The translations under genes were made by a program, and so were the position numbers. A stretch of 37,937 bases of DNA, taken from a virus. The notes beneath the pieces are model-generated. The model saw nothing but the letters and a program-made list of their open reading frames with translations, had not been told where the DNA came from and did no database searches. Positions 1 to 37,937 of the stretch are shown here, piece after piece. The DNA lies in IMG/VR virus record IMGVR_UViG_3300027996_000081, positions 1 to 37,937 of that record; one strand, written 5' to 3'. How positions within the stretch are numbered: the stretch's first letter is position 1; each line of letters begins with the position of its first letter.

Positions 1-66
1 TGATTTTCCTTTCGATTCAGTATTTTTTTCATACTGAGAAAGAATTGCGTCTAATTTTTTACTCAT
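1..66 (-). CDS. 5' part of an unknown phage gene, cut by the window edge
   Basis: An open frame starts with ATG at 66 and reads off the left edge for 22 codons (MSKKLDAILSQY, then EKNTESKGKS). The leader just before it is A-rich (AAAAAAAATAAAAATG), like the other starts in this window, with no Shine-Dalgarno. The fragment is hydrophilic and predicted helical. Too little is present to name the family. A 12-bp inverted repeat lies immediately upstream (75-118). Confidence 0.6.
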   Translation of the reverse strand, partial: MSKKLDAILSQYEKNTESKGKS

Positions 67-74
67 TTTTATTT

Positions 75-118
75 TTTTTAATGTTTATTTAACAATAATA
101 GTAATAAAACATTAAAAA
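75..118. other. 12-bp inverted repeat in the leader of the left-edge gene
   Basis: TTTTTAATGTTT (75-86) and AAACATTAAAAA (107-118) are perfect inverted arms around a 20-nt loop. On the minus strand there is no U-run after the hairpin, so a classical terminator is not supported. It could be a leader structure or an operator for the left-edge gene. AT-rich sequence makes such repeats fairly common, so the function is uncertain. Confidence 0.3.
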
Positions 119-151
119 GTCAATAAGCATCACAATTTATATTTAAAAAAT

Positions 152-292
152 TTATTTATCGAAAATAATTATAGAGTCTTTGAGAAAATCATCACTTAAC
201 TCCAAATTAAGAAGTTGATAAAAAAATAAAAATATTAAAGAAAACAATAAAATAATTATTATTAATAGAAATATATGGGTTTTGTTTTTCAT
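152..292 (-). CDS. 46-aa single-pass membrane protein
   Basis: This small gene encodes 46 residues starting MKNKTHIFLLI and ending SIIIFDK. Residues 7-25 are an unbroken run of I, L, F, V-type residues and form one clear transmembrane helix after a short positive N-terminus (K2, K4), so the C-terminal acidic tail is predicted to lie outside the cytoplasm. A TATATTTG box sits 19 nt before the start (311-318), which supports real expression. It resembles small phage membrane proteins, such as holin-like, spanin-like or superinfection-exclusion proteins, only in general form. No specific family is recognised. Confidence 0.6.
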   Translation of the reverse strand: MKNKTHIFLLIIIILLFSLIFLFFYQLLNLELSDDFLKDSIIIFDK

Positions 293-310
293 AAAAGTAA
301 TTTATTATTA

Positions 311-318
311 CAAATATA
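311..318 (-). promoter_or_regulatory. Bacteroidetes-type -7 box for the 46-aa membrane protein
   Basis: The minus strand reads TATATTTG, and the extended TATATTTGTAA is shared exactly with the boxes at 3692-3702 and 29186-29196. It matches the TAnnTTTG -7 element of Bacteroidetes housekeeping promoters. The start codon at 292 lies 19 nt downstream, a sensible leader length. No clear -33 TTTG is visible. Confidence 0.55.
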
Positions 319-354
319 CGAAAAATATCCCAATTATACAAATTAAATAAAGTT

Positions 355-1716
355 TTAAACCGTATAGTCTGCGCTATTTCGTGGGGAAAATTGGTTACGG
401 GGTATTGGGGTGTCTAAAAATTTTGGAGTGGTTGTACAATTATCTACCATTAAGTTCTTTATATTATCCCTTTTTTCTTTACCTCTGATTAATTTTATAA
501 TATCATCAATTTTTAAACAATGTCCTTTATCACAAAATTGATTACCTATCTGGGTTTTTAATTGGGTACCTATATTTTTTAATTCCTTTGACCACATGTG
601 AGTACACATATCTTTAGTTTTACACGTATCAAAATGTACTTTGAGTGAGTTATTAAAAAGATTAATACTAAATCCTACTGCTAAGTCCCACGTATCAGAA
701 GATGATACATTTATATCTATTATGTTAAAAACCATACAGAATTTACCGTCTTTAATTAAGAAAGAATATTTAATTTCGCCATTCCATAACATCTTCCAAT
801 TTTTGGAGAAATTATGTTGTTGTTTATCATTCCAAAACTGATCACAAATCCCTATTTTACAATTACCACTACTAGTTCCGCGAAATTTTACAATGTTATC
901 ATTAATTTCAGTCAACTCTATACTTTTTAAATATGAAGGGTACTTCACAGTAATATCGCAAAGGGTTTCGGGTATCTTCCTATTTAGATTAGTTAATTGA
1001 CTCCCAATAGATTTTTGTAAAAGATTATTAATACTATATTTAATTATTATATTTAATTCTGAATGATTAACTATCTCCTTTCCTGTGTTCTCAATAAAAC
1101 TAATTAACCATACAATGGATTTATATAATCCCTCACTAGATTCAATTTCACCTGTAGAAAAACCTAAAATAACTAAATAATCCTGTAAATCTTTAAGTGA
1201 CTGAATATCAAGATTAACACCCAACTTATCTTTAATAAAATCACCAAACGCTTTCGCAGAAACATCACCAAAATCCCAATCAATATTAGAAACTTTTTGA
1301 CCTTTTTGTGTTCTAAATTCTGGTAAATAACCTTTTTGTATTAGATATTTTTGTAATTCACCTGCGTTTGGGTCGTCACCCTCACCGAATCTTGAGGTGT
1401 TACCTAAAATGTTATTTAGTATATTATCTTTATGTGGGGTATTTTTTTTATGTTCCTTTTTAAATCTTACTTGTTCTTCTTTGGTGTTTACACATTTTCG
1501 TGGACAACCTTCGTTAGATTTAATAGTGTAAAATTTACTATCAGTAAATGGCCCACTAACTGTCTTATCTTTTAAATTTTTTATTAATTCAGAACATAGT
1601 GGAATAATATCAAAGTCATCTTTTTTACAATTTTCCTCCAACAACATAGTATCTCCTTTCTGAAAAGAATAGAGTCTCTTGATTTTATCTATTTCCTCCG
1701 TCAAAGATATTTTCAT
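355..1716 (-). CDS. Predicted processed virion protein with a peptidoglycan-binding-like segment
   Basis: A 453-aa protein of unknown overall function. The N-terminus (MKISLTEEIDKIKRLY, then MLLEEN at 24-29) is a charged helix ending in L-L-E, the module shared by many unknown proteins here and similar to T4 capsid-targeting and prohead-protease sites. Residues about 110-165 (LQKYLIQKGYLP, then DWDFG and KAFGDFI) resemble the PG_binding_1 fold (LQ..L...GY, D..FG..T..A...F). The rest is unassigned and carries several cysteine pairs, such as CPRKC and CKIGIC. It is the last gene of a three-gene unit (1722-2468 and 2474-2662 lie upstream, with 5-nt gaps). A virion role is inferred from the module and the setting. 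Confidence 0.8.
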   Translation of the reverse strand: MKISLTEEIDKIKRLYSFQKGDTMLLEENCKKDDFDIIPLCSELIKNLKDKTVSGPFTDSKFYTIKSNEGCPRKCVNTKEEQVRFKKEHKKNTPHKDNILNNILGNTSRFGEGDDPNAGELQKYLIQKGYLPEFRTQKGQKVSNIDWDFGDVSAKAFGDFIKDKLGVNLDIQSLKDLQDYLVILGFSTGEIESSEGLYKSIVWLISFIENTGKEIVNHSELNIIIKYSINNLLQKSIGSQLTNLNRKIPETLCDITVKYPSYLKSIELTEINDNIVKFRGTSSGNCKIGICDQFWNDKQQHNFSKNWKMLWNGEIKYSFLIKDGKFCMVFNIIDINVSSSDTWDLAVGFSINLFNNSLKVHFDTCKTKDMCTHMWSKELKNIGTQLKTQIGNQFCDKGHCLKIDDIIKLIRGKEKRDNIKNLMVDNCTTTPKFLDTPIPRNQFSPRNSADYTV

Positions 1717-1721
1717 AGTTA

Positions 1722-2468
1722 CTATTCTTCGTCTTCTTCGTTATGAGAAGTAAAGGAATCTCTTATTTCCTTTTTATCGTAATTATCAACATCGCTCTGA
1801 GTTAACGTATATTCAGTTTCTTCTTCGGTTGCTTCATACCCTTCTTTATCTGACCAAAAATCAGTTAAGGATACACTATATGGAAATGAATCCATTGATC
1901 TCATTTCTAACCTTTCTACTGGTGTAGGGTTTCTTTTTTCGATTTCTTTTTCTAAATCATCTATTTTACCTATTACCTGATCCATTCCACCTACTTGAGA
2001 TTCTAAATCTGATAGTTTACCCAATAGTTCATCCATTTTAGTGTTTATACCATCTACAGATGTTTTTGTTTCTTCAGTTTTATCAACTATATCCGTAACA
2101 TCTACCTCAACAGTTTCTTCTCCTCCCATATCGTCTGAAGCAAATTCATCCTCAACTTCAGCACCTTCACCAGCATCGGCAAATGGGTCAGTTTCTTCAG
2201 TACCAGTCGCATCAGCCGCAAATGGGTCTTCTACTGTGGTATCAGTTTCTTCACCTTCTGGTGTGTCAGTATCGGCACCAGCCGCATCAGCCGCAAATGG
2301 GTCCTCTACTGTGGTATCAGGTTCCTCTTCCCCAACAGGTTGTTCATTTAAAAAATCGTCAAATAATAAATTTTTTTCTTTATCAGTTTCTTCAGGAACA
2401 TAAAAACTATATTCCAATAATTGTTGGTGTCTTTTTAATTCTTCAGATAATAATTCTTTCTTATTCAT
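1722..2468 (-). CDS. Acidic repeat protein with a coiled coil, predicted virion protein
   Basis: A 248-aa, strongly acidic protein of unknown function. It begins MNKKELLSEELKRHQQLLEY, a helix ending L-L-E (17-19) like the shared N-terminal module. Residues about 40-115 are low-complexity and contain three repeats of the type DPFA.DA embedded in Glu/Asp/Thr/Gly sequence. Residues about 120-175 (TKMDELLGKLSDLESQV and following) form a heptad-like coiled coil. The C-terminus (TPVERLEMRSMDSFPYSVSL) looks more ordered. The acidic repeats could act as a flexible linker or spacer. Five nt separate it from each neighbour, which indicates one operon. Confidence 0.8.
   Translation of the reverse strand: MNKKELLSEELKRHQQLLEYSFYVPEETDKEKNLLFDDFLNEQPVGEEEPDTTVEDPFAADAAGADTDTPEGEETDTTVEDPFAADATGTEETDPFADAGEGAEVEDEFASDDMGGEETVEVDVTDIVDKTEETKTSVDGINTKMDELLGKLSDLESQVGGMDQVIGKIDDLEKEIEKRNPTPVERLEMRSMDSFPYSVSLTDFWSDKEGYEATEEETEYTLTQSDVDNYDKKEIRDSFTSHNEEDEE
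2209..2320. repeat. Two near-identical 37-bp direct repeats inside the acidic protein gene
   Basis: The stretches 2209-2245 and 2284-2320 match with a single mismatch and encode the repeated DTTVEDPFAADA unit. A shorter third partial copy lies near 2173-2190. The near identity at nucleotide level points to recent slippage or unequal recombination within the low-complexity region. Confidence 0.8.
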
Positions 2469-2473
2469 TTCTA

Positions 2474-2662
2474 TTACATTAATAATTGTCTACCATCATT
2501 TGTTTTGTAAACTTTATTTACCCTCTCAACGATTTCTTTACCATCGTTGATTAAACATTCGTCACCTATACACTCTTTTTCTTCAGTATCGTTGTCACCC
2601 AAGAAATTATCTAGTTTTTTCTTAAGAACGTCTTTTTCGTTTGTGTCGTCTATATTATCCAT
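2474..2662 (-). CDS. Small acidic protein of unknown function
   Basis: A 62-aa protein beginning MDNIDDTNEKDVLKKKLDNF. It contains a CIGDEC pair (Cys-x4-Cys) in its middle and a C-terminal basic/polar stretch (ERVNKVYKTNDGRQLLM). It heads the three-gene unit that ends at 355, and a late-type ATATTTATA motif lies 15 nt upstream of its start. No family is recognised. The reading frame is supported by its tight spacing to the next gene (5 nt) and by the upstream motif. Confidence 0.65.
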   Translation of the reverse strand: MDNIDDTNEKDVLKKKLDNFLGDNDTEEKECIGDECLINDGKEIVERVNKVYKTNDGRQLLM

Positions 2663-2676
2663 AATACTTCTTTAAC

Positions 2677-2684
2677 TATAAATA
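2677..2684 (-). promoter_or_regulatory. Late-type promoter motif (gene sense TATTTATA)
   Basis: The minus strand reads TTATATTTATAGTTAAAGA, matching the recurrent ATATTTATAnnATAAAGA pattern. It lies 15 nt before the start at 2662 and just after the end of the gene at 2690, so it would start the 2662-to-355 operon. Confidence 0.55.
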
Positions 2685-2689
2685 TAAAA

Positions 2690-3103
2690 TTATTCAGAAA
2701 AATCACGTTCTATCCCCATTATTTTTAATTCACCTCTTTTAACAATGATTATTTTATTCTGGTAGTTATCCCAATCTATTTTAAAATCTTTATAATTTAT
2801 ATTACCAGATTCAGAATCACTAAGACTTTCAATTAATAAATTTAATGCGTTTATGGTGTAAAAACACACACCTTTTTTATGTACAATGATGGTTGTGGGG
2901 AAAAACGATGTTATATCAACGTTTTGATGTTCCTTGAGATATATTCTATATGTAAGAATTTTTTTATTGTCTTCATCACAATTATACTGAAATATTTTAT
3001 CGTCATCGATACCAAACCTTTTTAAAAGGTATTTTTTAAAACTATCAACCTTATCTAAATAAACAAAAGATGCTAGTGTTATACTTTTATCCGAATTCTC
3101 CAT
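2690..3103 (-). CDS. Hypothetical protein, 137 aa
   Basis: An alpha/beta-looking cytoplasmic protein beginning MENSDKSITLASFVYLDKVD and ending KIMGIERDFSE. It lacks the N-terminal (L/I)-x-E module, a signal peptide and membrane segments. Its start overlaps the end of the upstream gene (3087-3689) by 17 nt, so the two are probably translationally coupled. No family is recognised. Its partner's host-type promoter suggests the pair is expressed separately from the late tail genes. Confidence 0.7.
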   Translation of the reverse strand: MENSDKSITLASFVYLDKVDSFKKYLLKRFGIDDDKIFQYNCDEDNKKILTYRIYLKEHQNVDITSFFPTTIIVHKKGVCFYTINALNLLIESLSDSESGNINYKDFKIDWDNYQNKIIIVKRGELKIMGIERDFSE

Positions 3104-3689
3104 TTTTATAAATGTAAGGTATCAATTTATTTTTATATTTTATCTTATATAATAAACCCTTACATTTATTAAATATCTCATCAGAAACAAAAACATTATT
3201 ATTTAAATTTTTAATCCGATTTAATATTTTTTCTTTTTTTATGGAACTATATTCTATTATGTTTAAATCTATACCAAATATTATGTTTTCACCATAAACG
3301 TACACCATATTTTTATCACTTATATAAATAACTGAGTCACTTAACGATAAAATCTTTTTTATTATTTTTTTATTTACCCTACTTTTTCCATGTAAAATAT
3401 CTAAATAGACATATGGGATATTATCACCAAAAGTATTAAAACATACCTCTTTAAATTTTTCTAAATCAACTTCAAAATCAACTTTTCTTTCCTTTTTAGT
3501 AAATGTCCAGTATAATTTTGGGTTCACTTTTTTATGTATAATAGAAATGTTACCCCCAATAAACTCTTTTGCGTTATCCCAACCGATTATTAATGTAGAT
3601 AAATCATTATCTATAGAGTTTAAATCTCTACAGATATTGAAGTTTTCTTCCTCTAATTTTAAACTTGTTACTATATTTCCAACGTACAT
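3087..3689 (-). CDS. Hypothetical protein, 200 aa
   Basis: A Lys/Ile-rich soluble protein beginning MYVGNIVTSLKLEEENFN. Recognisable sequence landmarks are LIIGWDNAKEFIGG near the N-terminus and PKLYWTFTKKER at about 58-69, but no family is identified. It has no signal peptide or membrane helix. A TATATTTG box sits only 5 nt upstream of ATG, so the mRNA may be leaderless or nearly so. It is coupled to the next gene by a 17-nt overlap. The position between the hub gene and the accessory operon gives no firm hint of a role. Confidence 0.75.
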   Translation of the reverse strand: MYVGNIVTSLKLEEENFNICRDLNSIDNDLSTLIIGWDNAKEFIGGNISIIHKKVNPKLYWTFTKKERKVDFEVDLEKFKEVCFNTFGDNIPYVYLDILHGKSRVNKKIIKKILSLSDSVIYISDKNMVYVYGENIIFGIDLNIIEYSSIKKEKILNRIKNLNNNVFVSDEIFNKCKGLLYKIKYKNKLIPYIYKNGEFG

Positions 3690-3691
3690 AA

Positions 3692-3702
3692 TTACAAATA
3701 TA
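3692..3702 (-). promoter_or_regulatory. Bacteroidetes-type -7 box before the 200-aa gene
   Basis: The minus strand reads TATATTTGTAA, the same 11-mer as at the 46-aa membrane gene and the secreted-protein gene. The gene start at 3689 is very close, implying a very short leader. Confidence 0.5.
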
Positions 3703-3730
3703 GTGATTTTATTTTAAAAAGTTAAGGTTT

Positions 3731-6700
3731 TTATGGATTATCATTATCTTTTAAGTCAAAAGCCAATAAAACTGATTCAAAAGCGTTAAAGGCTTTCTCA
3801 GGAGAATCCTCTGGAACTATAAAGTTGTTGATGGCTGTATATATAGATGATGTCCCTGTTGGTAGTTTGGTTGTTGGTGGTTGTGGTGTTAATATAACAC
3901 CGGCAACATCGTATGCACTTTTATACTTATCTTTTAGTTCTTTCCCAGTGGGGGACTTGTTTTTCCAAACATATATAGCGGTTTTAAAAGCCTCTTCAAA
4001 ATTACTACTTACTTTATCAGGGTTATTAAGATAATTATCAGTAGTCAACACACTTGTTTTACTATAATTATAATATTCTTCTCTACCGGTTAACCATAAA
4101 AACCCTCTAGGTTTAAATCTAAAACCGTCACCAGGATAAATATTAAAATATGTAAACCCAGTCGCAATTCGTTTATCAACAGTGTCTATTTCCTTTTGTA
4201 CTTGTACTTCGGTAAGATACCCATATTCATCTGGTGCTTTTTTACCATTTAAAATAGCTGTTTTTTTTCTCTCTATAAACACTTCATAGTCAACTACTTC
4301 TGTCTCATACTTATTTGGTGTTATTGATGCCATCGCAAAATTACTTTCCACAGTACCTGTAAATGTGGGTGTACTACCATATTTAGTCCCAGCAGCATTC
4401 TTTAATTCATCGTAAAAGGGGTTATCGGTACTTGGTGGGTTTTCACCATATGACCTTGTTTTTTTATCATAAATGGTGTCTGTAAATAGTACTCTTTCCA
4501 TACTTTTGGTATCTGTCCAACTTAAACCATAAAGTGATAAATAATTAGACTGTGACATAATATTGGCGACAAACATACATACTTGGGTATTATTTATGAT
4601 GCCAGCATTTTTTATGAGAATTTTAACCTTATCTAATTCAGCCTGAGCATCAGTACCTGCCGGTAAAACACTTTGCCAAATAACACCCATTTCTTCAAAA
4701 TTACTTACTTTCCATTTATCAAAGTCAAATGCTTCTGTAGGGTCATTTACACCTATTTTATATAATGGATTATGAGGACTTAAATTAGTAAATTTAAATG
4801 GTGGTAATTTATTTGTTTCATTTAAATCTAAGTTTAAGTCTGCTAAGATGTCTTCATTCGGCTTACTTATATATTTTGATTGTCTAACCCCTTGAAAATT
4901 TGTAGTCATATGATTTGGGGATATACTATGATTCACACTAGTTATAAGATAAGCACCATTAAAAAACGGTACATTTTCTAAATTAAAGTACATTAATGGT
5001 TGTATATTCATACAACCTAATGCATCTACTTTACACGTATACGACCTAGTTTTAAATAATCTAAGAAGATCTGTCCCCTGATAAACTTTTTGCGTTCCAC
5101 CTCTTTTATCCACCAAATCAGCTAGTGCCTTAAAGTATTCACCAGTTTCTTTATGTTCTTGTTGGTTAAGAGATACGTTTTTAAAGATAGTTTGATTTTC
5201 TGACCCAAATCCTACCCTAAAACCCACTAAGGTATTACCACCAGTATTAGTTATGTCAGCAGGTGGATTGGATAAGGAGAACCCGTCATTAGCAAACTGA
5301 TACTTATTTTTTTCACCGATGTCTAATGCTTGTGATGCACCACCTACATAAATACAACAATATATTGGTCCTGTTGAGTTATTATTTTTAAGTGTTGTTA
5401 CTGGTCTAAACATTTTAGAAATTTCTTTAGGGTCAGTAAAGTTTACATATGTAGGTAGTATTTGAAATAGGAAATTACTATCTCTTAATAATTTAGCCAT
5501 AAAGTAATATACACTAGTTTGTAAATTACTACCTAAAGTTAAAAAACTATTTAGATTTATAGTCGCCTTATCACCTATATTATTCCAACCCCTATCAACA
5601 AATTTAAAATAATCAAACAACGATTGTTCACCACTGCCCGACCCACATACATTAAAACATTTCTTTGTGTCAGAAACCCATTTATCATTTATATTCTTAA
5701 AGTAATTATAAATCTGTAATTTTATTATGTTAGTAGATTTAGTGCTACTCTCTTCTGTTGCAGAATTATCTTGACCACTTTCTTCTCTACCTTCTTCTAC
5801 ATCATTATAAGTAGTTAAAAAATTATCAACATATTCTTTAATATCACTTACTTTTGCCGTGAGTTTTTCTGGTACACCGTTATCTGTATCAAAAACTGCT
5901 GGTGCCAATACTACCATATTAACAGTCTCTAACAAAACTCTTCTTATGTCTGCACCAGATGTCGATATATCTTCTGCTGAAGGATCAGGACCACTATATG
6001 TCTTCATATCATATTCAAACCCAGATGACGCACCAACACCAAATGATCCACCATCTACCCATTTTTTAAATTTCTCTATAAATAAATTTTTTGTGTTCAA
6101 TGGCATATTTAACAATTCAGGTTCTAAAGGTACATCATCTTTAGTAACAACAGTAGCTAAGTAACCAACCTTAGTTAAATATGATGATTGTAGTGTTTGG
6201 TATTTTGAAAAAGAGCAGCCTGAATAATCTATATTCCAATCAATTACACCTCCCGATGCTTTCCATAAATAACCACCGATGAAATATATATAATATTCTG
6301 GTAAATTAATTATCTTGGGGTTCATATAAGACCCATTAGGAAATGCAGCTGTTAATACCGCCTCTTTAAAAGTTTTAAATGGTAAAGTAGACAACAATAA
6401 AAGTGCTTTAGCATAATCACTTTGTTTACTATAGTACTCACTTTGTATTAAAAATTTTGGGGGTTCACAATCTTCCTCACCTAAAGAAAAATTTGTCCTA
6501 TTTAAAAAAGAACCTCCATCAGGTACGGTGGTACCAGATAAATCAATATCAGATATTAGACTATCAATTAAAAACGTGTTATAATTATTGTTTGACACAC
6601 CATCTAATTTTTCAGAAACCTTTTGGTCCCATACATTATAAGATATTTTTGTTAATATATTACTATGGTCGTATGTTTCTTTATAAAACTTTCCAATCTT

Positions 6701-9319
6701 TGGTTCTTTATAAATCGACTTAATTGCCGTATACCTAGTATTCGTTGATACCTCATCAGATAATTTTTTAGTGTTATATGTAATACCTGGAACATCAAAT
6801 AAAATGTAATCAACGTCATCTGAGGTATCCGTTCCACCTATATTAGTACCCCCAAAATTTAAAGGGGATGTGGTTTTCCAATTGAAGTTCACACCATCAT
6901 AATCAAGATTATCTTTATAAAATTTTGATGACTTAATAAATGGTACTGTTTCCTTTTTAAGTTTTTTTATTTTATTACCATATACACTTCTAGCATCTTT
7001 AGCAAAAAATGTTTTATTTGCGGATATACCATCCAAACCCGCGAAATTAGCAATACTACGATTCGGAGTTGTCCATCTGGAATAATTACTTAAAACTGCC
7101 ACCCTACTAAATATACTTTTTACTATAAAATCATCCATTTCAGGTGTATCGTTCAATACTGTACTTTCTATCCATGGGTTTACATTATAATCTATAGGGT
7201 TTATGGGAAACCAATTATCTGTATCTAACCCCCCTTTAAGGGATGATGCTTTACTTATTTCTTCTAAGGATTTCTCTTTGGATATCAATTTTTTAAATAC
7301 TTCTTCAACAAATTCTACTTCAGGAAAGGCACCTTCTGTCAAAGTAACTGATCCGTCACCCAAATAAAACTCTTCTTGTGTAGAATCATCATTATCCCTA
7401 TAAACCAATGGCCAAGCTACGGGATCAGTAATTTCCAACGGTATGTCGGTAGATATCCCCAATAAAGATTCACTCCTTGCTGACCCTTTAGTGGTGTCTG
7501 AAGCATCGTATGATATGTCATATATTGTAGATGTCATTGCTTGAGTATTATTACTTATAATCCTAAAACAACTAGCTATGGTGGGTTTGAAACCTAATTC
7601 CTCTTCAAAATTCTTAAGTATCTCATCATTTAAATCCTTTTGTGCGACTTTAGTTTCTTCTCTAGCTAGTAAGTCTAACTCCTGAATTAATGCATCAACT
7701 CTAGATCTCTGTTCCCTAAAATCTACAACATATACGTTTGAGTTTTCTGTTAACCCCTTTGATTTTATTTGTTCACTAAGTAAACTGGGTAACTTTGTCT
7801 TGAAAGTTTCAATCTCAAAAAATATATTATTATCCAAATTACCCCAATTATTTTGTAAATATAATGTGTTATCTACGTTTACCATATTAGTTAAAACTGT
7901 AGATAATTTTTCTGGTTTTGGCGACCCATTATCACTTGGGGAAACATCAACAATGAAATTTTTCCAATTTTTATCCTTGTCACTTCCGAAATTAAAACTA
8001 TTAACCATTGCAATACTATTATCCTCTACCCCTATTACCGTTGATAATTTAGTTGCGTAGTTACTGTACGTGGCTATTAAATCATTTAATGTGTTAATGT
8101 AAATGATAAACGAAGCCTCATGTATGGAATTAATTAATAAGTAGTCTCTTATAGATAGATAATTTTCATCCTTTATTAATGTTTCATCCTTTATTGGGTC
8201 ACTTTGGATTTGGGATTTATTATTTTTTTGTAATAAATAGATTCCTGAATCAAAGTCTGATTTACCACCCTTAGTAAGTTTTTTAAACGATATTGATTCT
8301 GCTTTTTCAGATTCAGATAAATTACCATCACCATCAAAGTCAATTGACTTACCTATGGGGGACCCTATAAATATCTTTAGCTGGTTTAATAAACTTAACA
8401 ACGACTTTATATCCTTTAACTTATCTAATTTATCAGTATTCGATTTTAATATTTCTGTTTCTATTTGTAATTTAGCTATCTTTGTAAAAAAATCATCTAT
8501 TTTTCTAACTGAATTATCTTTTTTTCCTTGAAGAATAGATAATGCATCGTCCCCACCAAGTGATGATGCTAGTTTCAGTGTATTTGCATCTTGCTCATCA
8601 AATATATCATTTAGATTTTGTAAACCTTTATCGGTGTTCACAGTCCCTATAATATTACCAATATTCATATCATTTAAAAATGCCTGTTGGAAACCAATAA
8701 AATTAGCGGATATGTCAAAATTACCAGTTGTTCCATCAAAATTAGATGACCAATTAACCATATGTAGACAATAGTCAATCGGTAACCCAAAATACCCTTT
8801 TATTGATAAATTAAACACTGGGTAAGGCATCTTAAAAAATACACTATAAGGTGATTGTCTATCATTATCTTTAATAGTGTCAAATAACCCAGACCCCCTA
8901 ATATCGGTAAACGTTATATCCACAACAGGGACTAAACTAGCGTTATATTTAATATCAATACTTTTTATACCGAAACCCTCTAAAACCCCTTTACTTTCTG
9001 TTGGTCCTAACCCACCTATATTTGTCCAACTAGTTGTCGCATATGTTTTTTGGGGGTTTGGGTCTAATTCACCAGATGGGTTATACTTTATTTTAGTTGA
9101 TATAAAATCTACCTCATCTGTTCCAGAAGTAAAAAATGTGTTTTTGTTTGTTTGTGGGTCGGTTCCACCATATGTATTTCGACTTCTTGGTGATGCGGAG
9201 AACTTTACATATATAAACATGTCTTCAGGTGGTATCATACCCATACCGGGTGGATTGGGGTCTACAAGAAATAAACTACCTTTGACATCTACATTTTCTG
9301 GTTCGTTCGATACACCCAT
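3731..9319 (-). CDS. Giant baseplate hub protein with a C-terminal GH19-like domain
   Basis: An 1862-aa tail-tip protein. Residues about 1350-1480 (YTCKVDALG...I.PLMYFNLENVPFFNGAYLITSVNHSI...MTTNFQG) match the hub fold of T4 gp27, P2 gpD and VgrG. Residues about 1560-1800 resemble the glycoside hydrolase 19 family: INNTQVCMFVANIMSQSNY, then RFKPRGFLWLTGREEYYNY, then NNPDKV, then A.YVW. The GH19 catalytic segment is normally A.(I/V)AHES, but here it reads ANIMSQS, so the catalytic Glu appears to be Gln (residue 1590). Either the domain is inactive and only binds cell wall, or another acid serves. The N-terminal 1300 residues are tail-specific and unassigned (SIKGYFGLPIDYCLHMVNWS at about 170-190). 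It lies 11 nt after the gp53-like gene and is probably co-transcribed with the baseplate genes from 13239. The fused lytic-type domain parallels the lysozyme domain of T4 gp5. Confidence 0.8.
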   Translation of the reverse strand: MGVSNEPENVDVKGSLFLVDPNPPGMGMIPPEDMFIYVKFSASPRSRNTYGGTDPQTNKNTFFTSGTDEVDFISTKIKYNPSGELDPNPQKTYATTSWTNIGGLGPTESKGVLEGFGIKSIDIKYNASLVPVVDITFTDIRGSGLFDTIKDNDRQSPYSVFFKMPYPVFNLSIKGYFGLPIDYCLHMVNWSSNFDGTTGNFDISANFIGFQQAFLNDMNIGNIIGTVNTDKGLQNLNDIFDEQDANTLKLASSLGGDDALSILQGKKDNSVRKIDDFFTKIAKLQIETEILKSNTDKLDKLKDIKSLLSLLNQLKIFIGSPIGKSIDFDGDGNLSESEKAESISFKKLTKGGKSDFDSGIYLLQKNNKSQIQSDPIKDETLIKDENYLSIRDYLLINSIHEASFIIYINTLNDLIATYSNYATKLSTVIGVEDNSIAMVNSFNFGSDKDKNWKNFIVDVSPSDNGSPKPEKLSTVLTNMVNVDNTLYLQNNWGNLDNNIFFEIETFKTKLPSLLSEQIKSKGLTENSNVYVVDFREQRSRVDALIQELDLLAREETKVAQKDLNDEILKNFEEELGFKPTIASCFRIISNNTQAMTSTIYDISYDASDTTKGSARSESLLGISTDIPLEITDPVAWPLVYRDNDDSTQEEFYLGDGSVTLTEGAFPEVEFVEEVFKKLISKEKSLEEISKASSLKGGLDTDNWFPINPIDYNVNPWIESTVLNDTPEMDDFIVKSIFSRVAVLSNYSRWTTPNRSIANFAGLDGISANKTFFAKDARSVYGNKIKKLKKETVPFIKSSKFYKDNLDYDGVNFNWKTTSPLNFGGTNIGGTDTSDDVDYILFDVPGITYNTKKLSDEVSTNTRYTAIKSIYKEPKIGKFYKETYDHSNILTKISYNVWDQKVSEKLDGVSNNNYNTFLIDSLISDIDLSGTTVPDGGSFLNRTNFSLGEEDCEPPKFLIQSEYYSKQSDYAKALLLLSTLPFKTFKEAVLTAAFPNGSYMNPKIINLPEYYIYFIGGYLWKASGGVIDWNIDYSGCSFSKYQTLQSSYLTKVGYLATVVTKDDVPLEPELLNMPLNTKNLFIEKFKKWVDGGSFGVGASSGFEYDMKTYSGPDPSAEDISTSGADIRRVLLETVNMVVLAPAVFDTDNGVPEKLTAKVSDIKEYVDNFLTTYNDVEEGREESGQDNSATEESSTKSTNIIKLQIYNYFKNINDKWVSDTKKCFNVCGSGSGEQSLFDYFKFVDRGWNNIGDKATINLNSFLTLGSNLQTSVYYFMAKLLRDSNFLFQILPTYVNFTDPKEISKMFRPVTTLKNNNSTGPIYCCIYVGGASQALDIGEKNKYQFANDGFSLSNPPADITNTGGNTLVGFRVGFGSENQTIFKNVSLNQQEHKETGEYFKALADLVDKRGGTQKVYQGTDLLRLFKTRSYTCKVDALGCMNIQPLMYFNLENVPFFNGAYLITSVNHSISPNHMTTNFQGVRQSKYISKPNEDILADLNLDLNETNKLPPFKFTNLSPHNPLYKIGVNDPTEAFDFDKWKVSNFEEMGVIWQSVLPAGTDAQAELDKVKILIKNAGIINNTQVCMFVANIMSQSNYLSLYGLSWTDTKSMERVLFTDTIYDKKTRSYGENPPSTDNPFYDELKNAAGTKYGSTPTFTGTVESNFAMASITPNKYETEVVDYEVFIERKKTAILNGKKAPDEYGYLTEVQVQKEIDTVDKRIATGFTYFNIYPGDGFRFKPRGFLWLTGREEYYNYSKTSVLTTDNYLNNPDKVSSNFEEAFKTAIYVWKNKSPTGKELKDKYKSAYDVAGVILTPQPPTTKLPTGTSSIYTAINNFIVPEDSPEKAFNAFESVLLAFDLKDNDNP

Positions 9320-9330
9320 TACTTATTTTT

Positions 9331-9657
9331 TTAATCAATACCTGTAAGTATTTTATAATTTTCTACCGCTTTAATGTATTGTTGAATACTGTCTGTTAAG
9401 GGGAAAGGTATCCTAATTATTTCTTTATCTGGTATATTTTCTTCTACACCACCATAAGTAGGATTAGCCAATAAAATTAACCATCCATGATATGGGTTAT
9501 CATAATATAGTTGACTTAGTTTATCTAATCTAGTTCTTTGAGCGTTATAAACTACTGTTTTATCAGAATTTTTAGGTTCTATTTTTATAAATGGTAGTGG
9601 TTTATAACCACCATCCACTTTAAAGTCTTGATATCTATCGAAATATTGATTTCCCAT
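9331..9657 (-). CDS. gp53: gp53-like baseplate wedge protein (LysM-like)
   Basis: A 108-aa protein with the pattern RLDKLSQLYYDNPYHGWLIL, then LANPTYGG, then IPDKEIIRIPFPL. This is the LysM-like core of T4-type baseplate wedge protein gp53 and related tail proteins (a Y..NP..GWLIL.AN pattern). It would join baseplate wedges or sit near the hub. It lies between the large OmpA-domain protein (2-nt gap) and the hub (11-nt gap), which fits a baseplate operon. The start is preceded by ATTTATAAAAATG, an A-rich Bacteroidetes-style initiation region. Confidence in the family is high. The exact wedge position is inferred. Confidence 0.85.
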   Translation of the reverse strand: MGNQYFDRYQDFKVDGGYKPLPFIKIEPKNSDKTVVYNAQRTRLDKLSQLYYDNPYHGWLILLANPTYGGVEENIPDKEIIRIPFPLTDSIQQYIKAVENYKILTGID

Positions 9658-9659
9658 TT

Positions 9660-12600
9660 TTATAAATTTAATACGCTACCATCATAAGTAAACTCTTTCA
9701 CTTGAGTACTACCACTTTTATTTTTTGTGAAATACGCTGTAACTTTTACTGTTACCTGTGTTTTTTTACTTTTTATTATCTTTTTTTCTAATTCTTTAAT
9801 TTCTTTTTCATATTTTTTAATGTTTATAATATTTTGGGTTACAGATGTACCTGAAACCACTTCATTTTGTGCCTCTGTTAAATCCAACTTTGTTTGAGCC
9901 AAAACTGAAGTTAATTCACTTTCGGTTTCTCCAAATTTAGGTGTAATTATATCAACACCCTTTAAGTACTTAACTGGTGGAATATTATTGACGCTTTCAT
10001 CACTACCCGCGCTTATTGTTTCGGACCCATCCACTGAAACTTTATACGATAAAGAATTTCCTTTGGCAACTTGTCCCTCAATTGTTACTTCTGAAGGTTT
10101 AGTTTCTACCCCTTCTGAATTTAAAACTCTTATAATAATATTTGACCCAGTGCTTATAACCCCGGAAGAAGTCGATGCTGAAAAATCCTCATAATCTATC
10201 TCAATATTACTTTGGGGTTGGGTTGTGTCAATATCACCAGTTTCAGAATCATTTAATTGATCAATTACCCCTTGATTTTTCAAAAGCTCTGTAAGTGCAT
10301 CAGATTTTAAGTCACCCAATTTAACTCCTGGAATAATTTTACCAGAACTACTATCAATCTTATCCGCCCTAGGATCATACATTTGTGTATTTGCGTAATA
10401 ATTAAATGACACCGCGTTTTGTAATTTATCGATTGGACCAACTAAAGATTGTCCACCAATTAAATCTACAGTTAATGAAACGTTTGCTATCATAGGTTGT
10501 ACCCCTATACCTTCTGGGTTTAAATCCCATTTTATACCACTTTCCTCATAATTAATACTTAGACTATTAATTATAACTTTTGTGTGGAAGAAATCACCAA
10601 TCCTTAATATACACACAGGTGGTCTACCAAAAGCAAGGTTTTGTGGTTTTACAGCTGCGGTATCATTATTAACACTAGGTCCTTGTCTCATACATTGATT
10701 TAAGAATGTTAATCTAGTGTTTAACCCCTCGGGTGTTGTTGAGTGATATCCTGGTTGGAAATATTGTATCTTTTGGGAAATAGTTTTGAAGTAGTTAGGG
10801 TAATTTGCATCAATAAAATCAAAATATTTTGTCTCATCAATAATTAAACCATCAACTAAATTAGCAAACTCTGGATAAAAAGATAAACCCTCCAAGTTTT
10901 CTTTTTTAGGTTCCGCATCTGTACCAGCCTTACTATCATTTTCTATTGTAACATCTACCCTTCTATTAGCCTCTTCGAAAAAATTATCTGTAGAAACTGA
11001 ATCACCTTTACCCGTAATTTTTTTAGATATCCCTTTGGTTCCTAAAGCAGACTTTATTTCATCATAAACATTTTGGGCTCTATTTTTAGACAATCCTTTT
11101 GTAGTTCCCACTGCCTTTCCGGACGATATATTACTATTTAGTTTCTTTTCTCCCTGATAAGCGTACCCATCACACGTAACTTTTATCTTATTTCCCGACA
11201 ATATTTGATCTTGTACCCATTTTTTTACTTCTGTATTTAACCAAGCACTTATTTTAGATGTTGGGGCTTTTTCTTCACCATCTTCAAAGTAAAATGTCTT
11301 TGGTTTGGACTCTGCCTTTTGTTTTACAGTGTCGGTAGACTCTTGTTGTTCGATACTAGCCAATTTCTTCTCAACCTCAGCCCTTGTTGATTGACTAATA
11401 TCACTATTTTTCCCAATTAAACTCAAAAAATCATTAGGAGATAAACAACCAGCAAAAAATCTTTCTATAGCGTCATTTTGTTTACCTCTATACCCATTTA
11501 TTACTTTTGGGTGATCAACAATGATTTTAAATGACAGTTGACCACTTCTTTTGGTGTTATTATACGTATAAACAGGTTCACTTCTACCAATAAATTCTGT
11601 AGTTGTCCAATTGGCGCTATTAGTTTCATCAAAAGTTAACCCATAAGGTGGAAACCACATAATCCTACCTTTGTTACCACTTAATATATCCCCAGGACCA
11701 ATTTCACTTAATGGTAAATCAGGTAGATTGTCAGCCCAAGCCAAATTCTCAATAGATAACATATATTTTTTAAGGGTGGTTTTCCCATCTTCCTTTGTCG
11801 GGTGATACTTTGGTAAACCGTTTTCCATTAATACACTTAAAGAAGCGTCACCAGATTTAACTGAAAACCCAGAATTGTCTGTTCCACTTGATGGAAATAA
11901 CCCAGTATTTCTTATAGCTTTTAAATAATTATAGTCGTCATTTACCGTCCACACTCTACAATAATTACCATTGGCTTCAGCATCTATTAAAGTTAAAGGG
12001 CTAATAGCGTTACCCCTACTAATAAGTCTATCTTGTTTTTTATCTTTAAAATATTTTTTTGTTTGGTTAATGAAAACCTCATCCTCACTGTTATTAACTA
12101 ATTGTTGTGTTTTATATAATAGCGTTTTTTCATTAAAATTACCCTCACCACCAGTACTCCAAAAGAAATTTTCATCAACATCCGTTACTTGTTGGTTACC
12201 GCTAGTATCTGGACCACCATTAAAATCAGAATCGTCAAATGTCTTAGGTGTTAATGACCCTCTATTGGTGTTTTTCTCTGTACCTATATAATATCTGGCG
12301 TTTGTACCCTCATCAGACGTACCCTGTAACCTTCTATCCTCATATAATGGTTTATATGTGTTCTGGTTTAACAAATCAAATAAGAACGTCACCTGTGAAA
12401 CATTAGTTCTCTCTAATAGTGTATTAACTCTAATTTCAGTACCTAACGTTGGTGCAACACCTTCTTTTTGATCACCAGTCGTTTGACCATAATTTTCATT
12501 ATGTTCATTCCAACCAACAGCCCCGTTTGGTAGTGTATTAAAATATTGTTCTGAACCCCTTAACCTATTAACATAACTACTAACCCCTCCATCTTTACCT

Positions 12601-13220
12601 ATAGGTGGTGTAATATTTCCAGTACTTGGTGACCCATTATTAGCTTCATCCTCTATCTGAGCGATTTTATTGATAATTGTTTTTTCAAGTTCTTGACCAC
12701 CTACTAACCCCAAAGAACTTTCCCTTTGGAAATCTAATGTTTTATATGTGTCAATTACGTTAAATGGATATGGAACACCTTTAGTTACCCCTTTGTTAAT
12801 AAGATAGAATTGTTCACTATTATAAGATGTTGGGTAAGACCCTTTTTTCTTAATACCAAAAGTTTGGGGTGTGGAATACCCTAAATTAGGGGGTACTGTT
12901 AATTCATATGTTCTATAATCATCATCTTGTGGTGCAAACCTATTAAGATTAATGTTTTGTGTAGTTCTATAAAACGTTCCAATTGGAAACATTTTCTCAT
13001 TTTCATCATAATGAATAGGTATATTCTCAGAAGAAACACCAAGAATAGGTACATTAATAACATTCCCAATATCATCTAATTTAGATACAAGTCCAGATTG
13101 TGTTAATGTTTCATTTACAGGAGGTGGTAAATTTCTATCTAATAACCTATTTCTAAAGTCTTCAGTAGAAAGTGGTCCTAATTGATAAAATAATCCTTGA
13201 TGATTTAATATTCCAGCCAT
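9660..13220 (-). CDS. Large baseplate protein with an OmpA-like domain
   Basis: An 1186-aa structural protein. Residues about 660-762 show an OmpA C-terminal-like peptidoglycan-binding domain: KIKVTCDGYAY, then LSKNRAQNVYDEIKS, then GKGDS, ending EEANRRVDVTIEN, with the usual NRRV motif intact. Residues about 860-960 (GRPPVCILRIGDFFHTKVII, then INYEESGIKWDLNPEGIGVQ, then NAVSFNYYANTQ) are characteristic of baseplate proteins in phages of this kind, although I cannot assign a T4 gene number. The C-terminal part has a coiled coil near 1120-1150. It starts after a late-type motif at 13239 and leads the gp53-hub operon. The OmpA insert may anchor the baseplate to the host peptidoglycan during infection (inference). 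Confidence 0.7.
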   Translation of the reverse strand: MAGILNHQGLFYQLGPLSTEDFRNRLLDRNLPPPVNETLTQSGLVSKLDDIGNVINVPILGVSSENIPIHYDENEKMFPIGTFYRTTQNINLNRFAPQDDDYRTYELTVPPNLGYSTPQTFGIKKKGSYPTSYNSEQFYLINKGVTKGVPYPFNVIDTYKTLDFQRESSLGLVGGQELEKTIINKIAQIEDEANNGSPSTGNITPPIGKDGGVSSYVNRLRGSEQYFNTLPNGAVGWNEHNENYGQTTGDQKEGVAPTLGTEIRVNTLLERTNVSQVTFLFDLLNQNTYKPLYEDRRLQGTSDEGTNARYYIGTEKNTNRGSLTPKTFDDSDFNGGPDTSGNQQVTDVDENFFWSTGGEGNFNEKTLLYKTQQLVNNSEDEVFINQTKKYFKDKKQDRLISRGNAISPLTLIDAEANGNYCRVWTVNDDYNYLKAIRNTGLFPSSGTDNSGFSVKSGDASLSVLMENGLPKYHPTKEDGKTTLKKYMLSIENLAWADNLPDLPLSEIGPGDILSGNKGRIMWFPPYGLTFDETNSANWTTTEFIGRSEPVYTYNNTKRSGQLSFKIIVDHPKVINGYRGKQNDAIERFFAGCLSPNDFLSLIGKNSDISQSTRAEVEKKLASIEQQESTDTVKQKAESKPKTFYFEDGEEKAPTSKISAWLNTEVKKWVQDQILSGNKIKVTCDGYAYQGEKKLNSNISSGKAVGTTKGLSKNRAQNVYDEIKSALGTKGISKKITGKGDSVSTDNFFEEANRRVDVTIENDSKAGTDAEPKKENLEGLSFYPEFANLVDGLIIDETKYFDFIDANYPNYFKTISQKIQYFQPGYHSTTPEGLNTRLTFLNQCMRQGPSVNNDTAAVKPQNLAFGRPPVCILRIGDFFHTKVIINSLSINYEESGIKWDLNPEGIGVQPMIANVSLTVDLIGGQSLVGPIDKLQNAVSFNYYANTQMYDPRADKIDSSSGKIIPGVKLGDLKSDALTELLKNQGVIDQLNDSETGDIDTTQPQSNIEIDYEDFSASTSSGVISTGSNIIIRVLNSEGVETKPSEVTIEGQVAKGNSLSYKVSVDGSETISAGSDESVNNIPPVKYLKGVDIITPKFGETESELTSVLAQTKLDLTEAQNEVVSGTSVTQNIINIKKYEKEIKELEKKIIKSKKTQVTVKVTAYFTKNKSGSTQVKEFTYDGSVLNL

Positions 13221-13238
13221 ATATAATAATTCTTATTA

Positions 13239-13246
13239 TATAAATA
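13239..13246 (-). promoter_or_regulatory. Late-type promoter motif before the baseplate operon
   Basis: The minus strand reads CTAATATTTATATAATAAGA, a full match to the repeated pattern. It lies 19 nt upstream of the start at 13220 and would drive the OmpA-domain protein, gp53-like and hub genes. The remainder of the 13221-13412 gap is AT-rich. It holds one open stretch without a start codon and nothing else I can support. Confidence 0.6.
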
Positions 13247-13412
13247 TTAGATACTAAATTTTCAGGGGATAAATTAATAATTTATATACTTGTTCAAGTT
13301 TTTTTAATTCTTGTTTTTGTTTCTTGTATATTATTTTAAGTATTAATCTGGTCCTTGTAATAATAGGAAATAATAATTAATAAGTCAATAGTAAAGTTGA
13401 ATTTTTTTTAAA

Positions 13413-15545
13413 TTAACCCATTGTTTCCATATAACCATTCGATGGTGGTGGTAAATTAGCGTCGAGTTGACCATCTTGGTTTGCTATCTGACCAACTCTA
13501 TTAGAAATGGCTGTGATTAATGCTGGTTCCATATTAGAACTAATAGGCGTGTTAGAGGTTATATTTACATTTATGGTTGCCGTACCACTAACTTTCAGTT
13601 CTGAAGGTGCGCTATTCGAATTACCACCTATTTTATTAGGGTCACCCGCTAATAACATATCCCTTTTATCCAAACTAATTTCCCCAAATTCTCCAATTAG
13701 TGTTCTATCTTTTCCTCCTCCAGGATACGATATTAAATCTCCGGCTTGACACTTACCATCTTTCCATTCTCCACCCTTATCCCTACAAGTGTCAGGATCA
13801 GTAATCCCTCCGTATGGATTACTATCTCCAATGTCATTACTAGGATCAGATAATTCACCCCACGTTTCACCAAAATTGTTCATTACTGTACTTAATTCAT
13901 TAAAAGACTTTATTGTACCATCTTTAATTGATGTAGTTAACTTCCCAAATCCATCATTTAAATCCTTTATGGTGTCTGATTCCCCACTATCTGCGAACAT
14001 ACCTTTGATCATTGCAGAACCCTTAGATATCCAAGCCTCTGTAGATTTTTTCATACTCTCTCTAACACTTACAAATGTTTTATCAATCTCTTTAGTTGCT
14101 ATTTCATAAATGTTGGTAGCGGTTACCGCTTTAGCGTCTTGAGCCTTACCAAAGTTGTCCATTTTTTCTGACATACTTTGAGTATTTATTGCAATATCTC
14201 TAAATGTTTCTTCTGGTGACTGATTAGCTTGTTGAATTTCTTCAGCCATACTATCTGTAATAGAACTCAATCCAAGATCTTCACCATTATGTTTGACAAC
14301 AAATTCCCCCCTTGATTCTGACCACTGAGCTAATGAAGCTAAATTTTCTTTAGTTTCCATATCCCCGATAGAAGAAAACTTCATTTTAATATCTTTAATT
14401 TTAGATGTTTGTCGAGCCATCTCTATCATCGATTTAGTATTAATCCCTAACTCTTTTCCAGCCGCTTGTAGTTGCATTCTAACCTCCGCAGGGAATTCAT
14501 ATTCCCCACTTGTTTCGTTAAACTGCATCATATTCTCTGTCATTTTACCTAATTTCTTAGCTAACTCTTCTGGTTTGTTACGAGCCAAATACATAGTTTC
14601 AAACGGATCACCAAATGCTTCAGCAATATCACCACCTAACATCTGTAAATTAGCTGCAGCTTCAATTGCGGCTTCTGGTTGATAGAACTTATCGGCCATT
14701 TGTAGTACATCACTAACATCTAAACGCATTTTAACCGCTTGTTTAGCCATTGAAGTCATCCCTTTTACCCCACTAGAGAATGAATATTCTTGCATAGATT
14801 TCATATTTTTTTGTAGAGTCTGAATCACTTTTGTTGAGTTTAATCCCATTGCTTTAGCCCCTTTATATGTTTCCATTAACATTTTTTCCATTTTCTGAGA
14901 AGAAACCCCCATTAAATTAAAACTTTCCGCCATTCCTGTGGCATCTGAAGCCATAATACCCGTACCAGCAGCAACAGCAGCAATAGCCTTAGCGTCCTCT
15001 TCAGTAACTGGTGTGATTCTACCAGAAGTCTCCGCCATTTCTTTGTAAATTTCTTTTAAGTCGTCTTGCTTCAACCCCATTTCTATTACATCTGGTAAAG
15101 CACCTTTAAAACTTTCCGTCATTAATTTTGCTGATCTACCACCTAACCCCAGAGTTTTAACTAATCCTTTATACGTTACAGCTATTTTTTGAGCTAAATT
15201 ATATTGTGCTCCAGTAGACATAAGAAAATCTTTATACTTTTGACCTGTTACCGCAACTTCATTCGTTATTCTACCTACTACTTGGAACTGTTCTTTTAAA
15301 GATCTATTTAGTCTAACTATTCTCTTATAATTTTTTTCTGCTTCTTTTTTAGTTTTGGTATCTATCTCTTCACTATCCTTAATAATTTGCAACTTCTCCT
15401 TTAAAAGTTTTATCTCATCGTCTAACCCCTTTCTTCTTTCCTTACTAATTCCTTCCACGCCCTCTTCAAACTTCAAGGCGGTTTTTTTCAAATTTCTTAA
15501 AGAAGTATTTAAACTCTGTATCGCATCAATTTCATCTTTATTCAT
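13413..15545 (-). CDS. Tail tape-measure protein
   Basis: A 710-aa, mostly helical protein. Residues about 1-110 are a charged coiled coil. The middle (AIAAVAAGTGIMASDATGMA, then FNLMGVSSQKMEKMLM, then AIEAAANLQMLGGDIAEAFG) is rich in Ala/Gly/Met helices, typical of tape-measure proteins. The C-terminus is Ser/Asn/Pro-rich (NITSNTPISSNMEPALITAI). It would set tail length and sit in the tube lumen before ejection. At about 1.5 angstrom per residue this predicts a tail of roughly 105 nm. It has no (L/I)-x-E module and follows the upstream gene by only 3 nt. Its place after the gp26/gp51-like gene fits the order chaperone then tape measure. Confidence 0.8.
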   Translation of the reverse strand: MNKDEIDAIQSLNTSLRNLKKTALKFEEGVEGISKERRKGLDDEIKLLKEKLQIIKDSEEIDTKTKKEAEKNYKRIVRLNRSLKEQFQVVGRITNEVAVTGQKYKDFLMSTGAQYNLAQKIAVTYKGLVKTLGLGGRSAKLMTESFKGALPDVIEMGLKQDDLKEIYKEMAETSGRITPVTEEDAKAIAAVAAGTGIMASDATGMAESFNLMGVSSQKMEKMLMETYKGAKAMGLNSTKVIQTLQKNMKSMQEYSFSSGVKGMTSMAKQAVKMRLDVSDVLQMADKFYQPEAAIEAAANLQMLGGDIAEAFGDPFETMYLARNKPEELAKKLGKMTENMMQFNETSGEYEFPAEVRMQLQAAGKELGINTKSMIEMARQTSKIKDIKMKFSSIGDMETKENLASLAQWSESRGEFVVKHNGEDLGLSSITDSMAEEIQQANQSPEETFRDIAINTQSMSEKMDNFGKAQDAKAVTATNIYEIATKEIDKTFVSVRESMKKSTEAWISKGSAMIKGMFADSGESDTIKDLNDGFGKLTTSIKDGTIKSFNELSTVMNNFGETWGELSDPSNDIGDSNPYGGITDPDTCRDKGGEWKDGKCQAGDLISYPGGGKDRTLIGEFGEISLDKRDMLLAGDPNKIGGNSNSAPSELKVSGTATINVNITSNTPISSNMEPALITAISNRVGQIANQDGQLDANLPPPSNGYMETMG

Positions 15546-15548
15546 ATC

Positions 15549-16652
15549 TTATAATTCTAATTGACTGATCTCACCCTTCCATCCGATCAATATTTTACCA
15601 TGTGTACCACTAGACTCCCACTTATATAGACTACCTTGCTGTTGTTTATTTAATTCGTCAGTGGTGAATTGAAACACCCACTTATTACTTCCCCTTTTCA
15701 AAACCACAGTATCCCCCCCCCTTTTAAAATTAATTATATCAAACCATTTATAACCACCATTTTCCCCAATAACTTTAACTGAACCACATATAGATGCGTC
15801 ACATTCAACATCTTGGAGGAATTTTATCTTAACCTTTTTAAACCCACCAATTTTTTCACCAACAGTTCTATTCAACCCCCCACCTAATTCTTTATCTTTA
15901 ACTTTTATTCCTGATATATTGAAATAGGATTGTAATTTACTTACTATAGAATTTAATACCGCATCGGCATCACCGTACCAAGACTCAACAGTTGAACACC
16001 CCTTAAGGGTAATTACTCTCTTATCTTGTTTACGTATTTTAGACTTATATTTTTTACCACATTTATCCCAGTTTTCTTCGAATTGTTTCACAATAGACTC
16101 TATATAACCTTCTGATTTTAAATAACTTATATATGTTTCTTTATCTGAATCCTTATTAGACGGGTCTATATGTTTATCAAATAACTTACCACACCAACAA
16201 ATACTGTGTGGTAAATCTTTCATTCTCCTTAACAACGCCAACTGAGCAGCCCCTTTCGCAGCCCCTTTACCAAATCTATAACCTTTACCACCCATTCTAT
16301 AAACTTTACTACTACTTCCCGCTAACGCTATTTCTTCCGCTTCCGCAGCACTTATATCATTATCTTTAAACCAAGTATACATATCAGTTTCGGACATTTT
16401 TGACATATCTACTTCCTCTATTATAATCGTATCACCAACTTTTTTGTTTATGTCATACGTTTGCGCTTCTTTTTCTGTAATATACATACCATCGTCATTT
16501 GGAAAATCCGTTTGGTTTTTATGGATTGTGTACTCAACGTTTTTTTTCTCTACTGTAGAAGGTGTCACTATTATTTTATTTTCTACTAAAATATTTATAG
16601 TTTCATTAATAGAGGAAATAGTATTTAAAAATTTATTTAAATTTAAACTCAT
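15549..16652 (-). CDS. Predicted processed virion protein with a Cys motif
   Basis: A 367-aa unknown protein. The N-terminus (MSLNLNKFLNTISSINETIN, then ILVENK) is a helix ending L-V-E at 22-24, in line with the shared module. A Gly/Ala-rich basic patch (YRMGGKGYRFGKGAAKGAAQ) follows near 120-140. Then comes HSICWCGKLFDKH, a possible partial metal site. The C-terminal half is beta-rich, ending with WKGEISQLEL. It sits between the chaperone-like gene and the tape-measure gene and is co-transcribed with the latter. The role is unknown. A tail- or head-lumen protein is plausible because of the module and position. Confidence 0.75.
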   Translation of the reverse strand: MSLNLNKFLNTISSINETINILVENKIIVTPSTVEKKNVEYTIHKNQTDFPNDDGMYITEKEAQTYDINKKVGDTIIIEEVDMSKMSETDMYTWFKDNDISAAEAEEIALAGSSSKVYRMGGKGYRFGKGAAKGAAQLALLRRMKDLPHSICWCGKLFDKHIDPSNKDSDKETYISYLKSEGYIESIVKQFEENWDKCGKKYKSKIRKQDKRVITLKGCSTVESWYGDADAVLNSIVSKLQSYFNISGIKVKDKELGGGLNRTVGEKIGGFKKVKIKFLQDVECDASICGSVKVIGENGGYKWFDIINFKRGGDTVVLKRGSNKWVFQFTTDELNKQQQGSLYKWESSGTHGKILIGWKGEISQLEL

Positions 16653-16664
16653 GATGTTTTATTA

Positions 16665-16672
16665 TATAAATA
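16665..16672 (-). promoter_or_regulatory. Late-type promoter motif before the 367-aa gene
   Basis: The minus strand reads CATATATTTATATAATAAAA, matching the repeated pattern, 13 nt before the start at 16652. It lies just after the end of the frameshift extension of the upstream gene. Confidence 0.6.
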
Positions 16673-16697
16673 TATGAAAAGTTGTAAATATTTATAG

Positions 16698-16841
16698 CTA
16701 TTTAGATTTACTATGTTCAGCGATAAAAATTCTTCTAGAATATGTTGGCATGATCATAATATCTGAATAAGTATAACCTCTACTTACTAAAAAATTTATT
16801 TCTTTATGGAGATAAGATAAGTGACTAGATTTCAGGATAGA
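16698..16841 (-). CDS. Frameshift extension of the gp26/gp51-like protein (47 codons, no start codon of its own)
   Basis: In the +1 frame relative to the upstream gene, an open frame runs from a TAG at 16872-16874 to a TAG at 16698-16700. The translated end reads HLSYLHKEINFLVSRGYTYS, then DIMIMPTYSRRIFIAEH. This resembles the G(F/Y)T..D...MP...R.FYI type of short segment that I associate with sequences downstream of gp26-like genes in T4-like phages. No ATG, GTG or TTG precedes the conserved part. The two frames overlap at a run of six T (16841-16846, zero frame AAT TTT TTC). A +1 slip of TTT onto TTT continues as TCT ATC CTG and would give a 301-aa fusion. A -2 slip reaches the same frame. 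The conserved-looking peptide is directly visible. The frameshift is inferred. Confidence 0.65.
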   Translation of the reverse strand, partial: SILKSSHLSYLHKEINFLVSRGYTYSDIMIMPTYSRRIFIAEHSKSK

Positions 16842-17604
16842 AAAAATTTGATCCGAACCTAAGAAAGGTGTCTAAGGACTCTCCCCCCTGAGTCCTAGCT
16901 GTAGTTTTTAGTTCTATTCCTGGTGATATTTCATCTATATGTTTTCTTAAAGACCTAGTATCTAATATAGGTAACTTCTTTAAAGTGTTAGAAATATGTA
17001 TTTTACTTCTTTCACCCTCTATAGATTTAATTTGTTGTTCTAAAGTTATCATTATTTTATTAGATATTCCATCAGGATCTCTTTTAGATTCCTCTTCATC
17101 TCTAACATCTATAATTTCTTCATCTTTACCAGATAATAAAGTAAATGTTACCCTTTTATTGGATTTTGGTAATGTAAATTCAAACTCCCCATTTTCATCT
17201 GGTTTAATAAGAAGTTTCTTTTGACCCAATTTAGATAAATCGATTGTTGCTTCAACAAATTTTGATTGATCAGGGTTATATACTAGTTGAGTATAATCCT
17301 CACCGAAGGCGGTAATCCTTAAATAAACCATTAAAGTTGTTCTATCCCCAACATTCAAGTCCTCAACATCAAAACCCAAATCTTTAACCTTTCTTCTAAG
17401 TAAAATATCTATTACTTTACTACCATTGGATATATTGGGTGAAGATAGTACACTTTCATCCATTGCGGTTAAGTATTCGACTTTAACCGACTTTTTATTA
17501 TTTTTATATAAAATACCTTGAGAGGGTAACTCAACTATGTCGTAAGGGGTTCTAAACTCTTCAGGAACATAGTTTGGGTCTAAATTTTGTTGTGCATTTT
17601 CCAT
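16825..17604 (-). CDS. T4 gp26/gp51-like baseplate/tail assembly protein
   Basis: A 259-aa soluble protein. Landmarks match the T4 base-plate protein family (Pfam T4_baseplate): YDIVELPSQGILY near residue 20, then VEYLTAMDESVLSSPN, then VIDILLRRKV, then VGDRTTLMVYLRITAFGEDY at about 88-107, then DLSKLGQKKLL and FTLPKSNKRVTFTLLSGKDE. The family is needed for hub or tape-measure assembly. The gene sits just before the tape-measure unit, as a tail chaperone would. Its last codons overlap another frame encoding a conserved-looking tail, so a programmed frameshift is suspected. gp26 and gp51 cannot be told apart here. A late-type motif lies 29 nt upstream. Confidence 0.75.
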   Translation of the reverse strand: MENAQQNLDPNYVPEEFRTPYDIVELPSQGILYKNNKKSVKVEYLTAMDESVLSSPNISNGSKVIDILLRRKVKDLGFDVEDLNVGDRTTLMVYLRITAFGEDYTQLVYNPDQSKFVEATIDLSKLGQKKLLIKPDENGEFEFTLPKSNKRVTFTLLSGKDEEIIDVRDEEESKRDPDGISNKIMITLEQQIKSIEGERSKIHISNTLKKLPILDTRSLRKHIDEISPGIELKTTARTQGGESLDTFLRFGSNFFYPEI

Positions 17605-17632
17605 ATTACTATATTTTTAAAACTATTATAAT

Positions 17633-17640
17633 AATAAATA
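17633..17640 (-). promoter_or_regulatory. Late-type promoter motif (variant) before the gp26/gp51-like gene
   Basis: The minus strand reads CACATATTTATTATTATAAT, one base off the common TATTTATA core, 29 nt before the start at 17604. Confidence 0.45.
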
Positions 17641-17673
17641 TGTGAAAGTAAACTTTTTAGTGTATTCTTATTA

Positions 17674-20166
17674 TTACTTCATACAAGACTCTCTTTTTGA
17701 TTCTACACATTGCCAACAAGTAAAGTATTCATAGGTTGAATCCCATAATTCTTGCTGATATCCCTTTTTCTGATCTTCCAAATCCTTCGGCAAATTCTCT
17801 TTAACAAATGACCAAAAAAATTGAGTGCCCTCAGCGTCCCATTTATTATCAATTAACCTTTTTCCTACTTCACTTAATTCACCAGTAAGGTTGTCATCAT
17901 CATCAAGTTCACAAACCCATCCATCAAAAAATCCTTCTTTAGCTCTTTGATTAACCCATACATTCGATGGTAAAAACTCAATTACCTCCTCTTTTTCAAT
18001 ATCTTTATCGTTTATTATTACTTCTTTATCGTCTATTGGTTCTTCGATTAGATTACCTAATTTAACCCCATTTTCTTGAATCCTTTTATTAATTTCGATA
18101 TTATTAATAAATTTATTAACATCGTCAGTGCCGGATTGACCTATACCTTCCATTAGTTCCTTAACCTTTAACCTTTGTAAAATTACTTTATCATCATTTT
18201 CTTCCTTTTCTCTTTCTGTTTTACCACCAATGATAATCCTTTCCGACCACGATCTAAGTTGTTCTATTCTAGTAGAGTTATAAACCTTTAATTTATCATA
18301 GTCAGCTTTTGGGTACCCATCTGGTGTATCATTCATATTTGGTAATAATTCCCCAACTACCGTCTCTACTTTCTTTCTAAGACATTCCACCTTTTTACTA
18401 TTACAAATTCGTTTAAAAACATCCCCCAACTCCACTACTTTCCCATCTTTATTAATAAGTTCAGTTTGTCCCTCGCTATATGTAACACCATCATCATCTA
18501 TCTCACCAAAACTCAAATATTGTCCAATCCCCTTCATTTTCTCTTTTCGCTGTTCTGGATCATAACCAGCCCAATCGACTGCTTTTTCCATTTGGTCTCT
18601 AAGTTCATCACCAATTAATTTAAATTTATTTTTTAACTCTACATCATCTTTTAAAATGGCATCAACTGCATCCTCATCATTACATTCGATACTACAGTCA
18701 CACGTGTCATTAAGATCACAAAGACCATCTATTTTATCTTCAATGGTTGTAGCAATAATAACAAATTGTTGTTGTAATTCAATTGTGAGTATGTTTAGCA
18801 TATTTTTAGCTATTGTCAACCCATAGCTACCTACATTAATCCCACAAATCATTACGTCATAAAATTTTGGATCAGTTATCGGAATCTGCTTTTTATGTTC
18901 GTCATTCCATTTCTTTATAGTATTTTCATTTTCCTCCGACATCCCACTCCGATCGGAATTACTCCAACAATAATAAGCTAGTCCCGCAAGCCCGGCTAAT
19001 AGTACTCCCCATCCTGCCTTCACCCAAACCAACCTCCACCTATAGTGCCTATCTGTACTCCCTTCCTTTTTTCTCCTCTGCCACCAACTTAATTGGCCTG
19101 TAGCCTCAGAAGCGTTAACAGGGGTACTAAACTCAATTTTTCTTTGGTTTAATATATTAATATATTTTTCCATTTGTCTTTTAGTGTTAAATGACACTAA
19201 AAGTACTTCATCACTCACCTCATCATAATAAATCACAGTTCTCTCCCAATTTACGTCTTTGGAACTTATTTTTTCTAATACGTGCTGATATGTTGTACCT
19301 TTGTTCTTATCCCTTCCCCTTTTCCATCTTTTGTACATACTTTCTTTAACTGACCTATACTGTAATGAATTCTCTATCTCTTTTTTAAATTTTACGGTTA
19401 TTTCTTTACCACCCATTACTTTTCCATTTATTATTAATCCAGCGTTCCTTTTCGCGGTATCCCAAGCTAGGGCCGCTGCTCGAAATTGTTTGCTGTTTGA
19501 TGTCAGACCATTATCTAGTTCTATAAAAGCCGCTTCTATTTCTTCTATAGATTTAAAAGTTTCCCCCTTTTTTAATATTTCTTTAAATATTGCAACCATA
19601 GATCCCCTCATATTATCAGGTGTGATTGCGTTAATTATAGACGAGTTTTTATCCAAGTAGGTAACATAACTCGTCAATTCTCCAGTTGTTTCTTCAAGGA
19701 GATCTAACATGTTTAGTGTATCTGGCGAAAAATCATTTTTTACAATAAAACTCTTTTTATCTGCGGCAGATAATTCCCCCAAAAGATAATTAAGTAAAGT
19801 TTCTTCATCAGAACTTTTTATTACACCCAATAATTCCTCTATATAAACTTTCCATTCAACCCGAAGTGCAATCCCATTTGGAAACTTCCCCCCCTTGTCC
19901 CTAACATTTTTCGATATTGCGTCATTTACTCTTTTAAGTTCTGTTAAAACTTTTTCTTTCATCGATTTTAGCGCACTAATATCTGATCCCAAAATCCCCT
20001 TAAAAGAACTAACTTGTATTGCGTTAATCCTTTTAATTAACGAAGTTACTCCACCCTCTAAAAGTAACTGACCCTTCTTTTCATCATACTCGTTTAACGT
20101 TAACCTAGGGTTTTCCATTCGACTAATTAAAAACTTTATATCTTCAATACTAACTCTATTATCCAT
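17674..20166 (-). CDS. Predicted processed virion protein with a central membrane segment
   Basis: An 830-aa protein of unknown function. The N-terminus (VSIEDIKFLISRMENPRLTL, then GQLLLEGG at 32-39) ends in L-L-E-G, which is also a good T4-like prohead-protease site. Residues about 40-380 are mainly helical and end in a basic Trp/Arg-rich patch (SWWQRRKKEGSTDRHYRWRL). A single transmembrane helix follows at about 384-404 (GWGVLLAGLAGLAYYCW). A cysteine cluster (CDLNDTCDCSIEC) lies near 490. The C-terminal half is acidic and helical, ending with four Cys. It is third in the 24161/20180/17674 operon (13-nt gap). A protein ejected with DNA and inserted in the cell envelope is one reading of the large size, module and single helix. 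There is no direct proof. Confidence 0.75.
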   Translation of the reverse strand: MDNRVSIEDIKFLISRMENPRLTLNEYDEKKGQLLLEGGVTSLIKRINAIQVSSFKGILGSDISALKSMKEKVLTELKRVNDAISKNVRDKGGKFPNGIALRVEWKVYIEELLGVIKSSDEETLLNYLLGELSAADKKSFIVKNDFSPDTLNMLDLLEETTGELTSYVTYLDKNSSIINAITPDNMRGSMVAIFKEILKKGETFKSIEEIEAAFIELDNGLTSNSKQFRAAALAWDTAKRNAGLIINGKVMGGKEITVKFKKEIENSLQYRSVKESMYKRWKRGRDKNKGTTYQHVLEKISSKDVNWERTVIYYDEVSDEVLLVSFNTKRQMEKYINILNQRKIEFSTPVNASEATGQLSWWQRRKKEGSTDRHYRWRLVWVKAGWGVLLAGLAGLAYYCWSNSDRSGMSEENENTIKKWNDEHKKQIPITDPKFYDVMICGINVGSYGLTIAKNMLNILTIELQQQFVIIATTIEDKIDGLCDLNDTCDCSIECNDEDAVDAILKDDVELKNKFKLIGDELRDQMEKAVDWAGYDPEQRKEKMKGIGQYLSFGEIDDDGVTYSEGQTELINKDGKVVELGDVFKRICNSKKVECLRKKVETVVGELLPNMNDTPDGYPKADYDKLKVYNSTRIEQLRSWSERIIIGGKTEREKEENDDKVILQRLKVKELMEGIGQSGTDDVNKFINNIEINKRIQENGVKLGNLIEEPIDDKEVIINDKDIEKEEVIEFLPSNVWVNQRAKEGFFDGWVCELDDDDNLTGELSEVGKRLIDNKWDAEGTQFFWSFVKENLPKDLEDQKKGYQQELWDSTYEYFTCWQCVESKRESCMK

Positions 20167-20179
20167 AACCTATTTTATT

Positions 20180-23100
20180 TTATTTTATCATTTCTGCTAT
20201 TATATTATCTGATTCATATGTTTGTGTTGAGGAGTAAGTTTTACCTAAATATAAAGACAATGCGGGGACTACTCCTGTACAAAATGATGCCCCGGGACTT
20301 ATAAATAAGTTTGGACCATCTGAAGCATCTGGTTTGAAATCATCACCTTTAAAATTACTATCAAAAAGTGTAAAGTCAATTGTCTTATTAAAAGGTGCTG
20401 GAAAATCAAAGCTTGTTTTAATTCCGGAACGGTTTTTATTCCAGAATTTTTTAATTATCATGTCTGTTAATGTAAAATTCCCGTCATCATCTGATTCCCA
20501 TGTTCCTTCTAATTTAATATAAGCCAAACCACCACCTAATTGGTACCATGGTACGGACGCCCCGTTAGACCCATTATTCCCATATTCATCTGTTATATTA
20601 AAAGTCGCACCACTAATTCCAATACCTCCAAATGACTTTTTAAAACTACAACCAATCTCTTTACCAGATACATTTGTTTTAAAATATAATGAAAATCTTT
20701 TTGTACCAACAAATTCATATAAATTTAATACATTTAAAGGGTTAGGGTTAGATGTCTTCCATAAACTTAGAACACAACCGTTACCCTCTTTCCAAGGTGA
20801 AAATTTAATTGACGTGTTACTTTTATATTTTCTCCATATTTTACCTAATGAAGTATTCGCCCCTAAACATATATCATCATCTGCTGATTTAACAAGATAC
20901 CCCTCCTTATCGTACATCATCTTAGATATACCATCTGCACCACCTAAAAATTCATAAGCCTCATCATAATCTATTTCATTACCTGAAGCAGCCAACTCAT
21001 CACTATCTATTTTCTTATCGTGATTACTATCAGGGTTAACTTCATTAATTAAATTACCATATAACCTTTCATCGTTGAATAATGATTTTATTCTTTTAAT
21101 TTCCTCATTTAACCTTTTCATATCTTCTTTATTATCTTTAAAATCATTTGTCTCCTTTAAATCTTCAAGGGTTAGTTCACCCATAATCTTCAAATCAGCG
21201 TTCATTTGTTCAAAATCAAGTACTCCCTCCGGAGTCTCATATTCACCCCCTGTCAACAACAATGTTTTCTGCTCCTTAGATACTTCTACCTTTTCTGTTC
21301 CAGAAATGTCTTTTATAATTTCATCTAATTTAACAATTATATCTTTATCACCCTCCTTTATTAACTTTAATTGTGGTACAACTATATTAACAATCTCATC
21401 TACGTTTTTACTTTCAAAACCTGTTTTATCATTTATAAGTATAAATAATTCTGCCAGTTTATTAGAAACAGATTCATTTTTTGTTTCTTCATCTTTATAA
21501 TAAGTATCTAGTCTTGACCATTGCACATTAATTTTTACTAATTTTTTAAGTTTTTCACTTTGATCATCACTTATTGTCGGTGCCAAAACCTTCTCCAAGT
21601 AATCAACCCTATCTTTATCACCTAATAACTTCACTAAGTTTGGACTCACCTTTTCTTCATCCAACTCACCGCCTTCATTAAAAATACCCAGTATATCAAA
21701 ACCAGTTGTGTCATATATAGATTTAAGTCCGTCTCCAAGTTGACTTGAGAACATATACATACCCAAAAATACCGAACCACCGAATACCGCAGACTTTACA
21801 CTACTTTTCTTTAAAATGTTTTGAATTAATTGTTTTAAATTTTTATCACTTCCTAAGTCTTTTAAAAACTTTTCACTTGAAAAATCTTTACCATTAATAT
21901 ATTTTTCAAATGCCCCCTTTTCAACAGTGGTTAAATCTTCAATTTGTTTATTTAGTTTATTTAATACGTCATCAGCATCGGATTTACTCATCTTTTCTAA
22001 CAGTTCCCCCACCTCTTTAAAAGCCTTTAATTCTGATTCACTTAAATTCGATTCTTTTAATATTTTTTTAATTATTCTTCTAGATTCTATAACATCTAAA
22101 CCTTTTACAGACTTACCAATATCCAACATAAGATTAGAAACATTTATACCTTGTTTTGCAAAGTTTTTAAGTTCACTAACACCACCAAGTGCACCTAAAA
22201 TTGTAAACCCAGCATTCATCTTCCACCCTTCATCCTTTTCCATTACATACCCAAGAGCAGAGATTGCATCAATTCCTACAGATATTGCCCAACCATATGG
22301 ACCAAAAGCGTACGCAGCTATCGATGCGATATCTGCAATACAATGCCAATCGGTAACGCAATCAACGGATTTAGTTTTCCACCAAGCACTCCAACTCTGA
22401 GTATCTATATTCTCAAATTGTTGGTTTATATCTACTTCCCCCTTTTTCTCCCACTCCACAATATTCTTTAAACATTTAATATTCTCCTCCCCCCGACAAA
22501 CCGAATACTTTACCATATCATTATGTGTTGGGTTTGATTGAAAATTAGATGGATTACTCCATTTAACCGATGTTACTGCACCTTCATCCGCTGGTTTTGC
22601 ACAAGAACAAAATTTGTTTACCTCATTCCTATTATCCACGTCCCATCTAAAAAACACACCACCATAATCTTTACAAACATCCGTCATTTCATACTTATAC
22701 TTATACTTAATTTGCACTTCCGGATTCGCATCATCGGTCACTGAGCTTGGACAACATTCGGTAGACATTACATACTGATATTCAGTGTACTTTATATTAC
22801 ATCCGTTAAACGCTTTTATAGTGGGTTGTCCAGATATTAATTTATTTTGACCTTGAATATATTTTAATGTATAGATATAAGTGTTTAATATCGCTAAAAT
22901 GTCTAAACTTTCGGGAGTGTCTAAATTATACTCCTTAATAAAACTCTTAATGGATTTATACGGATCACCATAACTGGTGGTGTATTTTTCTCCTGATTTT
23001 ATTTTAGATGATGAATTTAACCAACTTTTATCAGTTAAAACATCCGTATCATAAATCTCTTTTAATGCATTAGTATGTAATACATTGGCAAGTCTTTTAT

Positions 23101-24148
23101 TATGATTAGAATCCGCTGGATAATCCCCAATTGGTTTCTTAGTCACCTCCTTAATACCTTTATTTATTACAGTACTTAATTTATATGTGTATTCTTGTAC
23201 CTTCAACAATAAAAAAGATGGGTCCATACAAGTTGTTGGTGAAATATCATGATTAAGTACCCTTTGAATACCTTCATTGTCAATAATAACTGATTTCTCG
23301 GTATCCCAACCCCTATCCTTACCAAAATCATCCCACACATTTAATGATTTATTATATGCCACTATCCATTCATTGTTAACAAATTCAGTTTCTACCCACT
23401 TTTTAAATTTGTCCTTATATTCTTTATTATCGTCCTTATCGACTATAGAATTGGTAATGTTTTTAATCCATTCTTCCGAACTTAAATATTTACTTCTAAA
23501 ACCACTTTTATTAATATAGTCGATACCATATTTTTCCCAAGCAACCTTAAAATATTTATTATCTATATCACCCTTTGGGTCTAAAACATCAGAATACCCT
23601 AAATCATTATATTCGTCATTTAATTCATCTTTTCGTCTTCTATTTCCTAACACCCACTCTCTAAAGTTATCCCCATCTTCTTTAGTTTTTATGTGTTTTT
23701 CTAATAACTGTATCGAATACAACGTATCAATATCACTGGTACTCATATTAAACTTACTAAATCTATCCACATCTGATGTTAATTCCACATCTGATATTAA
23801 TTCACTTGAATATAACAACCCTAACATTTCCCAAGCAACTAAGAAATGTGTATTACCATATGGACCACTTTTAGAAAACCCATCCTTAAGTCCTAATGAC
23901 TTTAATCTGTTATTTACATCGTTTAATCTACTTTTCTTTCTGTACACCCACTCTCTAAAGTTATCCCCATCTTCTTTAGTTTTTATGTGTTTTTTATAGT
24001 GTTGACTTTGTAATTGACCACCACCTTGATATTTACCTTTAGAATCAATATAACCTTTTCTGGAATCTTTTGATCTTATAGTATTCCGTTGCTCATTTAA
24101 GAATATTCGCCCGTATTGGTGCTCCGATATAATTATTCTTTTACCCAT
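20180..24148 (-). CDS. Giant predicted processed virion protein with duplicated REWV domains and an internal targeting module
   Basis: A 1322-aa protein. N-terminal module: IIISEHQYGRIFLNEQ, with L-N-E at 17-19. Two tandem units begin at residues 52 and 150, each starting HIKTKEDGDNFREWV and ending with AWE..G..Y. A third, degenerate unit follows near 235-270. Hydrophobic helices lie at about 601-636 (FGPYGWAISVGIDAISALGY) and 783-804 (VFGGSVFLGMYMFSS), of the kind seen in pore-forming or translocated proteins. At M1010 a second copy of the module appears (MKRLNEEIKRIKSL, then LYGNLINE), followed by a beta-rich domain with an EF-hand-like DSNHDKKIDSDE stretch. So this looks like two module-bearing proteins in one frame. 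The function is unknown. Cell entry or envelope penetration is inferred from the helices and setting. Confidence 0.75.
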   Translation of the reverse strand: MGKRIIISEHQYGRIFLNEQRNTIRSKDSRKGYIDSKGKYQGGGQLQSQHYKKHIKTKEDGDNFREWVYRKKSRLNDVNNRLKSLGLKDGFSKSGPYGNTHFLVAWEMLGLLYSSELISDVELTSDVDRFSKFNMSTSDIDTLYSIQLLEKHIKTKEDGDNFREWVLGNRRRKDELNDEYNDLGYSDVLDPKGDIDNKYFKVAWEKYGIDYINKSGFRSKYLSSEEWIKNITNSIVDKDDNKEYKDKFKKWVETEFVNNEWIVAYNKSLNVWDDFGKDRGWDTEKSVIIDNEGIQRVLNHDISPTTCMDPSFLLLKVQEYTYKLSTVINKGIKEVTKKPIGDYPADSNHNKRLANVLHTNALKEIYDTDVLTDKSWLNSSSKIKSGEKYTTSYGDPYKSIKSFIKEYNLDTPESLDILAILNTYIYTLKYIQGQNKLISGQPTIKAFNGCNIKYTEYQYVMSTECCPSSVTDDANPEVQIKYKYKYEMTDVCKDYGGVFFRWDVDNRNEVNKFCSCAKPADEGAVTSVKWSNPSNFQSNPTHNDMVKYSVCRGEENIKCLKNIVEWEKKGEVDINQQFENIDTQSWSAWWKTKSVDCVTDWHCIADIASIAAYAFGPYGWAISVGIDAISALGYVMEKDEGWKMNAGFTILGALGGVSELKNFAKQGINVSNLMLDIGKSVKGLDVIESRRIIKKILKESNLSESELKAFKEVGELLEKMSKSDADDVLNKLNKQIEDLTTVEKGAFEKYINGKDFSSEKFLKDLGSDKNLKQLIQNILKKSSVKSAVFGGSVFLGMYMFSSQLGDGLKSIYDTTGFDILGIFNEGGELDEEKVSPNLVKLLGDKDRVDYLEKVLAPTISDDQSEKLKKLVKINVQWSRLDTYYKDEETKNESVSNKLAELFILINDKTGFESKNVDEIVNIVVPQLKLIKEGDKDIIVKLDEIIKDISGTEKVEVSKEQKTLLLTGGEYETPEGVLDFEQMNADLKIMGELTLEDLKETNDFKDNKEDMKRLNEEIKRIKSLFNDERLYGNLINEVNPDSNHDKKIDSDELAASGNEIDYDEAYEFLGGADGISKMMYDKEGYLVKSADDDICLGANTSLGKIWRKYKSNTSIKFSPWKEGNGCVLSLWKTSNPNPLNVLNLYEFVGTKRFSLYFKTNVSGKEIGCSFKKSFGGIGISGATFNITDEYGNNGSNGASVPWYQLGGGLAYIKLEGTWESDDDGNFTLTDMIIKKFWNKNRSGIKTSFDFPAPFNKTIDFTLFDSNFKGDDFKPDASDGPNLFISPGASFCTGVVPALSLYLGKTYSSTQTYESDNIIAEMIK
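23651..23994. repeat. Pair of identical 50-bp direct repeats, period 294 bp
   Basis: The stretches 23651-23700 and 23945-23994 are identical over 50 bp and encode the start of the two REWV units (KHIKTKEDGDNFREWV). The rest of each unit has diverged at protein level, so identity is kept only in this block. This suggests recent gene conversion or strong constraint there. Confidence 0.9.
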
Positions 24149-24160
24149 AAATATATGTCT

Positions 24161-25849
24161 CTATACTCTGTCTTGTAACGTAAAACTAGCCCATATCCTA
24201 TCTTCTTTTGATATTAATTTTTTATTAAGAACTATCATTTTATCATCTGGCATATTAATTGCCCTTTCTACCGCCTTTTGTGCTCTGGGATTATCAAACT
24301 CTGCTTTACCACCACTTTGTGTAACAATATCTTCACCCATTTTCGTCCTTATTCTATATTCGTCTCTCCCCTTTTTCATTACAACACCCAACTTTCTAGA
24401 TCCATCCATTATATTGTATTTTTGACCCAAAGTACCACCTTTAGCTTTTATACTTTCATGATCTATATTTGAAAACCATCTATCCCTTAACTCATTAATC
24501 GATGACTTACCTCCACGTAACTTATCCCACCTATTAAGTTGTGAATGAAATTTACCTACACAAAATTCATACGTATCAGTAGGGTTCTCGTTCCCCTTAT
24601 TAATGTACTTCTTTAAAGACATCTTAGAACTAATTTTAGACATGACAGTTAATTTTTCTTTACACAGTTTAAATGTCTCTTTTAATGTTTTTTTACCATT
24701 CTCTAAATCATTCTTTAAATCACCAATAGTCTTTGTATTTATATTTGTATTAACGGGTACATACACAGGCGTCTCGATCCCTTCATCATTAAGAATAGAT
24801 ATCTTTTTTGATTGTATGTCCGGATTTTTGTTGTGTTCCCCATCCAATTCCTTAACAATTATATCGTATTTCTTTCTATACCCATATTTCTTACCATCTT
24901 TATCCACCTTAATGTAATAATCAATATCATCACCCGGTCTCTGGGATACATTATATTCAATTTCAGTCCATAACTCAATATCAACTGTAGTGTTTCCTAC
25001 GTTGTGAGTTTGTGTAGTTTCTCCTCCACCTTCTGGTGCTGGTTCTTCTCCACCTTCTGGTGCTGCCTCTTCTCCACCACCTTCACCTTCACCACCTTGT
25101 TCTTCTGGTGCTTCTGGTGTTGTTAATAAACTATTAACAGCTGATTCTACAGTTTGATCAACTAATTCTGATAATTCTACTTTTTCGTCATCAGTCAGTT
25201 CACGAGTCCAAGAGTCATCTTCGAACCACCCCGATTTTTCTACACCATTAGTAATCTCAGTACCTACCCCATATTGTGTCCCATCCTTAAAGAACCCTTT
25301 ATAGCTATCGCCTGTATCATTTTCGTAGAACCCATAACCACTCCATTCCCCATCGACAAATGATCCTGTATATGACATCGACCCATCAGGATCTTTCCAC
25401 TTTCCAAAACCATTTACACAATCCCAATCCCCCTCCAAACAACCTTGAACTGCTTCATCTGTTTCATCTGTAGCTACATCCATAACCTCCACATTAATCA
25501 TCTCTAAATCTTCTTGAGTTTCTTCAGATATAACTGAATAATTACTTTCATTAATTTTAAATTTTTTATTTAAACCCTTAACAGTTTCTTCACCAGCGAT
25601 ACCATCATCCTCTAAACCATTATCACTTTGGAATTTCATTAAGGCTTCTTTTGTTTTTGGACCAAAAATACCGTCATCTTTAACTTTTAAGAGTCTCTGT
25701 AAAGGTTTAACCACATCAGGTGATGATCCTGTTTTAATTACACCTTCCCTTATATCCCCTTCAACTAAATTACCAAACATTCTTTCTTCTGTAAACAGAG
25801 ATTTTATTCTATTAATCTCTTCGTTTATTGATTTATATTTTTTTATCAT
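24161..25849 (-). CDS. Predicted processed virion protein with peptidoglycan-binding and MORN repeats
   Basis: A 562-aa protein. N-terminal module: INEEINRIKSLFTEERMFGN, then LVEGDIREG, giving L-V-E-G at 28-31. Residues about 45-95 are a clear PG_binding_1 domain (PLQRLLKVKDDGIFGPKTKE, then ALMKFQ). Residues about 135-195 contain MORN-type repeats (GSMSYTGSFVDGEWSGYGFY, then GDSYKGFFKDG.QYGVG). A Gly/Glu/Pro-rich linker follows near 245-275 (EEAAPEGGEEPAPEGG). The C-terminal region of about 270 aa is unassigned. It leads the three-gene operon (12-nt gap to the next gene) with a late-type motif 25 nt upstream. A virion protein that engages the host cell wall fits the domains. The C-terminal activity is unknown. 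Confidence 0.8.
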   Translation of the reverse strand: MIKKYKSINEEINRIKSLFTEERMFGNLVEGDIREGVIKTGSSPDVVKPLQRLLKVKDDGIFGPKTKEALMKFQSDNGLEDDGIAGEETVKGLNKKFKINESNYSVISEETQEDLEMINVEVMDVATDETDEAVQGCLEGDWDCVNGFGKWKDPDGSMSYTGSFVDGEWSGYGFYENDTGDSYKGFFKDGTQYGVGTEITNGVEKSGWFEDDSWTRELTDDEKVELSELVDQTVESAVNSLLTTPEAPEEQGGEGEGGGEEAAPEGGEEPAPEGGGETTQTHNVGNTTVDIELWTEIEYNVSQRPGDDIDYYIKVDKDGKKYGYRKKYDIIVKELDGEHNKNPDIQSKKISILNDEGIETPVYVPVNTNINTKTIGDLKNDLENGKKTLKETFKLCKEKLTVMSKISSKMSLKKYINKGNENPTDTYEFCVGKFHSQLNRWDKLRGGKSSINELRDRWFSNIDHESIKAKGGTLGQKYNIMDGSRKLGVVMKKGRDEYRIRTKMGEDIVTQSGGKAEFDNPRAQKAVERAINMPDDKMIVLNKKLISKEDRIWASFTLQDRV

Positions 25850-25873
25850 AGTACAATATTTTTATCTTTATAA

Positions 25874-25881
25874 TATAAATA
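25874..25881 (-). promoter_or_regulatory. Late-type promoter motif before the 562-aa gene
   Basis: The minus strand reads TAATATTTATATTATAAAGA, matching the repeated pattern well. It lies 25 nt upstream of the start at 25849 and downstream of the endonuclease terminator. Confidence 0.6.
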
Positions 25882-25912
25882 TTAAATTTTTATAAAAAAA
25901 ACACTTATATAC

Positions 25913-25951
25913 AAAAAATCCTCTTTATAAGTTTATATTATAAAGAGGATT
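25913..25951 (-). terminator. Rho-independent terminator of the minus-strand homing endonuclease
   Basis: Perfect 14-bp arms, AATCCTCTTTATAA (25917-25930) and TTATAAAGAGGATT (25938-25951), enclose a 7-nt loop. On the minus strand the hairpin is followed by TTTTTT, as expected for an intrinsic terminator. It lies 8 nt after the stop of the gene at 25960. Confidence 0.85.
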
Positions 25952-25959
25952 AATAAATA

Positions 25960-26835
25960 TTAAGATAAATGTCTTTTGAGTTCACCTATAACCCATTCGG
26001 GTTTATCGTTGATATCAGTCTCCCAAAAACGAAGTAACTTTAACCCATCACTACCCTCACAAATTTTATTTTTTTTATCGTCATTTTTAATTGTTGTTTT
26101 TTGTGTCTCATAAATTGGTCCGTTTGGGTACTTAATAGGGTTACAATGGTAAAAATCACCATCTACTTCTATCACTAAATCATATTTAGGTAAATAATAG
26201 TCAAAATTAAACCCACAAATAGTATATTGGAATATAAAATCCACCCCAATCGACTCCAATAAATCACCAAAACGTGATTCTAATATTGTTTTATTATTAT
26301 ATTGATAATCCTTTAAATATTTAACCCTTTTTTTACGTTGTTTTTCCCTGTTCTCCTCTTTACTCCAATATTCCCTCATACCCTTATCGAGACTATCTAA
26401 AACATGTTGGGGTCTTTTTCTTCCTTTTCTGTATTCAGATATTTTTTTATTCCTTTCTAAATTATTAGATATTTTCTCACCATAGTCCAATCTTTTGTCA
26501 TCGTATTTGGTTAACCCCTTATTCCATATAACTAACTCACCAGATCCGTACAATCTTCTTTGGGTATCTTTAGACTTTTTCTGTGCGTCAGGATTATGAC
26601 CCCAATTATTGTTAATTCTAGAAGAGTGACCACGAATAAAATCTCTAAAGCCCTTTTTAATACTTAAAAATGATGGAGTTTCACCACACCCACAATTACA
26701 TTTTGGTGATATGCCTTCTAAATTATGTTTAATAAAGGTTTCTTGTGGTTTGATATCATGTTTTTTGACATTATGAGATGATAATCCCCATAATGAATCA
26801 AAGTCTTTATCACATATTTCACATTTGTGTTGCAT
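25960..26835 (-). CDS. Free-standing homing endonuclease (zinc finger plus Vsr-like nuclease)
   Basis: A 291-aa protein. Residues 5-26 form a C2H2 zinc finger (C5, C8, H21, H26), followed by a Cys cluster (CNCGC). A basic middle region (RKGRKRPQHVLD, then KEENREKQRKKRVKYLKDY) resembles nuclease-associated modular DNA-binding repeats. Residues about 190-285 form a Vsr/EDxHD-type PD-(D/E)XK nuclease: FDYYLPKYDLVIEVDGDFYH, then a late LKLLRFWETDI. Such genes spread by cutting a phage genome at a nearby target and being copied in. It sits directly after the tail tube gene, has its own terminator, and its start lies beside a motif inside the previous terminator. It is selfish DNA rather than part of the tail. 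Confidence 0.85.
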   Translation of the reverse strand: MQHKCEICDKDFDSLWGLSSHNVKKHDIKPQETFIKHNLEGISPKCNCGCGETPSFLSIKKGFRDFIRGHSSRINNNWGHNPDAQKKSKDTQRRLYGSGELVIWNKGLTKYDDKRLDYGEKISNNLERNKKISEYRKGRKRPQHVLDSLDKGMREYWSKEENREKQRKKRVKYLKDYQYNNKTILESRFGDLLESIGVDFIFQYTICGFNFDYYLPKYDLVIEVDGDFYHCNPIKYPNGPIYETQKTTIKNDDKKNKICEGSDGLKLLRFWETDINDKPEWVIGELKRHLS

Positions 26836-26841
26836 AAAAAA

Positions 26842-26875
26842 TCCCTTTTACATATAAATATACACGTAAAAGGGA
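26842..26875 (-). terminator. Terminator of the tail tube gene, with a promoter motif in its loop
   Basis: Perfect 10-bp arms TCCCTTTTAC (26842-26851) and GTAAAAGGGA (26866-26875) enclose a 14-nt loop. On the minus strand the hairpin is followed by TTTTTT, ending 7 nt before the ATG of the endonuclease gene. The loop contains TATTTATA. Confidence 0.8.
26853..26860 (-). promoter_or_regulatory. Late-type promoter motif inside a terminator loop
   Basis: The minus strand reads TGTATATTTATATGTAAAAG, 18 nt before the endonuclease start at 26835. The core lies entirely in the loop of the tail tube terminator, so termination and re-initiation would share about 35 bp. Confidence 0.5.
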
Positions 26876-26900
26876 AAGTCTTATGTTTGATAAAGGAATT

Positions 26901-27389
26901 CTAGAAAACATTGATGGCCCTATCAAACCGGAGCGTACAACTAATCTCAGCTAAAGAATCTGAATTATAGTCTAATGTACCGAAATCAGCGTCATTTAAT
27001 TGAGTTCCTTGTAGTATCCATTTCTGAACAACAACACCGGTTGGGTCTAACATTTCCAATTCAACGTCTTTTTTGTAACCAGCCGCATAACCTTGTCGTC
27101 CTGTTACTGATTCTGAATGTAATCTAACCCATTCCATTAAAGCTTGTGTAGCTGAAGGACCAATTGGATCTCTAAATGTCACCCCTATAGTTTCCCACTG
27201 AAATCTACCTATCACAAACGTAGATGTATTTAAGAAAGGTATTTCTACCTCACTACTAGTATATTTTGGTCGACTTGTTGTTGATACCCACCATTCTTGT
27301 ATTCCCAGTTCATCGGGAAACCTTAAAATAAACCTATTCTGTCTTAATGGTTCATAAGGAACAGGCATTCGCATTAATAAATCCGCCAT
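26901..27389 (-). CDS. gp19: Tail tube protein (T4 gp19-like)
   Basis: A 162-aa protein, the same length class as T4 gp19 (163 aa). Landmarks are the N-terminal MRMPVPYEPLRQNRFILRFP, then WWVSTTSRP, then IGRFQWETIGVTFRDPIGPS, then ALMEWVRLHSE, then LDPTGVVVQKWILQGTQL, and the C-terminal LAEISCTLRFDRAINVF. These fit the gp19-type tube fold that stacks as hexamers inside the sheath. It is a single-gene unit with a late-type motif 58 nt upstream and a strong terminator after it. Two homing endonuclease genes flank it, one on each strand. Confidence 0.9.
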   Translation of the reverse strand: MADLLMRMPVPYEPLRQNRFILRFPDELGIQEWWVSTTSRPKYTSSEVEIPFLNTSTFVIGRFQWETIGVTFRDPIGPSATQALMEWVRLHSESVTGRQGYAAGYKKDVELEMLDPTGVVVQKWILQGTQLNDADFGTLDYNSDSLAEISCTLRFDRAINVF

Positions 27390-27446
27390 TTTTTAATTTT
27401 TTTTATAGTTATTATTGTATTTGTTAAGTTTTTTCATTACCTTTAT

Positions 27447-27456
27447 TAATAAATAT
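27447..27456 (-). promoter_or_regulatory. Late-type promoter motif (variant) before the tail tube gene
   Basis: The minus strand reads AGATATTTATTAATAAAGG, one base off the common core but with the downstream ATAAAG block intact. It lies 58 nt before the tube start at 27389 and just outside the divergent endonuclease start at 27473. Confidence 0.45.
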
Positions 27457-27472
27457 CTAAAAACCAAAAAAA

Positions 27473-29095
27473 GTGGATTATAAAAAGTTTTTTTTAGAAA
27501 ATAATAAATCTGGATTAAAAACCAGAGAATCTTATATTGAAAATAATTATAATGAAATATATAATTCAATTAACCTTTATTGTGATAGTATAAACTTAAA
27601 TGGGGTTATTCCGTTTAAAGAAAAAATATATATCTTCATAAATAAATTAAGTGATACCCCCATATGTAAAAATTGTGATAAAAAATTAAAGTTTAAGAAA
27701 AGTTTAAGAGAGGGGTATGGTAGTTATTGTTCCATAAAATGTACAAACCAACACGAAGATCATAAAAACAACGTTAAAGAAACATTTAACAGAAAATATG
27801 GTGGTTCACCAATAAGGGATAAGGGTATAAAGAAAAAAATAGAACAAACAAACTTAGAAAGGTATGGTGTTACAAATATATTTAAAGATAGTGAATACAT
27901 ACAAACCAAAACTAAAGAGAAGTTAGGGGTATCCAACCCAAACCAATTAGATAGTGTAGTAGAAAAAAGGAAAAACACTAACCTCAACAAATATGGTGTA
28001 ACCAACACACTATTATTAAATAACTCCCGTAAAAAGAACCAAAGTTCAAAACTAATTAATTTTAATGAAAAATATAAGGGGTTAAATGTTATTGACGATT
28101 CTGGTGATTATGTTAAACTTAAATGTAATAACTGTAATGGTGAATATGATATAGATAGGAGTCTATTGTTCTATAGATTTAAAAATGATATAAACCCTTG
28201 TACGTTATGTAACCCTGTAAGTGAGTTAAAATCTATAAAAGAAAAAGAACTAACAGATTTTTTATTATCTTTGGGGTTAAACCTTATTCAGGGTGATAGA
28301 GATATTCTTAATGGTAAGGAGATTGACATACTATTACCTGATTTTAATATCGGTATAGAATTTAATGGTTTGTATTGGCATTGTGAGAAATATGTTGATA
28401 AGGATTACCATTTAAATAAAACTGATGTGTGTGAGTCCAAAGGGATACACCTAATACATATCTTTGAAGACGAATGGGTTAATAATAAGGATATTGTTAA
28501 AAGTAGGTTAAAAAACTTATTTAAATTAACTGATAATAAAGTATATGGTAGAAAATGTATAATAAAAGAAGTTAATACTAAAGATAAAACAAAATTCTTA
28601 AATGATAACCATATTCAAGGTACAATAGGTAGTAAAGTTAATATAGGGTTGTATTATAACGATGAGTTGGTATCGATTATGACATTTGGTAAAGGTAGGG
28701 TTGTTATGAATGGTGTTAAAAATGAATGGGAGTTATTAAGGTTCTGTAATAAAATTAATCATTCCGTTATCGGTGGGGCTAGTAAACTATTTAAACACTT
28801 TATTAAAAACTATAACCCAAAACAATTAATAAGTTACGCTGATAGAAGGTGGTCACAAGGTAACTTATATAGTCAATTAGGGTTTAATAAAACACACAAC
28901 TCAACGCCAAACTATTTTTATGTTGTTAACAATGAAAGGGAACATAGATTTAAATATCGTAAGAATTTATTGGTTGAGTCTGGATTTGACATTAAAAAAA
29001 CTGAAAGAGAAATTATGTATGATAGGGGAATATATCGTATATATGATTGTGGGAATTTGGTTTATATTTATAATAAGATGGAAATTTCTTTCTAA
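27473..29095 (+). CDS. Homing endonuclease (Hef-like, Vsr-type nuclease)
   Basis: A 540-aa protein from a GTG start, as no ATG lies upstream in frame. Residues about 58-85 hold a zinc-ribbon pair (CKNC, then YCSIKC). Several YGV/YGG repeats follow at 102-180 (FNRKYGGSP, LERYGVTNIF, LNKYGVTNTL), the DNA-binding NUMOD-like repeats of this group. A second Cys pair lies at about 223-247. The nuclease core is EIDILLPDFNIGIEFNGLYW, then H, with the EDxHD/Vsr pattern, and a later IHLIHIFEDEW. The C-terminal 170 residues (GGASKLFKHFIKNY, then ISYADRRWSQGNLY) are typical of these phage enzymes. It is on the opposite strand to the tail genes, which marks it as an insertion between the tube promoter and the secreted-protein gene. 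Confidence 0.85.
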   Translation: MDYKKFFLENNKSGLKTRESYIENNYNEIYNSINLYCDSINLNGVIPFKEKIYIFINKLSDTPICKNCDKKLKFKKSLREGYGSYCSIKCTNQHEDHKNNVKETFNRKYGGSPIRDKGIKKKIEQTNLERYGVTNIFKDSEYIQTKTKEKLGVSNPNQLDSVVEKRKNTNLNKYGVTNTLLLNNSRKKNQSSKLINFNEKYKGLNVIDDSGDYVKLKCNNCNGEYDIDRSLLFYRFKNDINPCTLCNPVSELKSIKEKELTDFLLSLGLNLIQGDRDILNGKEIDILLPDFNIGIEFNGLYWHCEKYVDKDYHLNKTDVCESKGIHLIHIFEDEWVNNKDIVKSRLKNLFKLTDNKVYGRKCIIKEVNTKDKTKFLNDNHIQGTIGSKVNIGLYYNDELVSIMTFGKGRVVMNGVKNEWELLRFCNKINHSVIGGASKLFKHFIKNYNPKQLISYADRRWSQGNLYSQLGFNKTHNSTPNYFYVVNNEREHRFKYRKNLLVESGFDIKKTEREIMYDRGIYRIYDCGNLVYIYNKMEISF

Positions 29096-29097
29096 AA

Positions 29098-29120
29098 GTC
29101 CCCTAATAATGGGGTTTTTT
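29098..29120 (+). terminator. Terminator after the plus-strand homing endonuclease
   Basis: CCCC (29100-29103) and GGGG (29111-29114) form a short hairpin with a 7-nt loop, directly followed by TTTTTT. It starts 3 nt after the stop codon at 29095. Confidence 0.65.
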
Positions 29121-29185
29121 AATAAAAATATAGAAAAAAAACAAAATTTATTACAAAACATAGCGCGATATCGAAAAGTTTGGCT

Positions 29186-29196
29186 TATATTTGTAA
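29186..29196 (+). promoter_or_regulatory. Bacteroidetes-type -7 box for the secreted-protein gene
   Basis: TATATTTGTAA lies 20 nt before the ATG at 29217, followed by the A-rich leader CTAAAAAATAAACAACT. The box contains the Bacteroidetes TAnnTTTG element. No convincing -33 TTTG is seen at the usual spacing. Confidence 0.6.
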
Positions 29197-29216
29197 CAAC
29201 TAAAAAATAAACAACT

Positions 29217-29792
29217 ATGAAAAAATTAATTTTAATAATCGGAATCCTAATTGGATTAACAATTGGTGTATCAGCTGAAGTGAGAGAAGATACAGTAACA
29301 AGAAAAAACTCACTAACCCAAAGAAGTGTAATCAAAAAGAATTTTGAAACATCATTTACCAATGAACTGGTGAAATACATCGAAACAGGTGACGTAACAC
29401 CTTTATTAGACTTGGCTCAAGAAGATGATATAACCTTTTATGGGTTAAGTGATGATAAATACGAACTAAGTGAGGACAAAGAATACTTCAAACAATTTAT
29501 TAAGAAGTACTTAAATGTTCGATCCAAAGATTTAACCATACTTCGTATTGATAAGGAATATTATGACAATTCTAATCACAAGTTTGGTTCAAAATATAAA
29601 ATAACTATTCTATATCCTAATTCAGAAAGATACGATAACGTACAAATTTATTATAGTTGGGCTGGTAAAGTTAGAGGAATCACAATCAACGATAATCTAC
29701 AAGAAAACTCATACACAGATGGTGATTTAAATAAAATATTTGGTGGTGAGTCTGGTTATGAAGGTGAGCGTGTAAGTTGGAAAAAGTTGTAA
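29217..29792 (+). CDS. Secreted or periplasmic protein, probably a cargo (moron) gene
   Basis: A 191-aa protein with a clear signal peptide: MKKLILIIGILIGLTIGVSA, with cleavage expected after A20. The mature part starts EVREDTVTRK and has an alpha/beta composition (FTNELVKYIETGDVTPLLDL, then KYKITILYPNS, then YYSWAGKVRGITIND). The N-terminal helices followed by strands could fit an NTF2-like fold of Bacteroidetes exported proteins, but this is only a resemblance. It has its own host-type promoter, a bidirectional terminator after it, and the strand opposite to the tail genes. These are typical marks of a lysogenic-conversion or envelope-modifying cargo gene. Confidence 0.75.
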   Translation: MKKLILIIGILIGLTIGVSAEVREDTVTRKNSLTQRSVIKKNFETSFTNELVKYIETGDVTPLLDLAQEDDITFYGLSDDKYELSEDKEYFKQFIKKYLNVRSKDLTILRIDKEYYDNSNHKFGSKYKITILYPNSERYDNVQIYYSWAGKVRGITINDNLQENSYTDGDLNKIFGGESGYEGERVSWKKL

Positions 29793-29823
29793 ATAATAGT
29801 TTAAAAATTGGGTACGGTAAATT

Positions 29824-29848
29824 AAAAAGGTGGGATTCCCACCTTTTT
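29824..29848. terminator. Bidirectional terminator between convergent genes
   Basis: AAAAAGGTGGG (29824-29834) and CCCACCTTTTT (29838-29848) are perfect 11-bp arms around a 3-nt loop. A and T runs on both sides let it act for the plus-strand secreted-protein gene and the minus-strand 150-aa gene. Confidence 0.9.
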
Positions 29849-29869
29849 AATTTTTAAATAGTCTTAATA

Positions 29870-30322
29870 TTAATTAAATGGAACGATCCCAATAGAATCT
29901 TGAAAACCCTTTTTTATGGTTGCAAAAACAGTTGAATCCTTCTTACTACAATGTTCATCCTGACAAGCACCCACTAACCTTAAGAAGTCTCTGGATTGAA
30001 TAGCCCTTTGCCATTTACCATTAGAGAATACCTTCCCAGCACTAACTCGACCTTCTTTATTTTTTACATATACTGAATAAAAGGGTAATTTAAGTTTTTT
30101 AGTTTTTGGGTCTTCAAGTTGTGTCTTATGTATTAATACAGTACCCGGTAATTTAACATGTGATGCTCCGCCAGGTTTAAACGGAAACTCCCATTGTGTC
30201 TTCCCACCTGTGGTAGCATCGGCAACTGGAGCTTCATCTTGTTCTTTTATCACTTTTTTTACAATACGTCTTAAATCTGACTCTGTTAGATTTATAACTT
30301 TTCCGTTTTTCTTAATTTTCAT
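29870..30322 (-). CDS. Predicted internal virion protein with the shared N-terminal module, unrelated body
   Basis: A 150-aa basic protein. Residues 1-28 (KKNGKVINLTESDLRRIVKK, then VIKEQ) are almost identical to those of the genes at 30359 and 32233. They end in I-K-E at 25-27, a T4-like processing site. The body (WEFPFKPGGASHVKLPGTVL, then KLPFYSVYVKNKEG, then GKVFSNGKWQRAIQSRDFL) is not like the five-paralog family, so only the tag is shared. It is the last gene of the array, 36 nt after the preceding gene, and ends at the bidirectional terminator. The function is unknown. Confidence 0.75.
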   Translation of the reverse strand: MKIKKNGKVINLTESDLRRIVKKVIKEQDEAPVADATTGGKTQWEFPFKPGGASHVKLPGTVLIHKTQLEDPKTKKLKLPFYSVYVKNKEGRVSAGKVFSNGKWQRAIQSRDFLRLVGACQDEHCSKKDSTVFATIKKGFQDSIGIVPFN

Positions 30323-30325
30323 AAT
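30239..30325 (-). repeat. Copy 1 of an ~87-bp repeat encoding the shared N-terminal tag
   Basis: This block spans residues 1-28 of the 150-aa gene. It differs from the block at 32599-32685 by about one base and is more diverged from 30743-30835. Such DNA identity between otherwise different genes points to recent duplication or recombination. Confidence 0.85.
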
Positions 30326-30358
30326 CTATTTTATTTTTTTATTAATCTTTTCATTTTA

Positions 30359-30832
30359 TCAAACGTCAATTTCGGGGTCAACCGTAAAATATTCGCTTTT
30401 ACCATTTGGACCATAGATGTTTACGGAACAATTATGCTGCCGCCATTCACCTATCTCCCTAACAATACACGTAATCCAATTCTCAATTTTTTTATAGTTT
30501 TGGTTAGTCATATCTACCTCCGACTCCAATCTATTTATCGCTAAATGTTTATACGCTTGTGCCGCTGCAGCATCATTATCACTATCATCATTAAATGGTC
30601 TGAAGAATTTAACATACTCCGTATCATTACCATATATATCTTCAGGGTTATCGAACCAATTGCTGCTACCTTCCCACCATTTTTGTATACTTCCACAAAA
30701 TGCCACTGCTACATTATATTCCTCTAGTTCGTTTGCTGGTGATTCATCTTGTTCTTTTATTACTCTTTTTACTATTTTCTTTAAATCTGACTCCGTTAGA
30801 TTTATAACTTTCCCGTTTTTCTTAATTTTCAT
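30359..30832 (-). CDS. Predicted internal virion protein, five-paralog family member
   Basis: A 157-aa acidic protein. The N-terminal tag is the shared LTESDLKKIVKRVIKEQ type (I-K-E at 25-27). The body shows the array family pattern: IQKWW near 50, then F....DDSDNDAAAAQAYKHL, then NYKKIENWITCIVREI, then YFTVDPEIDV at the C-terminus. No catalytic signature or membrane segment is seen. It has its own late-type motif 36 nt upstream. The end of the gene is identical at DNA level to the end of the gene at 32233. The family is unknown to me. A small protein injected with DNA, as T4 internal proteins are, is the working idea. Confidence 0.8.
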   Translation of the reverse strand: MKIKKNGKVINLTESDLKKIVKRVIKEQDESPANELEEYNVAVAFCGSIQKWWEGSSNWFDNPEDIYGNDTEYVKFFRPFNDDSDNDAAAAQAYKHLAINRLESEVDMTNQNYKKIENWITCIVREIGEWRQHNCSVNIYGPNGKSEYFTVDPEIDV

Positions 30833-30835
30833 AAT
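30743..30835 (-). repeat. Copy 2 of the N-terminal tag repeat
   Basis: It encodes residues 1-30 of the 157-aa gene. It shares long runs with copies 1 and 3 but carries several base changes (for example in the codons for KKIVKR). Confidence 0.8.
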
Positions 30836-30867
30836 ACCCTATTATTATTATTATTATTATCTTTTTA

Positions 30868-30875
30868 TATAAATA
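30868..30875 (-). promoter_or_regulatory. Late-type promoter motif, second unit of the paralog array
   Basis: The minus strand reads TTATATTTATATAAAAAGAT. About 22 nt around it match the motif region before the gene at 32233, so the promoter was duplicated along with its gene. The start at 30832 lies 36 nt downstream after an ATA/ATT repeat. An inverted repeat GTAACTT/AAGTTAC lies just upstream (30881-30897). Confidence 0.6.
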
Positions 30876-30909
30876 TAAGTAACTTACAAAAAGTTACCTC
30901 TTAATTTTA

Positions 30910-31377
30910 TCACCACCAATCTATTTCTGGGTCAACAGTATATGTTACAGCCCAAGAATCCTTAACATCTACCACTGAAGGTGGTTCTAAAGTCATATAA
31001 CATTTCTTATTTTTCCAGTTAGGTATTTCATCTACAATTTTATCAAACCATTCTTCAAACTTATATAACCAATAATTATCCTTTAATCTTGGTAAGTACT
31101 TTTTGTTTACAAAATTTCTATATGCTTTCGCAGCCCCTTTATCGTCATCTTTATACCAGTGATTAAACTCTTTGAAAAAACCATATCTGTCATCATGTTT
31201 CTCCCACCAAGCCTGAACCTCTTCAGCAACATCCTTAGCAATCTCCCATTGACCTCCGTAGTTTTTTATGTTACCACCGTCAACATATTGTCCCTCTATG
31301 TTTTGATTAGAACTTTCCCATAATACCTTTTTAATTATATTATTTAAGTCTTTTTCTTTTAATTTAATAATTTTCAT
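30910..31377 (-). CDS. Predicted internal virion protein, five-paralog family member
   Basis: A 155-aa protein. The N-terminus MKIIKLKEKDLNNIIKKVLW, then ESS, ends with L-W-E at 19-21. Body: VAEEVQAWWEKHDDRYGFFK, then FNHWYKDDDKGAAKAYRNFV, then FEEWFDKIVDEI, ending YTVDPEIDWW. It is closest to the next gene upstream (31386), with which it shares the FNHWYK and DDDKGAA stretches. It follows that gene by 8 nt in one unit. The function is unknown. Confidence 0.8.
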   Translation of the reverse strand: MKIIKLKEKDLNNIIKKVLWESSNQNIEGQYVDGGNIKNYGGQWEIAKDVAEEVQAWWEKHDDRYGFFKEFNHWYKDDDKGAAKAYRNFVNKKYLPRLKDNYWLYKFEEWFDKIVDEIPNWKNKKCYMTLEPPSVVDVKDSWAVTYTVDPEIDWW

Positions 31378-31385
31378 AATGTATT

Positions 31386-31787
31386 TTAAAAATAATCTAT
31401 TTCTGGGTCAACATAAAATGAAGATGATTTATAATATGGTGCACCTGTTTTGAGGTAAATCCAACATTTATCATTTTTTACGTCATCTATTTCATCTACA
31501 ATATCATCAAACCATTTCTCAAATTGTTTATAATATTTATTATCTGTACCCAATTCCTCTAAATATTTTTCAGCTTCTTTTACCTTATAGTCTTCCGCAG
31601 CCCCTTTATCATCATCAAATTTATACCAGTGATTAAATCTTCTGAAAAACGGATATCTATCGTCACCTTTCCACCAGTCCTCAACTTCTTGAGCTACTAT
31701 CACAGCGTGTTTGTAATCGTAATCCACACCACCCGTATCGGTATCAACTGTCTCCTCCACTAATATTTTTTTTATTAATTTTTTCAT
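31386..31787 (-). CDS. Predicted internal virion protein, five-paralog family member
   Basis: A 133-aa protein with the shortest tag: MKKLIKKILVEET, L-V-E at 9-11. Body: VAQEVEDWWKGDDRYPFFRR, then FNHWYKFDDDKGAAEDYK, then FEKWFDDIVDEIDD, ending FYVDPEIDYF. It is strongly acidic in the second half. It lies 6 nt after the gene at 31794. The family is unknown. The conserved pattern (WW, DDD.AA, IVDEI, VDPEID) suggests a compact helical fold with a short C-terminal strand. Confidence 0.8.
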   Translation of the reverse strand: MKKLIKKILVEETVDTDTGGVDYDYKHAVIVAQEVEDWWKGDDRYPFFRRFNHWYKFDDDKGAAEDYKVKEAEKYLEELGTDNKYYKQFEKWFDDIVDEIDDVKNDKCWIYLKTGAPYYKSSSFYVDPEIDYF

Positions 31788-31793
31788 AATAAC

Positions 31794-32228
31794 CTACCAA
31801 TCAGTGTCCACATAAAATTTCTTATTATTACCGTCTCTTAAAGAAGATTCTAAATAACAATAATTCTGAAACGCTAAATCATCAATTTCATCCTCTATAC
31901 AATCGAACCATTTAACAAAATCGGTATAATAGTGGTTATCACTCCCCAGTTGTCTCAACCATGTATTAGACATATTTTTCTCATATTCTTTTGCAGCATC
32001 ATCATAATCATCAATGAAATCATTTTCAAAACGTTCAAAAAAGTCAATTCTCTTTTGACTTCTCCACCACACGTCAACTGCATTAGCGATTTCTAACGCT
32101 TTAACTTTATCTTTTTTTTCTTTTTGAAAAAAGTGTTGATCGTTATTACCAGATGTACTGGGCCAGTATTTTCTAGGGCTGCGTTCGGTGCGTTGCTCTA
32201 TTAATATTTTTTTTATTAATTTTTTCAT
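31794..32228 (-). CDS. Predicted internal virion protein, diverged five-paralog family member
   Basis: About 144 aa, taking the start at MKKLIKKILIEQ (32228). An upstream in-frame ATG at 32255 would overlap the previous gene, and its extra residues do not match the family. The tag ends L-I-E at 9-11. Body: IANAVDVWWRSQKRIDFFER, then DDYDDAAKEYEKN, then FVKWFDCIEDEIDD, ending FYVDTDW. The usual C-terminal VDPEID is worn down to VDTDW. It lies 4 nt after the gene at 32233. It is the most divergent of the five paralogs. Confidence 0.75.
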   Translation of the reverse strand: MKKLIKKILIEQRTERSPRKYWPSTSGNNDQHFFQKEKKDKVKALEIANAVDVWWRSQKRIDFFERFENDFIDDYDDAAKEYEKNMSNTWLRQLGSDNHYYTDFVKWFDCIEDEIDDLAFQNYCYLESSLRDGNNKKFYVDTDW

Positions 32229-32232
32229 TTTA

Positions 32233-32682
32233 TCAAACGTCAATTTCGGGGTCAACCCTATAGGAAGAACTTACACCATCCCCTGTTAACCTCAAAGATA
32301 CTATATCTTGGTAATTATCATCTATTTCATCTACAATATCATAAATAAAGTTTTTAAGTTGTCCATAATATAAGTTATCGTTCCCAACCTCCCTATTTAA
32401 ATCATCCATAGCCTTATCTCTATATGACTTTGCAGCTGCGCTATCAGCATCATTCGCAAATTGGAACTTGGAAAAAAAATCATGGTAACCCTTATATTTA
32501 CCTTTTCGTATATTAGTCCAATCACTACTACCACCCCACCAATCCTCTATATTTTTAGCAAAGTTAGATGCGGTATCATAATCAGAATTTCCATCATATT
32601 GTTCTTTTATTACTTTTTTTACAATACGTCTTAAATCTGACTCTGTTAGATTTATAACTTTTCCGTTTTTCTTAATTTTCAT
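32233..32682 (-). CDS. Predicted internal virion protein, first five-paralog family member
   Basis: A 149-aa protein. The shared tag is LTESDLRRIVKKVIKEQ (I-K-E at 25-27). Body: FAKNIEDWWGGSSDWTNIR, then DADSAAAKSYRDKAMDDL, then YYGQLKNFIYDIVDEIDD, ending YRVDPEIDV. It leads the array, with a late-type motif 27 nt upstream. Both ends of the gene match the gene at 30359 at nucleotide level while the middles differ. The function is unknown. Confidence 0.8.
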   Translation of the reverse strand: MKIKKNGKVINLTESDLRRIVKKVIKEQYDGNSDYDTASNFAKNIEDWWGGSSDWTNIRKGKYKGYHDFFSKFQFANDADSAAAKSYRDKAMDDLNREVGNDNLYYGQLKNFIYDIVDEIDDNYQDIVSLRLTGDGVSSSYRVDPEIDV

Positions 32683-32685
32683 AAT
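32599..32685 (-). repeat. Copy 3 of the N-terminal tag repeat
   Basis: It encodes residues 1-28 of the 149-aa gene and is nearly identical (about one base difference) to the block at 30239-30325, although the two proteins have unrelated bodies. Confidence 0.85.
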
Positions 32686-32708
32686 ATGTTAATATTACTA
32701 TCTTTTTA

Positions 32709-32716
32709 TATAAATA
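32709..32716 (-). promoter_or_regulatory. Late-type promoter motif, first unit of the paralog array
   Basis: The minus strand reads TTATATTTATATAAAAAGAT, 27 nt before the start at 32682. This is the same block as at 30868. It begins soon after the stop of the 294-aa gene at 32735. Confidence 0.6.
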
Positions 32717-32734
32717 TAAGTTACTTATAAAAAG

Positions 32735-33619
32735 TTACTTCTTAATTAATTTTGTATCAACGAATTGTTTCTCCCATTCCGAAATATGACCTTCACCAAT
32801 AAAATAAATTCCACACTCTAAATTATTTTTAATATGTTCCCTTCTTCCTTCGGTTGCGGTATCCGCCATATTAACCAATAAATTATTCCCTTCTTTATAT
32901 CCATAGTTATCTCTATCATCCCACATCATTAAAAACCCAGTATTGATAAATTTTCTTATATTTTCATCTGTGGGTGGCGCTTCTAATAAGGACATTATGG
33001 TATCAGAGTTTGGTGTTCCCTTAATTTGATCAATAAACCATCCCTTTTCTTCGTCATTATAATCCAAACTATCATCCCAAAACATTGTAACGCCACTACC
33101 TTTCATTATTAATTCCTTTATACTATTGGGTGGGTTATCACTTAATTTTTCCAATTCAGATTTTAATATTTTATCTTGATTATTCCCCCATTGTCCTTCT
33201 CCTTGACCGCCATTGGAAAAGAATGTATACATATGAGTTTTTTTATAATCATTTCCTTTAGATTCAATTTCTTCACCGCTGGGTTCATAAGAATCATTAC
33301 AATTAACATTATTTATCCCAATATCATTAAAGAAATGTTCAATGTTATTTAAATCGTCCCCACCAGACCCTTCATAGTAATAACCGCAATTCGTTGCAAT
33401 TGATTTTATTTTATCTATTTGTGATGAATTAATATCTTCTTTTGTTAAATAATTTTCTTTATTTTTATCAAAATGATCCACACCTATTATAATACTATCT
33501 TGTTTTGGTCCTTGTATAATAATTGTACCATGATTGTTTGATGGGGTAATTTCATCTTCTTCTTTAATTAACCCCATTATGGACTTAATTCTGTTAATCT
33601 CTTCGTTTAATGTTTTCAT
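32735..33619 (-). CDS. Predicted processed virion protein, 294 aa
   Basis: Begins MKTLNEEINRIKSIMGLIKE, a tag of the INEEINRIKS type ending I-K-E at 18-20. It is close to the tags of the 562-aa protein and the internal module of the 1322-aa protein. The body is acidic and soluble: GTIIIQGPKQDSIIIGVDHF, then a Gly/Asn-rich stretch, then two MFWDD/MMWDD segments and a late CGIYFIGEGHISEWEKQF. No known family is recognised. Its start overlaps the upstream HAD-like gene by four bases (ATGA), so translation is coupled. Confidence 0.75.
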   Translation of the reverse strand: MKTLNEEINRIKSIMGLIKEEDEITPSNNHGTIIIQGPKQDSIIIGVDHFDKNKENYLTKEDINSSQIDKIKSIATNCGYYYEGSGGDDLNNIEHFFNDIGINNVNCNDSYEPSGEEIESKGNDYKKTHMYTFFSNGGQGEGQWGNNQDKILKSELEKLSDNPPNSIKELIMKGSGVTMFWDDSLDYNDEEKGWFIDQIKGTPNSDTIMSLLEAPPTDENIRKFINTGFLMMWDDRDNYGYKEGNNLLVNMADTATEGRREHIKNNLECGIYFIGEGHISEWEKQFVDTKLIKK

Positions 33620-34437
33620 TTCTTAATTATTATTCTTTTCTTTTTGGGGTTCTGTGGATCTGAAGTATCGTACACCAAAAACCTTATCTCTGGATATTTT
33701 TGTTTTAATTTTTCTTCTATTAACTTTTCAACAACCTCAACGTTACTGATATCATCATCACTAAACCCAATACTAATACCTTCAAAGTCATCGGTATCTT
33801 GATATGAACTAACTCTATCTACAACCCTATCGACAAAATCTTCGAACGCTATCTTCTTACCCTCTTCTGGGTTTGTGGAATCTATATCCAACCCCCATTT
33901 ATTAATAAACTCTTCTGAAGAAACTGGGTGGTAATCTTGTAAATTAAGATATTCGTCTATTGTTACCCCATTTAAATTGTTTTTCATCTCTTCTTGTTCA
34001 TCATAATTAAAAGATTTTCGAATAATTAACTTTATACCGTCTTTAATCGCTCGTGGCGGGTTTGATCTAGCTGTTATAATAGAGAAGTCGCTACCACTAA
34101 TTAAAGCCTCTTTAAACTTATTAAAACTAGGTCCATAACTACGACTATCTAACGCTTCTTCAGTGTCACTTATAAAAGCATCATATCCTTCAAAATCTTT
34201 AAATGATTCACCCTCATTATCATTTAAAAATCTAAACTCCGTACCTAACTTATGTCTAATACTTCTAAATTCTTCTGTTGATACGGATACTGGAACCCAA
34301 GCTAAACCATTAACGTTATAATCCAAATGAATTCTTGTTGACATCATAAGAATGTTATCGTCCCAATCAAAAGAGTAAGCTCTTTTTTTAAATTCTTTTA
34401 ATAATTTATATTGAGATTCGGTAAGTTTAACTTTCAT
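33616..34437 (-). CDS. HAD-like hydrolase with an N-terminal tag
   Basis: About 273 aa from the start MKVKLTESQYKLLKEF. A longer in-frame start at 34473 would run through the sheath terminator and is rejected. HAD superfamily motifs are in order: FDWDDN with D24 and D26 (nucleophile and acid/base), SIITARS with T122, K194/K195, and GFSDDD with D227-D229. It should therefore hydrolyse a phosphate ester or phosphoryl group. The substrate is not evident. The first 16 residues, ending L-K-E at 13-15, look like the tag of the neighbouring unknown proteins. A late-type motif lies 6 nt before ATG. ATGA coupling to the next gene suggests the two are made together. Confidence 0.8.
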   Translation of the reverse strand: MKVKLTESQYKLLKEFKKRAYSFDWDDNILMMSTRIHLDYNVNGLAWVPVSVSTEEFRSIRHKLGTEFRFLNDNEGESFKDFEGYDAFISDTEEALDSRSYGPSFNKFKEALISGSDFSIITARSNPPRAIKDGIKLIIRKSFNYDEQEEMKNNLNGVTIDEYLNLQDYHPVSSEEFINKWGLDIDSTNPEEGKKIAFEDFVDRVVDRVSSYQDTDDFEGISIGFSDDDISNVEVVEKLIEEKLKQKYPEIRFLVYDTSDPQNPKKKRIIIKK

Positions 34438-34442
34438 ATTCT

Positions 34443-34450
34443 TATAAATA
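34443..34450 (-). promoter_or_regulatory. Late-type promoter motif before the HAD-like gene
   Basis: The minus strand reads GAATATTTATAAGAATATG, with the start codon at 34437. The leader would be very short or absent. It lies just downstream of the sheath terminator. Confidence 0.5.
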
Positions 34451-34461
34451 TTCTTGGAAAT

Positions 34462-34486
34462 AAAAAAACCCACATATAGTGGGTTT
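34462..34486 (-). terminator. Terminator of the tail sheath gene
   Basis: AAACCCAC (34466-34473) and GTGGGTTT (34479-34486) are perfect 8-bp arms with a 5-nt loop. On the minus strand the second arm runs into seven T. It lies about 25 nt after the sheath stop codon. Confidence 0.85.
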
Positions 34487-34510
34487 AATTATTAATTGTT
34501 TATTTTATTT

Positions 34511-37390
34511 TTAGATATCATCAAAGTTTGCACCAGTGTTAGTGATGTTAAATTCGATACTAATGTATTCTAACGATCTTGTTGGTTTGATAAATACCCT
34601 ACCATTTAACTCATTTCTATCAATTGATTCTGGAGTATCATCCAACGTTACCCTAAAGTCTGTTAAACCTCTTTCCTTTCTAATGTTATCCAAAATTGGA
34701 TTAACTAAACTTAAGAACTGATTTCTAACAACCTCATCATTTTGTTCAAATAACAATCTGATTGAAACCGCTGATATAAGTTTTCTAGCTTGTAACAACA
34801 ATCTTCTAACATTAATTCTGTTAAGAGCTGTTTCTTTAACTTGTAACGTTTTGTTACCAAAGATTACAACACCAACATCAGAGAATGTAGCCATTGGGTT
34901 AATTCTTCCTTCATATAAAGTATCTCTATCATCCAATCTAAGTTTCACTCTCGCTTTAACTGCGTTTGTTGTTCCTCTATTTAAACCAGCTGCTGCGAAC
35001 CAAGGGAACGCTACGTTATCTGTCAGTGCAATGTTTCTCATAACCTCAACAGTAGGTGGTAACCATACGTATCTGTTATTTTCTGTATCATTCATCTGTA
35101 ACCATGGCCAGTATGTAGCTGAATAGTTTGAATCGATTCCCGAATCTTCTACTAAGTCAACCGCCTCACCGACAGTTAATGCTACGTTATCTGCATCAAC
35201 ATCTGGTGTGGTCATAACATAAAGCGAATCTGCTCTATCAACCTCAACCATATCCACAGCACCCTCTACTAAACTAATTTGATTCTGTAAATCTAACCCT
35301 GGTGAAGCGAATACATTAATGTTAACCGCTTCTGGGTTATTATATGTATAAATACCATCTAAGAATGCGTAGTAATCAGAAGTAATACCATCATCTCCCT
35401 CAGAAGTAACATACGTATCAAACAAACCACTTTGGAACCCTACAGATCCTTTACTACCAGTTTTAGTGTAACTATCACCGTTTGTTCTTTGTGTTCTATA
35501 TTCATCCCACCCATCATATCCACCGAAAGGTGTGAATGTAAATTTCCTAGCTGCTAATTTTTCATATGGTCCACCGACTAAACCACTGTCTGTAGTAAAT
35601 GCTGATACACCAACTTGTAATGATGGTGTGTATGTGTTAACACCCGCATCAATAACACCGCTAGTTGAGTTCACATCTAAATGGAACCCATCTGTTCTAC
35701 CACTATATGTGTTTTTACCGTTAGCATCGGTAATACCAACACTAACTTTTTTTATACCTTTATAATCGAAGAAGTCTTGATCAACACCTATAGTTGAATT
35801 TAACCCTAAATAAGTTTTTCTTAGTTTAGAGGTAGTAAATTCAGAATAAGCAGTTTTATATTCTATCTTTGGTGCGATTGCGGTACGATTACTACCTACA
35901 TATGTTCTATTTAACACACCCTCGAATCCAGCTGGAAAATGATTCTTTAAATCTGGATCATTTTCATCGTACAACTCAACCATTATATATTTACTTCTTA
36001 ACGGATATTCACCATCAGTAGTACCAATTTTTCTAGCTATGTAACCATTTGATGTACTATCCATAGATAAGTTAGAGAATTTTTCTACAACTGACGGATT
36101 AGCGTCAGTGTCATTAAAGTTTCTAATCATTAAATCAAAAGTTTTGTTATCTGGTCTAATGTTTATAATTGAGAATTTAACGTCTTCGTTAGCCGCATTA
36201 CCATCTGATATCGTAATAAACCTAAATAGTCTTTGTAATGTGGAACCTGCACCTAAACCTTTAAGTTCCGATAAAACCCAAGGTGAATAAGCCGATAACC
36301 ATTTTTCTTTATAATCATTTAAGTTATCTGTAGTTGTTGAACCGATATTAACAAAATCAATATCTAACCCTCTTACCTTTTCGTTGGTAATTAAGTCTTC
36401 TAATACATTACCATAAATTTCTTCTACCCATAACTCAGTCTCTTTATCTTGAGGTGAACTACCGAATACTTTAGGTAAGTAATTTTTAGATGTTTTATCC
36501 ATTGAAACGTCATAATCAATAGATAACCCAGCACTAGTAGTACCTGTAATTTGGAAGGACGCTAATGAGTCACTTGGAAGGTTTGAGGTGTTAAACATCG
36601 CAACGTCTGTAGAACCAGTAATATCAAACACTAATTGTTCAGCTCCGTTATATGTCCCTCTCGATCTAAGTGTTGCAATCACGCTACCATCGATATCACT
36701 ATAACAACTAGCGGTGTATGATACCACAGTACCTGATGTTGTACCAGTTACAAACCCTGGTGTAGTTCCCGTTGCGATTACTTCCATATCAAAAGTAGCC
36801 CCACTAAAAGTACAAGCTGTTTCATCTTTTATATATGCTGGTGTGGTAATTGATATTGTACTACCCGTATCCAATAAACCAATAGATGTAAATGATGGGG
36901 TTATCTGACCAGCATCATATAGTGCTTGTAAATTAGCGTCACCTACAAAGTCCATAGTTATTGGAGTCCCTGCGGTTGTTGCAGTATAATTTAAAAGTGG
37001 GTTAGGCGAACTTGTAGAACCACTAGCTTCTGTTGCTGGATCGTGTGCCGCATCCAACGTTATACTCCACGCATTTCCTGCGTCATAACCAGACAAACCT
37101 AAAACCCTACTTACCCATAGTTGGTTTGTTTGAGTTAAAAATGATTTTGCAATGTAATTGAGTTCATATTTTTGAAACCCATTACCTTTAAATTTTTCAG
37201 CGTTTAACCCACCAAAATAACTAATAAACTCATCGTAATTAGAAATAAAGACTGGTTCAAAAGCTGGTCCTTTAGGTGTTTCCCCTAATAACCCTAATGT
37301 AGTTACCCCTACTTGTCTAGTTACGAATGTTAAATCCTTCTCTGATGTAAAAACACCTGGACTTACAAATATTCTATCTGTTGATGCCAT
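34511..37390 (-). CDS. gp18: Tail sheath protein (T4 gp18-like)
   Basis: A 959-aa protein, longer than T4 gp18 (659 aa). The N-terminus is characteristic: PGVFTSEKDLTFVTRQVGVT, then LLGETPKGPAFEPVFISNYD, then FGGL, then YIAKSFLTQTNQLWVSRVLG. The C-terminal core is also typical: WLPPTVEVMRNIA near 750, then LYEGRINPMATFSDVGVVIF, then RRLLLQARKLISAVSIRLLF, then FIKPTRSLEYISIEFNI. The extra length is mostly a beta-rich, Ser/Thr/Gly-rich insertion at about 115-310, probably on the outside of the sheath. It contracts around the tube to drive DNA delivery. It is a single-gene unit with an upstream late-type motif and a strong terminator. Confidence 0.92.
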   Translation of the reverse strand: MASTDRIFVSPGVFTSEKDLTFVTRQVGVTTLGLLGETPKGPAFEPVFISNYDEFISYFGGLNAEKFKGNGFQKYELNYIAKSFLTQTNQLWVSRVLGLSGYDAGNAWSITLDAAHDPATEASGSTSSPNPLLNYTATTAGTPITMDFVGDANLQALYDAGQITPSFTSIGLLDTGSTISITTPAYIKDETACTFSGATFDMEVIATGTTPGFVTGTTSGTVVSYTASCYSDIDGSVIATLRSRGTYNGAEQLVFDITGSTDVAMFNTSNLPSDSLASFQITGTTSAGLSIDYDVSMDKTSKNYLPKVFGSSPQDKETELWVEEIYGNVLEDLITNEKVRGLDIDFVNIGSTTTDNLNDYKEKWLSAYSPWVLSELKGLGAGSTLQRLFRFITISDGNAANEDVKFSIINIRPDNKTFDLMIRNFNDTDANPSVVEKFSNLSMDSTSNGYIARKIGTTDGEYPLRSKYIMVELYDENDPDLKNHFPAGFEGVLNRTYVGSNRTAIAPKIEYKTAYSEFTTSKLRKTYLGLNSTIGVDQDFFDYKGIKKVSVGITDANGKNTYSGRTDGFHLDVNSTSGVIDAGVNTYTPSLQVGVSAFTTDSGLVGGPYEKLAARKFTFTPFGGYDGWDEYRTQRTNGDSYTKTGSKGSVGFQSGLFDTYVTSEGDDGITSDYYAFLDGIYTYNNPEAVNINVFASPGLDLQNQISLVEGAVDMVEVDRADSLYVMTTPDVDADNVALTVGEAVDLVEDSGIDSNYSATYWPWLQMNDTENNRYVWLPPTVEVMRNIALTDNVAFPWFAAAGLNRGTTNAVKARVKLRLDDRDTLYEGRINPMATFSDVGVVIFGNKTLQVKETALNRINVRRLLLQARKLISAVSIRLLFEQNDEVVRNQFLSLVNPILDNIRKERGLTDFRVTLDDTPESIDRNELNGRVFIKPTRSLEYISIEFNITNTGANFDDI

Positions 37391-37427
37391 TTAATTTTAT
37401 TTTTTTATATTATATTATGTAATTCTT

Positions 37428-37439
37428 TATTTATAAATA
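37428..37439 (-). promoter_or_regulatory. Late-type promoter motif before the sheath gene
   Basis: The minus strand reads CATATTTATAAATAAAGAAT, matching the repeated pattern including the downstream ATAAAGA. The 12 bp TATTTATAAATA is a palindrome, so TATAAATA, the T4 late promoter sequence, is also present on each strand. The start at 37390 lies 38 nt downstream. Confidence 0.6.
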
Positions 37440-37487
37440 TGCGAGTTTTTTTGAAAAATTTTATTTTATTGTTATATAACAACAAAT

Positions 37488-37535
37488 AGTATGAATTTTA
37501 TCATACTTTTGTCATACTTACAGTATTTATAGTAT
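37488..37535. promoter_or_regulatory. Array of five AGTAT/ATACT half-sites, probable operator of the RHH gene
   Basis: Half-sites lie at 37488 (AGTAT), 37503 (ATACT), 37514 (ATACT), 37522 (AGTAT) and 37531 (AGTAT). AGTATG/CATACT and ATACT/AGTAT pairs form inverted repeats. The array ends at the ATG of the small ribbon-helix-helix gene, as in self-repressed genes of the Arc/MetJ type. A TATTTATA core (37524-37531) is embedded in it. Confidence 0.55.
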
Positions 37536-37694
37536 ATGAAAAGGGATAAAAACTTGAAAATAACACCGCAAACCCATAAACTTTTAAAAGAGTATTGTGA
37601 AAAAAATGGACTTAAGATGTTCGCATACGTAGAAAAGCTTATAAAAGAGAAATGTACCGTAAAGAAAGATATCTATGGTGATGATATTAACTAG
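37536..37694 (+). CDS. Small ribbon-helix-helix DNA-binding protein
   Basis: A 52-aa protein beginning MKRDKNLKITPQTHKLLKEY. The layout fits the Arc/MetJ ribbon-helix-helix fold: a short basic strand (NLKITPQT), helix A (HKLLKEYCEKN), then helix B (MFAYVEKLIKEKC). Such proteins act as dimers, with the strand in the major groove. The start codon follows directly on an array of repeated half-sites, which suggests autorepression. Its last 8 nt overlap the end of the convergent right-edge gene. It is one of only three plus-strand genes in the window. The regulated genes beyond itself are not known. Confidence 0.7.
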   Translation: MKRDKNLKITPQTHKLLKEYCEKNGLKMFAYVEKLIKEKCTVKKDIYGDDIN

Positions 37695-37937
37695 ACCATT
37701 TACTCACACCATCATAAACTAATCTAGGTTTTTTCCTACGAGCCAACTCATATGTTTTATAATATTTTTGTTTGGCTGATTCATACCCCTCATCCCACCA
37801 TTCTGTCATGGCTTCTTTATTAAAGACTAATGAGTTGTTGGTTAGTTTTCTTGGTGTATAATAAAAGTTAATTTTAACATCACCTTTTATTTTAGCTTTA
37901 AGGTTAGCTATACGAATATCATCTCTACCAATCTCTG
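37687..37937 (-). CDS. C-terminal part of an unknown gene, cut by the window edge
   Basis: An open frame of 82 codons enters from the right edge and stops at 37687 (TAA). Its translation includes RDDIRIANLKAKIKGDVKIN, then FYYTPRKLTNNSLVFN, then EAMTEWWDEGYESAKQKYYK, ending LVYDGVSKWSS. It is basic and rich in aromatic residues. No family is recognised from this piece. Codon usage and the absence of stops over 250 bp support a real gene. It is convergent with the ribbon-helix-helix gene. Confidence 0.65.
   Translation of the reverse strand, partial: EIGRDDIRIANLKAKIKGDVKINFYYTPRKLTNNSLVFNKEAMTEWWDEGYESAKQKYYKTYELARRKKPRLVYDGVSKWSS

What the first reader, a model, noticed from the sequence alone, without database searches (positions are those of the whole stretch)
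30359..32682. Tandem array of five paralogs of an unrecognised small-protein family
The genes at 32233, 31794, 31386, 30910 and 30359 share one body pattern: ...(I/V)..WW..., FF..F, D-rich then AA..Y, F..W...I.DEI, C-terminal Y.VDPEID. They are 133-157 aa, acidic, tagged with the L/I-x-E module and strongly diverged in between. Tandem, fast-diverging small tagged proteins recall the T4 internal proteins, one of which (IPI) blocks a host restriction enzyme. An anti-defence or host-takeover role is only inference.
Basis: partly seen in the sequence, partly recalled or inferred. Interest (0 to 1): 0.8.

Follow-up and report, generated by a model that had tools for sequence, protein, structure and literature searches.

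The report
Shuffled array of virion-cargo-like phage proteins
A far-T4-like water phage carries five diverged copies of a previously unrecorded small protein, each behind an exchangeable N-terminal leader that ends in the same cut-site motif as the phage's head proteins, so they are probably packed in the virus head and injected into the host, perhaps to disarm its defences.

Summary
Five tandem genes (30359-32682, minus strand) encode one acidic protein family; their bodies align far above shuffles (z 7-30). Models of g1 and g3 show the same order of elements (helices, then a beta-hairpin), with no PDB or viral-library match. The family is in no annotated library searched and no GenBank phage, but occurs in uncultivated relatives (14 sequences here). 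One relative keeps g1-g4 in order. Between these orthologs the bodies change about 3-6 times faster than flanking tail genes, mostly under purifying selection; the leaders hardly change. The leader is a separate module: four classes occur on this one body family, the same classes sit on unrelated bodies, a sixth gene (29870-30322) has g1's leader on an unrelated basic body, and body-less leader stubs remain. All leaders end in [I/L]xE. Relatives encode a gp21-type (S77) prohead protease, and their capsid proteins keep [L/I]xE at the expected cleavage point. Best reading: leader-targeted, protease-trimmed head cargo, injected and probably anti-defence, in an exchange hotspot between sheath and tube genes. 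Packaging is strongly suggested, not shown; anti-defence is inference. Unlike T4 internal proteins, the copies are homologous, acidic and in a tail-gene locus.

The parts
32233..32682 (-). g1, paralog 1 (149 aa), leader class A
   Evidence: ortholog h1 in L124
31794..32228 (-). g2, paralog 2 (144 aa with ATG start), leader class B
31386..31787 (-). g3, paralog 3 (133 aa), leader class B; AF2 model pLDDT 82
30910..31377 (-). g4, paralog 4 (155 aa), leader class C
30359..30832 (-). g5, paralog 5 (157 aa), leader class A; extra g1-type copy not in L124
32599..32682 (-). leader of g1, MKIKKNGKVINLTESDLRRIVKKVIKEQ
   Evidence: dN 0.07 against ortholog, omega 0.09
32193..32228 (-). leader of g2, MKKLIKKILIEQ
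31752..31787 (-). leader of g3, MKKLIKKILVEE
31312..31377 (-). leader of g4, MKIIKLKEKDLNNIIKKVLWES
30749..30832 (-). leader of g5, MKIKKNGKVINLTESDLKKIVKRVIKEQ
29870..30322 (-). g6: g1's leader (99% of 84 nt) on an unrelated basic body (pI 9.6)
30331..30354 (-). leader stub MKRLIKK* right after g5, copy of the g2 start: duplication scar
   Evidence: (repeat D6)
32689..32747 (-). upstream repeat of g1 (59 nt), 92% like that of g5
   Evidence: D8
30848..30906 (-). upstream repeat of g5
   Evidence: D8
32208..32279 (-). 3' repeat: end of g1 plus start of g2
   Evidence: D6
30334..30405 (-). 3' repeat: end of g5 plus leader stub
   Evidence: D6
34511..37390 (-). tail sheath, one border of the variable interval
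   Evidence: phrog_23, E 2.6e-59
26901..27389 (-). tail tube, other border of the interval
   Evidence: tblastn to annotated tail tube genes
27473..29095 (+). homing-endonuclease-like gene in the same interval (REase MTES_1575 and Mom-like parts)
   Evidence: Pfam matches below cut-off for these two domains; similar gene beside the family member in L127

Best explanation
These are virion cargo proteins that work like the T4 internal proteins. The basic N-terminal leader docks the newly made protein onto the prohead core; the gp21-type prohead protease cuts after the [I/L]xE that ends the leader; the small acidic body stays in the head with the DNA and is injected at infection, where each copy most likely binds a particular variant of a host defence factor (a restriction enzyme by analogy with T4 Ip1-3). 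The locus between sheath and tube genes is an exchange site: conserved leader and 3' sequences act as homology handles through which bodies are duplicated, swapped or lost. Shown here: family, array, shared topology of two members, leader conservation against body divergence, leader swapping, exchange at the locus, protease and capsid cleavage motif in relatives. Inferred: docking, cleavage, packaging (about 0.7), injection and action in the host (about 0.55), anti-defence (about 0.4).
For: Paralogy of bodies. Same order of structural elements in g1 and g3 models; in the better model most body blocks are near or above 90 pLDDT and the leader is disordered. Syntenic orthologs of g1-g4 in L124 with body dN 0.23-0.36 against 0.06-0.09 for tube, sheath and HAD-like gene, and leader dN 0.02-0.07. 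One body family with four leader classes, all with [I/L]xE; the same leaders on unrelated bodies. S77 protease in 6 and gp23 in 7 of 12 related records; six of six capsid proteins read keep L/I-N/T-E followed by S/A/T near residue 60, and protease, scaffold-like and core-like proteins have the motif near their N-termini. The motif is enriched at N-termini in G004's accessory region: 17 of 41 against 6.5 +/- 2.3 in shuffles. Gene-for-gene swap between close relatives: L129/L130 carry a family member where L030 carries an unrelated tagged gene, flanks 92-97% identical. Literature: leaders of 10-19 residues target T4 IPs into the head and are removed (PMC9026906); Ip1, Ip2, Ip3 each block a different GmrSD enzyme (PMC12373910).
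Against: I found no virion proteomics for this clade; no member is in the 50,697 GenBank phages. T4 IPs are basic, these are acidic. The window and the records that hold the family lack recognisable head genes, so the protease was seen only in relatives, the nearest (G004, record of L030) 92-99% identical to G017 (L130) around the sheath-tube interval. Leaders also sit on large proteins near tail genes, for example 24161-25849 with a peptidoglycan-binding domain, so the leader may mean something broader than head cargo. No fold or sequence match points to any target.
Confidence: 0.5

Rival explanations
1. The proteins are packaged by their leader but serve head assembly or DNA packing (as IPIII partly does in T4), not the host.
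For: IPIII mutants of T4 assemble heads more slowly (PMC9026906). Copies are maintained, mostly under purifying selection.
Against: Bodies diverge about 3-6 times faster than structural neighbours, copy number varies from 0 to 5 and a close relative has replaced the gene by an unrelated one, which is unlike an assembly part.
Confidence: 0.2
2. The leader is not a head-targeting signal; it is a docking helix for tails, membranes or another phage complex, and [I/L]xE is incidental.
For: The array lies among tail genes, and some tagged proteins are large or have a peptidoglycan-binding domain.
Against: Four leader classes that differ in sequence keep only basic charge and [I/L]xE in common; the same motif stands at the capsid protein's expected cleavage point in six of six relatives and near N-termini of head core genes.
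Confidence: 0.2
3. The array is a drifting duplication by-product of recombination between leader repeats, with no selected function of the bodies.
For: Clear scars and stubs, fast divergence; the g4 ortholog pair has omega 0.91 over the body.
Against: All five frames are open in the window and four in L124; the other ortholog pairs have body omega 0.22-0.52; core residues (WW, FF, AA..Y) are kept across distant relatives.
Confidence: 0.08

Closest known systems
T4 internal proteins Ip1, Ip2, Ip3 (capsid-targeting-sequence cargo, GmrSD inhibitors)
   Same: Small, fast-changing, non-core proteins behind a short N-terminal leader that ends in a gp21-type cleavage motif; in exchange loci; several per phage.
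   Different: T4 IPs are basic and share only the leader; these five share one acidic body family, have leaders of three kinds, and lie between tail sheath and tail tube genes. Packaging and target unproven.
Anti-defence gene clusters (for example anti-CRISPR hotspots) and copy-number-changing counter-defence genes (tifA in T4, PMC9391042)
   Same: Variable small genes at one locus, duplication and replacement by recombination.
   Different: Those are usually not leader-tagged virion cargo; no target known here.
Far-T4 phages (Rhodothermus RM378; marine Bacteroidetes viruses)
   Same: Tail tube, gp23-type capsid and S77 protease relationships; papers PMC4360716 and PMC7198788.
   Different: The array and the class A leader were not found in the annotated phages searched.

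Membership tests
T4-type internal (IP) head proteins | N-terminal leader ending in [I/L]xE | tested here: met
   14 of 14 family sequences
T4-type internal (IP) head proteins | gp21-type (S77) prohead protease and cleaved gp23-type capsid in the same phages | tested here: inconclusive
   Present in related records, including G004, which is 92-99% identical to G017 around the sheath-tube interval; window and family-bearing records are fragments without recognisable head genes
T4-type internal (IP) head proteins | Found inside the mature head, leader removed | not testable with these tools
   needs virion proteomics
T4-type internal (IP) head proteins | Basic bodies | tested here: not met
   pI 4.2-5.0, net -6 to -20; g6 alone is basic
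T4-type internal (IP) head proteins | Sequence or fold relation to Ip1, Ip2 or Ip3 | tested here: inconclusive
   no match in sequence or fold searches
GmrSD / restriction inhibitors | Protects phage DNA from a restriction enzyme | not testable with these tools
   needs bench assay

The most novel reading that the evidence does not exclude
Far-T4-like phages use a set of interchangeable cleavable leaders as a plug-in system for head cargo: any protein that acquires a leader becomes injectable. This array is a multigene family of injected, single-fold inhibitors diversified in tandem to match variants of one host defence, with leader and 3' repeats as built-in recombination handles.
Probability: 0.33. 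Interest if true: 0.78.

Novelty: new variant of a known kind. Interest (0 to 1): 0.6.

Why it matters
If right, it extends head-cargo injection from T4 relatives to a widespread aquatic phage group, gives a sequence rule (leader plus [I/L]xE) to list its whole injected repertoire, and supplies a paralog set in which to ask how one inhibitor fold is diversified against host defences. The leader and exchange findings stand whatever the target.

Tried and rejected
Pfam, PHROGs, NCBIfam and PADLOC gave only chance-level matches for the family. PDB by sequence: only weak hemagglutinin matches, E 0.33 or worse, taken as chance. Foldseek against PDB (both models) and the viral library (g1 model only) and VIA second looks: nothing above background; no fold is thereby excluded. 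GTDB genomes: no relative (alignment A2 could not be searched). A5 in viral contigs: none. GenBank phages by tblastn with g1, g3 and the leader: none; a 28-aa query is weak. DNA mimicry considered and put low: charge is only in the acidic part of the phage's own range. In Flavobacterium phage immuto sheath and tube are adjacent, no array. The full upstream repeat was found only before g1 and g5 and its core is not rarer by chance than observed, so a promoter role is unproven. Body tree: leader classes A, B and D are not single groups, but starred branches do not force more than one origin, so the number of swaps is uncertain.

Full report
Setting. The window is a 37,937-base virus record from a myovirus with T4-type tail genes: sheath at 34511-37390, tube at 26901-27389, whose nearest annotated relatives include Microcystis phage Mel-JY01, Flavobacterium phage immuto and Rhodothermus phage RM378. 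Related records encode a gp23-type capsid and an S77 prohead protease. This is the far-T4 neighbourhood; marine members have been linked in silico to Bacteroidetes (PMC4360716, PMC7198788). The host of this phage is unknown.

The array. Five genes, g1 to g5, run in one direction between the sheath-side genes and the tube. With leaders removed, every pair of bodies scores 7 to 30 SD above shuffled sequence. g1, g5 and the outside relatives form one branch, g2, g3 and g4 with their orthologs another. The predictions for g1 (pLDDT 78, five sequences, models uneven) and g3 (pLDDT 82, pTM 0.77, five consistent models, ten sequences) give the same order: long helix, short helix(es), two long helices, beta-hairpin. 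Coordinates were not superposed, so 'same fold' rests on element order and on the alignment. Neither model matches a solved structure above background, nor does the g1 model match the viral library.

Relatives. Loci outside the window: L007 (99.5% identical to the window), L124 with four genes h1-h4 in the order g1-g4, L008, L127, L128, L129 and L130 with one each. All but L128 lie in the sheath-tube interval; in L128 the gene sits in a run of other leader-tagged genes, with no sheath or tube gene recognised in the 12.6 kb seen. No family member was found in GenBank phages or GTDB genomes.

Leader and body evolve apart. Between g1-g4 and h1-h4, body dN is 0.23-0.36, against 0.06-0.09 for tube, sheath and the HAD-like gene; leader dN is 0.02-0.07 (NG86; short leaders give rough values). 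Body omega is 0.22-0.52 for g1-g3 and 0.91 for g4, whose dS (0.25) is well below that of the flanks (0.64-0.78) and whose identity is patchy, as after recent exchange.

Leaders are modules. The body family carries four leader classes: A MKIKKNGKVI-LTESDL-RIVK-V[IL]xEQ, B MK-LIKKILxE, C MKIIKLKEKDLNNIIKKVLxES, D MGRIEKMKRHFILEANKRILNE and MIRRPWETKRNLILESNKRILGES. Each of A, B and D also stands on unrelated bodies. g6 has g1's leader at 83 of 84 nt with an unrelated body. Two leader stubs without a body were found: MKRLIKK* behind g5 at 30331-30354, and a 34-aa ORF in L127 at about 4960-5064.

Traces of exchange. g1 and g5 share a 59-nt upstream repeat (92%), the leader region (about 89%) and a 72-nt 3' repeat that runs into the next gene's start (85%), while the bodies between are 55% identical in DNA. 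So the ends were copied or homogenised recently and the bodies were not. L129/L130 and L030 have 92-97% identical flanks but different tagged genes in the slot. A homing-endonuclease-like gene lies in the same interval in the window, and a similar one beside the family member in L127; that it drives the exchange is inference.

Why head cargo. In T4, leaders of 10-19 residues bring internal proteins into the prohead core and are removed by gp21 (PMC9026906). In six relatives the capsid protein keeps [L/I]-[N/T]-E followed by S, A or T about 60 residues in, near where T4's gp23 is cut (T4 position from general knowledge), and the protease, scaffold-like and core-like proteins of G004 carry the motif near their N-termini. 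The motif is enriched at N-termini in the accessory region of G004 (17 of 41, shuffles 6.5 +/- 2.3) but hardly in its glycosyltransferase, fibre and tail stretch (8 of 46, shuffles 5.2 +/- 1.9). This ties the leader to the head protease by sequence only; cutting and packaging were not observed.

Why perhaps anti-defence. T4 Ip1, Ip2 and Ip3 each inhibit a distinct GmrSD enzyme (PMC12373910), and T4 without IPIII fails on one natural E. coli strain (PMC9391042). Several fast-diverging, replaceable, probably injected copies fit such a role. Nothing in the sequence or fold names a target, so I put this at about 0.4.

Verdict. It works like the T4 internal protein system; membership is not claimed, since the basic character of T4 IPs is not met and packaging is untested.

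Noticed in passing
window 27473-29095 (+) and 25960-26835 (-): Two homing-endonuclease-like genes flank the tail tube gene; the first has weak matches to MTES_1575 REase and Mom domains, the second matches phage homing endonucleases.
   Followed up: partly
window 33616-34473 (-): Gene with a DWDDN motif (HAD-like by eye), itself with a leader-like start, present in the sheath-tube interval of most close relatives.
   Followed up: no
L008 3622-5283: Three tandem class B-tagged genes with repeated GYW-K-E-DD-GN-IYYEDS units in the same interval of a relative: another tagged paralog array.
   Followed up: no
window 24161-25849 (-): Leader-like N-terminus (NEEINRIKSLFTEERMFGNL) on a protein with a peptidoglycan-binding domain; this leader type recurs in relatives.
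   Followed up: partly
L007 16-996: Patatin-like phospholipase gene just upstream of the sheath, running beyond the window's end.
   Followed up: no
window 29217-29792 (+): Small gene with a signal-peptide-like start, whose N-terminal part differs between the window and the otherwise 99.5% identical L007.
   Followed up: no
L110 7011-10018 (G004): Run of four class B-tagged genes of unknown function at another locus of a relative; one has a DUF4314 domain.
   Followed up: no
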